Shown piece after piece: positions 1 to 64,000 of a stretch of 64,000 bases of DNA. The notes beneath the pieces are model-generated. The model saw nothing but the letters and a program-made list of their open reading frames with translations. It searched no databases and had not been told where the DNA came from. Source of the stretch: Nodosilinea sp. FACHB-131. GTDB lineage: Bacteria; Cyanobacteriota; Cyanobacteriia; Phormidesmidales; Phormidesmidaceae. The stretch is taken from NCBI RefSeq assembly GCF_014695395.1, contig NZ_JACJOF010000028.1, positions 1 to 64,000 of the forward strand, read 5' to 3'. The stretch's first letter is position 1, and the number at the start of each line of letters is the position of its first letter. Both the position numbers and the translations under genes were made by a program.

Positions 1-129
1 TTTGAGACCTTCTACACCAAGAACATCTTGCTGAACGAAGGCATTCGGGCTTGGATGGCACCGACTGACCAGCCCCATGAGAAGTTTGTATTCCCCGAAG
101 AGGTACTCCCCCGTGGTAACGCTCTCTAG
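1..129 (+). CDS. psbD: Photosystem II D2 protein, C-terminal end (partial)
   Basis: Frame 1 is open from the window edge to a TAG and encodes the last 42 residues of D2, the reaction-centre subunit that pairs with D1 in photosystem II. The tail contains [14 protein letters not shown] and ends in LPRGNAL, the classical D2 C-terminus. The 5' part lies outside the window. The last 17 bases overlap the GTG start of psbC, so the two genes are cotranscribed and probably translationally coupled, as in other cyanobacteria and in chloroplasts. Confidence 0.96.
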
Positions 130-1495
130 CAACTCGTATATTGCTGGGCGCGACCAAGAATCCACCGGCTTTGCCTGGTGGTCTGGTAACGCTCGTTTGA
201 TCAACCTATCCGGCAAGCTGTTGGGTGCCCACGTGGCCCACTCTGGTCTGATTGTGTTCTGGGCCGGGGCTATGACCCTGTTTGAAGTAGCCCACTTCGT
301 TCCTGATAAGCCTCTGTATGAGCAGGGCTTCATTCTGCTCCCTCACCTAGCCACTCTGGGCTGGGGCGTAGGGCCCGGTGGTGAAGTGATCAACACTTTC
401 CCCTACTTCGTTATCGGTGTGCTGCACCTGATTTCGTCGGCAGTGCTGGGCCTTGGTGGTATCTACCACGCCCTGCGCGGTCCCGAGGTGTTGGAAGAGT
501 ACTCTTCCTTCTTCGGCTACGACTGGAAAGACAAGAACCAGATGACCAACATCATCGGCTACCACCTCATCCTGCTGGGTTGCGGTGCGCTGCTGCTGGT
601 TCTGAAGGCTTGCGTGTTCGGTGGTGTCTATGACACTTGGGCGCCGGGCGGTGGCGATGTTCGTATCATCACCAACCCGACTCTGAACCCCGCCGTTATT
701 TTTGGCTACCTGGTGGGTTCTCCCTTTGGTGGCGACGGCTGGATCGTCGGCGTCAACAACATGGAAGACATCATCGGCGGCCACATTTGGGTTGGCCTGA
801 TCTGCATTGCTGGCGGCATTTGGCACATTCTCACCAAGCCTTTCGGCTGGGCCCGTCGTGCTTTGATCTGGTCTGGTGAGGCCTACCTGTCGTACAGCCT
901 GGGCGCTCTGTCCCTGATGGGCTTTATCGCCTCCTGCTACGTGTGGTTCAACAACACGGCCTATCCTTCTGAGTTCTACGGTCCCACCAACGCTGAGTCT
1001 TCTCAGGCCCAGGCGATGACCTTCCTGGTGCGCGACATGCGCCTGGGTGCTAACATCGGTGCGGCCCAAGGCCCCACTGGTCTGGGTAAGTACCTGATGC
1101 GCTCCCCCACTGGTGAGATCATCTTTGGTGGTGAAACCATGCGCTTTTGGGACTTCCAAGGTCCTTGGTTGGAGCCCCTGCGTGGCCCCAACGGCCTTGA
1201 CCTCGATAAGCTGACCAATGATATCCAAGATTGGCAGGTGCGTCGCGCGGCTGAGTATATGACTCACGCGCCCAACGCCTCGATCAACTCGGTGGGCGGT
1301 GTGATCACGGAAATCAACTCTGTGAACTTCGTGAACCCCCGCCAGTGGCTGTCGACCTCTCACTTCGTACTGGGCTTCTTCTTCCTGATTGGCCACCTCT
1401 GGCATGCTGGTCGCGCTCGCGCGGCTGAGGCAGGCTTCGAGAAGGGTATCGATCGCGAAACTGAACCCGTGCTCGCTATGGGCGACCTCGACTAA
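113..1495 (+). CDS. psbC: Photosystem II CP43 core antenna protein
   Basis: CP43 binds chlorophyll a and passes excitation energy to the PSII reaction centre; its large lumenal loop helps bind the Mn4CaO5 cluster. From the GTG at 113 the protein is 460 residues, the usual length, beginning [17 protein letters not shown]. An in-frame ATG at 77 would add 12 residues, but the GTG has AGAGG-like sequence just upstream and gives the conserved N-terminus. Six hydrophobic helices with His ligands are visible. The lumenal motif GGETMRFWD (Glu at residue 341 from the GTG) supplies the Glu354/Arg357 cluster ligands of structural numbering. It overlaps psbD by 17 bp and is followed by a strong terminator. 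Confidence 0.97.
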
Positions 1496-1525
1496 GGTTG
1501 AGGCTAAGCCCTCTCGGGCTGAACT

Positions 1526-1559
1526 AAAAAGCTCCTGCCTTAGGGCAGGAGCTTTTTTT
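1526..1559 (+). terminator. Rho-independent terminator of psbDC
   Basis: The arms GCTCCTGCC (1531-1539) and GGCAGGAGC (1544-1552) pair perfectly around a TTAG loop. They are flanked by A and T runs that extend the stem, and a run of seven T follows. It begins about 30 bp after the psbC stop codon. Confidence 0.93.
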
Positions 1560-1632
1560 CTGGTTTATAGAAAGAAGTTATGAGATTTTCGCTTGCTCTT
1601 TTTTGAAAAACGGAGGGTTGGCTAGCGATCGC

Positions 1633-1839
1633 TTAGGTCATAATTACCGCAATGATGATGGCAGCCAGCGCCACAATCACGGCTGCCAGTAAAATGCCAG
1701 CGGCAATGTTGCCCCGACGGATTTCGGTTTGGTAGTCGATGGGGTCGAGGAGATCGAACAGCCGCACTCCACCGTAAAACAGGAGCACGGCAAGGAATGT
1801 CCACCCGACTGTGGCAAGGGCATCCTGAATAATGGGCAC
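1633..1839 (-). CDS. DUF350-like small membrane protein
   Basis: A 68-residue protein with two transmembrane segments (about residues 8-28 and 45-66) joined by a short charged loop. The segment RRGNIAAGILLAAVIVALA is typical of the DUF350 fold, present here as a single half unit. It starts at a GTG (1839) preceded by TAGGAG at good spacing; no upstream ATG fits. Its function is unknown. DUF350 proteins (E. coli YjfL) often lie beside polyamine-metabolism and DUF4178-type genes, and here the divergent operon contains a membrane spermidine synthase and a DUF4178 protein. It therefore probably belongs to the same envelope system. That link is inferred from context only. Confidence 0.75.
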   Translation of the reverse strand: MPIIQDALATVGWTFLAVLLFYGGVRLFDLLDPIDYQTEIRRGNIAAGILLAAVIVALAAIIIAVIMT

Positions 1840-1930
1840 GGGTGCAAGCTCCTAAAAAAATTTCCCCTAGCCTACCGAATTGCTTGGTCTAGCAACGACC
1901 TAGTGAAGAATATTAAAGCCTAGTGGGCAA

Positions 1931-1957
1931 TTGTCTCTCAAATTGCGAGGGTATAAT
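1931..1957 (+). promoter_or_regulatory. Candidate sigma70 promoter for the polyamine/membrane operon
   Basis: A perfect TATAAT (-10, 1952-1957) is preceded by TTGTCT (1931-1936) with a short 15-bp spacer. It lies about 120 bp upstream of the ATG at 2074. The -10 is convincing; the -35 is weak. Confidence 0.5.
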
Positions 1958-2073
1958 TTGAGTCCTTCCAATTTCATCTATTTTGATTGAGGCAATTCTT
2001 TAGAAGACAATGCCCAAACCTAAACAGAGCCTAAGCTGGGCAATCAGCGACGGACTAAAGGGTATGCGCGTTC

Positions 2074-3078
2074 ATGCCCAGTAAGATTCAACCGTTGGTG
2101 ACAACGCAATTTACTGAGCGATCGCCGTTGATGGCGCTAGGGGCTCTGGGACTGTTGGGGATAGCGTTGCTGATCGCTCCTTTTTTTCGCCGTCAGCTGT
2201 TGAGTACTGGTGTCTACGTGGGGCCAGAAGAGACGGTTCAATTGGACCCGGTGCAGCCCCGCAAAGGGGCAATTGGAGCATTGCGAATCGATGTCGAAGC
2301 CCAATTGCCTAGCAATGCCTGGAGCGTGTTTGAAGTGCAGGTGCTTGACAGCCAAGGCAATGTGCTGGCCTCAGCCATTAAGCAAGTGTGGAATGAGTCG
2401 GGCACCTGGCAAGAGGAGGGAGAATCGGGCGTCTGGCAGGAGCAGGACCAGGCTGGGCGGTTTGATATTCGGCAGGCCGCGATCGATGGGCCGGTGGTAG
2501 TGGCGATTTCGGTGCTGGAGCAGGGCAGCAGTACCGGGCAGCCCCTAGATAGTCCTGTGGTCTATCGCGTCACGGTGGCGGAGGGCGTGATCGACCACCG
2601 GTTTTTGTGGAGTGGGGCAATTGGGGTATTGCTAGTGGCGGCTTTGACAACGATTGCCGTCAAAGCCGCCGGGCAAACCGTCATAAGTGAGCAGATCAAC
2701 GATAGCGATTTGGTGGGGCGCGGCACTCTGGGCGGTCCCAATACACTGCTGCGGGTGATCATTACTGTGGTCTCCGATGAAACCTCGCCCTCCAAGCTGA
2801 CCGCTAATCTCGCCATCAACGACAGCTACGGCGAGTCTGTATACCGCCGTGAGGTGGTCATACCGCTGTCGATTCGGCGAGAGGAGGGCAAGGTGGAGAG
2901 TGCCAGGGGCTCCGCCAGCGTCGATCTAATTTTGGACCCCAGGGGCTCCTACGGGTTCTCGGTCGCCATTACCCCCGATGGCCCAGTCGATCACACCTTT
3001 TTGACGGTGAAGGAGGGCATTCGCACCCTCACTCCCACCGCGATTACCTACATTCAGCCCTCGACGGAACCTGCCTAA
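2074..3078 (+). CDS. Two-TM protein of unknown function, first gene of SpeE operon
   Basis: I do not recognise a named family. The 334-residue protein has a hydrophobic segment near residues 20-37, then about 135 residues of beta-rich sequence (IDVEAQLP, FEVQVLD, VVYRVTVAEG). A second TM lies near 178-198 and a second beta-rich stretch follows to the C-terminus. Two beta-sandwich-like domains facing the same side of the membrane would fit. Its stop codon overlaps the next start (TAATG), so translation is coupled to the 76-aa gene and then to the spermidine synthase. Context suggests an accessory of a membrane-bound polyamine enzyme; this is inference. Confidence 0.72.
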   Translation: MPSKIQPLVTTQFTERSPLMALGALGLLGIALLIAPFFRRQLLSTGVYVGPEETVQLDPVQPRKGAIGALRIDVEAQLPSNAWSVFEVQVLDSQGNVLASAIKQVWNESGTWQEEGESGVWQEQDQAGRFDIRQAAIDGPVVVAISVLEQGSSTGQPLDSPVVYRVTVAEGVIDHRFLWSGAIGVLLVAALTTIAVKAAGQTVISEQINDSDLVGRGTLGGPNTLLRVIITVVSDETSPSKLTANLAINDSYGESVYRREVVIPLSIRREEGKVESARGSASVDLILDPRGSYGFSVAITPDGPVDHTFLTVKEGIRTLTPTAITYIQPSTEPA

Positions 3079-3308
3079 TGTTGCCAAAACTCGCTGCCCT
3101 GGGTGCCTTTGCGATCGCGATTTTGGCGATCGTCGGTAGCTACGGCCAAATGTCGGCGCTGCGATTGGGGCAGCAGAGCCAGCCGCTATATTGGCCGCAC
3201 CGCAGCACCCGTCTGTCTGGCCTGCGCACCAACAATACCTGGAAGCCCTCGCCCAACCGCAGCGCCTACGAGGGCTTCCAGGGGGGAGGCATCGGAGTCG
3301 GTAAGTGA
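3078..3308 (+). CDS. Small membrane-anchored protein, operon-coupled
   Basis: A 76-residue protein with one N-terminal hydrophobic helix (about residues 5-22, LAALGAFAIAILAIVGSYG), followed by a polar tail rich in Arg, Ser and Gly that ends in GFQGGGIGVGK. The ATG overlaps the stop of the upstream gene, and its own TGA overlaps the GTG of the spermidine synthase. Both junctions are classic coupling geometries, which is the main evidence that this short frame is real. No family is recognised. It may be an assembly or regulatory peptide for the membrane enzyme. Confidence 0.65.
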   Translation: MLPKLAALGAFAIAILAIVGSYGQMSALRLGQQSQPLYWPHRSTRLSGLRTNNTWKPSPNRSAYEGFQGGGIGVGK

Positions 3309-4846
3309 CTGCCACCCCCCTCACTCCGCACCAAGTGCGCTGGCTACTGGCGGCGGCAGCGGTGTCGTCGAGCTGTGCCCTGGCGGCAGAGCTACTGCTG
3401 GGTACTCTGGCCAGTTACCTGGTCGGCAACCAAGCGCTAGCTTACGGGGTGGCGATCGGGGGTTTTTTAGCCGCGATGGGGCTAGGGGCCTACCTGAGCC
3501 GCTTTATTGCCCCCGAAGCTTCCTCAGACCGGGTGCAGACCGTTTTGCTGACCCGTTTTTTTCAGGTGGAGCTGCTGGTCGCTCCGCTGACGGCCCTGCT
3601 GCCCCTGGGGTTGTTTGCCCTCTTTGCCGTAGATGGTCCCCTGTGGCTAGGGCTGCTGCTGGCCGCGCTGCTGCTGGGCGTGCTGGCCGGCATCGAGGTG
3701 CCCCTGCTGACCCGACTGATCGAGCTCGACACCGGGGTGCGAGAGGCGCTAGCGAAGGTACTGGCCCTAGACTATGTCGGCGCGCTGGTGGGTTCTCTGC
3801 TGTTTCCGGTTTTGCTGCTGCCGCTGCTGGGGCTGTTTCCCTCGGCGGTGCTAATTGGGGCGGCCCCGGCCTGGATGGTGTACGGCATGGGAGGCAGTTT
3901 TCCGCAGATGCGTCCCTGGCGACGGCGAGGGCTGGGGGTGGGGCTAGCGCTGCTGCTGTTTACGCCCCTGGCTCTGCCCCTGAGCAACCAGCTCGAAAAT
4001 AGCCTCTACGCAGCTCCGATCATCAATCGGCAGCAGTCGCCCTACCAACGCATTGTGCTGACTCGGTTTGGGCCAGATGTAAGGCTGTTTCTCAATGGCG
4101 ACTTGCAGATGTCTACCCTAGACGAGTACCGCTACCACGAGTCTTTGGTGCATCCGGCCCTGGCGACCCAGGTCAATCCTCAGCGCATTTTGCTGTTGGG
4201 GGCCGGCGATGGTATGGCTCTACGGGAAATTCTCAAATGGCCGCAGCTAGAATCGGTGCTGGTGATTGAGCTAGATGCGCAACTGCTGGAGCTGGCACGG
4301 CGCTACCCGGCCCTGGCCCTAGCCAATGGCCACGCCTTTGACGACCCCCGAGTGACGGTGCGCTACGGCGATGCTTTTAAGCTGGTGGCGGCCCTCGACC
4401 AAACCTTTGATGTGATTGTGGCGGATTTTCCTGACCCGGATGTGGATGCGATCGCCAAACTCTACAGCCTGGGGTTTTACCAGCAAATTCGCCAGCACCT
4501 CAGCCCGGCGGGGGTCTTTGTCACCCAAGCCTCCAGCCCGTTTTTTGCCCCTAAAGCCTTCGCCTGCATCGCCACCACCCTAGCCGCCGCCGCCTTCAAA
4601 ACCTACCCCTATACCGTCAGCGTGCCCAGCTTTGGCCCCTGGGGGTTTGTGCTGGCCAGCCAAGTCGAGCTTGCCCCAGCAACGCTGACTTTGCCTGTAG
4701 TCACTCGTTTTCTCACGCCTCAACTGCTGCCAACGCTGTTTGTGTTGCCGGGGGACATTCGCCTCGATGCCGTGCAGGTCAATCGACTCAGTCACCCGGT
4801 AATTGTGCGCTACCAAAATGACCCTCGATGGACTTTATATGATTGA
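3305..4846 (+). CDS. speE: Membrane-anchored spermidine synthase (polyamine aminopropyltransferase)
   Basis: 513 residues in two parts. Residues 1 to about 225 are very hydrophobic, with about six or seven TM segments. Residues 240-480 form a spermidine-synthase Rossmann domain. Visible motifs are DEYRYHE (about 273-279), GAGDG (about 299-303, the GGGDG nucleotide motif), VIELDAQ (acidic ribose ligand) and DFPDPD (about 374-379, the catalytic gate corresponding to DxxDP). Soluble SpeE transfers an aminopropyl group from decarboxylated SAM to putrescine; the acceptor of this membrane form is unproven. It starts at a GTG overlapping the upstream TGA. No SpeD gene is seen in the window, so the donor could differ. 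Confidence 0.88.
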   Translation: MTATPLTPHQVRWLLAAAAVSSSCALAAELLLGTLASYLVGNQALAYGVAIGGFLAAMGLGAYLSRFIAPEASSDRVQTVLLTRFFQVELLVAPLTALLPLGLFALFAVDGPLWLGLLLAALLLGVLAGIEVPLLTRLIELDTGVREALAKVLALDYVGALVGSLLFPVLLLPLLGLFPSAVLIGAAPAWMVYGMGGSFPQMRPWRRRGLGVGLALLLFTPLALPLSNQLENSLYAAPIINRQQSPYQRIVLTRFGPDVRLFLNGDLQMSTLDEYRYHESLVHPALATQVNPQRILLLGAGDGMALREILKWPQLESVLVIELDAQLLELARRYPALALANGHAFDDPRVTVRYGDAFKLVAALDQTFDVIVADFPDPDVDAIAKLYSLGFYQQIRQHLSPAGVFVTQASSPFFAPKAFACIATTLAAAAFKTYPYTVSVPSFGPWGFVLASQVELAPATLTLPVVTRFLTPQLLPTLFVLPGDIRLDAVQVNRLSHPVIVRYQNDPRWTLYD

Positions 4847-4981
4847 GCTAAGTTTGAGGTGCGCGACTAAACCGCCAGGGTTGAACGCTCAATCTCCTTA
4901 GCGGGCGAACCTTTGAGTATTTGCTCCAGTCCCCGAGTCCTTTTTAATTCTAAGTTGCCAAATGTGTAGGGCGTTGTCGTC

Positions 4982-5575
4982 ATGTCTCTCTCTGTTCTAT
5001 GGATTCTCATTTTTCTAGTTCTTCTGGTGGCGGCGGCAGGACTGTGGTGGTCTGCTCAGCGGCGATCGCTGCCCACCCGAGAGACCTCTCGCCACCTAAC
5101 TGACCAGCCCTCCGTGTTTGAGCTACAAATTGGCGATATTGTGCAGCACATGGGCCAAGACTGGGTAGTGGAAGGCAAGCTGATTTACCAGGAGGGAGGT
5201 TTCTCTTGGCTAGAGTACATGCTGCAAGATGGTGACGAGATTCGCTGGCTGGCCGTCGAAGAAGACGACTGGGTGACGGTGGCGCTGCTGGCTCCAGTTA
5301 ACTCTTTAGAGGTCAGCGCTGCGCCCCCACAGGAATTGGTCTACAACGGCGACACCTACCACCGCCGAGAAACAGGCCTGGCTACCATGCGCCGCGAGGG
5401 TAACCCCCGTCGTCCCGAGGCGGAAACCTGCCGCTATTTTGACTACGAAGGCCCCGATCAAAAAGTGCTGTCAGTTGAAGATTGGGACGGCAACCTGGAG
5501 GTCACAGCGGGTGTCGTCATTGCACCGCGATCGCTCGTCATTTTGCCCGGCGAAGGGCGCAGTGTTTACCAATAA
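4982..5575 (+). CDS. DUF4178 domain protein with N-terminal membrane anchor
   Basis: 197 residues. An N-terminal TM (about 3-22) is followed by a beta-rich domain with the DUF4178 pattern: LQIGDIVQHMGQDWVVEGKL, then WLEYMLQDGDEIRWLAVEEDD and later YNGDTYHRRETG. DUF4178 is uncharacterised but recurs next to DUF350 and polyamine aminopropyltransferase genes in many bacteria. The gene lies 135 bp after speE on the same strand, so it may have its own promoter or be read through. A structural or regulatory partner of the membrane SpeE is the likeliest role. Confidence 0.78.
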   Translation: MSLSVLWILIFLVLLVAAAGLWWSAQRRSLPTRETSRHLTDQPSVFELQIGDIVQHMGQDWVVEGKLIYQEGGFSWLEYMLQDGDEIRWLAVEEDDWVTVALLAPVNSLEVSAAPPQELVYNGDTYHRRETGLATMRREGNPRRPEAETCRYFDYEGPDQKVLSVEDWDGNLEVTAGVVIAPRSLVILPGEGRSVYQ

Positions 5576-5713
5576 ACTAGCTTGTTCTCTCACTGATCAA
5601 ACCCTAAGCATGCCAACCCCACGGCTTGTAGTGATTGCCAAAGAGCGCGCTGCTAAGGAGATGGCGATCGCTGCAACGTCCCAGTTCAAAACGCTATAGA
5701 GTGATGTCGAAGA

Positions 5714-5956
5714 TTAGTAAATTTCGGGCTCTGGCAGAGGGACAACAAAATTAGAGGGGTCGTTGAGATAGCGAATGGTGTCTTCTTCGAGGCGGTGAAT
5801 CAGATAGGGCTCGAGGGAGTCAGAGTGGCGGAGGGCCGCCAAATAGCCTTCAAGGTAAAGACGCAGCTCGCTGGTGCGATAGCCTCGGTTCCACTGGTCG
5901 ACGAAGGCATCGGTAATCCGTTGATAGTACCGAATAGCTTTGGCATCCTGAAGCAT
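5714..5956 (-). CDS. Conserved small cyanobacterial protein (possibly DUF6761)
   Basis: 80 residues, soluble, mostly helical and strongly patterned: IRYYQRITDAFVDQWNRGYR, then LRLYLEGYLAALRH and EPYLIHRLEEDTIRYL. This looks like a small protein widespread in cyanobacteria with no assigned function; I think it is the family called DUF6761 but cannot confirm that. It stands alone, with more than 150 bp of AT-richer sequence upstream. Confidence 0.75.
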   Translation of the reverse strand: MLQDAKAIRYYQRITDAFVDQWNRGYRTSELRLYLEGYLAALRHSDSLEPYLIHRLEEDTIRYLNDPSNFVVPLPEPEIY

Positions 5957-6133
5957 GGGAGGTAGACCTATAAACTCGACAGTGGTTAGGGGTAGATCTC
6001 GCTCTGTAGTTAAAATTTTCCCCTAAGGGGTGAAAAACCTGATGAGTTTCTTAACGTACTGTTATACGTATCTTTATACACCGTTTCCCCGAGGGCAGGA
6101 AGTGCGGGTTATGACACTAGCCAAAGTAGGTTA

Positions 6134-7345
6134 CTAAGGGAACAGAGCTTGGGAGTTAGCTAGGGGCTTGGGCAGAACGGTGTGGTAAGCGGCTAGGGTT
6201 TGATGGGCGATCGCATCCCAGTCGTAATATTCCCTAGCATAGGCCCTAGCCCGCTGCCCCCGCAGCTGCCGTTGGGCAGAATCTTTTAAGGCCTCAGCTA
6301 AGGCCTGAGTGACCCCGTCTAGGCTCAAGTCGCACACCCAGCCGCTGCCGCTGGCAACGATATCGGGCCAGATGTAGACCCCCTTAGACACGACCACCGG
6401 CACCCCTGCCGCCATGGCCTCAGCTACAGCAATGCCAAAGTTCTCATAGTAAGAGGGCAGCACAAACACGTCGGCAGCTTGCAGAAGGGCGGCTTTGGCA
6501 TCGCCGGTAACAAACCCCGTGAGCGTAGTGCGATCGCCCAGAGGAGTGGTCCGCAGGCGATCGCCAATGGCCTGCTCGTAGGCCGGATCCTGAGGATTTC
6601 CCCCCGCTAGCACCAAATGAAACGCCATGCCTTGGGCCGTGAGCTGTTCCAGAGCCGGCAGCAGCAAATCGAGCCCCTTCTTAGGATCTAGGCGGGAGAG
6701 GTAGAGCAGGAGGGGACGATCCTGAGGGATCTTCATCTGTGTCAAAGTTCTCCGGCATTCAACCTCTGCCAACAGTTTTGGCGGCTGCACTCCCAGCGGT
6801 ATTACCCAATCTTCAGCGCTGGCTCCAAACCGGTGGGAGACCTCGGCCTCGATCGGGCTGGTAAAGTGTAGCGCCGCCGCCCCAGCAATATTGGGGGCTT
6901 CAAACAGCCGGCCGTAGATTTGCTTGAGGCGCTTTTTTTTCTGTAAATCTGCTGGGTCGAGGGTGCCCAGGGGACGCAGCACGTAGGGAAGATTGCGATC
7001 GCGCGCCACCGTTGCCGCCGCCGTGCTCAGGGGCGAAAACAACGCGTGAATGTGGGCCAGGTCAAATTCGTGAGCATGTTGGTAGAGCCAAGCCAAAAGC
7101 CCCGCTGAGAACTTATACCGCCGCCAGGGCGAACAGGCAAAGTAGCGCACCGTGTAGTTCTCTTCCTGCACCGGTACGCCTAGGGGAACCGCCAGCGGTG
7201 ACTGACCCGAATCACCATTGGCATTGGTGGTGAGAATCGTCACCTCCGCCCCCGCCGCTGCCAAACCCTGGGCAAAGCCGCGCACCATCTGGCTGGGGCC
7301 GCCGTAGATGAGGGAGATGGAGGGGACGATTTGGAGAACGCGCAT
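6134..7345 (-). CDS. GT4-family glycosyltransferase
   Basis: GT-B fold sugar transferase, probably acting on a cytoplasmic lipid-linked or exopolysaccharide precursor. From the ATG at 7345 the protein begins MRVLQIVPSISLIYGGPSQM, the usual GT4 opening with a Gly-rich acceptor loop. LLYLSRLDPKKGLDLLLPAL (middle) and ENFGIAVAEAMAAGVPVVV (C-terminal domain, the E-x7-E nucleotide-sugar motif) are diagnostic. A TTG at 7396 would extend it by 17 low-complexity residues and place the start next to the upstream hairpin, so the ATG is preferred. The gene follows a second GT4 gene on the same strand. The sugar and product are unknown. Confidence 0.88.
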   Translation of the reverse strand: MRVLQIVPSISLIYGGPSQMVRGFAQGLAAAGAEVTILTTNANGDSGQSPLAVPLGVPVQEENYTVRYFACSPWRRYKFSAGLLAWLYQHAHEFDLAHIHALFSPLSTAAATVARDRNLPYVLRPLGTLDPADLQKKKRLKQIYGRLFEAPNIAGAAALHFTSPIEAEVSHRFGASAEDWVIPLGVQPPKLLAEVECRRTLTQMKIPQDRPLLLYLSRLDPKKGLDLLLPALEQLTAQGMAFHLVLAGGNPQDPAYEQAIGDRLRTTPLGDRTTLTGFVTGDAKAALLQAADVFVLPSYYENFGIAVAEAMAAGVPVVVSKGVYIWPDIVASGSGWVCDLSLDGVTQALAEALKDSAQRQLRGQRARAYAREYYDWDAIAHQTLAAYHTVLPKPLANSQALFP

Positions 7346-7400
7346 GGGGGGAGGGAGTGGAGATTGGGGGCGAGGGGAGCGGGGGGATGAGTTCAAAATT

Positions 7401-7445
7401 CAAAGTGCAAAATTTTGAATTCTCAATTTTGAATTTTGCACTTTG
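7401..7445. repeat. AT-rich inverted repeat between glycosyltransferase genes
   Basis: The arms CAAAGTGCAAAATT (7401-7414) and AATTTTGCACTTTG (7432-7445) are perfect 14-bp inverted repeats around a 17-nt AT-rich loop containing GAATTC. The hairpin lies 17 bp beyond the stop of the upstream glycosyltransferase gene, so it could act as a weak terminator or RNA-stability element. A second AAAATTC-rich inverted repeat is at 39913-39979. Confidence 0.75.
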
Positions 7446-7461
7446 TCACCCATCTCCCATT

Positions 7462-8652
7462 TCACCTCCCTTCCTCTTCACCCGCGCCAATTTCCCGGTA
7501 AAACTCCAGCAGCTGCTTCGCCAGCGCTCGGTTCGTATAGTGGCTCATGGCGCGGTGATAGCCCGCCTCTGCGAGGAACTGTCGCTGTTCGGGCTGCTCG
7601 ATCAGCAGGCGCAGACGGTCGGCGAGGGCAGGGGCATCGCCTTCGGGAAAGACGAGACCAGCTTGATCAATAACGTGGGGAATTTCGCCGGAGTCGGAGC
7701 CGATCACCGGGACGGCGCAGGCCATGGCTTCGATCAGCACGTGGCCGAACTGTTCTTTCCAGCCTTTGGCGGTGAGAGTTTGAAACTTGTCGGTGGTTTC
7801 GGAGGGCAGCACTAGGGTGTGCATGAGGTTGATGTAGTCGGGTACCTGGTCGTGGGGAATGCCGGTCACCCAGCGGAGGCGATCGCCGATGCCCAACCCA
7901 TCAGCCTTAGCCTGAATGGTATCGCGCAACTCTCCCCGACCCACCAGTAGCCACACCCAGGGCTGAGGCTGGTCTCGCAGAGTCGCCAAGGCAGCGCAAA
8001 GCGTAAGCAGTCCCTTTTCTTCGACAAAGCGACCGCAATAGCCCACCACAAAGGCATCGTTGGGAATGGCGAGCAACTGGGCCAACTCTGGCTGAGGCTG
8101 AGGCCGGAACAGGGTTTCATCGACACCGAGCTGAGGCATCACCTGGTAGGGGGCAGTGTAGCCGCGATCGCGCAGAATATCGGCCCCGTCCTGGTTGCCC
8201 ACCACCAAACCGTGGGTATGCCGCAGGTTATAAGCTTCGAGGGCAGAGATAGGGAATTTGACCTGGTAGGGCAAGTTCCACCAGGTGAAAAAGACGTTTT
8301 TGGCCCTCAGACCCAGCAGGCGGTTGAGGGTAATGGTTTGAGCATAGGCCAACGCTTTAGCCCCCTGCTCAACCTGAATCACCTGGGGCCGAAACTTCTG
8401 CAGCAAGCTAATCAGGTCGGGGCCAAAGGTGAGCAATCCCTGGTTGTTTTGGCTGAGATTGCTGAGGGGCTGCACCCGAAAGTTGCCCGATTGGAAGGGC
8501 TCAGAAACAATCAGCCGGTTTTGCACGCCGCCGGGCTGCCAGCGCCGAGGAACGCCTACCACCACCTCCATCTGTGGGGACTGGGCCAGGGCGCGCAGCT
8601 TTTCGCGGTTGAGGTCAACGATATAGGTGTGGCTGAGCACGAGCACGCGCAT
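7462..8652 (-). CDS. GT4-family glycosyltransferase
   Basis: 396-residue GT-B enzyme. It begins MRVLVLSHTYIVDLNREKLR and carries FVVGYCGRFVEEKGLLTLC at the domain boundary. The C-terminal EQFGHVLIEAMACAVPVIGS provides the E-x7-E motif that binds the nucleotide sugar diphosphate. It probably works with the GT4 encoded next on the same strand, perhaps on one glycan. No polymerase or flippase is nearby, so the polymer cannot be named. Confidence 0.88.
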   Translation of the reverse strand: MRVLVLSHTYIVDLNREKLRALAQSPQMEVVVGVPRRWQPGGVQNRLIVSEPFQSGNFRVQPLSNLSQNNQGLLTFGPDLISLLQKFRPQVIQVEQGAKALAYAQTITLNRLLGLRAKNVFFTWWNLPYQVKFPISALEAYNLRHTHGLVVGNQDGADILRDRGYTAPYQVMPQLGVDETLFRPQPQPELAQLLAIPNDAFVVGYCGRFVEEKGLLTLCAALATLRDQPQPWVWLLVGRGELRDTIQAKADGLGIGDRLRWVTGIPHDQVPDYINLMHTLVLPSETTDKFQTLTAKGWKEQFGHVLIEAMACAVPVIGSDSGEIPHVIDQAGLVFPEGDAPALADRLRLLIEQPEQRQFLAEAGYHRAMSHYTNRALAKQLLEFYREIGAGEEEGR

Positions 8653-8819
8653 GGTTGGCAGACATCCACAAAGGGCACCTCTAGGTTGCCCAAGGGGCGC
8701 TCAGGGGTTGCACTGGGCAACAGAATCAGACAGCGGGCAATACTCAAACGCAGGTGTCAAGCATTGTCGCCAGAGCTGACCCTATGCCTTTTACTCGTCA
8801 CTATCCGAAAACTATTTCC

Positions 8820-9092
8820 TCAACCCTCTCGCTCGCCTGCTGCACCACTGGCCTGGCCGTAGCGGATCGGTCCCCTGGCCGTTTTAGGGTCGACCACTTG
8901 CCCTTGCTGTCGGACAACTATCTCCCCCTCGGCCACTAGCTCAGCTCCAACTTCACGAACAGCGGGCATCAGTTCGCGCCAGTTTTCAGGGCTAAGGGTG
9001 CGAGCGACTTCGGAGGGGCAAATCGTTTTGTCGGGGCTGCGCTGGGCAAGCAAACCGAGCAGGGTGGTCCGCAGGTCTGCAGAAACGGTCAT
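8820..9092 (-). CDS. DUF3253 family protein
   Basis: 90 residues: MTVSADLRTTLLGLLAQRSP, then TICPSEVARTLSPENWRELM and later GEIVVRQQGQVVDPKTARGP. This matches DUF3253, a small winged-helix-like family whose function is not established. The ATG (9092) overlaps the stop of the upstream hydrolase in an ATGA junction, so the two are coupled. A longer reading of the same frame upstream has no family resemblance and overlaps the hydrolase heavily, so the short start is used. Confidence 0.82.
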   Translation of the reverse strand: MTVSADLRTTLLGLLAQRSPDKTICPSEVARTLSPENWRELMPAVREVGAELVAEGEIVVRQQGQVVDPKTARGPIRYGQASGAAGEREG

Positions 9093-9955
9093 GGCTCTAG
9101 GGCGAGGAATTCGTCCATAAAAGCGTTGACCTGGTGGGAGCGCTCCTGCTGCACCCAGTGACTGCAATGGGGAATGTAGCGTAGCCGCAGATGGCGTACG
9201 TAGTCTTCGGTACCAAAGGAGAGTTCTTTCCCTAGGGCCGCGTCGGCTTCGCCCCAGATCAGCAGGGTGGGCACTTCGAGAATGCCCCAGGGTTGCCACT
9301 GGGGGCCGCTATAGCTCAAAGCTCGGTAGTAGTTGACCATGGCGGTGAGGGCACCAGGTTTGGCGGCGGCGGTTTTGTAGGCTTGCAGATCGGCGTCGCT
9401 AAAGGTGTTTTTGTCGATCGCCATGCCCCGCAGCATTTGCTCGATCGCCCAGTAGTCACCTGCCTGCAACAGGAGTTCGGGCAGCAGCGGTAGCTGAAAG
9501 GCTCCGATATACCAACTGCGTAATAGCTGCTGAGGATGGCGCAGCCCCTCGGCAAACTTAGCTGGGTGAGGGATATTCATCACGATCAGCGACTCGAGCA
9601 GCTTAGGGTGGGCGTAGGCAAAGGCCCAGGCGATCGCGCCCCCCCAGTCGTGCCCTACCAGCACCGCTCGGTCATAGCCCAGAGCGGCAATGACCCCCCG
9701 CACATCCTCCACCAAAACATCCAGGCGATAGGCATCAACACCTGAAGGCTTGTCGCTGTCGTTGTAGCCCCGCAGGTCTAGGGCGACGCAGGTATAGTGG
9801 GCCGCAAAATGGTCGAGCTGGTGTCGCCAAGAGTACCAAAATTCTGGAAAGCCGTGCAAAAACAGCATCAGCGGCCCTTGGCCCTGGTGAACGTAGTGCA
9901 GGTGCAGGCCGTTGGTTTGGAGAAACCCGTGCTGTCTGCTGACGGTTGCGGTCAT
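9089..9955 (-). CDS. Alpha/beta hydrolase, epoxide-hydrolase type
   Basis: 288 residues with the full alpha/beta-hydrolase layout. FLHGFPEFWYSWRHQL gives the HGxP oxyanion loop. VLVGHDWGGAIAW carries the nucleophilic Asp typical of epoxide hydrolases and haloalkane dehalogenases. A cap domain follows, and a C-terminal HCSHWVQQE supplies the catalytic His. Soluble epoxide hydrolase is the best call; the substrate is unknown. It precedes and overlaps a DUF3253 gene by 4 bp, a pairing that may mean a shared role. Confidence 0.85.
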   Translation of the reverse strand: MTATVSRQHGFLQTNGLHLHYVHQGQGPLMLFLHGFPEFWYSWRHQLDHFAAHYTCVALDLRGYNDSDKPSGVDAYRLDVLVEDVRGVIAALGYDRAVLVGHDWGGAIAWAFAYAHPKLLESLIVMNIPHPAKFAEGLRHPQQLLRSWYIGAFQLPLLPELLLQAGDYWAIEQMLRGMAIDKNTFSDADLQAYKTAAAKPGALTAMVNYYRALSYSGPQWQPWGILEVPTLLIWGEADAALGKELSFGTEDYVRHLRLRYIPHCSHWVQQERSHQVNAFMDEFLALEP

Positions 9956-10136
9956 GGCACCACCGGGTTTGACGTCTCCTTCACTATACCGAGAACCCCC
10001 AGGGCCGGGGGTAGCCCCTTGACTGAAATTGGGGCTCCAGGTCTATGTCCAAATATCTGTAGGAATGGTCGTTATAGAGGCAAAGAGTTGAAGGCTGATA
10101 GCCAGTCTGCAACCGTGGCCATCATCAGGCAGCGCC

Positions 10137-10631
10137 CTAGGTAAACAGCCTAGGGGGCAGCAGCCACAGCAGGGTGCCTCGACCATAGTCAATCTGAGCC
10201 CAGGTGGCGATCTCAAACTCAAGGCAAACCATCGCCGCGGTGGGCATGGCTACGGTGCCACCACCCAAAAAAAACGAAGCTGCGTCAGACCAAGTCGGCT
10301 GATGACCCACCAGCATGAGCGATCGGTGGTGGTCTGGCACCGCGTGAATCACCTGTAGCACCTGGTCGATCGAGGCTTCGTAGAGGTCGTCAGTCACGCT
10401 TGTGGGGCAGGGCCAGTGGCCGGCCGCCATGGCAATCTCCAAGGTGGTACGGGCTCGCACCGCCGACGAGGTAATGGCCAGATCGGGCACTTTGCCCGCC
10501 GCCGCCAGCAGCTTGCCCATGGTTTTAGCAGCGGCAATGCCGCGCTCGGCGACGGGGCGATCGCGATCGCGCCCGGTACCCACATTCCAGTCAGATTTGC
10601 CGTGGCGAAAGAGAATTAGCTGCTTGGTCAT
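10137..10631 (-). CDS. sixA: Phosphohistidine phosphatase SixA-like
   Basis: 164-residue histidine-phosphatase-superfamily protein. The N-terminal LFRHGKSDWN contains the catalytic RHG, and SLMLVGHQPTWSD supplies the second His. In E. coli SixA removes phosphate from His of phosphocarriers and phosphorelay proteins; the cyanobacterial substrate is not known. It is a stand-alone gene with about 95 bp to the next gene. The large number of His-Asp phosphorelay proteins downstream makes such an activity plausible, but no specific link is shown. Confidence 0.85.
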   Translation of the reverse strand: MTKQLILFRHGKSDWNVGTGRDRDRPVAERGIAAAKTMGKLLAAAGKVPDLAITSSAVRARTTLEIAMAAGHWPCPTSVTDDLYEASIDQVLQVIHAVPDHHRSLMLVGHQPTWSDAASFFLGGGTVAMPTAAMVCLEFEIATWAQIDYGRGTLLWLLPPRLFT

Positions 10632-10726
10632 GGTAGGGGTCGATCGTGGCTCCAGGGCAATGTGCCCTTGATCACCTTAGGGGATCGCCCGGGGGGAATC
10701 AATGTTGCCCCCAGTTTTCTCCAGCT

Positions 10727-12880
10727 TTAGGAGGCGGCCCGCATCGATAGCCCGATGCGCTTGAGCTTGACATCCACCTCCATCACCCGCACCGTCACCA
10801 CTTGGCCCACTTTCACAATCTCGTTGGGGTCACTGACAAAGCGATCGGCCATCTGAGAAATATGCACCAGCCCATCCTGGTGCACCCCCACATCCACAAA
10901 CGCGCCGAAGTTGGTGACGTTTGTGACTACCCCCTCCAGCGTTATCCCCGGCTTCAGGTCAGTAATTTCGTTGATGCCGTCCTGAAAACGGGCGTAGGCA
11001 AACTGCTCACGGGGGTCGCGGCCGGGCTTTTCTAGCTCCTGCAAAATGTCGCGCAGGGTGAGTTCTCCGGCCTCGGCGGTGGTGTATTTTTTGATATCGA
11101 GGCGCTTCAGGCGATCGGCGGCTTTAGAAATTTGCGCTAGAGGAAGGGAGAGATCGGCGGCGATCGCATCCACAATGCCGTAGCTCTCGGGATGCACCGC
11201 CGTGTTGTCGAGCGGGTTTTTGCCGTTGCGAATGCGCAGGAACCCCGCCGCCTGCTCAAAGGCCTTGGGCCCCAGCTTTTTTACCTTCAGCAGTTCCCGC
11301 CGCGACTGAAACGCGCCGTTGGCATCGCGAAACTCGACGATGTTATTGGCCACCGCTGGGGTCAACCCCGACACGTAGGTCAGCAGTTCGCGGGAGGCCA
11401 TGTTTAGATCCACCCCGACGTAGTTGACGCAGCTCTCGATGGTGTCATCGAGCTTTTGCTTCAGCCGCTTTTGATCGACATCGTGCTGGTACTGGCCCAC
11501 ACCAATCGATTTGGGGTCGATCTTGACCAGCTCCGCCAGGGGGTCTTGCAGCCGTCGGGCAATGCTGATTGCCCCCCGCACCGTCACGTCCAGGTTGGGG
11601 AATTCTGCCGCCGCCACCTCGCTGGCCGAGTAGATCGAGGCTCCCGACTCATTCACCAGCACTTTCACCGGAGGATTCGACAAAGTCTTCAGAACTTCCC
11701 CCACAAAGGCATCGGTTTCGCGGCTGGCGGTGCCGTTGCCGATCGCAATCAGCTCGATTTTGTGCTTACGAATCATCCCCGCCAGGGTCTGAGCCGCCTG
11801 CTGCCGCTGGTTTTGGGACTGGTGGGGAAACACCGCCTGGTATTCCAAAAACTTGCCGGTGCTATCCACCGCCGCCACCTTGCAGCCGGTGCGAAAGCCA
11901 GGGTCGACCCCCAGGGTGGGCTTCATGCCTGCCGGGGGCGACAGCAGCAGGTTTTTCAGGTTGGCCTCAAAGTTTTGAATCGACACTTCGTCAGCCCAAG
12001 CCTTTTTCTCGGCCATCACCTCGCTGGTCAGCGACGGCTTCATCAACCGGCTATAGGCATCCTGAATTACCCCCCGGTAGAACTGGCGCACCTCGGCTAC
12101 AGGGGTCTTCACCACCCGCTTCTCGAGGGTTTGCAGCATGGGGTCGGGCTCTACCTCTAGCCCTACCTTGAGAATGCCTTCGCGATCGCCCCGCAGCAGC
12201 GCCAGCAGATTGTGGGAGGCAATGGAGCGCGCCGGAGCCTGGTAAGCCCGATACATCTCATACTTGGTGCTGCCCTCGGGGTAGCCTTTTTTGATGCTGG
12301 CGGTGAACTGGCCGTGGGTAAGGAGGCGATCGCGCACATACCGCCGTAGCTCTGCCCGTTCCGCCACCTGCTCCGCCAAAATATCCGCCGCCCCCTGGAG
12401 GGCTTCATCGGTAGACTGAACCCCTTTGGCTGGGTTCACAAACGCCTCCGCTTCCTGGAGCAAAACCGCCCGTCTGCCCGTTTTATTCAGCTCCTCAATT
12501 TTTTGGGCCAGCGGCTCTAGCCCCTTTTCCTTCGCCATGGTGGCGCGGGTGCGGCGCTTGGGCCGGTAGGGCAGGTAGAGATCTTCTAGCTCCGTCTTTT
12601 GCTGACAGGCGAGAATTGCGGTTTTTAGGGCCTCCGTGAGCTTGCCCTGGGACTGAATTTCGCACAGCACCGTCTGCCGCCGATCCTCAAGCTCCGTTAG
12701 GTACTGGTGTCGTTCAGCAATCTGCCGTAGCTGCACCTCATCTAAATCCCCCGTGCGCTCTTTGCGGTAGCGAGCCACAAAGGGCACCGTCGCCCCTTCG
12801 GCAAACAGGTCTAAGGTGGCCTCGACCTGAGTAGGGCGAATCTCAAGTTCGGCGGCAATGATGGTAGCGATCGGGGTCAT
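10727..12880 (-). CDS. tex: Tex-family RNA-binding transcription accessory protein
   Basis: 717 residues with the canonical Tex order: N-terminal helical region, YqgF-like RNase-H fold (GVDPGFRTGCKVAAVDSTGK, about residue 320), helix-hairpin-helix section (LTPAVANNIVEFRDANGAF) and a C-terminal S1 domain (about 640-717, GVVTNVTNFGAFVDVGVHQD). Tex binds RNA and influences transcription and virulence or toxin genes in other bacteria; its exact cyanobacterial role is unclear. It appears monocistronic. Full length, with no disruption. Confidence 0.95.
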   Translation of the reverse strand: MTPIATIIAAELEIRPTQVEATLDLFAEGATVPFVARYRKERTGDLDEVQLRQIAERHQYLTELEDRRQTVLCEIQSQGKLTEALKTAILACQQKTELEDLYLPYRPKRRTRATMAKEKGLEPLAQKIEELNKTGRRAVLLQEAEAFVNPAKGVQSTDEALQGAADILAEQVAERAELRRYVRDRLLTHGQFTASIKKGYPEGSTKYEMYRAYQAPARSIASHNLLALLRGDREGILKVGLEVEPDPMLQTLEKRVVKTPVAEVRQFYRGVIQDAYSRLMKPSLTSEVMAEKKAWADEVSIQNFEANLKNLLLSPPAGMKPTLGVDPGFRTGCKVAAVDSTGKFLEYQAVFPHQSQNQRQQAAQTLAGMIRKHKIELIAIGNGTASRETDAFVGEVLKTLSNPPVKVLVNESGASIYSASEVAAAEFPNLDVTVRGAISIARRLQDPLAELVKIDPKSIGVGQYQHDVDQKRLKQKLDDTIESCVNYVGVDLNMASRELLTYVSGLTPAVANNIVEFRDANGAFQSRRELLKVKKLGPKAFEQAAGFLRIRNGKNPLDNTAVHPESYGIVDAIAADLSLPLAQISKAADRLKRLDIKKYTTAEAGELTLRDILQELEKPGRDPREQFAYARFQDGINEITDLKPGITLEGVVTNVTNFGAFVDVGVHQDGLVHISQMADRFVSDPNEIVKVGQVVTVRVMEVDVKLKRIGLSMRAAS

Positions 12881-12995
12881 GGGAACGGCAACTGAGGCAA
12901 TTACAGTCCTCCATTGTAGATGTGGCCTGAACAGCTCAAGGAAAGTAGGGCGCTGGTACTGGTTGCAACAGCTAGCTCAACCCCCGGGATAGCTA

Positions 12996-15900
12996 TTAGT
13001 AGCTGACGATCGCACCCAGGGATTTCAGCATCCGCTCTTCGGTATCGGATAGGCCCGTAGCCCCACAAATGTTGACGCCTTCGTAGGGGCGATCGGGGCG
13101 AAGGGTCTGCTGGCACAGGCCCGTCGCCAGATCCCACACGCGAATTTCGTCGTCCTGGCTGGCGGTGATCAGATGGGTGCCGCTGGAGCAACCCGAGACT
13201 TGCCAGATATCTTGGCTGTGGCCCTTGAGAGTATGACGGCACTGGTTGGTTTTAACATCCCACACCTCGACCTGGGCGTTTTGGCTAGTCAGCGCCAAAA
13301 TGTCTCCCGCCGGACCCAGGGTGACCCCTTGCAGCCACTGCTCTGCGGGGTGTTGCCACTGGCCGAGACAGCCATTTTGCTGCCCCAGCTGCCACCAGCG
13401 CACGGTGCCGTCATGGCTGGCGCTGGCCAGTCTCTCACCCTGGGCCGCAAGACTGTATACCTGACTTTGATGGCCAGTCAAAATGAGACGATCAGAGCCC
13501 AGGGTACCTTGCTGCCACGACCAAAGGCCAATGGTGCCATCTCTAGCGCCTACTACAATCCAGTTGCCATCGGGGCTAAACAGCAGCGCGGTTGGGCTGT
13601 CAGGGGCGTCTTCCAGCTCCCCTACAGCGCTGCCGGTAGTGCAATCCCACACCAAAATGCCGCTGTCGGGGCCGGCGGTGACCAACCATTGGCCATCGGG
13701 GCTAAAGCGCAGCAGGGTAGCTGGGGTAGGGTTAGCGACTACCCATTGGCTCTGGCCAGTTGCAATCGACCAGAGACGTAGGGTTTGATCGTCGGCGCTG
13801 CTGGCCAACCACTGACCATCGACGCTAAGAGCGACGGTGCGCACCGAGCCGCTGTGGCCCGCCAGGGCACGGGGGCCGATGGCGTAGGGGCTGTGGGCGT
13901 TGACCTGCCACAGCCGCAGGTGGGTATCGTCGTGGCCCGTGAGAATGGTGCCGCTATCAGCGCTAGCGCTAAAGGCCAAGCAGCGCACCGGATGCGCCTG
14001 ACTGAGAAAGCTGCGCCAGCACTGGCCCCGTTTAACGCTCCAGAGTTTGATGGTGTAGTTGCTGCCAGTGACAAAATAGCGGCTGTCGGCGCTAAAGGCC
14101 AAGGTCCACACCGGCGCTCCCAGGGATGGCAAAGCATAGCAGAGGCGACGGTTGGGAATATCCCACACCGTGACGGAAAAGTCTTGGCCGCTAGACACCA
14201 GGTAGCGCCCGTCAGGGCTGATGGCGAGGGCGGGCAAAGCCTGTACGTCGATGGGCAAAATCCAGCAGGGCAGTCCGGTGGCCAAATTCCAAATGGTCAG
14301 GCAGTGGTCGTCACAGCCCGCTGCAAAAGGAATCGGCTGGCAGTCGGGGTCGTTGGGGTCGGGCAAAAAACCCACGGTGCGAATTGCCGCCGTCGATCGC
14401 GCCTGGAGATCTTTCAGTAGGGTGCGATCGCCCACATTCCACAGGCAGGCGCGCTGGTCATCGCCACCGCTCACCAGGTGGTCGCCCAAAGCACTGTAGA
14501 CCAAGCTGTGAATTGCCCCAGTGTGGCCATCTAGACAGCCCTGGCGAAAGCCCGAAGCGACTTCCCACAGGCACAGCCGACCGCTGTCATCGCCGGAGGC
14601 CAACTGGCTGCCGTCGGGGCTAAAGGCCAGGGCCCGCACTGGAGCCTGGTGATCGTCCAAAATGTCGGCCTGGTAGGTAGATCCCACTGACCACAGCCAG
14701 ATTTGCCCGCTTTCGGTGCCCATGGCCAGCAGATCGCCCTGGGGGCTAAAGGCCAGCGATCGAATGCTCTGGCCCTCGTCAAACATCCAGACCAGCTTGC
14801 CCCGCTGCAAATCCCACAGCAGCAGTCGACCCTCGTGATCGCCGGTGGCTAGATGCCATCCCTCCTCCAAAGCCGATCCGCGCTGGCCTTGCCGATCTTT
14901 AGGACCAACGGGGCTAAAGGCGGCCACCGGATCGCGCCCCAGGGCGGTGGCAAAGGTGGTGTCGCTGAACTGGGCCTGGCTGAAGCTGGCTCCCTGCAGG
15001 CTCACCCGCCGCAGATCGCCCTGCCAAATTGCCAGATGAGAAAAATCGGCACCGCTAATGCCTAGGCCCAGATGCTGGCAGAGATGAATGACGTTGCCGG
15101 CTCCGTAGCCCGGCTGGCCCACGAGAGGCTGTAGGGCCTTGAGCAGGCGATCGCCCTTAGCGGCCAAGGCTCCATCGGTAGCGTACTGTTGCCGGAGTTC
15201 TTCTGCCAAAGGGCTGAGCATAGCCGCTCGCTGACGTTCCTGCACGACCTCCCGGGCGGTCATGGTGACCAGGGCCAACCGCTGGAGCCAGTCAAAGGTT
15301 TCGGCCTCTAGCTCCGCGGCCAGCACGCCCTGCAGCCGCTCCAGGACCAGGGCCTGCACCGAGGGGCCTAGGCTCAACACTAACCCACGCCTCTCGGTGG
15401 CCTGAGCCTGAACCCAACCACGCCCCAGGGCCGACTGCACCACCATATCGGTCAGGGGTGGCTGCATAGCCCCATTGAGGTCGCTGAGGGTGACTGGCTC
15501 CTGGGCCAGGGCTAGCCAGTACAGCAGGGCCCATTCTTCAGCCGGCAGTCGCTCTAGGGCCTGGGTAAAGGTGCGGTGTACGACAACAGGCACGACCGTC
15601 TTAGCCGCCTGAAGCAACATCCGGGGCTGACCCTGGTAGACCTCTCGCACCGTCGCCCCTAGCCCCCGCAGCACCAGGGGGTGGCTGCCGTAGCGATCGA
15701 TTAGCGCTCCCCAGTCGTCAGCGCTCAGGGCGGTCGGGGCCTGAAGCAGAGACCGAGCCGCATCGGTGACCAGATCGCCGAGGACATAATCTCGCACCCG
15801 TGGCCCCTGCACCTGGGAAAAATCGGCGGGCTTTTCGCGGCTGACCCAGACTAGACAGCTCTGGTGATGGTGCTCGGCTCCCTGGTGAAAAAAGTGCTGG

Positions 15901-16661
15901 AGGGCGTCGGTATTCGCTCGGTAGCTGCCTGCTGGTTGCTGAGTCTCAAAGAGCTGCTCTAGACCATCGATAATTAGCAGGACGCGGCGCTGGCCCAGCT
16001 GCTCGAGCACCCAGTCTACCTGGGCCTGGGGGGCGATCGCCGCCTGCGGGTCAAGCCAGTGGACGATCGCCCCCAGCACGTCCTGCTCGGTGGCCTCGGC
16101 GGTTAAAGCTAGATAGCCGCACTGGTCAACTTGGGGGGCAACGGTGGCGGCGATCGCTGCCGCCACCGTCGTCTTCCCCACCCCTGGCAACCCCCACAGC
16201 ACCACCGTGCGGCAGCGTTCCGCCAAAATCCATTCGGTCAGGGTCGCCAGATCGGCCTGACGACCGGCGCAGTCGTCCAGGTCAAGACGAGGAGACTCGC
16301 GCACCACGAGGGTAGGCAGGGGCAGGGGCGATCGCGGCTCTACCACAATATCTGGGGCCGGTTCAGTCGCCACTGCTCCCTGCACTATCCAGGTGTGCAG
16401 CACGTTCTGAATATTGCGCTTCGTAACCCGAACGCCCTGGAGATCGGTATCCACCAGCTCGGTAAGCAGCTGCCAGAGCTTGGGGCCGACGTCTTTTTTG
16501 AGATAGTCTTCGGTGTAGCCGGCGGTGGGGGTGGCCATCGCCGCATAGGTCTTATTTTCCCAAGACCCCTTCAGCACCAGACGCTCGACATCCTTCAGCG
16601 GTCGTCCCTTGCGCTCCACAGCAACTTGGTTGATGTGTACAGCAATTTTCTCGAAATCCAT
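12996..16661 (-). CDS. STAND-class NTPase with N-terminal HTH and WD40 propellers
   Basis: About 1,221 residues from the ATG at 16661. Residues 1-90 (MDFEKIAVHINQVAVERKGR and KDVGPKLWQLL) resemble the N-terminal HTH domain of cyanobacterial vWA-MoxR-associated/STAND proteins. A STAND NTPase follows, with Walker A GLPGVGKTTVAAAIA and Walker B RVLLIIDGLEQLFE, then a helical arm. A short pentapeptide-like connector (GADFSHLAIWQGDL) leads into about 14 WD40 repeats such as LAFSPDGSQLASGDDSGRLC, enough for two seven-blade propellers. Such proteins are thought to be ligand-triggered oligomerising sensors; some STAND proteins act in antiviral defence. No separate effector gene is adjacent. An ATG 24 bp upstream is less likely. 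Confidence 0.86.
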   Translation of the reverse strand: MDFEKIAVHINQVAVERKGRPLKDVERLVLKGSWENKTYAAMATPTAGYTEDYLKKDVGPKLWQLLTELVDTDLQGVRVTKRNIQNVLHTWIVQGAVATEPAPDIVVEPRSPLPLPTLVVRESPRLDLDDCAGRQADLATLTEWILAERCRTVVLWGLPGVGKTTVAAAIAATVAPQVDQCGYLALTAEATEQDVLGAIVHWLDPQAAIAPQAQVDWVLEQLGQRRVLLIIDGLEQLFETQQPAGSYRANTDALQHFFHQGAEHHHQSCLVWVSREKPADFSQVQGPRVRDYVLGDLVTDAARSLLQAPTALSADDWGALIDRYGSHPLVLRGLGATVREVYQGQPRMLLQAAKTVVPVVVHRTFTQALERLPAEEWALLYWLALAQEPVTLSDLNGAMQPPLTDMVVQSALGRGWVQAQATERRGLVLSLGPSVQALVLERLQGVLAAELEAETFDWLQRLALVTMTAREVVQERQRAAMLSPLAEELRQQYATDGALAAKGDRLLKALQPLVGQPGYGAGNVIHLCQHLGLGISGADFSHLAIWQGDLRRVSLQGASFSQAQFSDTTFATALGRDPVAAFSPVGPKDRQGQRGSALEEGWHLATGDHEGRLLLWDLQRGKLVWMFDEGQSIRSLAFSPQGDLLAMGTESGQIWLWSVGSTYQADILDDHQAPVRALAFSPDGSQLASGDDSGRLCLWEVASGFRQGCLDGHTGAIHSLVYSALGDHLVSGGDDQRACLWNVGDRTLLKDLQARSTAAIRTVGFLPDPNDPDCQPIPFAAGCDDHCLTIWNLATGLPCWILPIDVQALPALAISPDGRYLVSSGQDFSVTVWDIPNRRLCYALPSLGAPVWTLAFSADSRYFVTGSNYTIKLWSVKRGQCWRSFLSQAHPVRCLAFSASADSGTILTGHDDTHLRLWQVNAHSPYAIGPRALAGHSGSVRTVALSVDGQWLASSADDQTLRLWSIATGQSQWVVANPTPATLLRFSPDGQWLVTAGPDSGILVWDCTTGSAVGELEDAPDSPTALLFSPDGNWIVVGARDGTIGLWSWQQGTLGSDRLILTGHQSQVYSLAAQGERLASASHDGTVRWWQLGQQNGCLGQWQHPAEQWLQGVTLGPAGDILALTSQNAQVEVWDVKTNQCRHTLKGHSQDIWQVSGCSSGTHLITASQDDEIRVWDLATGLCQQTLRPDRPYEGVNICGATGLSDTEERMLKSLGAIVSY

Positions 16662-17075
16662 TGGCAAACCGCCGAGATGCCCCAATTCTGGCCTCAGTCT
16701 AACCTGAATTTTTCAGAACTTCGCAGCCGCCGGGCCCAGGGATTTTGGCAAAAAAATTCCCCAGCCCAAGGGCCAGGGAATGATCAGGGTGCATCTACCA
16801 GTTCATATTTCTGGGCCAGCCGGGTGAATCAGGATGGTTTGGGAGGGATTTTGCTAGAGTGCCTGGGGGAGGTGGGGAGTAGATGGGTGGGGGGTGGATG
16901 GGTAGATGGGTAAGGGGGATCCTATATATCCTTCAGCTTGTAGGTTGGGCAGTGCCCAACATCACCTCGGCCTTGCGTCGGGCAGTCCTTGCCTATCTCC
17001 GTAACTTTAGACAGAAGAGAGAGTAGACTTTTGAGCCGCTTGAAACCGTTCAGAGATATTTTTTAGGAGCAAACC
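16662..17075. other. Intergenic region with G-rich low-complexity tract
   Basis: Divergent promoter region between the STAND gene and the ABC exporter. It contains a G-rich low-complexity tract at about 16864-16916 with repeated GATGGGT units, and a small hairpin at 16944-16960 (GTTGGGC/GCCCAAC). AGGAG lies just before the exporter GTG. No RNA gene or further ORF is recognised. Confidence 0.6.
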
Positions 17076-17996
17076 GTGTCGGATGCGCTGAACTTAAAGG
17101 CCTACGACCTTTGGAAAACCTACGGCGACGAGGCGGTGGTGCAGGGCATTAGCTTCTCCTTGGCGCCGGGTGAGATCGTCGGTCTGCTAGGGCCCAACGG
17201 GGCAGGCAAAACCACCACGGTGGGCATGCTGTTTGGCACCGTCATCCCCACGAAGGGGTTTGTGCAGTTTGGCCCCTGGCAGCTGCCGGGGCAGGGGCAG
17301 CTGGCCCGCGCCCAAATGGGCATCGTCACCCAGGAAGATAACCTCGACCCCGACTTTACGGTGTTTAAGAATCTCACCCACTTTGCCCACCACTACCGCA
17401 TTACCGGCGCGGCGGCGCGGCAGCGGGCGGGGGAACTACTGGCCTTGGTCAATCTAGAGCACCGAGCCGAGGCCCAGGTCGATGAGCTGTCAGGCGGCAT
17501 GAAGCGGAAGCTGGTGCTGGCTCGCGCTCTGCTGAATCGGCCCAAAATTGTGTTTTTAGATGAGCCCACCACTGGCCTCGATCCCGATGCCCGTCAGGAT
17601 TTTTGGCGGCTGGTGCAGCACCTCAAGGCCAGCGGCTGCGGCATTTTGCTGACCACCCACTATATGGATGAGGCCCAAAGGCTGTGCGATCGCCTCCTTC
17701 TCCTCCAGCAGGGCAAAGTGATTGACGAGGGCACCCCTACCGATCTGGTGGCGCGGGTGATTGGCCGTGAGGTGGCCGAGATTGAAGGGGTTGAGGCCCA
17801 AATTCTTCAGGATCTAGCGGCCCGCTACGAAACCTGGTATCGGGCCTTTGGCAGCGGTCACTTGATATCGCTGCCCGATCGCGACCCTGAGGTGGTTTGG
17901 GGTGCGATCGCTGCCCACCACCCCAGCCGCCTGCTGCGGCGACCCGCCAACTTAGAAGACGTGTTTTTGCGACTTACCGGGAGCGTGCTGGAATGA
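17076..17996 (+). CDS. ABC transporter ATP-binding protein (ABC-2/NodI-DrrA type)
   Basis: 306 residues. Walker A GLLGPNGAGKTTTVGML, Q-loop IVTQEDNLD, signature ELSGGMKRKLVLARALLN, Walker B KIVFLDEPTTGLDP and the H-loop LLTTHYMDEAQ are all present, so it should hydrolyse ATP. The type with a C-terminal extension ending NLEDVFLRLTG is that of NodI/DrrA/CcmA-like exporters. It starts at a GTG with AGGAG 8 bp upstream. It overlaps the permease gene by ATGA, so the two form one exporter. The substrate is unknown. Confidence 0.92.
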   Translation: MSDALNLKAYDLWKTYGDEAVVQGISFSLAPGEIVGLLGPNGAGKTTTVGMLFGTVIPTKGFVQFGPWQLPGQGQLARAQMGIVTQEDNLDPDFTVFKNLTHFAHHYRITGAAARQRAGELLALVNLEHRAEAQVDELSGGMKRKLVLARALLNRPKIVFLDEPTTGLDPDARQDFWRLVQHLKASGCGILLTTHYMDEAQRLCDRLLLLQQGKVIDEGTPTDLVARVIGREVAEIEGVEAQILQDLAARYETWYRAFGSGHLISLPDRDPEVVWGAIAAHHPSRLLRRPANLEDVFLRLTGSVLE

Positions 17997-18772
17997 AGCT
18001 GATTACCGCTACCCCTTGGGGGGTGTATTCGGTCTGGTGGCGCCACTTTCAGGTGTATCGCAGCACCTGGTTGGTAAACTGCCTGCCACCCGTCTCTGAG
18101 CCAGTGGTGTATCTGCTGGCCTTTGGCTACGGTCTTTCTCCTCTGATTGGCGAGGTGGACTACCTGGGGCAGATGATTCCCTACGCGCGGTTTTTAGCGC
18201 CGGGGATGATTGCGATTGGGGTGCTGTTTCAGTCATTTTTTGAGGGGGCCTATAGCAGCTTCATTCGGCTCAATTTTCAAAAGACCTGGCAAGCGCTGCT
18301 GACGGCCCCACTGAGCTATACCGATGTGTTTTTGGGCGACTGGGTTTGGGCGGCTACTAAAGGCAGCATTGCCGGCACGATCACCGGGCTGGTTGCGGTG
18401 CTGGCCAATCTCTATGACCTCTCTAGCCTAGTGCTGTCGCTGCCGCTGATCGTGCTGGGCAGCCTGCTATTTGGGGCCTTTGGCCTGCTGGTGGCCGGGG
18501 CCGTCAATAAGGTTGACCAGGTGAATGTGCCGATTTTTCTGGTGATCATCCCCATGTTTACCCTCTGCGGCACCTACTTTCCGCGCGATACACTGCCGCC
18601 GCTGCTGGCCAAGTTTGCCGCGTTTTTGCCTTTGGCTTCCCTGGTCGATCTGCTGCGCTGGCCTTTGGGGTTGCCCCCCTGGTGGCCCCTGCTGCTGCTC
18701 TGGCTGATCGGGTGGATGGTGATGATGGCAAGGCTGGCTGCCCTGCGGATTTATCCCAGGTTGTTTAGCTAG
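17993..18772 (+). CDS. ABC-2 type permease (NodJ-like)
   Basis: 259 residues with about six TM helices. It starts MKLITATPWGVYSVWWRHF and carries the ABC-2 pattern LAPGMIAIGVLFQSFFEGAY. FTLCGTYFPRDTLPPLLAKF near the C-terminus resembles the NodJ family. The ATG at 17993 overlaps the stop of the ATPase gene (ATGA); an upstream in-frame start lies wholly inside the ATPase gene and is not used. Homodimer or heterodimer state and cargo (polysaccharide, lipid or drug) cannot be told from sequence. Confidence 0.9.
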   Translation: MKLITATPWGVYSVWWRHFQVYRSTWLVNCLPPVSEPVVYLLAFGYGLSPLIGEVDYLGQMIPYARFLAPGMIAIGVLFQSFFEGAYSSFIRLNFQKTWQALLTAPLSYTDVFLGDWVWAATKGSIAGTITGLVAVLANLYDLSSLVLSLPLIVLGSLLFGAFGLLVAGAVNKVDQVNVPIFLVIIPMFTLCGTYFPRDTLPPLLAKFAAFLPLASLVDLLRWPLGLPPWWPLLLLWLIGWMVMMARLAALRIYPRLFS

Positions 18773-18903
18773 CGGAAATCACAGGAGCGTTTTTACCTCA
18801 CCTCTTGGGGACAGAAACTCAGGCCAAAACGAATGCCGCGCTCGCCTCAGCTCTACCGTTGTTGACCCGAACGGAGCTAACCGCCAACCCAGCTCAAACA
18901 CCA

Positions 18904-20700
18904 TCAGGCCTCCAACAGTTGCTCAGCAGGCTCCGTCGCCAATTGCTTCACCTCGCTCTTCCAGCGGTTGGCAATGGGCATGCGCCAGCCCAGGCCAAAG
19001 GCGCGATCGGTCACCTTGAGCACGGGCGGGGTCTGCCGCCGCTTAAATTCGGCCCGCGACACCAGCCGTAAGACTTTGTCTACCACCGCAGCATCGTGGC
19101 CAGCGGCAACCATCTCAGCTACCGACTCGTGGCGCTGCACCAGGCGATCGAGAATATCATCCAGTACATCGTAGGGCGGCAGCGAGTCTTGATCGACCTG
19201 GCCGGGCTTGAGTTCGGCACTGGGCGGTTTTTCGAGAATGTTTTGCGGAATCAGGGCGTCAGTCAGGTGGCTAACTCGCTCCGACAGTTCACCCAGAGCC
19301 ACTGGAGCTACAGAACCAGTGCCGCTGCCCACTTGCCGATTGAGCCACTGGCAGAGGGCGTAAACTCGCGTTTTGGGCACATCAGCAATCACTGCCAGAC
19401 CACCGTTCATGTCGCCGTAGAGGGTGCAGTAGCCCACCGCCATTTCTGACTTGTTGCCGGTTGACAACAGCAGGTGACCGAACTTATTCGAAACCGCCAT
19501 CAGCAGGTTGCCGCGAATGCGCGACTGAATGTTTTCTTCGGCAATACCAGGGCTGGTGCCTGCAAAGAGGGGATCGAGCACCTGGTCGTAGTCGGCCATC
19601 AGCGGGCCGATCGCGAGGGTTTGGTGGGCAATGCCCAGGGTTTGGGCTAGAGCCAGCGCGTCGGTTACCGAGTGGTCGGAGCTGTAGGGAGAGGGCATGA
19701 GAATGCCGAGCACGTTAGCTGGGCCGAGGGCTGCCGCTGCGATCGCCGCCACCAGCGCCGAGTCAATGCCGCCACTAAGGCCAATCACCGCCTTGGAGAA
19801 GCCGCACTTGTAGGTGTAGTCACGCACCCCCAGCACCAGGGCCGACCAAATCGCCTCGTTTTCGTCGGCGGGCAGGGGGGCAATGTCTCCAGGACACAGG
19901 TCGCGCTGAATGGGGTCATATTCCACCACCGCCAGCCCGGCCTGGTAAGAGGGCAGGCGGGCCACCAAATCGCCCTGGCGGTTGAAGGCCATGCTGGTGC
20001 CGTCAAAGATTAAGTCATCGTTGGCCCCCACCTGGTTAGCGTAGAGAATGGGGCAGCGAAACCGAGTGGCGCTGTGGGCCAGCATGGAAGCTCGCAGTTG
20101 TGCTTTGTTGAGCGAGTAGGGCGAGGCGGAGAGGTTGATCACTACGTCGACGTGGTCGTCGGCTAGATCCGCGATCGGGTTGCGGGGGTAGCTGCGCCCG
20201 CCCCAAAACTCCTCGTCGTTCCACAGGTCTTCGCAGATGGTGACGCCAACCCGCAGGCCCCAGTCGCCCAGGGGAATGGTGAAACTGCTCGGCCCCTGGC
20301 CGGGCGCAAAGTAGCGGTGTTCGTCAAAGACGTCGTAGGTGGGCAATAGCTGCTTGTGAAAGACCTGCTGCACTTTGCCGCCCTGGAGCAGAGCGGTGCT
20401 ATTAAACAGGGGCTTTTCGCCGTGGTAGCGGGCCTTGGGGTTGGCGGCGGCATAGCCCACCAGCACAGCAAGGTGGGGGGGCAGATCGGCGGCCAGGGCA
20501 TCGAGCGTATGGGCCATGGCCTGAATAAAACTGGGCTGAAGCAGCAGGTCACGGGGTGGATAGCCGCACAGCACCAGCTCGGTGGTGATGAGCACCTGGG
20601 CACCTAGGCGATCGGCCTGACGGGCGGCATCGAGCACCTGTTGAGCGTTGTGGGCCAGGTCGCCAATGGTGGGGTTAAGCTGGGCGATCGCAAATTTCAT
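18904..20700 (-). CDS. nadE: Glutamine-dependent NAD+ synthetase
   Basis: 598 residues, the two-domain form. The N-terminal carbon-nitrogen hydrolase (1 to about 260) carries the Glu (TTELVLCGYPPRDLL), Lys (FHKQLLPTYDVFDE) and Cys (GVTICEDLWND) triad that releases ammonia from glutamine. The C-terminal synthetase has the PP-loop LSGGIDSALVAAIA and the conserved LLSTGNKSEMAVGYCTLYGD. It converts nicotinate adenine dinucleotide to NAD+. It lies on the same strand as nrtR-nadD-pncB, from which a methyltransferase/membrane-protein cassette separates it. Confidence 0.96.
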   Translation of the reverse strand: MKFAIAQLNPTIGDLAHNAQQVLDAARQADRLGAQVLITTELVLCGYPPRDLLLQPSFIQAMAHTLDALAADLPPHLAVLVGYAAANPKARYHGEKPLFNSTALLQGGKVQQVFHKQLLPTYDVFDEHRYFAPGQGPSSFTIPLGDWGLRVGVTICEDLWNDEEFWGGRSYPRNPIADLADDHVDVVINLSASPYSLNKAQLRASMLAHSATRFRCPILYANQVGANDDLIFDGTSMAFNRQGDLVARLPSYQAGLAVVEYDPIQRDLCPGDIAPLPADENEAIWSALVLGVRDYTYKCGFSKAVIGLSGGIDSALVAAIAAAALGPANVLGILMPSPYSSDHSVTDALALAQTLGIAHQTLAIGPLMADYDQVLDPLFAGTSPGIAEENIQSRIRGNLLMAVSNKFGHLLLSTGNKSEMAVGYCTLYGDMNGGLAVIADVPKTRVYALCQWLNRQVGSGTGSVAPVALGELSERVSHLTDALIPQNILEKPPSAELKPGQVDQDSLPPYDVLDDILDRLVQRHESVAEMVAAGHDAAVVDKVLRLVSRAEFKRRQTPPVLKVTDRAFGLGWRMPIANRWKSEVKQLATEPAEQLLEA

Positions 20701-20805
20701 AGGAGTTAATAGATAAAAGGGATTTCGACCAAAACGCTGGCTGTAATCGTCTTCAGGTTGTTAGGTAGCTTTAGCTTCAGCTACCGGCAATCAGCGGGGA
20801 AATAA

Positions 20806-21777
20806 TCAGGCTTCCGAGGAAATAGACTTTTTGGGGCGACTGCGCTGGGCCGCCAAAGTGTTGCGCTCCCAAAAGACGCCATCGGCGTATCCCTGGATGG
20901 TGGAGTCTTTATCGGCCACAGCCAAGCGTTTTTCGGCCAGGCAGCAGTAGTCGGGGTCTTGTTCAATGCCTACATACTGTCGTCCTAGCTTTTTGGCGAC
21001 CACAGCGGTCGTACCGCTACCTAAGAATGGATCGAGCACCATATTGCCAGGATTGGAACTCGCTAGCAGCAATTTGGCTACCAGTTTCTCGGGTTTTTGG
21101 GTGGGATGATCGGTGTTTTCAGCCATTGACCAAAAGGGCACGGTAATGTCGGTCCACAGGTTAGAGGGATGAGTGAGGCGGTAGTTTTTCGAACCCGTAT
21201 CGTCCCAGTCTTTGGGTTGTCCAGCCAAATTTCTGTAGGGGGCCATCACCTGGCGTTTTAGCTTTACGGCATTCACATTAAAGGTATAGGTTTCCGAGAC
21301 GGTGCAGAACCAAATATCTTCGCTGGCGTTTTTCCAGTTGGCTTGGGCACCGCGTCCCTTCTCCCGCTCCCAGGTGATTCTATTTCTGACGGTAAAGTAT
21401 TTTTCTAGCACTGGATACATCGCGGTTGAGGTAGCCCAGTCGGCGCAAAAATAAGCGGAAGCATGGGGCTTGAGCATCGGTTTAAGCTGAGAGATCCAGC
21501 TGTCGAGCCAGGCGCTATAGGTGGGGCGATCGCACTGCTTAAACTTACTGCCATTGAAGTCTTTAGTGAGATTGTAGGGCGGGTCAACAATCAGCAAATC
21601 CACAAAGCTGCGGGGCAACAGAGGCAGCACCTCAAACATATCCTGGCAGATCACCCTATCCATGAGCTGCTCCGGGACTGCGCCCTCTGCCAAGCGCAAC
21701 AGCCGCTGGCCAAAGATCTGCCGGTCATGCTCGGTGAGCTGGAGGGTTCTATTTCTACTTGCCCTAGTCTTCGTCAT
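20806..21777 (-). CDS. Site-specific DNA methyltransferase, DPPY type
   Basis: 323 residues. The catalytic motif LLIVDPPYNLTKDF comes first, and the SAM motif DPFLGSGTTAVVAKKLGRQY, followed by VGIEQD, comes near the C-terminus. That is the beta-class order. DPPY favours adenine-N6, though cytosine-N4 is possible. The target site cannot be predicted. No restriction endonuclease gene is adjacent, so it looks solitary or has an unrecognised partner. The ATG overlaps the stop of the upstream repeat-rich membrane-protein gene by one base (TGATG), so the two are coupled. The pair sits inside an otherwise NAD-metabolism gene block. Confidence 0.92.
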   Translation of the reverse strand: MTKTRASRNRTLQLTEHDRQIFGQRLLRLAEGAVPEQLMDRVICQDMFEVLPLLPRSFVDLLIVDPPYNLTKDFNGSKFKQCDRPTYSAWLDSWISQLKPMLKPHASAYFCADWATSTAMYPVLEKYFTVRNRITWEREKGRGAQANWKNASEDIWFCTVSETYTFNVNAVKLKRQVMAPYRNLAGQPKDWDDTGSKNYRLTHPSNLWTDITVPFWSMAENTDHPTQKPEKLVAKLLLASSNPGNMVLDPFLGSGTTAVVAKKLGRQYVGIEQDPDYCCLAEKRLAVADKDSTIQGYADGVFWERNTLAAQRSRPKKSISSEA

Positions 21778-23234
21778 CACTTCTTGCGGGGATAGCTGAG
21801 CGCGTCTAGATCAAACCTGAGGCTATCGATCGCCCCGACATTTGAGGTTATAGTTCGAGTGTTTAACTCTCGCATGCGCTGCTCAACGGAGTGAACCAAA
21901 CGATTAAACTCAATTTTTTGAATGGTGCCTGGCTGGTCAGAGTCACCCACAAAGCGTTCGGTGGCCAAAACTGTACAAATCTCCTCTTCCAAATTTATGT
22001 AGCCGACATATTGGGCCAGATTAGCCTGGTATATTTCTTCGGCTGACAGCACGGTTGGCAGGTTCAAAAATAAAATATAGGTGCTGCCAAAAAGAATTAG
22101 GGGAAACACCAGGCCGGGATTATTTTTGATCTTCCCTTCCCAGATATCGCTAGTAATAAAAATCAGCACAATGCTGCCAAAAAGAAGCGCCAGAGAAGCG
22201 CCAACAGAACCCGCCTGGTGAGTTGCGTAGAAGGTTCTGGCAATGTCGTAATGCACGTAGATCCGATCTTGGATAGCCTGGTCCTGTTCGCTCAGCTGGG
22301 TAACCTCGCCCATGGAAATTTTCGGTATGCCCAACTCTCGCTGGATGTTATCCAGCTCAGCGAGGTTTCTGTCCTCAGTTTTGATGTTTCCCTCAACAGC
22401 TGCTAACGCTGCCAACTTCGCTTTCTGCACTAACTCCGCTGCATCTGGCAACTTCGCTAACTCTGCTTGCGACAGAGAGGGCGTTGCTGAGTTATTGCTT
22501 TGGGATGGAGTAGAGGCTTGCAGAGTGTTGCGCTGAGTTATTAGCTCCAGCTTGCGAGTGTTGATCTCCTGCCTTTGAGCGATGGCTTTACGGCGAAGAG
22601 TTTCCAAGCTTTCTTCGGTATTGGCCGCAGCGTTTGAGCTAGGATTGGGCACGCTGGAGGGAAGGCTTCCCAGGCTTTCCTCGGCATTGGCCACACCGCT
22701 TGGGTTGGGATTGGGCACATCGGGAAGCATTCCTTGAAAGTGTCTTTGCACACAGCTAGTTTGCGCTTGACCATTTCTTCTTTCGCCAATCTCCCCTAGG
22801 TTGAGAATATTTCTACTTTCGCCGGTCTCCTTTCCTCGATTGAGAGCATTTCTGCTTTCGCCGATTTCCTTCCCTCGGTTGAGCCAATCGCTGGCCTTCA
22901 AGTAGGAGATCGAAAACGTGATTCCTGAAATTGCTAAGGTGGCAAACCAAGCGCCGAGAAAAATTTTGCCCGAAAGGTTTTTAGACGCCTCGGAAACAAT
23001 CGCCGCCAACATAGGTTTTTCGGCTGAGTTAGCTGTGGTGGTTTGGTCAGTGCTGACAGGCGAGGCTGGCTCTGCCCCTGGTGTGTTTAAATCGGCAGTT
23101 TGGGTATCGACGGGCAGGGGGGCTTGTGGTGGCTCGGTGTTAGCGCTGACGGGCGAGGCTGGCTCTGTCCCTGGTGCGCCTGAATCGGTAGGTTGCGGAT
23201 CAGCGGGTAAGGGGTCTTGCGGTGGCTCGGTCAT
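21777..23234 (-). CDS. Repeat-rich membrane protein coupled to methyltransferase
   Basis: 485 residues; I do not recognise the family. The order is: a Pro/Thr/Ser-rich tail with a roughly 32-residue unit twice (EPPQDPLPADP and EPPQAPLPVDT), a TM near 94-112, then three copies of a 13-residue unit (LNRGKEIGESRNA, LNRGKETGESRNI and a shorter third). Two copies of a roughly 22-residue ANAEESL/ANTEESL unit follow, then a Gln/Lys-rich coiled-coil-like region (about 210-310), two more TMs (about 343-360 and 373-393), and a soluble C-terminus. It is translated just before the DNA methyltransferase. A role as partner, sensor or unrelated passenger cannot be decided. Confidence 0.75.
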   Translation of the reverse strand: MTEPPQDPLPADPQPTDSGAPGTEPASPVSANTEPPQAPLPVDTQTADLNTPGAEPASPVSTDQTTTANSAEKPMLAAIVSEASKNLSGKIFLGAWFATLAISGITFSISYLKASDWLNRGKEIGESRNALNRGKETGESRNILNLGEIGERRNGQAQTSCVQRHFQGMLPDVPNPNPSGVANAEESLGSLPSSVPNPSSNAAANTEESLETLRRKAIAQRQEINTRKLELITQRNTLQASTPSQSNNSATPSLSQAELAKLPDAAELVQKAKLAALAAVEGNIKTEDRNLAELDNIQRELGIPKISMGEVTQLSEQDQAIQDRIYVHYDIARTFYATHQAGSVGASLALLFGSIVLIFITSDIWEGKIKNNPGLVFPLILFGSTYILFLNLPTVLSAEEIYQANLAQYVGYINLEEEICTVLATERFVGDSDQPGTIQKIEFNRLVHSVEQRMRELNTRTITSNVGAIDSLRFDLDALSYPRKK

Positions 23235-23430
23235 GGCGGCTCCTAGAAGGATAAATTAAGCTGCTGCCTGGCTCTGGGCTGACCCAACCAGGGGGCGCTG
23301 CCGCCAGGGCAAACCTGAGTAGATTGGCTTGGGCCTAAGCTGGGGATCCGGTGCTACTAACTGAACACCATGAGGTTTTCCTTCAGGCTCCCCGACTATG
23401 CCCGCGCCATGGCCTACTATGCCCGCGCGC

Positions 23431-24177
23431 TTAAATAAACACCATCGCCTTCTCCTTCAGCGGCTCAAACGCAGCGGCGTCAAACTGATACAGGCTAGCG
23501 GGCCGTCCGGCACCTCGGGAGGTTTTTTGGCCGGTATCCTGCAAAAACCCCAGCTTGAGCAGCCGAGCGCGAAAGTTGGAATAATCCGAAAACCCTTCCC
23601 CCAGAACGGTGACGTAGAGCTGGTAGAGATCACCCAGGGTAAAGACCTCGGGCAGCACGTCGAAGGCGATTGGGCTGTATTCAAGCTTGTTGCGCAGCCG
23701 CCGGTAGCCGTAGGTAAGAATTTCGTTGTGGTCGAAGGCGAGCTGGGGCACCTGGGCCAAGGGATACCAGGCGATGCCGCTGACGCCGTCGGCGATCAGT
23801 TCGGCATCCTCAAACCGCACCAGGGCAAAGTGGCTGACCGACAGATAGCGCACGTTAAAGGCCTGGGGCGACTCGCGGGGGTCGCGATCGGGGCCGCCAA
23901 AGGTGTAGAGCTGCTCCAGATAGAGGGTGTTGACGCGAATTTTTTCGGCCAGCACTCGGTAGGCGGCGGCTTCTAAAGATTCGCCCTGGCGCACCAGGGT
24001 GCCGGGCAGACTCCAGTGGCCGGCGAAGGGCTCGTCGGGCCGCATCACCACCAGCACCAGCAGCCGGTTCTGCTGGGTATCCACAGAAAAAATCACGTTG
24101 TCGACTCCTACTTTGAAGTCGGCCAGGGGCACCGGGCTTAGGGGGTGGTCAGAGGTGCGGTGGAGTTTTGCGGACAT
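23431..24177 (-). CDS. nrtR: NrtR-like NAD-metabolism repressor (degenerate Nudix + wHTH)
   Basis: 248 residues from the ATG at 24177. Residues about 15-150 are a Nudix-like domain. The Nudix box reads GTLVRQGESLEAAAYRVLAE followed by KI, so RE-x-x-EE is replaced by RV and EK and hydrolase activity is unlikely. The C-terminal 100 residues form a winged helix (YTFGGPDRDPRE linker, then FTLGDLYQLYVTVLGEGF). This is the NrtR pattern, in which ADP-ribose releases the repressor from DNA. The gene overlaps nadD, follows pncB, and a palindrome lies just upstream of pncB. It probably autoregulates NAD salvage. Confidence 0.9.
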   Translation of the reverse strand: MSAKLHRTSDHPLSPVPLADFKVGVDNVIFSVDTQQNRLLVLVVMRPDEPFAGHWSLPGTLVRQGESLEAAAYRVLAEKIRVNTLYLEQLYTFGGPDRDPRESPQAFNVRYLSVSHFALVRFEDAELIADGVSGIAWYPLAQVPQLAFDHNEILTYGYRRLRNKLEYSPIAFDVLPEVFTLGDLYQLYVTVLGEGFSDYSNFRARLLKLGFLQDTGQKTSRGAGRPASLYQFDAAAFEPLKEKAMVFI

Positions 24178-24770
24178 GGGTAGAGGTGGTGTTGAGCAAT
24201 GTAAGACTGCACCGCCGGGGGAATTTCGGGGGCGGTGGCGGCGGGAATGTTGTCGCACTGGCGATAGCGGGACGACGACACATCGATCGCAGGCATCTCG
24301 GCCACAGTGACGGTCGTATATTGGCGCAGATTGGCTAGGCCAGCCTCCGTGAGGTCGTAGCCGGGGCGCGGAATCACCAGAATGTTCGCTGCCGCAAAGA
24401 TTTCGGTCGCCCGGTGCCAGGTGGGCAGCTGCTCCACCAAGTCGGCCCCCACTACTAAGGAAAATTTGGCCTGGGGCCAGACCTGCCGCGATCGCTCCAG
24501 GGTGATCACCGTGCGCATGTGGCTGAGTTCGGGGTGCACCTGCACCCGCTGAGGCGGCACGGCGAGATCGTCGATCAGCAGTTCCAGCATGCGAAAGCGA
24601 TCGTCCAGGGGGGTCTGGTGTGCTTTAAAGGGGTTGTTGGCCGTCCACACCGCTACGTGGTCAAACTGAGTGGCCAACCAGGCGAGAATGGCGGCGTGAC
24701 CTTGGTGGGGTGGGTCGGCACTGGTGCCAAACAGAGCAATGCGGAGCGCCGGAGAATTGGTTGCAGTCAT
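24138..24770 (-). CDS. nadD: Nicotinate-nucleotide adenylyltransferase
   Basis: About 210 residues. The N-terminal FGTSADPPHQGH is the nucleotidyltransferase (T/H)xGH signature, and VSSSRYRQ in the C-terminal half matches the SSTxIR-type motif. It makes nicotinate adenine dinucleotide from NaMN and ATP, which NadE then amidates. An ATG at 24770 with GAGG 9 bp upstream is used; a GTG at 24779 is possible. The stop lies within nrtR (about 40-bp overlap). It follows pncB by about 11 bp. Confidence 0.93.
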   Translation of the reverse strand: MTATNSPALRIALFGTSADPPHQGHAAILAWLATQFDHVAVWTANNPFKAHQTPLDDRFRMLELLIDDLAVPPQRVQVHPELSHMRTVITLERSRQVWPQAKFSLVVGADLVEQLPTWHRATEIFAAANILVIPRPGYDLTEAGLANLRQYTTVTVAEMPAIDVSSSRYRQCDNIPAATAPEIPPAVQSYIAQHHLYPCPQNSTAPLTTP

Positions 24771-24781
24771 GGAAGCCACCC

Positions 24782-26143
24782 TCAGGGCTGAGATGGGGGA
24801 TGCTGGCGGGTGTGGGCCGCCAACTCCACCAGGGCATCGGACAATGCTACGCCATAGTCAGCCGGATACTCTAGCTGGCGCACGGTGGTAGGCAGGCTGG
24901 CCACCGAGGCGGCGGTGCGGGCGGCGATCGCCTTCAGCGATTCTAGCTCCTGCATGACCTCACCCTGCTTCACTATTAGCTGAAGCAGCGGTTTTTCGTC
25001 GGGGGCGACGGTTTCTTCGAGCAGACCGAGGCGATCGCCCACCGCCTGCCCACCTTCATAGCGGCGAAAGATTTGCTTGCGTCCGGGGAGCGTGGTTTTG
25101 CCGCTGGCCTCTTTCATGACGGGCGTGCCGTCGATATCGACTAGTTTATACACCCCATTCACCGGTTCGCCCGTCACTAACTTAGTACCCAGGCCGTAGC
25201 CGTCGAGCACCGCCCCGGCCTGCTTGAGGCGAGCAATTTCGTACTCATCCAGGTCGCCGCTGGCCATGATTTTGGTGTTGGGCAGCTGCGATCGCACCGC
25301 CTGCGACAGCGCCACCAGGTCGCCAGAGTCGAGCCGCACGGTGGCAACCTGGGTTTCCCCCCGCTGCACCTGGGCCGCCAACCGCTCAGCGGCCGCCACC
25401 GTGTCGTAAGTGTCGATCAGCAGCGCCGCCCCCGGAAAGTAGCGCTGAAAGGCTGCAAAGGCCTCATCCTCACTGCCTTCCAGGGCCGTAAACACCATCA
25501 CCAAAGCGTGGGCCATGGTGCCCGCTGGCTTGCGCCCCAGCGCCAGCGCGGCTAGCACGTTAGAGGTTTCGTCGAGGCCCGCCGCCAGGGCTGCCCGCGC
25601 CGCCCACAAAGCTCCCTGGGGGCTAAAGGCCCGACGAGTACCAAACTCCAGCAGCTGGGCAGTGGGCCCGGCCACATCTCGCAGGCGAGCGGCCCGGGTG
25701 GCCACCAGGGTTTGGTAGTTGAGCGTGTTAAGCAGGTAGGTTTCGGCAATCTGAGCCTGCCATAGGGGCGCTTCTACCCGCAGCAGCGGCTCGTTGGCAA
25801 ATACTGCCGTACCTTCGGGTACGGCCCATATATCCCCGACAAAGCCCCCCTCGGCTAGCCGCTGCCAAAATTCGTCGGGGGCGTGGTCAAACAGCCCCGT
25901 CTGCCGCAGGGCCTCTAGATGGCGCTCTGAAAACCGCAGATTGTTCAGGTAGTCGATCGCCTGGGTCAGCCCCATGGCAATCAGATAGCTGTAGCCAGGA
26001 GGGAGCCGCCGGGCAAACAGCTCAAAACTGGCCCGGCGATCGGCCAAGCCTTCGCCCGCATAGCAGCTCACCATGGTGAGCTGATACAGATCCGTCAGCA
26101 GACCATAGTTGTCAGGGGAAGCCAGAAGAGTGGGATAGGGCAT
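24782..26143 (-). CDS. pncB: Nicotinate phosphoribosyltransferase
   Basis: 453 residues. The opening LLTDLYQLTMVSCYAGEG, the middle LLEFGTRRAFSPQGAL, and VRLDSGDLVALSQAVR with MASGDLDEYEIARLKQAG match nicotinate phosphoribosyltransferases of the NAPRTase family. It converts nicotinate and PRPP to NaMN, the salvage entry to NAD. It is the first gene of pncB-nadD-nrtR. A perfect 8+7+8 palindrome 18 bp upstream of the ATG fits NrtR control. Confidence 0.95.
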   Translation of the reverse strand: MPYPTLLASPDNYGLLTDLYQLTMVSCYAGEGLADRRASFELFARRLPPGYSYLIAMGLTQAIDYLNNLRFSERHLEALRQTGLFDHAPDEFWQRLAEGGFVGDIWAVPEGTAVFANEPLLRVEAPLWQAQIAETYLLNTLNYQTLVATRAARLRDVAGPTAQLLEFGTRRAFSPQGALWAARAALAAGLDETSNVLAALALGRKPAGTMAHALVMVFTALEGSEDEAFAAFQRYFPGAALLIDTYDTVAAAERLAAQVQRGETQVATVRLDSGDLVALSQAVRSQLPNTKIMASGDLDEYEIARLKQAGAVLDGYGLGTKLVTGEPVNGVYKLVDIDGTPVMKEASGKTTLPGRKQIFRRYEGGQAVGDRLGLLEETVAPDEKPLLQLIVKQGEVMQELESLKAIAARTAASVASLPTTVRQLEYPADYGVALSDALVELAAHTRQHPPSQP

Positions 26144-26161
26144 TGAGGTAATGGCAAGATT

Positions 26162-26184
26162 TTGGTTATTTACACCATAACCAA
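26162..26184. promoter_or_regulatory. Candidate NrtR operator upstream of pncB
   Basis: TTGGTTAT (26162-26169) and ATAACCAA (26177-26184) are perfect inverted repeats around a 7-nt spacer. They lie 18 bp upstream of the pncB start. Size and position fit a dimeric repressor operator, and the operon encodes an NrtR-type regulator. The assignment to NrtR is inferred. Confidence 0.7.
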
Positions 26185-26602
26185 TTCTATCAAGACACGC
26201 AATAGCTTAGAAAAAGAAGGGCGATCGCCCCCTGAGTCGGCCCTAATTTTGGTAGATTTCACCGATAAAGATCCTTAAAGGCGGGACACAATAGTCATGT
26301 ATTGCCCCCTCTGTCTTTAGACGGCTAACGCTTCAATATCTGTCACAGGGATGACGTTTAGCCCGGGCCGTGCCCTCTATCGTCCATCATTACTGGTTTA
26401 GAGCAGCCCTGGTTCAAAACCCTGGTTGGCATCAGGAGCCACCCTATAGCCTACGGCCACTGGTTTGGAGCACCGTACTTTGAATACTGGCCCTGGAGTA
26501 CCGCTACGCACATCTATGCACATTGGGCTGTCACACCCTGTGTCCAACCATCACTTACGAGTAAGCACACACCCCATCTGAGACATCACCGGGAGGATAG
26601 CG
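26185..26602. other. Long noncoding stretch upstream of the NfeD-like gene
   Basis: About 400 bp with no convincing ORF. It contains a HIP1 site (26220-26227) and mixed-composition sequence, and ends in GGGAGGATAGCG, a strong ribosome-binding site for the gene at 26603. A long 5' leader is possible. No riboswitch or tRNA is recognised. Confidence 0.5.
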
Positions 26603-26842
26603 ATGAATCTGACCCACACTCTGGAACTTTTTGAAACCCCCAAAACCGCACGGGTAGAGCGCCCCATCACAGCCCAGCTGGAAGGGCGAGTCTATTACGA
26701 AGGTACCTACTGGCCTGCCCGAGTTTATGAAGGAGTCGTGGACGCCGGCATTGCCCTAGCTCCGTCGAGCTGGGTGACGGTAGTTGGCCGCTACGGGCTC
26801 ACCCTGCTAATTGTGCCGCCGCTAGGGCCAGCCCATGCCTAA
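26603..26842 (+). CDS. Short NfeD-like OB-fold protein
   Basis: 79 residues. After about 20 polar residues it reads PITAQLEGRVYYEGTYWPAR, then SSWVTVVGRYGLTLLIVPP. This is the five-stranded OB-fold C-terminal domain of NfeD proteins without their membrane or protease parts. Cyanobacteria often carry such short forms. NfeD domains are linked to stomatin/flotillin proteins, but none is encoded nearby. GGGAGGA lies 8 bp before the ATG. Confidence 0.78.
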   Translation: MNLTHTLELFETPKTARVERPITAQLEGRVYYEGTYWPARVYEGVVDAGIALAPSSWVTVVGRYGLTLLIVPPLGPAHA

Positions 26843-26933
26843 ATGCGGGAAGTTGCTGGGGTAGAAAGGCTTTGGCTAACTTGGGGCGATCGCCCCAGCA
26901 AACCCGCGTTTTCTGTAAAAATCCCTAAGGATC

Positions 26934-26968
26934 CGGCAAAAACCACTATGATTAAGGTGGTTTTGCCG
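26934..26968. other. Long hairpin between NfeD-like and SH3 genes
   Basis: The arm at 26934-26946 (CGGCAAAAACCAC) pairs with 26957-26968 (GTGGTTTTGCCG) with one bulged A and a 10-nt loop. No T-run follows. It could be a weak terminator for the gene before it or a leader structure for the gene after it. Confidence 0.6.
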
Positions 26969-26994
26969 ACTCCTTCCGCCACCACCGTTGACCT

Positions 26995-28191
26995 ATGGAT
27001 AGCCTGGCCCAAAGCCTTCTTTGGCTCCTCTGGGAAACGCACCCAGATGTTGATCCTGTCCCAGCGGGTTCTGCCTCAGTCCTGCCGTTAGCTCCCGAGC
27101 AGGGCAAAACACAAGTAGCGCCAGTGGGCACTATGCCCCTGCGGAATCGGTCGTTGGCGATCGCGGCTGGGGCGATGATTCTAAGCAGCGGCCTAGGGGC
27201 ACCGGCTCTGGCCAACGGGCATCTCTGGGGCAGCACCGTCTATGCCAACACTCGCGAGGGGTATGCCCTCAACGTGCGCTGGGGGCCAGGCACCAACAGT
27301 GGCATCAATCGCTGTGTGCTCCGGGGCACTGCCCTACAAGTTTCTGGGGTTGAGCGCAACGGCTGGGTGCAACTCATTGATGCCACATGGGTCGCAAGCA
27401 ACCTGGTCAGTGGGTCTGTAGCAATAGATCCCCCTGACAAAAATTTGACCACGGTGGTCACACCAGGGAATCGCTGCGAGATCAGGAGAATAGATCCTGA
27501 AGTAAATCCGGGCAATCTGGCCACGGTAATTACTCCGCAGAATTTTGCCCTCAATATTCGCAACGGCCCTGGCTTCAATTATCAGATCGTCGGGCAATAC
27601 ATCAACGGCAGTCGCATTCCAGTAACTGGGAGATTTAGCAACGGCTGGGCTCAGCTCACCAACGGCAACTGGGTTGATAGTGGCCACATTCAGTACAGCG
27701 GTCCCATTCACGGCGGCAACCAGACCAATCCTGGCTCAACCCCCAACGCCGATGTAATGGAATTGCAACGACTACTGCGCCAGGCCGGCTTTTTACCGTC
27801 TAACTTTATTGTCTCCGGCATCTACGATCAGACAACTCAAAATGCTGTGCGTGAGTTTCAGCGGGTGAATGGGCTGCCAATCACCGGTGTTGTAGATGCG
27901 GCCACCTGGCAGGCCCTTTACCGTGCCACTGCGCCACCAACGCCGCTCCCTTCCCCTAGCCCCAACCCCAGCCCAGATCCGACCAACCCACCACCTAGCG
28001 GAACCAGTCAGCGGCGAGTGGTCACCGACGGCGACGCAACCTCCGTGTTTGACGGCCCAGGCACCGAGTTCGGCACTATTAGAAGCGTACCCAACGGCTC
28101 GATTGTGACTGTGACTGGGCGCACCTCTGGCAATTGGTCAGAATTGCTTGACGGTGGCTGGATTTTCTCCCTTTGGCTGGAGCCAGTTTAG
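26995..28191 (+). CDS. Exported SH3/peptidoglycan-binding-domain protein
   Basis: 398 residues. The first 46 residues are an unusual presequence (MDSLAQSLLWLLWETHPDV). A signal-like segment then runs from Met47 (MPLRNRSLAIAAGAMILSSG, with a possible ALA cleavage site). Next come two bacterial SH3 domains (about 80-125 and 165-215), a peptidoglycan-binding type 1 domain (VMELQRLLRQAGFLPSNF and REFQRVNGLPITGVVDAATW), a Pro/Ser-rich linker and a third SH3 at the C-terminus. It should bind cell wall in the periplasm and has no catalytic domain. A start at ATG 27133 is an alternative. Confidence 0.85.
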   Translation: MDSLAQSLLWLLWETHPDVDPVPAGSASVLPLAPEQGKTQVAPVGTMPLRNRSLAIAAGAMILSSGLGAPALANGHLWGSTVYANTREGYALNVRWGPGTNSGINRCVLRGTALQVSGVERNGWVQLIDATWVASNLVSGSVAIDPPDKNLTTVVTPGNRCEIRRIDPEVNPGNLATVITPQNFALNIRNGPGFNYQIVGQYINGSRIPVTGRFSNGWAQLTNGNWVDSGHIQYSGPIHGGNQTNPGSTPNADVMELQRLLRQAGFLPSNFIVSGIYDQTTQNAVREFQRVNGLPITGVVDAATWQALYRATAPPTPLPSPSPNPSPDPTNPPPSGTSQRRVVTDGDATSVFDGPGTEFGTIRSVPNGSIVTVTGRTSGNWSELLDGGWIFSLWLEPV

Positions 28192-28554
28192 GTTAAAGAA
28201 CCACCCTCTAGCAGGACGCCAATACGGAAGCCATCTAGCTAACGGAATAGATCAGAACCTAGGCGTCTTTACTATGGCTTATAAAGTTTATTTCCAACGG
28301 TCATGAAACGCGTCAAAATCAGTCGCTGCAAGGGTTTGAGCGTATTCAAAACTCTTTGCAGCATTTTCTGGGCGAGCGCAACATCTTGTGACTTAGTGAC
28401 CTTTTGTGTATAACAATACTTAAGCAAAACTATTGAGTAGTCCACGAACCATACCGGATGCCTCAGTAGAAGCCCTGAAAGGTTAGTCAATGCGTCGGTT
28501 TACCGGTCTTGGCGAATCCTTACACCGGTCACTGGCGTTTCGAGGAACTTAACC
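28192..28554. other. Noncoding stretch before small membrane-protein gene
   Basis: About 360 bp, AT-richer than its surroundings. I see no supported gene. GAGGA near its end is the likely ribosome-binding site for the TTG at 28555. No RNA gene is recognised. Confidence 0.45.
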
Positions 28555-28926
28555 TTGCTTAACGACACCAAGTCATCTTCCACCCTTTGGTCCTCTGTCC
28601 AAAACGCTGCCTTTTGGGTGCTGCAAATCGTTGATATTCGTCTGGCCTTGGTGATTGGTCTGGCGGCCTTCATGCTAGCCGTTGGGTTTGACTCCTCGGG
28701 CAACAAAGCTGAGGCCGCTGACTTGGCAACAGGCCCATCGCTAGTACCCGTTTCTGTGAGCGTGACTGCTACACCCAGCTATGCCTTTGCAGGGCAGCCC
28801 CTAGTTAGAGATGCTCAGCTAGCCACTGCCCGTCGTCTGCGTCACGGCAGTCTGACTAGCGCGATCATGACCAGCAACCGCTTAACGGATGCCCACTTCT
28901 TCATTGACCTACCCTCAGAGCAGTAG
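28555..28926 (+). CDS. Small single-TM or secreted protein, unknown
   Basis: 123 residues from a TTG at 28555 with GAGGA about 10 bp upstream. After 25 polar residues there is a hydrophobic helix (LALVIGLAAFMLAVGF), followed by NKAEAADL, which could be a signal-peptidase site. The rest is Ala/Ser/Leu-rich with a basic stretch RRLRHGSL. No family is recognised. A following hairpin (28982-29018) resembles a terminator, supporting a real transcription unit. Confidence 0.55.
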   Translation: MLNDTKSSSTLWSSVQNAAFWVLQIVDIRLALVIGLAAFMLAVGFDSSGNKAEAADLATGPSLVPVSVSVTATPSYAFAGQPLVRDAQLATARRLRHGSLTSAIMTSNRLTDAHFFIDLPSEQ

Positions 28927-28981
28927 CAGTTAACCTGTTGCTGTAATACACAGGGACTCATGACAACCAAATATACTGACT

Positions 28982-29030
28982 GCGCTGAGGGCTAAAATAT
29001 TATGTTGGCCCCCAGCGCTGTTTAGTTTAA
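28982..29030 (+). terminator. Probable Rho-independent terminator
   Basis: GCGCTGAGGGC (28982-28992) pairs with GCCCCCAGCGC near 29008-29018 with one mismatch, and TGTTTAGTTT follows. It lies about 55 bp after the small membrane-protein gene and before the argZ leader. Confidence 0.65.
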
Positions 29031-29102
29031 GCACCTCCTGGTATGGCCTCTGTTGCCCGGTTCGTTTGTTTGCTTTGATTCTCTTCACGTCGGCACATTC
29101 CT

Positions 29103-31208
29103 ATGACCTCCTCCATTCGCTTTCTCATGTGCGCTCCCCATCACTACGAGGTGGATTACGTCATCAACCCTTGGATGGAGGGCAACATTCACCGCTCGTC
29201 GATTGAAGCCGCTCAAGAGCAGTGGCAAGGCCTCTACCAAATCATTACCGATCGCGCCGATGTCAATCTGGTCAAACCCCAGCAGGGCTGGCCCGACATG
29301 GTGTTTACCGCCAACGCCGGGCTGATCTTGGGCAATCAGGTGGTGCTCAGCCGCTTTCTGCACCCAGAGCGTCAGGGCGAAGAGCCGTTCTTTAAAGAAT
29401 GGTTTGAGGCTCAGGGTCACCAGGTGTTTACCCTGCCTCCCGATCTGCCCTTCGAAGGTGCAGGCGATGCCCTGCTCGATCGCGAGGGGCGCTGGCTGTG
29501 GGCGGGCTATGGCTTCCGCACCGAGCTAGACTCCCACGGGTTGGTGGCCGAGTGGCTCAACATCGAAGTGCTGTCGCTGCACCTGATGGATGAGCGCTTT
29601 TACCATTTGGATACCTGTTTTTGTCCGCTGACCGGTGGCTATCTGCTCTACTACCCCGCCGCCTTTGACGCTTACTCCAACCGGCTCATTGAGCTGCGAG
29701 TGCCCCCCGAAAAGCGCATTGCTATTGATGAGCCCGACGCCATCAACTTTGCCTGCAACTCGGTGAATGTCGATCGCACCGTGATCATGAACAAAGCTAG
29801 CGATGAGCTGAAGGCGCAGCTGGCCGACGCGGGCTTTGAGGTGGTAGAAACGCCGCTGACTGAGTTTCTCAAGGCTGGAGGTGCGGCTAAATGTCTCACC
29901 CTGCGGGTGACTGAGCCCCTGCACCCCGAACCTGCCAGAGAAAAAGGCATCATTGCCCGCACCGTCACCATAACCGGCCACCTGCTCGACTCAGGTCTAG
30001 TCAGCCGAGCGCTAGATTTAGTGATGGAGGGCGGCGGCAGCTTTCAGGTGCTGAATTTTGATCTGGGCGAACAGCGCCAGAGCACCTCATCGGCAGAAAT
30101 CCGCGTCTCGGCCCCCGATCGCGAAGTAATGGACGAGATCATGGCCCAGCTGATCGATCTGGGTGCAGTAGCACTGCCTGAGGAACAGCAGGATGCCCAT
30201 CTGGTCACCATTACCCAGGCCGGAGTTGCCCCCGACGACTTCTACAGTTCCACCATTTACCCCACCGAGGTGCGGGTGCGAGGGCAGTGGGTGCGGGTGC
30301 AGGGTCAGCGCATGGATGGCGTGATTGTAGTGTCGGAGTCAGAGCCGGTGGCGACCTGCAAGCTGCTGCGCGACCTGGCGGTGGGTGATCAGGTAATTGT
30401 CGGCTATGACGGCATTCGCAGCGTCCGCAGCACCAAAGATCGCAGCCGCGCCGCTGCCACCACCGAAGAGTTTAGCTTTATGGGCTCGGGGGTCTCTAGC
30501 GAGCGCCGGGTCGAGCTGATTGTCGAACAGGTAGCTTGGGACCTGCGCCGTCTGCGCGACCAGGGCGGCAAGGTGGCGGTGGTGGCTGGCCCGGTGGTGA
30601 TTCACACTGGCGGCGGCGACCATCTGGGGCGACTGATTCGCGAGGGCTATGTGCAGGCGCTGCTGGGGGGCAATGCGATCGCCGTTCACGACATTGAGCA
30701 AGCCATGCTCGGCACCTCCCTGGGCGTTGATATGAAGCAGGGCACCTCAGTGCGTGGCGGCCATCGCCACCACCTGCGGGCGATCAACAGCATTCGCCGC
30801 TGCGGCAGCATCGCCAACGCGGTCGAGCAGGGCGTGCTGACTCGCGGCGTGCTCTACGAGTGCGTCAAGCATGGTGTGCCCTTCTCCCTAGCTGGTTCCA
30901 TTCGCGACGACGGCCCCCTACCCGACACCAAAATGAACCTGCTCGAAGCCCAGGCCGAGTACGCTCGCCTAATCGAAGGCTGCGACCTGATTCTCATGCT
31001 ATCGACGATGCTGCATGCGATCGGCGTGGGTAATATGACCCCTTCAGGCGTGAAGATGGTCTGCGTTGACATCAATCCTGCCGTGGTGACGAAGCTAGCC
31101 GATCGCGGTTCGCTAGAGTCTACTGGGGTGGTGACCGATGTGGGCCTGTTCCTCAGTCTGTTGGTGAAGCAGCTCGACAAACTCACCCAGCGCCACGTGA
31201 TGGCTTAG
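29103..31208 (+). CDS. argZ: Arginine dihydrolase / ornithine cyclodeaminase-like ArgZ (AgrE)
   Basis: 701 residues. The N-terminal half is a guanidine-group-modifying fold (MCAPHHYEVDYVINPWMEGN), and a Cys in GGAAKCLTLRV falls at residue 264, the catalytic Cys position of Synechocystis ArgZ and Anabaena AgrE. The enzyme turns arginine directly into ornithine, CO2 and ammonia, and starts the cyanobacterial ornithine-ammonia cycle. Residues from about 285 onward match the LOR/SDH-type and ornithine-cyclodeaminase-like region, which in AgrE makes proline from ornithine. It therefore mobilises arginine stored as cyanophycin. Monocistronic, with a terminator-like hairpin downstream. Confidence 0.93.
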   Translation: MTSSIRFLMCAPHHYEVDYVINPWMEGNIHRSSIEAAQEQWQGLYQIITDRADVNLVKPQQGWPDMVFTANAGLILGNQVVLSRFLHPERQGEEPFFKEWFEAQGHQVFTLPPDLPFEGAGDALLDREGRWLWAGYGFRTELDSHGLVAEWLNIEVLSLHLMDERFYHLDTCFCPLTGGYLLYYPAAFDAYSNRLIELRVPPEKRIAIDEPDAINFACNSVNVDRTVIMNKASDELKAQLADAGFEVVETPLTEFLKAGGAAKCLTLRVTEPLHPEPAREKGIIARTVTITGHLLDSGLVSRALDLVMEGGGSFQVLNFDLGEQRQSTSSAEIRVSAPDREVMDEIMAQLIDLGAVALPEEQQDAHLVTITQAGVAPDDFYSSTIYPTEVRVRGQWVRVQGQRMDGVIVVSESEPVATCKLLRDLAVGDQVIVGYDGIRSVRSTKDRSRAAATTEEFSFMGSGVSSERRVELIVEQVAWDLRRLRDQGGKVAVVAGPVVIHTGGGDHLGRLIREGYVQALLGGNAIAVHDIEQAMLGTSLGVDMKQGTSVRGGHRHHLRAINSIRRCGSIANAVEQGVLTRGVLYECVKHGVPFSLAGSIRDDGPLPDTKMNLLEAQAEYARLIEGCDLILMLSTMLHAIGVGNMTPSGVKMVCVDINPAVVTKLADRGSLESTGVVTDVGLFLSLLVKQLDKLTQRHVMA

Positions 31209-31228
31209 CCTTAGAGGGCTGTACAATA

Positions 31229-31261
31229 AGCGTCCCAAGCTTATTTAAAGTTTGGGACGCT
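31229..31261. terminator. Hairpin between convergent genes
   Basis: AGCGTCCCAA (31229-31238) pairs perfectly with TTGGGACGCT (31252-31261). It lies between argZ (+) and the AT-rich gene at 31287 (-), so it could terminate both. AT-rich flanks but no long T-run. Confidence 0.7.
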
Positions 31262-31286
31262 AATAAACTTTCCGTGAATTAAGTAT

Positions 31287-31700
31287 TTAGTCATCAATCC
31301 ATCTTGGATTTCCTAAAACTCCATAGTTGGCATCACAAGTTGTTTTGTAAATCTCTAAGATCATTTGGAGAGTTAGCCGTTCTAAATCACTTATTGAAGT
31401 ATCCTCTTTTACCAACTTATCAATAATGTCTGTCCTCAACTCCCTTGCATACATTACCGTCAAAGTAATAGCGTCGTTCTCTTGCCGATGAGTAAGGTAC
31501 TTCTCAGCTTTCTTAAAGTGAGCGATTTGTTCACTAGTAACAAAATCAAGTATTCTGTATAGAGATTGAGCTTGCACAAAAAGGTTTTGCACAGCTTGAT
31601 AAGCAACGCTTTTTTGGCCTTCTGGGCTTATTTTATCTTTTACGGCTTCATAAAATTGGTTAGTGTTCGGCTTCATTGTTTTGGGATTGAAGTACTTCAC
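31287..31700 (-). CDS. Unknown protein in AT-rich islet
   Basis: 137 residues from a GTG at 31700, or 129 from the ATG at 31676. Soluble, helical and Lys/Glu-rich: EAVKDKISPEGQKSVAYQAV and SDLERLTLQMILEIYKTTCD. No family is recognised. Codon use and base composition are clearly more AT-rich than the neighbouring core genes, and the next gene shares this. Together they look like a recent insertion between argZ and ftsY. Confidence 0.6.
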   Translation of the reverse strand: MKYFNPKTMKPNTNQFYEAVKDKISPEGQKSVAYQAVQNLFVQAQSLYRILDFVTSEQIAHFKKAEKYLTHRQENDAITLTVMYARELRTDIIDKLVKEDTSISDLERLTLQMILEIYKTTCDANYGVLGNPRWIDD

Positions 31701-31802
31701 TTTTGTTTCTCATTGAAGCAGGATAAAGTGGCTTAGAGGTTTATTGGTAATACCGCGTCAATAGATTAGAATCACTTGGCCACCTGAAATGAAAAGAATA
31801 TT

Positions 31803-32423
31803 TCAATTCCTAAGAAATCTTCGAGTTGACTTTTTAAGAACCCGAAAGTAAGTTCCAAATAGCACTAACGACAGCACCAAATAAATCAAAGCATAGGTAA
31901 CGCTAAGCGACACCAAGATTAAAACAGGTATGAACGTTGTCGCTAGGGCAAAAACCGAAAGGAAGGCGGCGAAAGTAGATCTGTAACTTTGTAGAAGTTT
32001 TGCTTCTTTTTCAAGGTTAAGACCAAAAACACCTGACCCTTCGATCACACTCAGCTCTTTTCTAATTTCTTCCTCATAGCTCTGGAGATTATCTGCAAAG
32101 AAGATAATAAAAGACTGTTTGATCAGATTCCAGAACCCAATGATGGCAATGATTAGCAGCAGGCTAAGAAAACCTAAGAATAGCAACCCGCTAGTATCAA
32201 TCTCAGGCTTTGCCAGCGCAATAAAATCGACGACGGGTTTCCAAAGAGCGATGGTAGCCCCAATCACTCCCATCAACTTAAGGTCTTCAAAGGCGCTTTG
32301 GATATAGTTTTCTGCCTGCTGGCTTAACCGCACGTACTCTTTATAGAGATAATCCAATCGTTGTTCAGGTTCCATGGGCGTGTTTAGAGCAATAGTTACT
32401 CGACTATATTCAATAGTGCCCAT
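31803..32423 (-). CDS. Unknown four-TM protein in AT-rich islet
   Basis: 206 residues from the ATG at 32423 (a start at 32375 is also possible). A polar helical N-terminus (EQRLDYLYKEYVRLSQQAEN) precedes one or two TMs (about residues 50-95, including LLFLGFLSLLLIIAIIGFWN). A cytoplasmic coil (SYEEEIRKELSVIEGSGVFG) and two more TMs (about 150-190) follow. The tail is basic (LKKSTRRFLRN). No family is recognised. AT-rich like its neighbour. The layout of a small protein plus a multi-TM protein fits many mobile accessory modules but proves nothing. Confidence 0.62.
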   Translation of the reverse strand: MGTIEYSRVTIALNTPMEPEQRLDYLYKEYVRLSQQAENYIQSAFEDLKLMGVIGATIALWKPVVDFIALAKPEIDTSGLLFLGFLSLLLIIAIIGFWNLIKQSFIIFFADNLQSYEEEIRKELSVIEGSGVFGLNLEKEAKLLQSYRSTFAAFLSVFALATTFIPVLILVSLSVTYALIYLVLSLVLFGTYFRVLKKSTRRFLRN

Positions 32424-32460
32424 CAACCGGTCTACCAATCTGCAAACCAGAGGTTAGCCA

Positions 32461-32497
32461 CCAACAAACTTGCCACTTTTAGAGAGGCAAGAGTTGG
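32461..32497 (-). terminator. Two-step hairpin downstream of ftsY
   Basis: CCAAC (32461-32465) and CTTGCC (32469-32474) pair with GGCAAG (32486-32491) and GTTGG (32493-32497). It lies about 20 bp beyond the ftsY stop. No T-run, so it is only a candidate. Confidence 0.45.
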
Positions 32498-32515
32498 TGA
32501 ACAAACTTGAGAAGC

Positions 32516-34162
32516 TCAACCACTCACTAGGGCTTCGACAAACTCATAACTGGAGAAAGGCCGCAGATCTTCAATGCCTTCCCCGGCACCGATAAAACGG
32601 ATGGGTAGCCCCAGTTGCTCGACCACCGCTAGGGCAACACCGCCTTTCGCGGTGCCGTCGAGCTTGGTAAGCACCACGCCGCTGAGGTTGGCGGCTTCGG
32701 CAAAGACTTCTGCTTGGCGCAGGCCGTTTTGGCCCAGCGTGGCATCGAGCACAAGCAGCGCTTCGACATGGGCATCGGGAGCTTTTTTATCGACGATGCG
32801 GCGAATTTTTGCCAGTTCGTCCATTAGGTTCTTTTTGTTTTGTAAGCGCCCGGCTGTATCAACCAGGAGCAGTTCGATGTTGCGGGACTGGGAGGCGGCG
32901 ATCGCGTCATATACCACCGCTGCTGGGTCAGTGTTCTGCCCTGGATTGGCAATCACCTCTACATCGCTGCGAGCACCCCAGGTTTTGACCTGCTCGACAG
33001 CGGCGGCACGAAAGGTGTCGGCGGCGGCAATTAGGGTGTTGTAGCCTGACTTTTTAGCAATGTGGGCCAGCTTGCCGATGGTGGTAGTTTTGCCCGCGCC
33101 GTTGACCCCGGTCATTAGCCAGATGTTGAAGCTGCCCTTTTCGGGGGTAAACGCCAGGTTGTGGGAGTCAGCCAGGGGCGCATCGAGCATATCCCGGAGA
33201 ATAGATTTGAGGTAGGCGATCGCCTGATCGGGCGGCAGCACCTCCTGGCGCATGCGGGCTTGCAGCGCCTCGATCACTTTGTCGGTGGCGGCGACTCCCA
33301 CATCAGCCTGCAACAGCAGAGCCTCAATTTCCATTACCGCGTCGTCGTTAAGCGGCCCCTGGCCGACGATCGCCTTGAGCTGGTTAACCAAGCCGAGGCG
33401 GGTTTTATTCAGCCCCTGACGCAGCTTGTTGAGCCAGGTGATCTCTTCGGCAGAGATGTCGTCGGGACGGCGTCCCTGAGCGGCGAGAACTTCTGCTGAC
33501 CAGAGAAAGGCTTCGTCTAGATCAATATCGGGGAGAACGAGAGCGGGAGGCGTAGTGACGGCGGCAACAGGGGCGGGCTCGGGCTCGGGCTCTGCGATCG
33601 CTGTTGCCTCTAACTGAGCTAAACGCTGCAGGCGTTCTTCCTCTGCCTGTGCCCAAAAGGGTCGAGGCGCAACGGGTTCGGGCTCGGGTTCCGGCTCCAC
33701 CGCTGCTGGCTCTACAGTGGAGACTTCAACCTCAGCAGCGGGTTCGACGACAGCAGATTCTACGGCAGATTCGGCGGTTTCTAAGGGTTCTGAAATGGCC
33801 GGATCTGTCTCAGCGTCCAACGTTTCCGCTGGTTCTGCATTCTCAGTCTCAACGACTGGCTCACTAGCCGCAGTCTCTTCAACGGCTTCAGTATCGGTCT
33901 CTGCCACCGCAGCAGCAGTCTCCTCCACCGCTTCAGCGGGCACTGCGGCAACTGCATCTTCAGTCTTCGCCTCAGCCTGCTGTTTCTGAATATTTTGGTA
34001 GGCCGCCTTGGCCCATTTCAGATAGTCTTCTGACGATAGCTGCGGGGTGGCTGGAGTAGGTGCTTGAGCGGGTTCTGGGGCTTTAGCCTCAGCCTGTTTA
34101 GCATCAGCATCGGCGCTGTTAGACTTGTCGAAACCGCGCTGAAACCAGTTGAACCCAGCCAT
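32516..34162 (-). CDS. ftsY: Signal recognition particle receptor FtsY
   Basis: 548 residues from ATG 34162 (MAGFNWFQRGFDKSN). An acidic Glu/Ala/Pro-rich A domain of about 210 residues is followed by the N domain and the SRP GTPase G domain. Visible motifs are G1 TGVNGAGKTTTIGKLAHIAK, DTFRAAAVEQVKTW, G3 LLLVDTAGRLQNKKN, G4 LTKLDGTAKGG, and the end GAGEGIEDLRPFSSYEFVEA. It docks ribosome-SRP complexes at the membrane for cotranslational insertion. It is the last gene of DUF502-nusB-ftsY. Longer in-frame starts upstream lack family resemblance. Confidence 0.95.
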   Translation of the reverse strand: MAGFNWFQRGFDKSNSADADAKQAEAKAPEPAQAPTPATPQLSSEDYLKWAKAAYQNIQKQQAEAKTEDAVAAVPAEAVEETAAAVAETDTEAVEETAASEPVVETENAEPAETLDAETDPAISEPLETAESAVESAVVEPAAEVEVSTVEPAAVEPEPEPEPVAPRPFWAQAEEERLQRLAQLEATAIAEPEPEPAPVAAVTTPPALVLPDIDLDEAFLWSAEVLAAQGRRPDDISAEEITWLNKLRQGLNKTRLGLVNQLKAIVGQGPLNDDAVMEIEALLLQADVGVAATDKVIEALQARMRQEVLPPDQAIAYLKSILRDMLDAPLADSHNLAFTPEKGSFNIWLMTGVNGAGKTTTIGKLAHIAKKSGYNTLIAAADTFRAAAVEQVKTWGARSDVEVIANPGQNTDPAAVVYDAIAASQSRNIELLLVDTAGRLQNKKNLMDELAKIRRIVDKKAPDAHVEALLVLDATLGQNGLRQAEVFAEAANLSGVVLTKLDGTAKGGVALAVVEQLGLPIRFIGAGEGIEDLRPFSSYEFVEALVSG

Positions 34163-34343
34163 ATCAGAGCTACCTTGGACGTTGTTACTGTTGTTAATAG
34201 TATCGTTCTCAGGGCAAACCACGGGTACGTTCATCCACACCCGAGCCGGGCTTCGGACCCACTGGCAGAAGGGATGAACTTCACCAGGCTCTAGTCCGCT
34301 CAGCCCGCTACCAACTCCCTAACCCATCCACCCTATCCACTCC

Positions 34344-34988
34344 CTACACAACGGGACTATCAGCCTCTACTTCCACCTCGTCCCCTCGGCTCACCACTCG
34401 GCGCAGCACACCGTTGATGAAGCGGAAGCCGTCATCGTCGCTGTAGCGTTTGGCCAGTTCTACCGCTTCGTTGATCGCGACCCGATCGGGGGTGCCCAGG
34501 TAGTTCATTTCGACCACGGCCAGGCGCAGAATGTCGCGATCGATCCGGGGCAGGCGCTTGAGGTTCCAGGCCACCATGGCCTCGTCGAGAATGCTGTCGA
34601 CCTGGGTCTGGTGTTTAGCGGTGTTGGTAAGCAGCTCCAGAGCAAAGGCTTCGATCTCAGACTGGTTACTGAGACGAATGAACTCGGGCAGCTCTACCGC
34701 ATGGGCCAGCCGATTGATGGCGGTCTGGGTAAGGGCGATCGCCTCTTCGACCATGGCCCGGCCCTTCTCAACATCGCTGGCACGGGTGCCGCTATCGACC
34801 AAGTGCTGGTTGCCCCGCTTCAGCTCATCGGAGGCAGTTTCAAGGGCATCTTTGGCTTCAGCGGTCAGGGTTTGAATAGCCGCCAGCAGCAGTTTCTCAA
34901 AGTCTGGGGGCGCCAGTCTGCCGGGCTTGTCAGAAAGCTGGCTGAGGCCCAGTAGGGCCAACTCGCGAGCCATACGGCGAGCTTGCAT
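34344..34988 (-). CDS. nusB: Transcription antitermination factor NusB
   Basis: 214 residues from ATG 34988 (MQARRMARELALLGLSQLSD). The second half carries the conserved NusB core: LTNTAKHQTQVDSILDEAMV, RIDRDILRLAVVEMNYLG and VAINEAVELAKRYSDDDGFR. NusB with NusE binds boxA RNA and prevents premature termination of rRNA transcripts. The protein has an extended N-terminal helical section, as is usual in cyanobacteria. It lies between the DUF502 gene and ftsY on the same strand. Confidence 0.93.
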   Translation of the reverse strand: MQARRMARELALLGLSQLSDKPGRLAPPDFEKLLLAAIQTLTAEAKDALETASDELKRGNQHLVDSGTRASDVEKGRAMVEEAIALTQTAINRLAHAVELPEFIRLSNQSEIEAFALELLTNTAKHQTQVDSILDEAMVAWNLKRLPRIDRDILRLAVVEMNYLGTPDRVAINEAVELAKRYSDDDGFRFINGVLRRVVSRGDEVEVEADSPVV

Positions 34989-35103
34989 AGGTCGTGTCTC
35001 CCAGGAGCAGCGGTGCAGGGTCTTCCAAGGGCAAAACTGACCCGGCGAAGTTTTACACACACCGACGGCCAACCTCACCCCAGGGCTAGAACCAGGCTAT
35101 ATC

Positions 35104-35949
35104 TTAGCAATCTTCGTCTACCGGCAAGACGGAAAGTTGCTGGGGATAGTCGGCCAAGTCGGGGACAAGTTCAGAGATGCTTAGGTCTAGAGCCATGGGG
35201 GCCGTAGCCTGACCTTCATTGGCTACGGATACTATGCGATCGGATGGAACCGCCGCCGCCAGGTTTGGACCGACGATACCGCCCGAAAGAATCAGCTTGA
35301 AGGCATCTTCGATAGATATCGACAGGTTGACGACGTCACTTTCGGGCACGATGGCGTACCAGCCGCTAGTCGGGTTAGGGGTCGTGGGCACAAAGATGCT
35401 GAGCATCTTGGGGGTTGCCGTGGCCGTGGCTGTCATAGCTCCGGTGACAAAGGCAACTGCCCAAATACCTCGACGGGGATACTCCACCAACACCGCGCGT
35501 CGAAACCGGGTACTAGAGTCTTGAAAAACGGTTTGCAGCAGCTGTTGCAGCGTTTTGTACACCGACCCCGCCAGGGGAATTGACTGCACCACCTTTTCGC
35601 CCACATCCAGCAGCCAGCGACCGGCAATGTTACGGGCCATCAAGCCAATAATCAAAATGGCCAGCAGGGGCACCGATAGGCCAATCAGCAGGTTGATCAG
35701 GTCAACTAAAAAGGGGTTGAGGCCATCAAAGGGGGTCAGCTGCTTGGGAAATCGAGTCAGCAACCGTACTACCCAGGCCGAAATGGTGATCGCTAACCAA
35801 ATGGTAGTTGCTAGGGGAATGACCACCACTAGGCCGGCAATTAGATCATTTTTGAGGTCTTGCTTGATCTTTTGCAGCACAGGAGGCTCAGGGTGATCAG
35901 GGCTGGAGAGAGGAGGCTTGTTCAGGGTAGGCGATCCGTTTAAGTCCAT
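35104..35949 (-). CDS. DUF502 membrane protein
   Basis: 281 residues. A polar N-terminus precedes two TM hairpin segments (about 35-60 and 82-105), and then come motifs typical of DUF502: GEKVVQSIPLAGSVYKTLQQ, LVEYPRRGIWAVAFVTG and FVPTTPNPTSGWYAIVPESD. DUF502 is a conserved membrane family without a settled function. It is the first gene of the DUF502-nusB-ftsY row, with about 115 bp to nusB. Confidence 0.92.
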   Translation of the reverse strand: MDLNGSPTLNKPPLSSPDHPEPPVLQKIKQDLKNDLIAGLVVVIPLATTIWLAITISAWVVRLLTRFPKQLTPFDGLNPFLVDLINLLIGLSVPLLAILIIGLMARNIAGRWLLDVGEKVVQSIPLAGSVYKTLQQLLQTVFQDSSTRFRRAVLVEYPRRGIWAVAFVTGAMTATATATPKMLSIFVPTTPNPTSGWYAIVPESDVVNLSISIEDAFKLILSGGIVGPNLAAAVPSDRIVSVANEGQATAPMALDLSISELVPDLADYPQQLSVLPVDEDC

Positions 35950-36371
35950 AATCCCAAAATACTAGCTAGGGATGGCTGAGGCTAAGCAGGCGGAATACTA
36001 AACTGAGCTAGCTTGAAACGAACTTATTTAAGTATGGGCAGTTAGCTAACCTGAACGGCAACAACCTTTAGGAGTATTGTAAACATTTGTATCGAAAGTC
36101 GGGCAAAAAGACTGCCCAATCAACTCAGGTCTGGCTTTTATGTTCTTCTATCCTAAAGCAAATGAGTAGCGTGGCTAACAGAATGGCCAGAGGGGCAGGG
36201 CTTGAGGTCAGAGGTTAAGAGCAGGGCTTGAGGTTTGGGACCGCTGGATACGGGTAGGCTCTCGCGTAGGGACAAACGGCCGTTCGCTTCTGGCCAAGCT
36301 CCGGCTACCGTTCAGCAACGCCAGATCTAACCACTGACCTGAAGACCCGCCCCGTAACTCGCTCCCTCCGC
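35950..36371. other. Intergenic region with repeats
   Basis: About 420 bp upstream of the DUF502 gene and downstream of mgtE. It contains a 14-bp direct repeat GCAGGGCTTGAGGT at 36195-36208 and 36221-36234. It also has a palindrome-like ACGGCCGT core (36276-36283) resembling the dispersed GAACGGCCGTTC repeats of cyanobacteria, and a short GGGCA/TGCCC hairpin near 36102-36117. No gene is recognised. Confidence 0.6.
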
Positions 36372-37769
36372 CTAGGCCAACCCCAGCATGTGGCGAGCCA
36401 AGGTGAGGTAGAGCAGCACCCCCAGCACATCGACAATGGTGGTAATAAACGGAGCCGACATCAGGGCTGGGTCGAATTTCAGGGCATCAAATAGCAGGGG
36501 CAATGCGCCTCCAGCCGTAGAAGCCAAAATAGAGATGGCTACCAGGCTGATGCCCACGGTTACGGCCACGGGCAGGTTGCCCTGAAGCACGTAGGCCCAG
36601 ACGGTAACTACCGCTCCCAGCATTAGACCTAACACAGTACCGGCGATCGCTTCTCGCCGAATCACCGAGAGGGCCTGCTTAGTGCTAATTTCTTCGGTGT
36701 TGAGGCCGCGAATCACCACCGTAGACGACTGTGCCCCCACGTTGCCGCCGCTGCCAATCAGCAGGGGAATAAAGGCCGCCAGGGCTACTACCTGCTGCAA
36801 AATATCTTCCTGGCTACGAATGACGGCAGTGGTGACGGTATTGGTGATCAGCAGCACCGAAAGCCACACCACCCGCTTGCGGGCTACATCAAACAGGTTT
36901 GACTGAAAATAGCTGTCACCGCCGCTCTGGACGCCGCCCAGGGCGTAGATGTCCTCGGTGGTTTCAGCCTCAATCACGTCGATCAGGTCATCGACGGTGA
37001 TGATGCCCACCAGTCGCTCTTCGGTATCGACAACGGGCACCGCTAGAAAGTCGTAGCGCTGCACCAGGCGAGCAACGTCTTCTTGGTCGGCGTCGGTGCG
37101 TACCGAGATCACGTCGCGGGTCATCAGGTCACCGATGGTTTGCTCAGGCTGCCCAGTGACCAGGTGCCGCAGCGACAGAATGCCGACCATGCGGCGGGCA
37201 GCATCGGTGACAAATAGGTAGTAGATAGTTTCGCTAACGAAAGCGCGGCTGCGGATGTAGTCCAAGGCCCGCAGAACTGTCCAGCCCTCCTTGAGAGCCA
37301 CGTATTCTGGGGTCATAATCCGCCCAGCGGTACCGGCTTCATAGCCCAGCAGTTGGGCGGTGGCCTCGCGCTCTTGGGGGCTGAGCTGCGACAGCAGGCT
37401 GCGCACAAACTTGGCGGGCAACTCGTCAAAGAGCCTGGCCCGGTCGTCGGGCGACATTTTGTCGACAATGTCAAGCACGTCCTGGCGCTTGAAATCTTCG
37501 ATCAGCGCCTGCTGCACACTGGTGTCAAGGTTTTCGTAAACCTCGATCGCCTCACCTTTGCCCAGCAGCCGAAAGGCGATCGCCTGCATGGCCTCAGGCA
37601 GGTCTTCAATGGCCTCGGCAATGTCCGCAGGCTGCACCGGCACCAGCAGCGCTTTGGCCCCTGGCAAATTGCCCTGCTCCAGCAGCACTTGGAGCTGCGA
37701 TCGCACCAGCTCTTGCAGCTCCCTGCGGTCTATGGCGAGGGTGGTTGGTGTGTTCTGCGTCTCAGTCAA
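36372..37769 (-). CDS. mgtE: Magnesium transporter MgtE
   Basis: 465 residues in the canonical order. An N-terminal helical superhelix domain (about 30-135, with LLGKGEAIEVYENLD) is followed by two CBS domains (about 135-265, RIMTPEYVALKEGWTVLRAL and LMTRDVISVRTDADQEDVAR). Five TM helices (about 285-465, with SGGNVGAQSSTVVIRGL) form the pore. MgtE is a Mg2+-gated channel in the plasma membrane. The only in-frame start near the family N-terminus is a TTG (37769) without a clear SD, so the exact start is uncertain. Confidence 0.94.
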   Translation of the reverse strand: MTETQNTPTTLAIDRRELQELVRSQLQVLLEQGNLPGAKALLVPVQPADIAEAIEDLPEAMQAIAFRLLGKGEAIEVYENLDTSVQQALIEDFKRQDVLDIVDKMSPDDRARLFDELPAKFVRSLLSQLSPQEREATAQLLGYEAGTAGRIMTPEYVALKEGWTVLRALDYIRSRAFVSETIYYLFVTDAARRMVGILSLRHLVTGQPEQTIGDLMTRDVISVRTDADQEDVARLVQRYDFLAVPVVDTEERLVGIITVDDLIDVIEAETTEDIYALGGVQSGGDSYFQSNLFDVARKRVVWLSVLLITNTVTTAVIRSQEDILQQVVALAAFIPLLIGSGGNVGAQSSTVVIRGLNTEEISTKQALSVIRREAIAGTVLGLMLGAVVTVWAYVLQGNLPVAVTVGISLVAISILASTAGGALPLLFDALKFDPALMSAPFITTIVDVLGVLLYLTLARHMLGLA

Positions 37770-37998
37770 CGCCTGCGCCCCGGCTACAACATTGCCTCTA
37801 GTCTAGTGGCCTCTGGTCTCGCAGAGAAGCCAAACCGTTAGGATTATTCTCCTAACCCCAGCAAAGACAAATTTTAGGGCTACAACTGGCCCAATTCGGC
37901 GGCCTCAGATGTCGCACCAGCCGTTGGGATTTGAGCTTAGCAAGATTTTGTCAGCGGCATAATAGGGATCATAGGCCATCTTAAATCTTACCCCTGCC

Positions 37999-39369
37999 AT
38001 GGAACCTACCCAGGCTACCAGCGCCATTATTGACGGTCGCTATCGGATTTTGGGCCGTCTGGGCCATGGCAGCAGCGGCACTACCTACGCCGCCGAGCGG
38101 TTGGCCACGGGCCAGACTATTGCCCTCAAAGAACTTTCCCTGCGCGGACTGCAAGACTGGAAAAAGATTGAGCTGTTCGAGCGCGAAGCCCGCATCCTCA
38201 AGACCCTCAATCACCCTGCTATCCCTCAATACATCGACTTTTTTCAGGTCGATACTGCCGACAACCGCTGGTTTTATCTGGCCCAGGCTCTGGCCGAGGG
38301 CACCTCTTTGGCTGACTGGGTCGAAGGCGGCAGTTGGATCGACGAGGCCGAGGCCCGCCGCATCGCTACCGCCGTTCTAGACGTGCTGATCTACCTGCAC
38401 GGTCTCAACCCGCCCGTTGTTCACCGCGACCTCAAGCCGCAGAACATTATTCGTCGTGACGATGGCCACATTTACTTAGTTGATTTTGGCGCGGTGCAGA
38501 CGGTTTACCGCGACAGCCTCCGCCAGGGCAGCACGGTGGTGGGCACCTACGGCTATATGGCCCCCGAGCAGTTTCGCGGCCAGGCCGTGCCCGCCACCGA
38601 TCTCTATGGGCTGGGAGCCACCCTGCTGTTTTTGCTCACCCACCAGACGCCCGCCGACCTGCCCCAGGAGCGGCTGCGCATCAACTTTCGCCCCTATGTG
38701 GCGGTGTCCGCCGCCTTCGCTGACTGGCTTGAGCAGCTGATTGACCCGCTTGTGGAGGATCGCTTTGCGTCCGCTCAGGTGGCACTGGCGACGCTAAATG
38801 CCCCCAGGCCTCTGGCTGCTCCTGTTCAGCCCTTAGCCCTGCGCCCGCCAGCGGGCACGAAGGTGCAGGTGTACAGGTCTCCCACTGAATTGGTGGTTAC
38901 CATTCCACCGCCGGGGCTGCGGGGCAAAACCGCTGGGCTAGCTCTGCTCAGCCTGTTTTGGAACGGGTTCATACTGCTGGTTTTAGTGGCGCTGATTCTA
39001 GAGGGAGAAGGCTTTGTGCTGCTGCTGCTGGCCCCCTTTGGAGTCTTTGGCTTTAGCCTGATTTCCGCTGCTGTGAATTCTCTGATGGCCCACGTACGCT
39101 TGAGCATTGACCGGCAACGATTCTCCCTGACCCGCCGCCTGTGGAACTGGCGACACCAGATGACGGGCAACACCGCCGACTTGGTCAAGGTGGAAGTGAG
39201 AACAGGTCATTCTGGCGCTAGCGAGGATGCCAGGGGCGATCGCCCCACTTACACCATCGCCCTGCTAGACGACCTTAACCAGCACAAATTTGGCACTCCC
39301 CTAACGGTGGCCGAAAAAGCTTGGCTGGTGGACGAAATTGAGGCATTTATCCAAAAGGTCGAACCTTGA
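37999..39369 (+). CDS. Eukaryotic-type Ser/Thr protein kinase with C-terminal membrane hairpin
   Basis: 456 residues. The kinase domain (about 14-270) has the Gly loop GHGSSGTTY, Lys in IALKELSLR, catalytic loop VVHRDLKPQNIIRR, DFGAVQ and APEQFRG, so it should be active. Residues about 305-360 form one or two TM helices (LALLSLFWNGFILLVLVALI). A cytoplasmic-looking tail with RQRFSLTRRLWNWRHQ follows, which resembles the DUF3592-like or PH-like ends seen in cyanobacterial kinases. Its stop overlaps the TTG of cobU, so the two may be cotranslated; a functional link is not obvious. Confidence 0.92.
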   Translation: MEPTQATSAIIDGRYRILGRLGHGSSGTTYAAERLATGQTIALKELSLRGLQDWKKIELFEREARILKTLNHPAIPQYIDFFQVDTADNRWFYLAQALAEGTSLADWVEGGSWIDEAEARRIATAVLDVLIYLHGLNPPVVHRDLKPQNIIRRDDGHIYLVDFGAVQTVYRDSLRQGSTVVGTYGYMAPEQFRGQAVPATDLYGLGATLLFLLTHQTPADLPQERLRINFRPYVAVSAAFADWLEQLIDPLVEDRFASAQVALATLNAPRPLAAPVQPLALRPPAGTKVQVYRSPTELVVTIPPPGLRGKTAGLALLSLFWNGFILLVLVALILEGEGFVLLLLAPFGVFGFSLISAAVNSLMAHVRLSIDRQRFSLTRRLWNWRHQMTGNTADLVKVEVRTGHSGASEDARGDRPTYTIALLDDLNQHKFGTPLTVAEKAWLVDEIEAFIQKVEP

Positions 39370-39920
39370 CAACCAACCACCGCATTGCGTTAGTGACCGG
39401 CCCGGCGCGATCGGGTAAAAGCGAGTGGGCTGAAGCCTTGGCCACAAAATCCGGTCAAGCCGTTACGTACATCGCTACCTCTAACGTTGACCCGGCAGAT
39501 TTGGACTGGCAAAAGCGAGTGGAATTGCACCGCGATCGCCGCCCTCCCCACTGGCAGCTGCAAGAAGTTCCTGTTGCCCTACCCGAGGCCATTCTGGCTG
39601 CCACCGCCCAAGACTGCCTGCTGATCGACTCCCTCGGCACCTGGCTGGCCAACCTACTCGAGCAAGACGACGACACCTGGCGAGCCACTGTAGATTCACT
39701 GGTCGAAAGCTTGCGGCAAACCCCCAGTACCGTGATTCTGGTTTCTGAAGAAACCGGCTGGGGCGTAGTGCCCGCCTACCCAATCGGGCGGCTGTTTCGC
39801 GATTGCCTCGGCACCCTCACTCGCCAGGTCGGCACCGTCGCTGGCGCAGTGTACCTAGTTGTTGCTGGCTATGCGGTGGATGTGAAGGCGCTGGGGCAGG
39901 AGGTTGGTAAAGAGTGTTGA
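39366..39920 (+). CDS. cobU: Adenosylcobinamide kinase / cobinamide-phosphate guanylyltransferase
   Basis: 184 residues from a TTG that overlaps the kinase stop codon. The P-loop VTGPARSGKSEWAEAL opens the protein. YIATSNVDPADLDWQKRVEL and HRDRRPPHWQLQEVP (the guanylated His region) follow. SLGTWLANLL and LVSEETGWGVVPAYPIGRLF complete the CobU/CobP pattern. It phosphorylates adenosylcobinamide and forms the GDP ester in nucleotide-loop assembly of the corrinoid. No other cob gene is near, which is common in cyanobacteria. Confidence 0.94.
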   Translation: MTTNHRIALVTGPARSGKSEWAEALATKSGQAVTYIATSNVDPADLDWQKRVELHRDRRPPHWQLQEVPVALPEAILAATAQDCLLIDSLGTWLANLLEQDDDTWRATVDSLVESLRQTPSTVILVSEETGWGVVPAYPIGRLFRDCLGTLTRQVGTVAGAVYLVVAGYAVDVKALGQEVGKEC

Positions 39921-39979
39921 ATTTTGAGTTTTAAGTTTTGAATTCTAGACTCTGTGGCCTGCACTCAAAATTCAACACT
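39913..39979. repeat. Inverted repeat overlapping the end of cobU
   Basis: AGTGTTGAATTTTGAGT (39913-39929) is perfectly complementary to 39963-39979. The left arm contains the cobU stop codon. Related AAAATT/TTGAATT units lie inside and just beyond, and a similar AT-rich repeat is at 7401-7445. It may end the cobU message or be a small dispersed repeat. Confidence 0.75.
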
Positions 39980-40025
39980 CAAAATTTAGAACTTAGAACT
40001 TTCTTCCCTCCTCGCCCCTCACCCC

Positions 40026-41579
40026 TTACACCTCAAACCCCTCCATCTCATACCCCTTCCAATCGCCGTCGTACTTTTCAGCCACCAAGGGGGTGACGGT
40101 CAACTTGGGTGGGGTGCCCGCCGCGACATTGACCCGCAGACCTGAGTAGGGGCGCTTAAGGCGACTGCGGCTACCGTCGCGGCCCAGGTAGAGGTGAGAT
40201 TTGGCCACGGCGCGGGTGCTGCCATTGTCGTCTTCCGTTAGCTCAGGGCCTTCTCTTCGCTGGCGACGCAGACTGTAGCCGCTGCCGCCGCAGATTACCC
40301 AGGGAATGTTGGCATCGCCGTGGCCAGTGTCGCCCGTGCGCACATAGTCGAGGCAGTGGGCATGGCCGTTGAGCACCAGATCGACTAAGGGGCGATCTTG
40401 GGAGATGTCGGCTACTTCGGCGACGACAGCGTCGAGCACCTGGCGGAGGTGATGGCGCACCGCCAGGGTTTGCCCCTGGTCCCACTTGGTGGCTTCGGTG
40501 ACGTAGGGCGGGTGGTGAAAGAATAGAACGCGCCCGCGCACCGCTGGGTTTTGCCAGGAGGCAATCAGGCGATCGCGCAGCCAGTAGAGCTGTTCAGTAT
40601 CCACCGTTTGTAGGCGAGAGCTGTTGAGCTGCTTGGTGATGTCGTTGATCTGCTCATCGATGGCTTCAATGCGCTCCGTGATTTCTTCTTGTTCGTCCTC
40701 ATCGCTGGGAGTAAACACCTTCACGCCCGCCTGCCGCAGGAGGTCAGCTTTCTTCACCTCTAACTGCTGACACTGCTGCTGCAATTCCTTGCGACCGGCT
40801 TCACCGTTGGCGATCGGCAGCGGCTGGTTAAAGGTGTTGGAATCGAGGGCAAAAAAGTCGATGCCGCCGTAGCGAAAGCTGTAGTAGCGGTTGGGCAACC
40901 GGGTAAACTCGCCAGGGCGGTAGGTCAGCGCCCGCGCGTCGTCTAGCTTGCTGCTGTAGTGGGCATCTAAATGCGCCCCCAGCCCAGTCTCTGGTACCGC
41001 CTTTAGGTAGTCCAAAAAGGCTCTAGCGTAGGCATCTCCCTGATGGGAGCCGCGCCAGCTCACATCTAGATCGAGGTAAGAGCGTAGGGCATAGCGCAGC
41101 GGCCCGCTCACACCCGACAGCAGCCCCACCACGGTGGGCAGGTCGTAGTAGTCGTGGTTGCCCAGCACTGGCAAAATCGGCTGCTTAAACACCATGCGAT
41201 CGTAGGCAATATGTCGGTAGTCGTCGCCCCCCACCAGCCACTCCTGGTAGGGCCTGATGAAGTTTGACCGATACTGATCGCGAGACCCCACCAGGTACAC
41301 TACATCCCCAGTGTGCAGCGTAAACCGGGCCGAGTCCAGGTGTTTCAACAGTTGCTCGGCCACCTGCCGCTGGGGGCTACCGCTGCGGTGCCGCCCAGTA
41401 CCGCTATCGCCCACCACCAAAAACGAGAACGTTTCGTCCTCGGCGCCCGGCTCGTCAATCACTAGGCCAGTTTGGTCAATGCCTCGCTCGACAATCTGAC
41501 GATGCTGCCACCGCACCCGCTGCTGCATCCGCTCAATTTTGGTTTCGATGGAAGGCTCAGTTACCAGTTTTGGAGGCAT
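40026..41579 (-). CDS. Metallophosphoesterase
   Basis: 517 residues. The dinuclear-metal motifs are present: FLVVGDSGTG (GDxG), LHTGDVVYLVGSRDQ (GDxxY), PVLGNHDYYD (GNH) and NGHAHCLDYV (GHxH). This is the calcineurin-like or purple-acid-phosphatase-like superfamily. There is a helical insertion rich in Glu and Lys (about 280-340). No signal peptide is seen, so it is probably cytoplasmic. The substrate is unknown. Confidence 0.88.
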   Translation of the reverse strand: MPPKLVTEPSIETKIERMQQRVRWQHRQIVERGIDQTGLVIDEPGAEDETFSFLVVGDSGTGRHRSGSPQRQVAEQLLKHLDSARFTLHTGDVVYLVGSRDQYRSNFIRPYQEWLVGGDDYRHIAYDRMVFKQPILPVLGNHDYYDLPTVVGLLSGVSGPLRYALRSYLDLDVSWRGSHQGDAYARAFLDYLKAVPETGLGAHLDAHYSSKLDDARALTYRPGEFTRLPNRYYSFRYGGIDFFALDSNTFNQPLPIANGEAGRKELQQQCQQLEVKKADLLRQAGVKVFTPSDEDEQEEITERIEAIDEQINDITKQLNSSRLQTVDTEQLYWLRDRLIASWQNPAVRGRVLFFHHPPYVTEATKWDQGQTLAVRHHLRQVLDAVVAEVADISQDRPLVDLVLNGHAHCLDYVRTGDTGHGDANIPWVICGGSGYSLRRQRREGPELTEDDNGSTRAVAKSHLYLGRDGSRSRLKRPYSGLRVNVAAGTPPKLTVTPLVAEKYDGDWKGYEMEGFEV

Positions 41580-41661
41580 AGGGCTTTGGTGCGGTGAGTG
41601 GGCGGTGTGTAGAATAACCCCGTAGCATGAATCTCGCTAAACCCGCGAAACAGCAGCCACT

Positions 41662-42276
41662 ATGGGCCTTTATAACGACAGAATTCTGCCTTACCTGATT
41701 GAGCTTTCCATGGCCGATTCTATCCTGGGGCCTTACCGGCGGGAAGTCTTAGCTGATGTGAGCGGCGATGTGCTCGAAATCGGCTTTGGCACAGGGTTAA
41801 ATTTGCCATACTACCCCGACCCGGTGCGCCAGATCGTCACCGTAGACCCCAACCCAGGGGTGCATCGCCTGGCCCAGCAGCGCATTGACGCCTCACCCAT
41901 TACGGTAGATCATCGCATGCTCAGCGGTGAAGCGCTGCCCATGGCCGACCACAGCTTTGACAGCGTCGTCAGCACCTTTACCCTGTGCAGCATCCCCAAA
42001 ATTGAGCAGGCGCTGGCCGAAATCTATCGGGTGCTGAAGCCCGGCGGTCGGTTCTTTTTTGTCGAGCACGGCCTCAGTGATGAACCTTCGATTCAAGCCT
42101 GGCAGCATCGCCTGACGCCGCTGCAAAAGCGCATCGCCGGAGGATGTCACTTCGATCGCGACATGGGTCAGCTGATTGAGCAGCAGTTTGACCAGGTTGA
42201 TCTGGAAGCGGCCTACGCCAGAAAGGTGCCCAAGGTTGCTGGATACTTTTATCGGGGTGTGGCGCTTAAGCAATAG
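41662..42276 (+). CDS. Class I SAM-dependent methyltransferase
   Basis: 204 residues. Motif I VLEIGFGTGLNLPYYP, the acidic ribose residue in IVTVDPNPGVH, then DSVVSTFTLCSIPKIEQALA and VLKPGGRFFFVEHGL, make a UbiE/METTL7-like small-molecule methyltransferase. The N-terminal hydrophobic helix (DRILPYLIELSMADSI) may touch membranes. The substrate is not known. Monocistronic. Confidence 0.88.
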   Translation: MGLYNDRILPYLIELSMADSILGPYRREVLADVSGDVLEIGFGTGLNLPYYPDPVRQIVTVDPNPGVHRLAQQRIDASPITVDHRMLSGEALPMADHSFDSVVSTFTLCSIPKIEQALAEIYRVLKPGGRFFFVEHGLSDEPSIQAWQHRLTPLQKRIAGGCHFDRDMGQLIEQQFDQVDLEAAYARKVPKVAGYFYRGVALKQ

Positions 42277-42419
42277 CGATCGCGGCGGCTAGTAGTCTGA
42301 GACACTATGCCATTAAGCATAGGTGCCGTTAGGCTAATAAGCACACCCAGCCATCAGTACCCTCAGCCCATTCCCAACTGCACCCACCCGAAGCTATCCC
42401 CTAGAAGACTCTGCTTGCT

Positions 42420-43097
42420 ATGGCCACCCGCCTCTGGAACTTCCTCACCACCGACCCCGACCTAGCTTCGTTGGAGGCGGCCGATAGAGCGGCTGATGCC
42501 GCCGATGCCGTGCTGGGCCTAGCCAAGGTGCTAAAGGAAGACAGTCCCAACCTGCGGCAAGTAGCTGCTTTGGTAAGCCAGCTTGACTCGCTGCTGGAGG
42601 CGATCAATGCGCCCCTGGGCAAGCTCATGGGCGCAGCGCTACCCTTTGTTTCCATCAGTACCGGGCTGCTGAAGATTTATGGCGAGACCACGAAAAAAGA
42701 GCCGACCCTGGCCCAGGCGGTAGCTTTAATGAGTCAGGCGGCCTATTTGGAAAGCTTACGAGAATTCGTCAAGCAGCATCCCAAAATTGAGCAGTGGCTG
42801 ATTGCTAAAGACAGCACCCCTCAGGCTAGAACTATCACCCTCCCTGTTAAAGCACTGAGCATCTTTGAGCTAACGGAGCAAGAAGCTCGTCTCGCTACCC
42901 TGCATTTCCATCAGTCAGCTTTGGCCGAAGCGTTTAACAATGCGCTACGGGCACGATTAGTACAGTTAGGGACAACCTTTGAGCAAGCCGAGCGGATCAC
43001 CAAAGTTGTTGCCAAAAACACGAATCGACACCTGAAAACCGCGATCGCCGACGCCGGCGACTCGCTTAAGCATCAGCTTGAAGGCGATCGCCTATAG
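42420..43097 (+). CDS. Protein resembling the N-terminal helical domain of cyanobacterial NACHT proteins
   Basis: 225 residues, all helical, with no TM and no nucleotide motif. MATRLWNFLTTDPDLASLEA, ALPFVSISTGLLKIYGETT and LATLHFHQSALAEAFNNALR resemble, from memory, the helical segment that precedes the NTPase in many cyanobacterial NACHT/STAND proteins. Here the frame ends before any Walker A, so it would be a free-standing domain or a remnant. Sequence after the stop shows no NACHT motif. The resemblance is moderate and needs a profile search; an unknown protein is the safe reading. Confidence 0.5.
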   Translation: MATRLWNFLTTDPDLASLEAADRAADAADAVLGLAKVLKEDSPNLRQVAALVSQLDSLLEAINAPLGKLMGAALPFVSISTGLLKIYGETTKKEPTLAQAVALMSQAAYLESLREFVKQHPKIEQWLIAKDSTPQARTITLPVKALSIFELTEQEARLATLHFHQSALAEAFNNALRARLVQLGTTFEQAERITKVVAKNTNRHLKTAIADAGDSLKHQLEGDRL

Positions 43098-43222
43098 GAT
43101 GCCGTGACATCAATCAGGTTTTCATTGCCAGGGACTGAGTCGCTCTGGATTACTGATGTAGCTGAGGTTCAAGCCCCAGTGGCAAGGTTCCGGTCTCTAA
43201 CCGTCAGGCCCCTGCCCAGGCG

Positions 43223-46200
43223 CTACTGCCGCTGAGCCTCTTCCAGCAGCGGATACAGGGTGTCGAAGGCAAACTCGTTGATCTGCCAGCTCAACCAATC
43301 GATCAGGGTGTTCTGCTCAGGAGAAATTTGGGTCAGCAGCTGGGTGAGTCGGTCGCCGTCGAGTTGCACCGTGGCCTGCTGGAGTTGGGCCAGCAGCGGC
43401 GGCGGTAGGGACCGCAGCTGGGCGATCGCCGCCTCAGCGGACAGCCCAGCCGCATTGCCCAGGGTGGCGAAGACCGGGCTATAGGTGTATTCGACCCCCA
43501 GATGCTCAGTCAGCTTAGCCAGCAGATGGTCGAACTGAAAGGGCTTGCGCACAAAGTCGTCACAGCCCGAGGCCAGGGCGCGGGCGCGATCGTCTTCAAA
43601 GGCGTTGGCAGTGAGGGCAATAATTTTGGTGGGCGCTGCGGCTGCGTCCTGCTCCTGGCTGCGCAGGGCGCGGGCCGTCTCGGGGCCACTGAGAATGGGC
43701 ATGCGCATGTCGAGCCAAATCAGCTGGGGTCGCCACTGCTGCCAGAGGTCGAGGGCCGTCTGGCCGTTGTCGGCCTCGCGCACCTCAAAGCCCACCGCCC
43801 GTAGAAGTTCGCCCAGCAGATGTCGGTGCGTGCTCTCGTCGTCGACGACCAAAATACGGTAGCTAGGCTGCCCGGCCGCCAAGCTAGCGACGGGAGTGGT
43901 CGGTGACGGCGTTTCACCATCTACGCTATCAGCTACCTGCATCGTCAGGGTAAAGGCAAAGGTAGATCCTTGGCCGGGCTGGCTTTCGACCGTAATATCG
44001 CTGCCCAACATCTGCACAAACTGACGGCTGATCGAGAGGCCTAGACCGGTGCCAGCCCCCTGCCCCACCTGCACAAACGGCTCAAACAGGCGATCGCGAT
44101 CGGCAGCGGTGATGCCAATGCCGGTATCGACGACGGCAAAGGTCACCGCCAGCAGGGCACCTGGCGGGGGGGACGCGGGCATGGGCTGGGCTGGGGTGAC
44201 TCGCAGCGTTACCTGACCGGCGGGGGTAAACTTAATGGCATTGCCGAGCAGGTTGATCAACACCTGGCGCAGTTTGGGCTCGTCGGCAACCAGGTAGCGA
44301 GGCAGGGTCGGATGGCAGTCTAAGGCCAGCCCCAGTCCTTTGTCTTGGGCCCGCAGGTAGAGCATATCGCCCAGGGCCTTGAGCAAGGCGTGGAGATCGA
44401 AACGGACGGCGTTGAGGCTGACCTGACCCGCCTCGATTTTAGCCATTTCTAAAATGTCGTTGATCAGCATCAGCAGGTGCTCGCCGCTGCGGTTAATAAT
44501 GCTGAGGGCCTGACCGTGGTCGTCGCTGAGGGCAGCGTCGCGGGCCATCAGCTGGGCGAAACCCAAAATGGCGTTGAGGGGGGTGCGCAGCTCGTGGCTC
44601 ATGGTGGCCAAAAAGGTGCTCTTGGCCTGGTTGGCCGCCTCCGAGATCGCGACCGCCTGTTCTAACTCCCGGGTGCGCTCCTGCACCCGCTGCTCCAGCT
44701 CTTGATTAAGCTGCAGCAGTGACGCTTCCACCTGTTTGCGGGCGGTGATATCTTCGTAGCAGCCCAGCACACCAATCACCTGATCCTGGGTGTTAGTCAG
44801 GGGAATTTTGCTGGTGCGAAGCCACACCATGTCGCCGTCAGCGTTTTGGGTCAGCTCTTCATAGCCCAGCTTGGGGGTTTTAGTCGCCATCACTGCGGCA
44901 TCGTCGGCGCGGTAGCGATCGGCGTAGATCACCCAGGGCAGGTCTAAGTCGGTTTTGCCGATCACCTGCTCTGGAGTAAGGTGATAGTCGTCCGCAAAGG
45001 CTGGGTTACAGCCCAAAAACCGCGACTCCTGGTCTTTCCAAAACACCCGCTGGGGAATCGTGTCGAGCACCAGCTTGAGCATATTGCGAGACTCTTGCAG
45101 AGCCAGCTCGGCCTGCTTGCGATCGCTAATATCGGTCACCACCCCCAGTAGGTATTGCGGCTGGCCTAGCGCATCCCGCACTAGCGAAACCGCCAGCGCT
45201 ACCCACACCGTCGATTCATCAGGGCGTACGTAGCGCTTCTCGATCGTAAAGCTGGAAAGGTCGCCCCTAAGCAGCCGCTCGACATTGGCCCGGTCGAGTG
45301 CCACGTCATCGGGGTGGGTCAATTGGGTGTAGGTCATGGCTAATAGGTCGGCCGTGGAGTAGCCCACCAGGTCGCAGAAAATTCGGTTGACCCGCACAAT
45401 GCGCTCATCCAAATCGGCTTCGATAATACCCATGGCCGACTGCTCAAAGATGCCGCGAAAGAGTTCCTCGTTTTCCCGCAGCGATAGCTCTGCCTGGCGG
45501 CGATCGGTAATATCGGTGGCCACCCCGACCACGCGGTAGACCTCGCCGGCCTCATTCAACACGGGAAAAGAGCGATCGCTAATCCACCGCAGTTCGCCAT
45601 CGGCGCGGTAGATGCGATAGACCTTGTCTAAGGGGGCAGCGGTGTTGGCCGGCAGGGTTGCCTCCACCGCTGGTCGGTCGTCGGGGTGAATGCTGTTGAG
45701 CCAGACCGATGTCGACTGGTAAAGCGCCTCGCAGGACAGGCCCCAAATCTGCTCAAAGCCGGGGCTGACGTACAAAATTTGGGTGGTGTCTGCGGTGCTC
45801 ATCCAAAACACCTCTTCAATCGCCTCAGCAATTTGGCGAAAGCGGGCCTCACTCTCCTGAACGGCCAGCTCTGACCGTTTGCGATCGCGAATATCACGGC
45901 CGATGGTGGCCAGACACAGAGGCACCTGGGTATCGGGGTCTCTGACCAAAAACATCACCTGCTCGACGGCGATTGCCTCCCCAGTCTGGGCATGACAAAA
46001 GGTGGACTCCCCCTGCCACACCCCCTCGGCCATCAGGGCGGGCAGGGCCTCCCGCTCAAATTGAGGCACCGTGGCGGCACTCAAAAAGCTTGTGATAGGG
46101 CGACAAGCGATGGGTTCATGCTCTAGCCCTACCAGGCGCTGGCCAGCTTGGTTGAGGTAAAGGGTGACTCCGTCTAGGCTGGCCGTGCCGATCAAGTCGG

Positions 46201-47962
46201 TGCTGTTTTCGACCACGGCGGCCAGGGTTTGTAGAGCCTGGGTGCGCTGATGTACCCGCTGTTCTAGCTCTTCATTGAGCTGTTTGAGGGCCAGCTCTAC
46301 CTGTTTGAGGGGGGTAATGTCAGTGGTGGTGCCCAAAAAGGTTTCAGGCTGGCCCTGGGCATTGCGACGCAGCTGTCCCCGCGACAGTACCCAGAGCACC
46401 GAGCCGTCGCGGTGCAGCATGCGGTACTCAGAGACAAATTCCTCAGCCTCGTCCCTTAGGTAAGCTTGAACAGCCGCATTCAGCTGGTCTCGATCCTCGG
46501 GGTGAACTAGGGTAAGCCACTGGTCAAAGCTGTTGCCAACGACCTCCGTGCCATGCCCCGACAGGGCCTTGGGGTCGAGGTACCCAGTTTGGGTGGCGAG
46601 GTCGAGCTCCCACACCCCGGTCTTAGCGGCCTGGGTAGCGCGGCGGTAGCGCTCTTCGGCCTGCTCTAGGGCCTGCTCTGCCTTCAGCCGCTCTTGTAAG
46701 GCCGTCTGCCGATCGCTAATGTCGCGCACCAGCACCAGCACCTGATCGGCCTGGTAGGGCACCATGCGCACCACCTCGTACTGAAGGCGATCGCCAAAGC
46801 TCAGCTGCTGCTCAAAAAACTGGGGGGTGCCCGTGGCCAGGGTGCGGGCGATCGCTGTCTGCCACTGGTGAGCTACCGCTGGAGGCAGCAGGTTAGTCAT
46901 GTAGCCACCCACCGGGTCTAGGAGCACCAGTGGCAGAATGTCACCGGTAAAGCCATTGGCGGCAAAGTCAAGGTACTGGCCCTGGGCGCTAACCACCACC
47001 ATCAGGTCGGGCACCGCCGAGAGAATGGCCTGGCTCTTAGCCTCACTCTGCCGCAGGGCCAGCTCCGCCAGCTTGGCCTCAGTGCGGTCTTGGCCCGTGC
47101 CCTGCAGCTTTACTACCTGGCCCTGGTCGTTGTAAACTGCCTCGCCCCGGCCCAAAATGTAGCGCACTGAGCCGTCAGGGCGAACAATGCGGTGCTCAAC
47201 TTCGTAGGATGCCCCAGCGGCGATCGCCTGCTCAATGGCCGCCTCCAGGGGCGGCCAATCCTCCGCAGGAATCATCTGCCGCCACTGTTCGTAGCTGGGC
47301 GCAGGCTGGGCCGGGTCGAGGCCGTAGATGCGAGACAGCTCCGCCGAGCAGCTGATGGTTTGGCTGGCTAGGTTGAACTCCCAGCTGCCCAATTGGGCAA
47401 TGCGCTGGGCCTCCGCCAAGCCGCTCTGGCTCCGGCGCAAGGCCTGTTCGGTTTGAGCGCGATCGCTGGCGCTGGTCACGCCCCAATCGAGCTGCACCAT
47501 CAGCGCCGACATCCGCCTTTGCAGCATATCCAGCTGCCAATGAGCATCGTCCAGGGCGATCTTGCTCAAAGCGAGCTGCTGACCCTGGCGGTAATGACTT
47601 AGAGCGGTGGCCACCGTAAACAACAGCTCGGCATCAGTGCCGGGGTAGGGCAATCGCCGATAGATTGCTCCAGAATAATTGGTGCTAGGTTGAGCGACCG
47701 GGTGTGGCTCCACCGCCGGGTCAAGCACTATCATCAGCGCCTGGGGGAAGCGATCGCAAACCGATCGCAGCTCCCCGGTGTCGAGCCAGCTTGAGGAAAC
47801 GATGGCGATCGCGACCTCACTATCGCTGAGCCGTTCTAGGCCGGTCGCTGCCATCGATTGCGGGGTACTTGTGACCACGCGACAGTCTGGAAATTCAACC
47901 GTCAGCAGGGCGGACAGCGCAGCGGGGGCATCGACACAGCAGAACAGAGTGAGCGGACCCAT
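43223..47962 (-). CDS. Hybrid sensor histidine kinase with seven PAS domains
   Basis: 1,579 residues. The order is: a degenerate receiver-like segment (about 1-110, with no DD pair), seven PAS domains ending in repeated DITDRK-type linkers, HisKA ([20 protein letters not shown], His near 1123), HATPase (N box [20 protein letters not shown] box TGIGI) and a receiver (about 1367-1490, [13 protein letters not shown], phospho-Asp in WLDMRMP). A C-terminal helical tail of about 90 residues lacks an Hpt His. It looks soluble and cytoplasmic. It is the first of three kinase-family genes on this strand in the signalling island. Confidence 0.93.
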
Positions 47963-47998
47963 GGGGATTTTGAAGAGCAGTGGGGTAGTCAGACGAAA

Positions 47999-49126
47999 CT
48001 AGCTGTCATGGCCGGAGGCAGCCCGCAGGGTGAAGTAGAAGGTGCTGCCCAACCCAGGCTGCGACTCCGCCCAGATCTGACCGCCGTGGCGCTCGACAAT
48101 CTTTTGACAGGTAGCCAGGCCAATGCCGCTACCAGGGTAGCTCTGGGCGTCGTGGAGGCGGTGAAAGGCCTCAAAAATTTGCCCCAGGTGCTCGGCCTCA
48201 ATGCCAATGCCGTTGTCGTGAATGCTAAATTGCCAGGCCTGGGGCAGGGGTTCCACCGTCAGGGTGATCTGGGGCACCGTATCCGGTCGGACAAATTTTA
48301 GGCCGTTGCTAATCAGGTTTTGAAACAGCTGCATGAGCTGCACTTCGTTACCCACCACGGTGGGCAAATCGCCATAGCACAGCTGCGCCTGGGACTCAGT
48401 TAGGGCCACCTTGAGGTTGAGAACGACCTGTTCGAGCAGGGCGTTGCCGTCAACCGGGGCAAAGACTGGCTGGGCCTGCCCCGCTTGGGCGTAGGCTAGC
48501 CAGTCTTGAATCATCTGCTGCATGCGATCGCTGGCATCCAGAATGCTTTTGAGGTAGGGCTGGGCCGGTGACTGCTGCACGGCGGGGCAGGTGAGACCAA
48601 TCAGCTTGGTGTAGCCCAAAATGCTTTGCAGCGGCTGCTGCAAATCGTGGGACACCACCGACGCAAACTGCTCTAGCTCTCGGTTAGAGCGCACCAGCTC
48701 TTCGTTTTGAGCCACCAGCTGGGCCTGGAGCCGCCGCAGCTCTAGCTGGTGGGCAATGCGCGCCAGCACCTCCGCCTCCTGAAACGGCTTGGTGATGTAG
48801 TCGGCCCCGCCAGCGGCAAAGGCCTTGACCTTATCGATCGCGTCGTCGAGGGCGCTGATAAAAATCACCGGAATGGTTTGGGTTAGGGGATCGGCCTTCA
48901 GCCGCTGACAGACCTCATAACCGCTCATCTCCGGCATTTTGATGTCGAGCAAAATCAGGTCGGGGGGGACGGCCTGGGCGGCGGCGATCGCCCACTGGCC
49001 GGTCAACGCCTTGCGCACCCCCAGCTGATGCCGTCCCAACATAGCTGAGAGCAGCCGCAGATTGTCGGGAGTATCATCGACAATCAAGATGTCGCCCTTG
49101 ACGACCGCATCGTTAGGGGAAGTCAT
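47999..49126 (-). CDS. Receiver-histidine kinase
   Basis: 375 residues. The N-terminal receiver (ILIVDDTPDNLRLLSAMLGR, with Asp in LLDIKMPEMSGYEVC) is followed by a coiled coil. A HisKA of the SHDLQQPLQSILGYTKLIG type (His near 157) and a HATPase (NLISNGLKFV, DNGIGIEAEHLGQIFEAFHR) complete it. This receiver-first, kinase-second layout without a TM suits a cytoplasmic relay component. It sits between the two large hybrid kinases on the same strand. Confidence 0.93.
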   Translation of the reverse strand: MTSPNDAVVKGDILIVDDTPDNLRLLSAMLGRHQLGVRKALTGQWAIAAAQAVPPDLILLDIKMPEMSGYEVCQRLKADPLTQTIPVIFISALDDAIDKVKAFAAGGADYITKPFQEAEVLARIAHQLELRRLQAQLVAQNEELVRSNRELEQFASVVSHDLQQPLQSILGYTKLIGLTCPAVQQSPAQPYLKSILDASDRMQQMIQDWLAYAQAGQAQPVFAPVDGNALLEQVVLNLKVALTESQAQLCYGDLPTVVGNEVQLMQLFQNLISNGLKFVRPDTVPQITLTVEPLPQAWQFSIHDNGIGIEAEHLGQIFEAFHRLHDAQSYPGSGIGLATCQKIVERHGGQIWAESQPGLGSTFYFTLRAASGHDS

Positions 49127-49268
49127 GGGTTACCTCCCGCCTCGATCTTGTACACCATTCACCTCCGTTCTCTACTCTGTTCTACCGCTCTGCCGATCGC
49201 CGTCTTAGCCTCAGCCTACCGATCCCTGCCCCTGGGGGGAATCCAGCTAGGGAAAGGCGACGCCTAAC

Positions 49269-52200
49269 CTACACCGCCGCGTCTCCCTGACGGGTCGCCT
49301 CGGCTCTAGGGCGCAGACAGTCAAGAATGCGATCAAACTCAAAGTTTCTGGCCCAGCCAGTCAAGGTTTGAGCCACGCTAATCGGAGCGTCGGGCATCTG
49401 GTTGAACAGCTCAAGCAGACGATCGTCGGAACCGGCAATGGCCGCCTGGGCCAGACTTTGTTGCCACTCAGGGGACATAGTTTGTAGCCACAGCCCGAGT
49501 TCCTCTGGAGCGGGTGGGGTAACTCCTAATCCAGCCTCCCTAGCACTGCTGGGAGAAGGGGGAGAGATGTCAGCCTCAGCGGCGTAGCGGTAGCGCACTG
49601 GCAGATAGGCAGCGATCTTTTGCAGGATCGCCTGCATCTGAAAGGGCTTACGCACAAAGTCGTCGCATCCAGCGGCTAAAATTTTAGCTCGCTCTTCTTC
49701 AAAGGGGCTGGCGGTGAGGGCAATAATCACTGGGTTAGGGTCAAGGTGCAGCGCCCGAATTTGACCTGTAGCAGCGTAGCCGTCGAGACCGGGCATGCGA
49801 ATATCCATCCAGATCAGGTGGGGGCACCAGCTGCGAGCCTGGTCGACGGCGGCATAGCCATCCTGGGCCGCCTGCACCTCAAACCCAGCGGCGGTGAGCA
49901 GGCGCACCAGCAGGTAGCGGTTGGCGGGGTGATCTTCAACCACCAGCAGCCGCCAGGGGGGGTGATTGTCGGCCAAACCGACAATGGGGGGTTCGTCGAG
50001 GGCCGGAAACACCGCCGATCGCTCGATCTGCTGCACAGGCAGCACAAAGGTAAACGTCGATCCCTGGTTGACTCGGGTCTCGAGGGTGAGCTCGCCCCCC
50101 ATCAGCTGCACAAACTGTTGGCTGATGGGCAGACCCAAGCCGCTGCCCTGGTGCGATGGTCCCAGACCGGCCTCTGACCAGCGCAGCCCCGCCGCACTCT
50201 GAATAAAAGGCTCAAACAGGCGGTTGATGTCCTCAGGGTCAATGCCGGGGCCGGTGTCAACTACGGCAAACTCTAAAGCGATGTTGGCGGTGGGGTTAGT
50301 CACCGTGGGCTGCTCCAGAAATGGCTGACAGCGCACTCGCAGCATCACCCGACCGGCCTGGGTAAATTTGATGGCGTTGCCTAGCAGGTTGATCAACACC
50401 TGGCGCAGTTTGCCCTCGTCGGTGGCGACGTAGGTGGGTAAGGCTGGGTCGCAGTCAAAGCTCAGGCTGAGCCCTTTAGCCTCAGCCTGTAGGGTGAGCA
50501 TGGCCTCTAGGCTAGATAACAGATATGACAGGTCAAAGGTAGTGACGTGGAGCGAAATGCGTCCGGCCTCAATTTTTGACATCTCAAGCACATCATTGAT
50601 CAGCGCCAGCAGGTGCTCGCCGCTGCGACTAATAATTTTCAAGTAGTCTTGAGCCTGGGTCTCTAAATGGCAATCGCGGGTAATCAGCTGGGCAAAGCCG
50701 ATGATGGTGTTGAGGGGAGTGCGCAGCTCGTGGCTCATATTGGCCAGAAAGATGCTCTTCGCCTGGTTGGCGGCATCGGCGGTTTCGCGAGCCTGACGCA
50801 GGGCATCTTCGGTCTGCTGGCGCTCTAGCTCCGCCGCCGCCCGAGCGGCAAAAATGCGCAAAATTAGCTCGCGGGTATGGTCGTCGACCATGGGTTTGTC
50901 GTCGATTACCGCCAGATGGCCAATCACCTGGGAGGCCGCATCCACCAGGGGAATGCCCAGGAAGCTGATCGCCCCCAGCGATCTCAGCTCAGCATCGTCG
51001 GGGTAGAGCACTTGCACCCGCTGGGGCACATAGATCACTTCGCCCGCTACCAGCCGCTCATAGGGAGTACTGGCCAGGTCATACTCTAGGCGATCGCTCA
51101 GTTGACCATGCCGCCAAAAGGCCAGGGTGCAGACTCGGCTTGGGTCTGCCGGCAGCCGTTGGGTAACCAGGACATGGCGCACCTGCAAAATGTCGGCCAG
51201 ATAGCGCACCAGCGACTCAAAGAAATCGCTGCCCGTTTTGGCGGCAGTGCCTTCGACAATCAGCCGCAGCGATTCCTCCTGGCGCTTTACCTGGGTGAGG
51301 TCTTCGGCCACCCCCACTAGGCGGTAGACCTCTCCCTGCTCGTTGCGAATGGGAAAGGCCCGCACCCGCACCCAGGCTGGCTGCCCCAGGGGGCGAGTGA
51401 TGCGAAATTCTTCGTCGTAGCTAAAGTGGGCTAGGGCGGCGGGATCGGAGCGGCGGGGCAGGCCCCGAAGCACCCGATCGCGATCGTCGGGATGCACCGC
51501 CTCGAGCCAGGCCCGTGCGTTGTGGTAAAGCTCTTTCCGCTGGCGGCCCCAGATGCTTTCGTAGGCGGGGGAAACGTAGCTAAACTGGCGCTGCTGGGGC
51601 TCGTAGATCCAAAAGACGCTGTCGATGTATTCCGCCAGCTGGCGAAATTTTTCTTCGCTCTGGCGCAGGGCGGCCTCGGCCTGCTTGCGATCGCTGATGT
51701 CGCCGGTCGAGCCCACCAGGCGAATCGGCCGACCCTGCTCATCCCACAGGGCTTGACCCCGTGAGATCACCCACTTGTAGCCCTGGTCGCGGCAGCGCAG
51801 CCGATACTCCACTTCGTAGGTGGGCAGGCGGCGCTGAATCAGGTAGGCGTGGTGCACCGCCATGACGCGATCGTAATCCTCGGGATGAATGCGTGACTCC
51901 CAGCGCAGGTCGTCGTCGCTCAGCCGTTCGTTAGTAGCCAGGTCACTGTAGCCCAGCAGAGCCCGATAACGCTCGGAGAAAAACGCTGTTTGGGTGCGAA
52001 AGTCGAGGTCATAGATGCCCGCATTGCTGCCCTGAATGGCTAGCTGCCAGCGCTCTTCACTCTGCTGTAGTTTGACCCTGGCCCGCTGTCGCTGCTGCTC
52101 TAGCCGGTCGGTGCTGATCACTTTGCCAATGCTCTGGGCCATCAGCTCAATGATTTCGGTCTCGTGCTGATTAAACCCATGGGGGCGCGGGGTGGTGTCA

Positions 52201-53468
52201 AAAAAGCACAGGTTGCCGTAGACTTCGCCCTCCACCCAGATCGGGGTGCCTAGATATGACTCTAGCCGCAGCGCCTGGTACAGAGGGTGTTGGCGCAGCT
52301 CTGGCTGGGCACCAATGTGGGTAAAGCCCACGGTGCCCTGTTGCTGAATAGCGAGGCCGCAGAAGGTATTGTCGAGGGGGCAGCGCAGGTTGGACTTTAG
52401 CCCAGGCAGGGTGGCCTCCATAGCAATCGCCACATAGTCGCCACCGTCGATTTTGCCCACCAGACCACCGGCAAACCCCAGCACCTGGCGGCCGGTGTCG
52501 AGGTAGTCGTGGAGCAGGGCGTCAAAGCTGTCAAACTGGGTCAGGCTGAGGCGGTGCAGCTGCTTCAGACTTTGGCTAAAGTGGTTGAGCGCCTGGGAGT
52601 TTTGCAGCAAAATCTGCTCGGCCTGCTTGCGGGCGGTGATGTCGCGATACTGCCAGAGGTGGCCCTCCAGGCCGCGATCGCCCATCAGGGGCACATAGTC
52701 ACGCTCAAGGGTGCGACCATCCGCCAGGGCAATCTCTTCGGCCACCACTGGCTGCTGGGTCTGTCGCAGGGTCGCTATGCGCCGAGTGAAGGCAACGGCG
52801 TCAATCCACAGGCCGGCACTATCCTGGGCAAAGGCTCGGCCATCGGCCCCAATCAGAGCGGCGGGGGGCAGCTCCAGGCGAAACAGGTCGCAACAGGGCT
52901 GGTTGACCATGACCACCTGGCCGGTTGGGGTTTCCAAGATCACTCCTACCTGGAGGTGCTCAATCAGCGTAGACAGCTTGGCCGTCGCTTGGTGAAGGCT
53001 AAGCTCGGCCTGGCTGCGATCGCAGATTTCCTGCTGAAGCTGCCGGTTTTGGACCGTCATGCAGTGCTGCAAGCGCCGAATCGTTAGCTGGTTGGCCACT
53101 CGGGCCAGCAGTTCTTCGACTTGAAAAGGTTTGGTGAGATAGTCGGCGGCCCCCACCTCAAAGGCCTTGACCTTATCGAGCGCCTCATCCAGGGCGCTGA
53201 GAAAAATCACCGGGATGGCCTGAGTATTGGGGTCAGCCTTCAGCCGCTGACACACTGCGTAGCCATCCATTTCGGGCATGCGAATATCTAGCAGAATCAG
53301 GGCGGGCTGGGTGGTCTTCACGGCCAGCAGCGCCATGGCCCCGCTGCGAGCGCACCGCACCCTATAGCCTTGGCCCTTGAGGGTCTTGGAGAGAAACCTG
53401 AGGTTTTCTAACGAGTCATCTACGATCAGCAGCGTTTCGCCAGCCGCAACTCGATCGGCGTAGCGCAT
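49269..53468 (-). CDS. Hybrid sensor kinase: REC-PAS-GAF-PAS-PAS-GAF-HK-REC
   Basis: About 1,399 residues from ATG 53468; other starts lie up to 53555. The N-terminal receiver ([29 protein letters not shown]) is followed by PAS, GAF ([17 protein letters not shown]), two PAS, a second GAF, HisKA ([20 protein letters not shown]), HATPase ([24 protein letters not shown]) and a receiver ([27 protein letters not shown]). The roughly 90-residue tail resembles that of the 1,579-aa kinase. The first GAF keeps no obvious bilin Cys. It is divergent from the response-regulator gene at 53921. Confidence 0.92.
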
Positions 53469-53920
53469 GGCAGGGTCGGGGCAGGGAAGCGGCATGACTC
53501 GAGGCGTTAGAGCAAGACCAATGTAGCCAAGATTCCCGATCTGGAGGGATTTCACCCAAAATCAGGCGAACCGCTGGGGGCGGCAACGGGGAATTTGGTT
53601 TGGGGTCTCAAGCATCTTCCAGGCCAGCTACGCCATCAGCATAGCTAACCCGTAGCCATCGGGAAGGGGGGGTAGATCCCCCTCCCCAACGACTTGTCTT
53701 ACCTCAGGGCAGGCCATAGACGATCGAGCGGAACTCCTGCTCCCTTGATTGTGAGTCTATCTTGGGAACATGTCCATGATGGGCGGCAACTGTGACAACA
53801 GCGTGAACACCAGCAGCAACATCCGGGCAAGCTGGGGCGGAGCGATGCTGCTAGCGCGGAAATTCTACGATCGCGGCGGGCATTCTAAGCTATGCCACCC
53901 CTGCGACGGTTGAGGTCACC
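53469..53920. other. Divergent regulatory region in signalling island
   Basis: About 450 bp between the hybrid kinase and the multi-domain regulator. It contains a GC-rich hairpin at 53661-53690 (GGGAAGGGGG/CCCCCTCCCC) and a 47-codon ORF (53770-53913) ending 7 bp before the regulator ATG. No RNA gene is recognised. Confidence 0.5.
53770..53913 (+). CDS. Possible leader ORF upstream of regulator
   Basis: A 47-residue frame from ATG 53770 (MSMMGGNCDNSVNTSSNIRA) ending LCHPCDG, with three Cys. Its stop is 7 bp before the response-regulator ATG. No SD stronger than GGGAA is seen. It may be a leader peptide or chance; comparative conservation would decide. Confidence 0.25.
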   Translation: MSMMGGNCDNSVNTSSNIRASWGGAMLLARKFYDRGGHSKLCHPCDG

Positions 53921-55861
53921 ATGAAAATTCTTCTGGTCGACGACGACGAGGTCTTAATCGAGCGGCTGACCAACGACTTAGCCGCCCAACACTATGTTGT
54001 CGACACCACTACCGACGGGCTCTTAGGCTGGGAGTATGCCCGATCTGCCCCCTACGATCTAATTGTTTTAGACATCGACCTGCCGGGTTTGGACGGATTG
54101 TCGCTGTGTCGTCGGCTGCGCCAGACGGGCTATGCCGGGGCAATTTTGCTGCTGACCGGGCGCGGCAGCAACAGTGACAAGGTCGAAGGGCTCAATGCCG
54201 GTGCCGATGACTACCTGGTGAAACCCTATACCCTGACCGAGCTGGCCGCCCGCCTGCGCGCCCTGCTGCGCCGCCCGACGGTGATGAGTAGCCCCACGCT
54301 GCGTTGGGGTCAGCTCCGGTGCGACCCCAACGCGAATCTGGTGACGGTGACAGACCAGACGGTGGTGCTTTCCCCCAAAGAGTATGGGCTACTGGAGCTG
54401 CTGCTGCGCCACCCCGCTCGCATTTTTAGCAATACGGTGCTGCTAGAACGGCTGTGGAGCGCCGACGACTCCCCTGGAGAAGAAACCATTCGCACCCACA
54501 TTAAGCGGCTGCGGCGCAAGCTCAAGCAGGCTGGGGCCGACGACATGATCGAGAATGTCTACGGCATGGGCTATCGCCTCAAGCCCGCCCCACCGGCCGC
54601 TGAGCCAGAGCTGCCCCAGTCCAACCCTCCCTCAGAACAGGTGAAAGCAGAGGCTGCCCGAGCGGCAGCGATCGCCGCCTTTGAGCGGTTTCGACCCATC
54701 CTTGGCGATCGCATGACCGCTCTGCGTCAGGCGGCGGCAGCCCTCAACCAGCCTCCCCTGCCCGAGGAGGTGCGGTCAATGGCCCAGGGAGCCGCCCACA
54801 AGCTGGCCGGCTCCCTGGGTCTGTTTGGCCTGACCGAGGGCTCGCACCTGGCCCGCCGTTTGGAAGACTGGCTCGGGCAGAGCGATGTAGCCGAGGGGGC
54901 TGAGTTTATTGCCCTAGTCGAACAACTCGACGCTCAGCTAACTGCCGGACCCAGGGAGATCTCGGCCCCCCTCGGCGAGTCACGCATCGTGCCTTTGGCC
55001 GGGCCGCCGCGCCCCACCGACAATCAGTATCGGGTGTTGGCCATTGACGATGACTCATTGATTTTGGCTCAGCTCCAGCGCCTGTTGCCCCCCTGGGGCC
55101 TCGACGTGGTGACGCTCAACGACCCCCGTCAGACCTGGGCCGCCCTAGAGGCCAGCCCTCCCGACCTGGTGCTGCTCGATTTGGATATGCCCTATATCAG
55201 GGGTGTGGAGCTCTGCCGGCAGTTGCGCCAACAGGAGCGCTGGCAGACCCTGCCGATCTTATTTCTCACCGCCTGCCGCGAGGCCACTGCCGTCTACGAA
55301 CTCTACCAGGCTGGGGCCGACGACTATCTGCCCAAACCTATTCTGGAGCCAGAGCTGGTCAACCGCCTGTTTCAACGGCTAGAGCGGGGCCGCCTGCTGC
55401 AAACCCTAGCGGGCACCGACCCGCTCACCGGCTTGGCCAACCGCCGCAAAGGCACCATTGAGCTCGACCTGCTGCTGCACCTGGCCCATCGCTACCCACA
55501 GCCCCTCAGCCTGGTGCTGCTACACCTGAGCCCTGATTTGGCCCTCACCCCTGACTCAGCGAAGGATTTAATGGTGGCTTTGGCGGCGGTGCTGCCGACC
55601 CTCACGCGCCGGGGCGATGCGATCGCCCGCTGGGGAACTCAGGAAATTTTAATCGGAGCGCTAGCTCCCACCTGGTCATCCCCTCAGGATGCGCTGGGGC
55701 CACCCCTGGCTCAGTTCTTAGCCGACCGGCTACGCTCCAGCCCAGGCAATCTGGACCTGCACCTGGGCTTACACTTGGGCGCAGCCACGTTTCCCACCGA
55801 TGGCCATACCCTAGACGGCCTATATCGACAGGCAACTCACCGCCTAGCTCCCCTCGGGTAG
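53921..55861 (+). CDS. REC-wHTH-Hpt-REC-degenerate GGDEF response regulator
   Basis: 646 residues. An OmpR-type regulator (1-225) has receiver LLVDDDEVLIERLTN, Asp in IVLDIDLPGLDGLSL, and winged helix with RTHIKRLRRKLKQAGA. A helical Hpt-like domain follows (about 240-345, MAQGAAHKLAGSLGLFGLTE, with His in AAHKLAG). A second receiver (about 370-490, LAIDDDSLILAQLQ, LLDLDMPYIRGVEL) precedes a GGDEF-like domain whose active site reads ARWGTQEILI instead of RxGGDEF. It therefore cannot make cyclic-di-GMP. It is probably a DNA-binding phosphorelay hub for the adjacent kinases. Confidence 0.9.
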   Translation: MKILLVDDDEVLIERLTNDLAAQHYVVDTTTDGLLGWEYARSAPYDLIVLDIDLPGLDGLSLCRRLRQTGYAGAILLLTGRGSNSDKVEGLNAGADDYLVKPYTLTELAARLRALLRRPTVMSSPTLRWGQLRCDPNANLVTVTDQTVVLSPKEYGLLELLLRHPARIFSNTVLLERLWSADDSPGEETIRTHIKRLRRKLKQAGADDMIENVYGMGYRLKPAPPAAEPELPQSNPPSEQVKAEAARAAAIAAFERFRPILGDRMTALRQAAAALNQPPLPEEVRSMAQGAAHKLAGSLGLFGLTEGSHLARRLEDWLGQSDVAEGAEFIALVEQLDAQLTAGPREISAPLGESRIVPLAGPPRPTDNQYRVLAIDDDSLILAQLQRLLPPWGLDVVTLNDPRQTWAALEASPPDLVLLDLDMPYIRGVELCRQLRQQERWQTLPILFLTACREATAVYELYQAGADDYLPKPILEPELVNRLFQRLERGRLLQTLAGTDPLTGLANRRKGTIELDLLLHLAHRYPQPLSLVLLHLSPDLALTPDSAKDLMVALAAVLPTLTRRGDAIARWGTQEILIGALAPTWSSPQDALGPPLAQFLADRLRSSPGNLDLHLGLHLGAATFPTDGHTLDGLYRQATHRLAPLG

Positions 55862-55954
55862 ACTGGCCGAAGGCTGGCTCTGGGTGAGTTAGCCCTGTCG
55901 TTATCTAGTTATCGCGCTCCGTATTGTTTAACCTGCACACACCGGCATTTGTAT

Positions 55955-56332
55955 ATGGCCGCCAAACGCATTTTGATTATTGATGACGAAGCCGACGTGC
56001 GCGAGATCGCCAAGGTTAGCCTAGAAATCACTAAAAACTGGGAGGTCACAACCGCCGCCTCCGGGGAGGAGGGCGCGGCCTTGGCGGCCACCTACCGTCC
56101 CGACGCCATCTTGCTCGATGTGGTCATGCCCAAGGTTGACGGTCTCGCCACCCTGCTCAAACTCGGTGAAAATACTGAAACTCGGCACATTCCAGTCATT
56201 TTACTGACGGCTACCCTGCGGCTGGCCACCCAACAGTCCTTCGTGGCGGCGGGGGCGCGGGCCGTGCTGATTAAACCCTTTGATCCCGGCCTGCTGGGCG
56301 GACAAATTGAGGCAGTCCTGGGATGGCAGTAG
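55955..56332 (+). CDS. Single-domain response regulator
   Basis: 125 residues from ATG 55955. It is a CheY-like receiver with RILIIDDEADVREIAKVSLE (acidic pair), ILLDVVMPKVDG (phospho-Asp), VILLTAT (Thr) and LIKPFDP (Lys). No output domain, so it is likely a phosphate shuttle between kinases and the Hpt-containing regulator encoded just upstream. A TTG 6 bp earlier is a less likely start. Confidence 0.92.
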   Translation: MAAKRILIIDDEADVREIAKVSLEITKNWEVTTAASGEEGAALAATYRPDAILLDVVMPKVDGLATLLKLGENTETRHIPVILLTATLRLATQQSFVAAGARAVLIKPFDPGLLGGQIEAVLGWQ

Positions 56333-56418
56333 CGCTACTGTGAGGAGATTCAGGGTGTTCACATAGCTGTCACTTTTGTTTTCTATTCTGAAGAAGACGT
56401 CTTGCCAGCAGCCCCGCT

Positions 56419-56661
56419 ATGCTCCCCCTAATAGTCGTCGAGGAGTTTGTCTCGCCCTTTAAATTTTGGAATCAGGGCATCCACGATGGCATGCTCTACC
56501 GAAATGACTTTTACATTAGCTTGCAGCAGTTTCCTTTGGCTGACCGGCTCCAGGCTTACCGCCAAGCTACTCGGGAAAGTAATAAAGGGTTTAAGGTGTG
56601 CATCACCGTGTCAAAGACCCACTACACCATCTGGGTCGAGATGCGATCGCAGATCGCCTAG
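56419..56661 (+). CDS. Small conserved-looking protein between signalling genes
   Basis: 80 residues, soluble: MLPLIVVEEFVSPFKFWNQG, then RNDFYISLQQFPLADRLQAY and KVCITVSKTHYTIWVEMRSQ. No family is recognised. It has regular amphipathic patterns rather than the composition of a chance frame. It sits between the lone receiver and the HisKA-EAL gene on the same strand. Confidence 0.6.
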   Translation: MLPLIVVEEFVSPFKFWNQGIHDGMLYRNDFYISLQQFPLADRLQAYRQATRESNKGFKVCITVSKTHYTIWVEMRSQIA

Positions 56662-56740
56662 CCCCCGCCCCGTTTACTCCACCTACCCCCGCCCCCAATG
56701 TCTCAACCCACTAACGTTTCAAGAATCTTAAGCATCTTCC

Positions 56741-57841
56741 ATGGCGTACTCCAACTCGGCCCGGCCCAGTGAGGATTTGTGTTCGATTGCCGACTGCTCA
56801 ACCCACCCCTTTGACGACATCTCGCTACTAATTTGTCATGAGCTACGCACTCCCCTCGCCTCGATTCAGGGGGCGCTTAAGCTTTTGGGGTATCAGCAGT
56901 CGGGGTCGCTCTCCGACGATGGCCAAAGGCTGCTGGCGATCGCCATCAACAACGCCGATCGCCTCAACCGGCTGGCCAACGCTCTGGAGAACCAGCCCAC
57001 CCCTTTACTGACGCTGCTCTCAACTGCCGAGCTAGAGCTACTTCAGCTCGAAAACGACCTGCACCAGGCGGTGGAGCAGCAGGCCATTCACCTGGACTAC
57101 CAGCCAATTGTGTCGATCGAGCACAACCAGATTATTGGCTTTGAGGCCCTGGCTCGATGGCAGCACAGCAGCCGGGGCATTATTTCGCCAGAGGTCTTCA
57201 TTCCTCTAGCCGAAAAGGCTGGGCTGATCGATACCCTTGGGCTGTTTTTGCTCGATCAGGCTTGCCAACAGCTGCACCAGTGGCAGGTGCAGTTTCCGGC
57301 GGTGACTCCCCTCAGCGTCAGCGTCAATCTCTCAGCGGTGCAGCTACGCCATCCTCAGCTGGTAGAGCACATTGGCCAAATTCTTGAGCGCCACCACATT
57401 GCCCCCCACAGCCTTAAGCTCGAAGTTACCGAGAGCGCACTGATTGAGAACAAGGACCTAGCCCTGAGGGCTCTAGTTGAACTGCAACAGCTGGGCATAC
57501 AGCTCTACATCGACGATTTTGGCACGGGTTATTCGTCCCTGGGACGGCTGCAAGACCTACCCTTTGACACCCTTAAAATCGATCGCTCGTTTATTCGCAA
57601 TAAGAACTGGGCGATGAGCGAGGCCATCTTTATGTTGGCCGAGCGGCTGCGGCTCGATGTGATTGTTGAAGGAGTAGAAACCCTCGACGACCTGATGGCT
57701 CTCAAAGAGCTGGGCTATAAAAAAATGCAGGGCTACTACTTCTCCCGGCCCATCGATAGCCTGGGGGTGGCCTGCCTGCTGATGCGCCAGGTGCTGGACG
57801 GTCAGCTGTCGTTTACACCTGAGCTAGCGCGGGCCGCCTAG
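56741..57841 (+). CDS. HisKA-EAL protein, probable c-di-GMP phosphodiesterase
   Basis: 366 residues. Residues about 28-90 are a HisKA dimerisation helix pair (LICHELRTPLASIQGALKLL, His near 34). No ATPase domain follows. From about 115 an EAL domain carries every catalytic motif: GFEALARW, SVNLSAVQL, EVTESALI, YIDDFGTGYSS, TLKIDRSFI, EGVET and QGYYFSRP. It should therefore hydrolyse cyclic-di-GMP to pGpG. A kinase dimer module fused directly to EAL suggests control by phosphotransfer or dimerisation with a neighbouring kinase; this is inference. The FHA-GGDEF cyclase gene follows 54 bp later. Confidence 0.9.
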   Translation: MAYSNSARPSEDLCSIADCSTHPFDDISLLICHELRTPLASIQGALKLLGYQQSGSLSDDGQRLLAIAINNADRLNRLANALENQPTPLLTLLSTAELELLQLENDLHQAVEQQAIHLDYQPIVSIEHNQIIGFEALARWQHSSRGIISPEVFIPLAEKAGLIDTLGLFLLDQACQQLHQWQVQFPAVTPLSVSVNLSAVQLRHPQLVEHIGQILERHHIAPHSLKLEVTESALIENKDLALRALVELQQLGIQLYIDDFGTGYSSLGRLQDLPFDTLKIDRSFIRNKNWAMSEAIFMLAERLRLDVIVEGVETLDDLMALKELGYKKMQGYYFSRPIDSLGVACLLMRQVLDGQLSFTPELARAA

Positions 57842-57895
57842 GCAGTCCCACTCCCCTCAACCGGTCGGGAAAAGCACTTTACACTTGGTGCCTGT

Positions 57896-59179
57896 ATGAT
57901 GACCCAAACTAAAGAGACGTCGTGCCAGGAGCGGGAGGACGATTACCCCCACCTGGCCCTGCTAATTCAAGACGGTGAGCACCGACAGATTATGCCGTTG
58001 GGCAAGCGGTTTTATTCGATTGGCCGCGATCGCACCAAAGATATTCGTTTGGTATCTGAAGGGGTCTCTGGCCATCACGCCAGCCTAGTGTGGCTCGACC
58101 ACTGCTATGTCATTCACAGCGATGACGCTACCGACGGCCCCAGCTGTCAGCGGCTGACGCTCAACGGCACCCCAGTGCAAAATAGCCCCCTCCGCCCCGG
58201 TGACGCCATTGGCTTTTGCCATGGCGTACGCGCCCGACTGATCACCGTGCGGTCTGGGGTTCCGGTCGCTCCCCCCCGCTGTCTGCTGCCGCCGCCGGCC
58301 CTAGCAATTGCGCCTGGTGCCAGCCTGCTAAAGCACTTCCCTGACCTGATGCTGAAGTTTGACGCCAATGGCTCCATTCTCGATGTCAAACCTTCTGTAG
58401 ACCTCGACCTCAGCCAGTTACCCATTGACGCGGTGGGCCAGTCAATTGTGAGCTGCTTTGAGTCGAGCTTTGCCGCCAAACTGTTTAGCTATGGCCAGAT
58501 GGCCAGCCGCACCCAGGCGCTGCAATGCTTTGAGGCCGAGTTAACCGTGGGGCAGCGGCAAATTTTTTGCGAGGCCCGCCTGCTGCCCACTGAGCAAGGC
58601 CACCCGATCGCTATTATTCGCAATGTCACCGAGCGCAAGCAGCTGGAGTTGGAGCTGCGATCGGGGGCCATTCACGATACCCTGACCAGTTTGCCCAATC
58701 GCCGCTTTTTTATGGAGAAGGCAGCCCAGGCGATCGCCCTCAAACGCACCAGCGCCGCCTATAGTTTTGCGGTGTTGTTCATTGACCTAGACGACTTCAA
58801 GGGGGTCAACGATAGCCTGGGTCACCGGGTGGGCGACCAGCTGCTAGTGGAAATTGCCCTTCAGCTCAAAGCCTGCCTGCGCCCCCAGGACACCGTGGCC
58901 CGTCTGGGGGGAGACGAGTTTGCCATTTTGCTGCACGAGGTTGCCTCAGGCGAAGCCGCCGTTGCGGTGGCCACCCGAATTCAGCAGGCGCTAGCCCTGC
59001 CGCTGCTGCCCGACCACCCAGAGGTGTGTTCGAGCGCCAGCATTGGCATTACCCTAGGTACCGAGGACGATGACACTGTAGAGGCTATGCTCAACCACGC
59101 TGACATGGCCATGTATCGGGCCAAGGCCCTGGGCGGGTCGCGGTACGCGGTGTTTGATCCGGCTATTGATCCCGCTTGA
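57896..59179 (+). CDS. FHA-PAS-GGDEF diguanylate cyclase
   Basis: 427 residues. The FHA domain (about 20-115) has GKRFYSIGRDRTKDIRLVSE and GVSGHHASLVW, the phosphothreonine-binding pattern. A divergent PAS (about 145-255) follows. The GGDEF domain has TLTSLPNRRFF, FAVLFIDLDDFKGVNDSLGH and RLGGDEFAILL, so it should synthesise cyclic-di-GMP. RPQD five residues before GGDEF is a product-inhibition I-site. An FHA input suggests activation by Thr phosphorylation; a Ser/Thr kinase is encoded at 37999. Paired with the EAL gene upstream. Confidence 0.92.
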   Translation: MMTQTKETSCQEREDDYPHLALLIQDGEHRQIMPLGKRFYSIGRDRTKDIRLVSEGVSGHHASLVWLDHCYVIHSDDATDGPSCQRLTLNGTPVQNSPLRPGDAIGFCHGVRARLITVRSGVPVAPPRCLLPPPALAIAPGASLLKHFPDLMLKFDANGSILDVKPSVDLDLSQLPIDAVGQSIVSCFESSFAAKLFSYGQMASRTQALQCFEAELTVGQRQIFCEARLLPTEQGHPIAIIRNVTERKQLELELRSGAIHDTLTSLPNRRFFMEKAAQAIALKRTSAAYSFAVLFIDLDDFKGVNDSLGHRVGDQLLVEIALQLKACLRPQDTVARLGGDEFAILLHEVASGEAAVAVATRIQQALALPLLPDHPEVCSSASIGITLGTEDDDTVEAMLNHADMAMYRAKALGGSRYAVFDPAIDPA

Positions 59180-59507
59180 CAGCAGCCAGTGGCCCGTAGG
59201 TAGGAGAAGCGAGTAGGAGCTGGTATTGCCGGTCACCACGCTCTGGCCAGAACTCAGTTTGGGTACCCAGTACCGCTCGACCTAAGCTTCAAAAAGTCAA
59301 TATCACAGTGTTCCCGGACAACCATCAGTCGACGACCATTCAATGTCGTATCCAGGCACCAAGGTGATCCGCTGGCGCAGTGAGCCAACTTAGGGTCTGG
59401 AATCGCTCCGGTGATGACAGTAGCCGCAGGGATAGTTCTCAGTCTCGTCAACACCTACTTCATCGAGGTAGACGGCCTGCTCAGCAACACCATGATTTAA
59501 AGCCATA
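59180..59507. other. Intergenic stretch without a recognised gene
   Basis: About 330 bp between the cyclase gene and the flavoprotein terminator. Short frames exist on both strands but none has a recognisable family or good ribosome-binding site. It may hold a decayed gene. Confidence 0.45.
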
Positions 59508-59544
59508 GCAAAAGCCCCTCTCCTGATGGTCAAGGGGCTTTTGC
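59508..59544. terminator. Terminator hairpin after flavoprotein gene
   Basis: GCAAAAGCCCCT (59508-59519) pairs perfectly with AGGGGCTTTTGC (59533-59544), with a 13-nt loop. It lies 23 bp beyond the stop of the reverse-strand gene. The A/T ends of the stem supply the U-rich tract. Confidence 0.85.
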
Positions 59545-59566
59545 TTGGCAACGCTGGTAGATCCTA

Positions 59567-60574
59567 CTAGGAGGCGATCGCCTCTTTGACTAGATTTTCC
59601 TCCCACCGACGCGGCGGGCTGGCGCGGCGAATATTGCGCCAGATCTGGGTGGCGGCCAGGGTGCCATCAGCGATAGCAACCGAGACCTGGTTCAAGCCCT
59701 GCTTGAGGTCGCCAATGGCAAAGATGCGATCGTGGGTCGTCTGACACATGGTGTTGGTCACCAGGTTTTCACCATCCCACTCCAGGTTCGAGATGCCCTT
59801 GAGGTATTGATTGTGGTAAATCGAGCCCATGTTGATCAGGCCAGTGGTAGCTTCGACCACAGTGCCGTCGGTCAGCTCTACCCCGCTCATCTTGTGGTGC
59901 TCGCCGAGGAACTTAGCGATGGGTGCCTCGTACAAGGGGTAACCGTAATCGGCTAGCTTAGCCCGCATTTCGTCGCCAACAGTGCAGAGACCGTGGGTGA
60001 GCACCGAGATATAGGGCGTAAACCAATCCAGCACAAAGGCCGCGTTGATCTGCGACTCTTTGCCGGCAATCAGCACCGCTTTTTGATCCCACATGTCGAA
60101 GCCGTCGCAGATCATGCAGACGTGCAGAGTGTAGCCTGCATAGTCGTAGACATTCTGCATGTCGTCGAGTTGAGGCAGCACGTCAATCACACCCGAGGCC
60201 GCAATTAGGTATTTGGCGCGAAACACGGGGTAAACACTGTCGACTTTACCCACTTTGACCTGCACTGCTAGATGGTCGCCTTCATCGACCACGTCTTCGA
60301 CGTAGCCACGGAGGTAATCTGCCCCCCAATCGACCGCCTGCTGAACCCCGTGGTTGAGCATTTCGCGTCCGGGGGTGTCGGGGCTAACCCCGACCACGTT
60401 GCGCACCTCCTGCATCCACAGCGATCGCCCCTTGCCCTTTTCCACCACCAGGCACTTGAGGCCATAGCGGGCCAGATAAATAGCTGCCGACAATCCTCCC
60501 ATGCCACCGCCGACAACGATGGCGTCGTAAATCTGATCGGTGCGTTCGTGTAGATTTTTGCGGGAGAGTTTCAT
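59567..60574 (-). CDS. Thioredoxin-reductase-like FAD/NAD(P) oxidoreductase
   Basis: 335 residues from ATG 60574, or 354 from 60631. The FAD-binding motif YDAIVVGGGMGGLSAAIYLA opens the protein, and IFAIGDLKQGLNQVSVAIAD closes it. HVCMICDGFD holds a CxxC followed by Asp at the position of the CATCD of bacterial thioredoxin reductase. The NAD(P)-binding segment reads AVLIAGKESQINAAFVLDWF and does not show the usual GxGxxA, so the electron donor is uncertain. It may belong to the divergent cyanobacterial TrxR-like group. A peroxiredoxin gene lies upstream on the same strand, with its own terminator between. Confidence 0.85.
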   Translation of the reverse strand: MKLSRKNLHERTDQIYDAIVVGGGMGGLSAAIYLARYGLKCLVVEKGKGRSLWMQEVRNVVGVSPDTPGREMLNHGVQQAVDWGADYLRGYVEDVVDEGDHLAVQVKVGKVDSVYPVFRAKYLIAASGVIDVLPQLDDMQNVYDYAGYTLHVCMICDGFDMWDQKAVLIAGKESQINAAFVLDWFTPYISVLTHGLCTVGDEMRAKLADYGYPLYEAPIAKFLGEHHKMSGVELTDGTVVEATTGLINMGSIYHNQYLKGISNLEWDGENLVTNTMCQTTHDRIFAIGDLKQGLNQVSVAIADGTLAATQIWRNIRRASPPRRWEENLVKEAIAS

Positions 60575-60880
60575 AGCGGCAACTGAGCGAAAGGACTGCA
60601 ATCGAGCCTGGGCAGTGATGGGTGAAGCCATGCTTCTAGGCTAAAAGGTTCTGCAAGCATCAAGATGAAAATCGACAGAGTCTTTAAATGAATCAGGCGT
60701 GAGTAGTACCTGTACCGTGCCAGAACTTAGCTAGGACAGTAGCTGGGCTCCATAAAGATCTCTGTTACCTGCTCTCTGCAATAAAGGCAAAGACCGGGGT
60801 AAGGGCTGTCTTGAATACTCAAGACTCGTCATCGATAAGGGACAATTCTGTCTCAGGCCGGTTAGGATCGGCCCCGATCT
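60575..60880. other. Intergenic region upstream of flavoprotein
   Basis: About 300 bp holding the likely promoter of the flavoprotein gene; no gene or RNA is recognised. The distal end carries the peroxiredoxin terminator at 60881-60915. Confidence 0.5.
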
Positions 60881-60915
60881 AAAAAGGCAAAGGGGATTGT
60901 GCAATCCCCTTTGCC
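60881..60915 (-). terminator. Rho-independent terminator of the peroxiredoxin gene
   Basis: GGCAAAGGGGATTG (60886-60899) pairs perfectly with CAATCCCCTTTGCC (60902-60915). On the reverse strand the hairpin is followed by TTTTT (60885-60881). It lies about 30 bp after the stop codon. Confidence 0.95.
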
Positions 60916-60946
60916 TAACACTCACTGAGGGTGGGACAGGGGGCAG

Positions 60947-61528
60947 TTAGCCCACAAAGGACAGACGGGGCTCAGAGACACCGGCAGACTCAACACCTTT
61001 CAGGTAGGCGAGCATGGTGTCGGCATCAGAGACCTCGAAGGGGTCAATGGGGCAGTTGTCGCCAAAGTCGGGCTCAACGAAGATTTTTTCGATGTTGCCG
61101 TCGTTGGCGAGCATGGAGTAGCGCCAGGAGCGCATGCCAAAGCCTAGGTTAGACTTGTCAACCAGCATGCCCATCTTGCGAGTAAACTCACCGTTGCCGT
61201 CGGGCAGCAGGAAGACGTTTTTAGCGCCGACCTTTTGGCCCCACTGGAACATCACAAAGGCATCGTTTACCGAGACGCAGATAATGGTATCAACGCCGTG
61301 GGCCTTGAACTCTTCGTACAGCTCTTCGTAACGGGGCAGGTGGTTAGAGGAGCAGGTGGGGGTAAAAGCGCCAGGCAGAGAGAACACAACCACTTTCTTG
61401 CCAGCGAACAGATCGGCGGTGGTCACGTCTTGCCAGCGGTAGGGGTTGGGCCCGCCCACAGACTCGTCCCGCACGCGGGTCTTAAAGACGACTTCAGGGA
61501 CGCGTCCCGTAGCAATCAAAGCAACCAT
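60947..61528 (-). CDS. Type II peroxiredoxin
   Basis: 193 residues. The catalytic block [20 protein letters not shown] contains the peroxidatic Cys in PGAFTPTC, and [11 protein letters not shown] with the conserved Arg matches PrxII/Prx5 proteins. It reduces peroxides using thioredoxin or glutathione/glutaredoxin. The divergent neighbour is a PerR-type regulator with two palindromes between, as for sll1621/slr1738 in Synechocystis. The ATG has AGAGG 6-7 bp upstream. A second Cys near the C-terminus (DNCPIDP) might be resolving. Confidence 0.94.
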
Positions 61529-61579
61529 AATTACCTCTTTCGTAGTTCTACAACAGTTAACTGCGTTTCCAGCCTTCGA

Positions 61580-61606
61580 CTTAACTCAGAATAATTCCGA
61601 GTTAAG
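61580..61606. promoter_or_regulatory. Probable PerR operator 1
   Basis: A 27-bp near-perfect palindrome. CTTAACTC (61580-61587) and GAGTTAAG (61599-61606) flank a GAAT-A-ATTC core. It lies 52 bp upstream of the peroxiredoxin ATG, in the shared perR intergenic region. Confidence 0.75.
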
Positions 61607-61655
61607 AAATCTTCAATAAGCATATTAACCCAGAAATCAGACTTTTTGTAAAGCC

Positions 61656-61685
61656 AGATTAATTCTTAGATAAGAATGCTAATCT
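61656..61685. promoter_or_regulatory. Probable PerR operator 2
   Basis: A 30-bp palindrome. The inner arms ATTCTTA (61662-61668) and TAAGAAT (61671-61677) are perfect, and the outer arms AGATTA (61656-61661) and TAATCT (61680-61685) are perfect. It lies about 87 bp upstream of the perR ATG and suggests autorepression. Confidence 0.72.
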
Positions 61686-61771
61686 ATGAAGGGTGAGCTA
61701 CTGTAGTATGTCCAGCCTTCATCTGTGTTAGGCGAAGCTACCTTAGTGCTGAAGTTCCGGAGCCGGGGAAA

Positions 61772-62206
61772 ATGTTGTCCCAAGCCGATCAAATCGTCAC
61801 TATGCTGAAGTCTCGGGGGCTGCGCGTCACCCCCCAGCGCTTTGCTGTGTATGCCAACCTGCTGGGTCGCTGCGACCACCCCACCGCCGACGATATTCTT
61901 CACGACCTCAACCAGGACGCCCCAACGTCATCTCAGGCAACGGTTTACAGTTCGCTGCAAGCGCTGCGCGGTGCCAATCTCGTTCGCGAAGTGCTGCTTG
62001 AAGAGGGGGTGTGCCGCTACGATGCCAATATTGGGCCTCACCACCACTTTCGCTGTCAGAACTGTGGGGCGATCGCCGACATTCCCTGGGAAACCCTAGC
62101 CAGCGTCAACCTGCAAACCCTCAGTCCCCGCTGGCAAGTCGAGAGCTATGAGGTGACCGTGCGGGGTGTGTGCGATCGCTGTCAGCCCGCCCCAGCCCAT
62201 GACTAA
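61772..62206 (+). CDS. perR: Fur-family peroxide regulator PerR
   Basis: 144 residues. The winged helix (SRGLRVTPQRFAVYANLLGR, then SSQATVYSSLQALRGANLV) is followed by the metal-binding C-terminal domain: GPHHHFRCQNCG and GVCDRCQ give two CxxC for structural zinc, and the HHH motif belongs to the regulatory site. Peroxide oxidises the metal-site His and releases DNA. The divergent type II peroxiredoxin gene with palindromes between identifies the slr1738-like perR rather than fur or zur. It overlaps the next gene by 8 bp. Confidence 0.9.
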   Translation: MLSQADQIVTMLKSRGLRVTPQRFAVYANLLGRCDHPTADDILHDLNQDAPTSSQATVYSSLQALRGANLVREVLLEEGVCRYDANIGPHHHFRCQNCGAIADIPWETLASVNLQTLSPRWQVESYEVTVRGVCDRCQPAPAHD

Positions 62207-62459
62207 CCCAATAACTGAACCCACGGCTGTCACTAGCCCTTGGCAGCTTAAACCCTGGTGGTGTCAGCCCTGGTCAATTGTGCTGACGGGGGTTGCGATC
62301 GTAGGCAGCAGTTGGCTGCTGCTCCACCGTCTCTGGCTTACGACCCTCGTTGCAGCTCCCATCGGTGTGTGGATGGGCTTTTTCTTGCTGCTCTGGCCGC
62401 GCCTAATGCGAGAAGCGGGCTATTTAGATGCTTCGCCGGTTGACCAACAGCCCCACTAA
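62199..62459 (+). CDS. Small membrane protein (possibly DUF6737)
   Basis: 86 residues from ATG 62199, overlapping the perR stop. WQLKPWWCQPWSIVLTGVAI opens a two-TM protein (about 25-42 and 48-66), with GVWMGFFLLLWPRLMREAGY at the end. The KPWWCQPWSI block looks like a small conserved cyanobacterial family, possibly DUF6737. Function unknown. Coupling to perR may be positional only. Confidence 0.78.
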   Translation: MTNPITEPTAVTSPWQLKPWWCQPWSIVLTGVAIVGSSWLLLHRLWLTTLVAAPIGVWMGFFLLLWPRLMREAGYLDASPVDQQPH

Positions 62460-62546
62460 CTCTTTTTAATCGATGCTCCCAATCGGCAGGCACCTACCTA
62501 ATGTTGCCGATGCCGATGCCCCAGGGGTCACGCAAAAAGCAACGGC

Positions 62547-63503
62547 TTAAAAGGGCAGCTTTTTCTTGCTGGCTTTTTCGCTGTCGTAGTCGAGTTCCTT
62601 CAGCTTTTTCATGATGCGGCTAAAGTACTCTTGCATATAGTCTTCGAGGGTGGTGATTTCTTCCTTAGGAATACCAAACACCTGGTAAACCTCATCCATA
62701 GGAGCATCGAGGGGCTGACTACCGGCGACCACTTCTACAAAGGCGAGGCGATCGGCAAAGTTCCAGCCCCACTGAAAGAACTGCGCCACCTTGCGAATCG
62801 CCCGCAGCAGTTCCAGCGAAATGCGTGAAACCCTGGCCTCTTGACCACACTTGCGCTCACAAAGGCGCATGATTTCGTAGGCTCCCCAGGCGCGGGTGCC
62901 CGCCAAGGGAAAGCTCCGGTTCTCCGTTTCGGGCACCGATAGCGCCCTAACCGCAAACCGAGCAATATCCTGGGTATCCATGTAGGCGATGGGGGCGGCT
63001 TCGCCCATAACCCAAATCGGCTGCTTTTCGAGCACGGGGATGGCGTATTGACCAATTAGCCCTTGGAGAAAGCCGCAGGGCTGCAAGATGGTGTAGCTAA
63101 GCCCTGACTCGGCCAAAAATTTCTCGGTGCAGCGCTTGACGTTCATCAGCGGCACGTGGGGAAACTTTTCGGAGTTCAGAATAGAAAAAAAGATGAATCG
63201 CTTGACGCCAGCGTCGCGGGTGGCTTTGATCAGGTTGACCTTACCTTGCCAGTCAACCTGCAGCACCGACTCGGAGGGCCGGGCTGTAGAAGCATCGATT
63301 ACTGCATCAACACCCTCAAGGGCCGGAGGCAGGGTCTCTGGCTTGGAAAGGTTGCCCCGCACCAGTTCTACCCCCCACTCTCGCAAAAAGGCAGCTCGCT
63401 GGGCGCTCCTTACCAGGCAGCGGACTTCGTGCCCCTCATCCAGGGCACGGCGAGCAATTTGCCTGCCAAGGGTGCCAGTAGCGCCAACGACCAATACTTT
63501 CAT
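62547..63503 (-). CDS. ycf39: Ycf39-type NmrA/SDR protein, PSII assembly factor
   Basis: 318 residues. The atypical short-chain dehydrogenase opens VLVVGATGTLGRQIARRALD with an NAD(P)-binding GxxGxxG, then VRGNLSKPETLPPALEGVDA and FIFFSILNSEKFPHVPLMNV. Ycf39 with Hlip proteins helps deliver chlorophyll to newly made D1 and assemble PSII reaction centres. Length and the C-terminal KELDYDSEKASKKKLPF tail agree with cyanobacterial Ycf39. It lies just downstream of petM on the same strand. Confidence 0.93.
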   Translation of the reverse strand: MKVLVVGATGTLGRQIARRALDEGHEVRCLVRSAQRAAFLREWGVELVRGNLSKPETLPPALEGVDAVIDASTARPSESVLQVDWQGKVNLIKATRDAGVKRFIFFSILNSEKFPHVPLMNVKRCTEKFLAESGLSYTILQPCGFLQGLIGQYAIPVLEKQPIWVMGEAAPIAYMDTQDIARFAVRALSVPETENRSFPLAGTRAWGAYEIMRLCERKCGQEARVSRISLELLRAIRKVAQFFQWGWNFADRLAFVEVVAGSQPLDAPMDEVYQVFGIPKEEITTLEDYMQEYFSRIMKKLKELDYDSEKASKKKLPF

Positions 63504-63579
63504 GAGGGAATTGATACAAAAGTTTAACTTCCTCTAAGAATATCAGATGGCTCCACTGGTTACACCCCTGAAGCAAAAT

Positions 63580-63684
63580 CTACTCTTCGCCGCCCTGCAC
63601 CCGCAGCAGCAAAAACCCAATCCCCAGGCCCAATAGGGTCAGGGTAAAGATAATGATCGCCGTATTGAAAATTTCGCCGCCCAT
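63580..63684 (-). CDS. petM: Cytochrome b6f complex subunit PetM
   Basis: 34 residues, too short for most gene finders: MGGEIFNTAIIIFTLTLLGL followed by GIGFLLLRVQGGEE. It is a single-TM peptide with an acidic end, the pattern of PetM, one of the small subunits on the rim of the b6f complex. GGAAGGAG about 5 bp before the ATG is an excellent ribosome-binding site. ycf39 follows 76 bp downstream on the same strand, so the two may be cotranscribed. Confidence 0.9.
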   Translation of the reverse strand: MGGEIFNTAIIIFTLTLLGLGIGFLLLRVQGGEE

Positions 63685-63797
63685 ACGCTCTCCTTCCACA
63701 GCACTATAGTAATTGAGCCAGTTGCCCAGCCCGCCGGAGATTGGCTTATCCCCTGGCCGCCCTCATTTTAGACCAGTTTGGTATCACCCCCTGCGCT

Positions 63798-64000
63798 ATG
63801 ACTACCTCTGCGACGTTGGTCTCTAGCCTGTCTTTGCCGCGCCCTCGGCTAGCAATTCCCCTGGGCGACCCAGCGGGCATCGGCCCTGAAGTTATTCTCA
63901 AGGCGCTGGGGGCGAGGGATTGGTCTGCGATCGCAGCCGTCACCCTGCTGGGGACGCGATCGCTCCTACACCAAACCCTGGCGGCCCTTCAGCAATCCCC
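63798..64000 (+). CDS. pdxA: 4-hydroxythreonine-4-phosphate dehydrogenase, N-terminal part (partial)
   Basis: Open from ATG 63798 to the window edge (67 codons). LAIPLGDPAGIGPEVILKAL is the PdxA N-terminal signature. The enzyme oxidises 4-phosphohydroxy-threonine in pyridoxal phosphate biosynthesis. The 3' part lies outside. The start is 113 bp from the divergent petM start. Confidence 0.93.
   Translation, partial: MTTSATLVSSLSLPRPRLAIPLGDPAGIGPEVILKALGARDWSAIAAVTLLGTRSLLHQTLAALQQS

Follow-up and report, generated by a model that had tools for sequence, protein, structure and literature searches.

Membrane fusions of spermidine synthase (SpeE) were reportedly taken up in 2019 by Li, who is said to have described AdoMetDC-linked, MFS-SpdSyn-like fusions occurring with DUF350 and to have argued that these aminopropylate a substrate other than putrescine, the acceptor not being identified. 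Operons that unite a 7TM-spermine synthase fusion with DUF350, DUF4178 and a lipoprotein, and that are PSP-linked, are described in Ravi 2024 (PMC11237479), and the E. coli operons yjfIJKLMC and ygiBC reportedly go with peptide-spermidine ligases (cited as Pederick et al. 2023, doi 10.1021/acs.biochem.2c00592).

The cluster found in Nodosilinea sp. FACHB-131 at positions 1633-5575 of the window, i.e., of the whole stretch of 64,000 nucleotides analysed, has the 7-TM SpeE fusion, DUF350, DUF4178 and the envelope setting in common with the operon of Ravi 2024 (PMC11237479), whereas it comes without a PspA or chaperone partner and its DUF350 protein is of half length. A Lys-ended peptide and a two-TM beta protein, both encoded in the Nodosilinea cluster, are not described as such in the passages considered, and one of them may occupy the slot of the Ctha_1186 lipoprotein. 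The E. coli yjf operon can be likened to the cluster by its DUF350 and PspA-type neighbours, and the E. coli ligase systems by a DUF1190 protein with a Gly-rich tail next to a polyamine-attaching enzyme, which recalls peptide and SpeE; in contrast, yjf and ygi use an ATP-grasp ligase and tails ending in GG, the Nodosilinea cluster a SpeE and a tail ending in GK, the GG end being an observation of this analysis and not a published criterion. The original prediction of an envelope system aminopropylating a membrane target fits the data, but its core idea is already published and the peptide was left there as an unknown. What is added here is the Lys-ended peptide as candidate acceptor, and a dedicated envelope aminopropylation system in which SpeE would aminopropylate the C-terminal Lys of this peptide is given a probability of about 0.5.

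All five open reading frames of the predicted cluster were confirmed. On the reverse strand, opposite to the other genes, lies the gene for a DUF350 protein of 68 aa with two TM segments (1633-1839; PF03994, E = 2e-11, profile positions 4-66 of 133), the single match to this family in the whole Nodosilinea genome. The forward strand encodes a two-TM protein of 334 aa (2074-3078), an N-terminally anchored peptide of 76 aa (3078-3308), the membrane SpeE of 513 aa (3305-4846) and a DUF4178 protein of 197 aa (4982-5575; PF13785, 3.7e-38) with one N-terminal TM according to a hydropathy script. The two-TM gene overlaps the peptide gene by 1 nt and the latter overlaps SpeE by 4 nt, while 135 bp separate SpeE from DUF4178.

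With respect to the conservation of this neighbourhood, which the original prediction had expected, DUF350 and DUF4178 occur together in 14 of 146 genomes sampled from the cyanobacterial phylum, DUF4178 alone in two, DUF350 alone in five and neither in 125 (p = 1.1e-13, Fisher's exact test, not corrected for ancestry); of the initial 21 DUF350 genomes, two (G005 and G027) were counted as lacking the family, their weak hits lying in exceptionally long frames. The conserved association is strongly supported and exceeds chance, and a SpeE domain is encoded close to DUF4178 in 13 of the 16 genomes having the latter family.

For the two-TM protein, which has no Pfam match, the AF2 model (pLDDT 76, pTM 0.45) places one beta domain between the TM segments (residues 40-172) and a second one past TM2. 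The first resembles GOLD-type beta sandwiches (VIA-align, Z 10.4, rmsd 2.5, 93 residues aligned), a common arrangement which was not used for assigning a function, and a Foldseek comparison with the PDB yielded nothing beyond unspecific hits to beta sandwiches, at low TM-scores. Invariant in seven orthologs are W106, E108, G110, W112, E114, G116, E117, S118 and G119.

The membrane SpeE passes the curated cut-off of the polyamine aminopropyltransferase model NF002956/PRK03612 (536.2 bits against 472; 6.6e-161) and matches PF01564 (5.3e-37), and it falls short of that for fused MFS/spermidine synthases (NF037959, 37 bits against 40). Its AF2 model, which like the others is a single-chain model of moderate quality, shows seven N-terminal helices, in agreement with the six or seven anticipated, the TM part comprising residues 8-232 and the catalytic domain starting at about residue 239. 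In an alignment with E. coli SpeE and the host's own SpeE, the Tyr-His-Glu and Asp-x-x-Asp-Pro residues are kept (motifs DEYRYHE and ADFPDP); Tyr-His-Glu and the Asp pair are presumably active-site residues of spermidine synthase. That the catalytic domain matches spermidine synthases and retains the Asp pair would suit an ordinary membrane-held synthase of spermidine or another free polyamine, its neighbours forming a separate stress module. This reading is nevertheless very improbable in our view: the same genome encodes, at another locus with an arginase-family gene close by, a SpeD-SpeE fusion which judging from its sequence can cover spermidine synthesis and makes a SpeE producing only soluble spermidine, the outcome the original prediction had set against itself, less likely; the 7-TM motifs differ from those of the two canonical SpeEs compared; and in the 2019 work of Li a spermidine synthase deletion was reportedly not complemented. 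The fusions of that work resemble the Nodosilinea enzyme as membrane SpeE fusions with a putative non-putrescine acceptor, whereas they are AdoMetDC-linked and the Nodosilinea AdoMetDC resides elsewhere, in the SpeD-SpeE fusion.

Canonical SpeE shares the catalytic fold and the Asp pair with the 7-TM enzyme but is soluble, and the two representatives compared lack three features of the latter. The Arg in DExRYHE (Arg276, codon 4130-4132 on the forward strand) is common to 48 of 48 7-TM-type SpeEs compared and marks this type, its position being occupied by I or A in the host's own SpeE, in E. coli SpeE, in L078 and in variant C, a soluble SpeE found at five loci which lacks the peptide, the Arg and the second Asp. 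D[FL]PDP and [VI]P[ST]FGxWG are present in the 7-TM forms wherever readable, and the canonical stretches SSDPVGP/CTDPIGP and IPTY of the host's own and the E. coli enzyme are not matched. RYHE is also present in seven soluble SpeEs on viral contigs, a retrieval for which the pattern set itself contained RYHE. Among the 12 viral loci obtained by scanning with the SpeE alignment, the four that were annotated (L091, L092, L093 and L102) have a soluble SpeE and no matches to DUF350 or DUF4178, so that these four added no clusters; the remaining eight were read for SpeE motifs only, with the exception of L100.

The 76-aa peptide, whose sole Pfam match is weak (0.41) and below its cut-off, has a Gly-rich tail ending in GGGIGVGK, the terminal K76 being encoded by AAG (3303-3305) and followed by TGA (3306-3308). 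In 11 orthologs M1, G48, W55, F67, G69, G71 and K76 are invariant. A small anchored Lys-ended peptide is encoded in 31 of the 32 genomes of the phylum with a 7-TM SpeE, in 27 within the SpeE cluster and in four elsewhere beside DUF350 (G004, G018, G147 and G365), as well as at all six further genome-contig loci and in 10 of 11 plasmid clusters. In G115 it was not detected despite the presence of 7-TM SpeE and DUF350; three DUF350 contigs on which no 7-TM SpeE was found (G016, G032 and G035, two of them only 5.9 and 3.6 kb long) had no such peptide either, and G010 has a DUF4178-peptide-DUF350 arrangement (L031) with no 7-TM-type frame among its listed PF01564 matches and does not figure among the 7-TM SpeE hits. 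The variant C clusters (L034, L035, L037, L039 and L077) were treated as lacking the peptide, since their only small anchored frames with a K end resembled fragments of larger ORFs or frames of no relation to it.

Since 47 of the peptides were collected for ending in K, the only count made without selecting on Lys is that of small 1-TM frames at 58 loci, of which 44 of 66 cluster-adjacent but only 10 of 157 non-adjacent ones end in Lys (p = 1.4e-20, Fisher's exact test, not corrected for ancestry, with a second, probably spurious, frame of L059 included). These counts are not independent, as the peptides have Gly-rich tails in common and may be related. Blastp joined 40 of the 47, probably via Gly/Ser-rich stretches, and left only five groups, so that a large number of independent peptide families is not claimed. 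An origin of the terminal Lys as an artefact of overlap constraint was rejected; 30 of the 47 do not overlap a start codon, and both Lys codons are used (AAA 31, AAG 16). Its conserved C-terminal Lys makes the peptide the best candidate target, and this near-constant end suggests that a polyamine-like arm is added to the peptide rather than free spermidine being made.

It also speaks for a modified peptide that related operons encode enzymes named peptide-spermidine ligases by RefSeq, most of whose lipoprotein partners have a Gly-rich C-terminal tail. It is conceivable, if rather improbable, that the C-terminal Lys is the target of another enzyme, e.g., a GSP_synth-type ATP-grasp ligase with its gene at a different place in the genome, and that SpeE only supplies polyamine: the genome has one GSP_synth gene (contig C22), and the DUF1190 lipoprotein beside it ends in GGK. 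The latter shows that proteins encoded outside SpeE clusters can have a C-terminal Lys too, and a strict rule by which SpeE partners end in K and ligase partners in GG was abandoned on this account; a plasmid search with this lipoprotein gave no match. However, GG is the end of seven of the 10 partners checked beside other ligases, K of not a single one, and GSP_synth, absent from the five cluster proteins in the profile search, lies outside a cluster whose peptide accompanies 7-TM SpeE so regularly. As to PspA, two matches to PspA_IM30 exceed the cut-off in the host genome (contigs C26 and C2), and the profile search, which covered the five cluster proteins as well as the next two genes, revealed no CesT/Tir-PspA dyad; at L036, PspA is present together with a DnaJ-domain frame.

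For the preferred reading, aminopropylation of the peptide by SpeE, we infer the following acceptor, sidedness and chemical roles. The N-terminal helix would anchor the peptide and leave its flexible, Gly-rich, Lys-ended tail on the outer (lumen/periplasm) side; 7-TM SpeE would transfer the aminopropyl group of decarboxylated SAM (dcSAM) to the side-chain amine of the C-terminal Lys, which resembles putrescine in its butylamine arm and whose carboxylate might be clamped by Arg276. The reaction would thus yield a spermidine-like tail anchored in the membrane. Partners within the membrane might be the two-TM protein and DUF350, either as scaffold or in donor or substrate handling, while DUF4178 might assist from the cytoplasm. 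The number of helices and the bias in charge seen in the model place the SpeE domain on the outer side, where the peptide tail would be expected too, but 3.0 Lys+Arg per 25 residues in the stretch right after TM7 blunt the charge argument. Since dcSAM is synthesised in the cytoplasm, the donor has to reach a SpeE domain that faces outward by some route, and we know of none.

Alternatively, and with about half the credence, 7-TM SpeE might aminopropylate another envelope molecule such as a lipid or a small membrane amine, with the Lys-ended peptide as a subunit and its tail acting in the active site as a gate or as a docked substrate mimic. In line with this, the peptide is small in all clusters having one except L044, its gene overlaps SpeE by those 4 nt at the Nodosilinea locus, a Lys suited to the acceptor site could equally serve as a plug, and membrane dynamics have been linked to such operons in Ravi 2024 (PMC11237479). 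On the other hand, a plug does not obviously need the last-residue position in such different peptides, and the exception, a long lipoprotein form, suits a carrier better.

A neighbouring dedicated peptide with a fixed C-terminal Lys reduces the question of the acceptor to one mass-spectrometry experiment. Somewhat short of even odds, the modification might be widespread in bacteria, with an extracytoplasmic 7-TM SpeE homologue building N6-aminopropyl-lysine at the extreme C-termini of dedicated anchored peptides, as a second route to polyamine-tailed envelope proteins that is independent of ATP-grasp ligases. If true, this would extend the known modifications of C-terminal residues by a new one, it would explain polyamine enzymes in DUF350/DUF4178 operons even where another locus of the genome can provide spermidine, and it would bring operons of the SpeE type and of the ligase type together in a single class that modifies envelope tails.

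All five genes assigned by the original prediction to a membrane polyamine cluster are present as open reading frames: DUF350 (1633-1839, minus strand), a two-TM protein of 334 aa, a 76-aa peptide (3078-3308, plus strand), the 7-TM aminopropyltransferase SpeE (3305-4846, plus strand; 513 aa) and DUF4178 (4982-5575, plus strand). The two-TM gene overlaps the peptide gene by 1 nt and the latter overlaps the SpeE gene by 4 nt, a gap of 135 bp separates SpeE from DUF4178, and DUF350, in a half-length two-TM form, lies on the strand opposite to the rest. The window is cyanobacterial, and the frame just upstream of the cluster we take by eye to be psbC; among the six loci found, that of Phormidium tenue FACHB-1052 is closest (SpeE identity 95%).

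In one set of 146 genomes of the cyanobacterial phylum, DUF4178 was found in 16 and DUF350 in 21 (E <= 0.001; two were dropped as weak matches inside very large frames), PF01564 in 114 and AdoMet_dc in 116. DUF350 and DUF4178 occur together in 14 genomes (Fisher 1.1e-13, n = 146), and a SpeE domain is close to DUF4178 in 13 of the 16, so that the predicted association of the cluster families is indeed conserved across genomes. The other three (G004, G010, G018) have the arrangement DUF4178-peptide-DUF350, and SpeE is not nearby. AdoMet_dc is found in all 16 DUF4178 genomes versus 100 of the 130 others.

Further genes accompany these families elsewhere. In L032 (9315-11735), the only locus subjected to the domain scan, DUF350 is followed by an 806-aa frame that contains a domain of peptidase S49 (SppA-like), and frames of 809-839 aa take the corresponding position in L031, L033 and L111. 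In eight loci (L030, L041, L042, L043, L045, L046, L050, L081) the 7-TM SpeE is found with SPFH (band 7), DUF4178 and an FAD amine-oxidase-like gene, L042 having an annotated speD in addition. The C-terminal domain of the L042 DUF4178 protein (5229-6491) resembles, by eye, the beta domain found in the 334-aa protein of the window, and weak phmmer links join its relatives to the 200-aa two-TM protein of L036. In G060 (L027:4916-9330), where a 390-aa frame interrupts the SpeE gene and the gene of the two-TM protein is split, the frames of the peptide and of DUF4178 are open.

When neighbours were compared side by side, the 76-aa peptide and the proteins in equivalent positions, dissimilar in their bodies, were seen to end in lysine (...GGGIGVGK in the window, ...RGLSGGK in L036, ...GPSHK in Novosphingobium and, in Alteromonas, ...SSGK at the end of a long lipoprotein); the terminal lysine was first noted as a hypothesis in this comparison, and further loci were examined afterwards. 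Of 386 genomes, 35 gave a match to the membrane SpeE family (E <= 1e-60), and 32 of these (G060 and G371 as partial matches) have the membrane part, G022, G068 and G325 being left out as matching the catalytic part only. A small anchored Lys-ended peptide lies inside the SpeE cluster in 27 of these 32, and adjoins DUF350 away from SpeE in four more (G004, G018, G365 and G147, where it was sought once SpeE turned out to stand alone). The sole genome without one, G115, yielded no peptide around SpeE and DUF350, nor in a whole-genome search with a model of the window-type peptide only. All six genome_contigs loci have the Lys-ended peptide (L005 nearly copies the window), as do 10 of the 11 loci on plasmids where SpeE is of the 7-TM type (three from Novosphingobium, three from Burkholderia, two from Tritonibacter, and one each from Ensifer, Gemmatirosa and Alteromonas, the last with a 510-aa lipoprotein in the peptide role). 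These loci derive from 11 records examined out of 58 plasmid matches, three of the 11 lacking the 7-TM form, and from other searches (three loci). In the fragmented assembly of G010, the peptide lies between DUF4178 and DUF350 (L031), with no 7-TM-type SpeE frame among the listed PF01564 matches or the family matches at E <= 1e-60.

As a control, all small 1-TM frames (40-110 aa) of 58 loci were picked regardless of their last residue. Lysine ends 44 of 66 frames adjoining cluster genes versus 10 of 157 distant ones (Fisher 1.4e-20, shared ancestry being ignored), and 43 of the 58 loci have at least one Lys-ended adjacent frame, the filter having overlooked existing peptides in L032, L033 and L075. 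Gene overlap does not force the lysine, since the codons of 47 peptides vary (31 AAA, 16 AAG), all three stop codons follow, and 30 of the 47 lack an overlapping start codon.

The 7-TM SpeE is likely active, as its active-site motifs are retained. The motif DExRYHE is shared by all 48 SpeEs that have at least five predicted TM segments ahead of it, in contrast to isoleucine or alanine before the tyrosine in the genome's own canonical-type SpeE, in that of E. coli, in variant C and in L078; where readable, 7-TM forms have D[FL]PDP and [VI]P[ST]FGxWG instead of the SSDPVGP/CTDPIGP and IPTY of the genome's own canonical-type SpeE and that of E. coli. Variant C (L034, L035, L037, L039, L077), in which SpeE is soluble and has a TM-like tail at its C-terminus, DUF350 is of the 8-TM type and AdoMetDC lies nearby, jointly lacks peptide, arginine and second aspartate in all five loci; DUF4178 is present in the first four, and L034 has a FemAB-family neighbour. 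The variant C SpeE is the only PF01564 match counted in G022, G054, G068 and G072. Soluble SpeEs on viral contigs (L093-L099) share the RYHE of membrane forms, which was contained in the pattern set used to fetch them. Since a SpeD-SpeE fusion is encoded elsewhere in the genome of the window, near a gene of the arginase family, the spermidine supply need not rely on the cluster enzyme.

An AF2 model places seven helices ahead of the catalytic domain (mean pLDDT 76, pTM 0.56). With helix cores placed by hand on the window protein, Lys + Arg per loop in 12 diverse SpeEs averages 2.0 (N-tail), 0, 1.67, 0, 3.08, 0.33 and 2.25, which under the positive-inside rule predicts an N-terminus inside and a SpeE domain outside; the charge of the 25 residues past TM7 (Lys + Arg 3.0, Asp + Glu 3.2) does not settle the side. 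The peptides resemble anchors with the N-terminus inside and the tail outside, in agreement with this prediction; a lipobox was recognised by pattern in one of them (L050), and several others have, by eye, a cysteine near the helix end. We know of no route bringing the donor dcSAM outside.

We infer acceptor, sidedness and arginine role alike: SpeE would aminopropylate the side chain of the peptide's C-terminal lysine, whose carboxylate may be held by Arg276 of DEYRYHE. The fusion of Li and colleagues is said not to complement a spermidine synthase deletion and reportedly probably aminopropylates an acceptor other than putrescine. In an operon described by Ravi et al. 2024 (PMC11237479), a fusion of 7TM and spermine synthase is encoded together with DUF350, DUF4178 and a lipoprotein; these authors suggest that membrane dynamics are influenced by the level of polyamines or by 'aminopropylation of other substrates', the latter credited to Li et al. 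2019. The literature read names no acceptor of SpeE fusions, and a search for aminopropyltransferase together with C-terminal lysine found no paper in the library searched.

E. coli YjfC and YgiC carry the RefSeq name peptide-spermidine ligase, a function reportedly also claimed in a 2023 title by Pederick and colleagues. Of ten ligase partners checked (two from E. coli, eight from 158 plasmid records), seven end in GG, one in CCG and two, both beside more distant ligases, otherwise; seven belong to DUF1190 according to annotation or Pfam (six ending in GG, one in CCG), the GG-ended Arthrobacter partner falling outside these. In the window's own genome, however, the DUF1190 lipoprotein adjoining a GSP_synth ATP-grasp gene (contig C22, L118:3057-5174) ends in ...TGTGGK, with lysine and not GG as beside most other ligases checked; either this lipoprotein is a second substrate of SpeE, or its lysine serves another enzyme.
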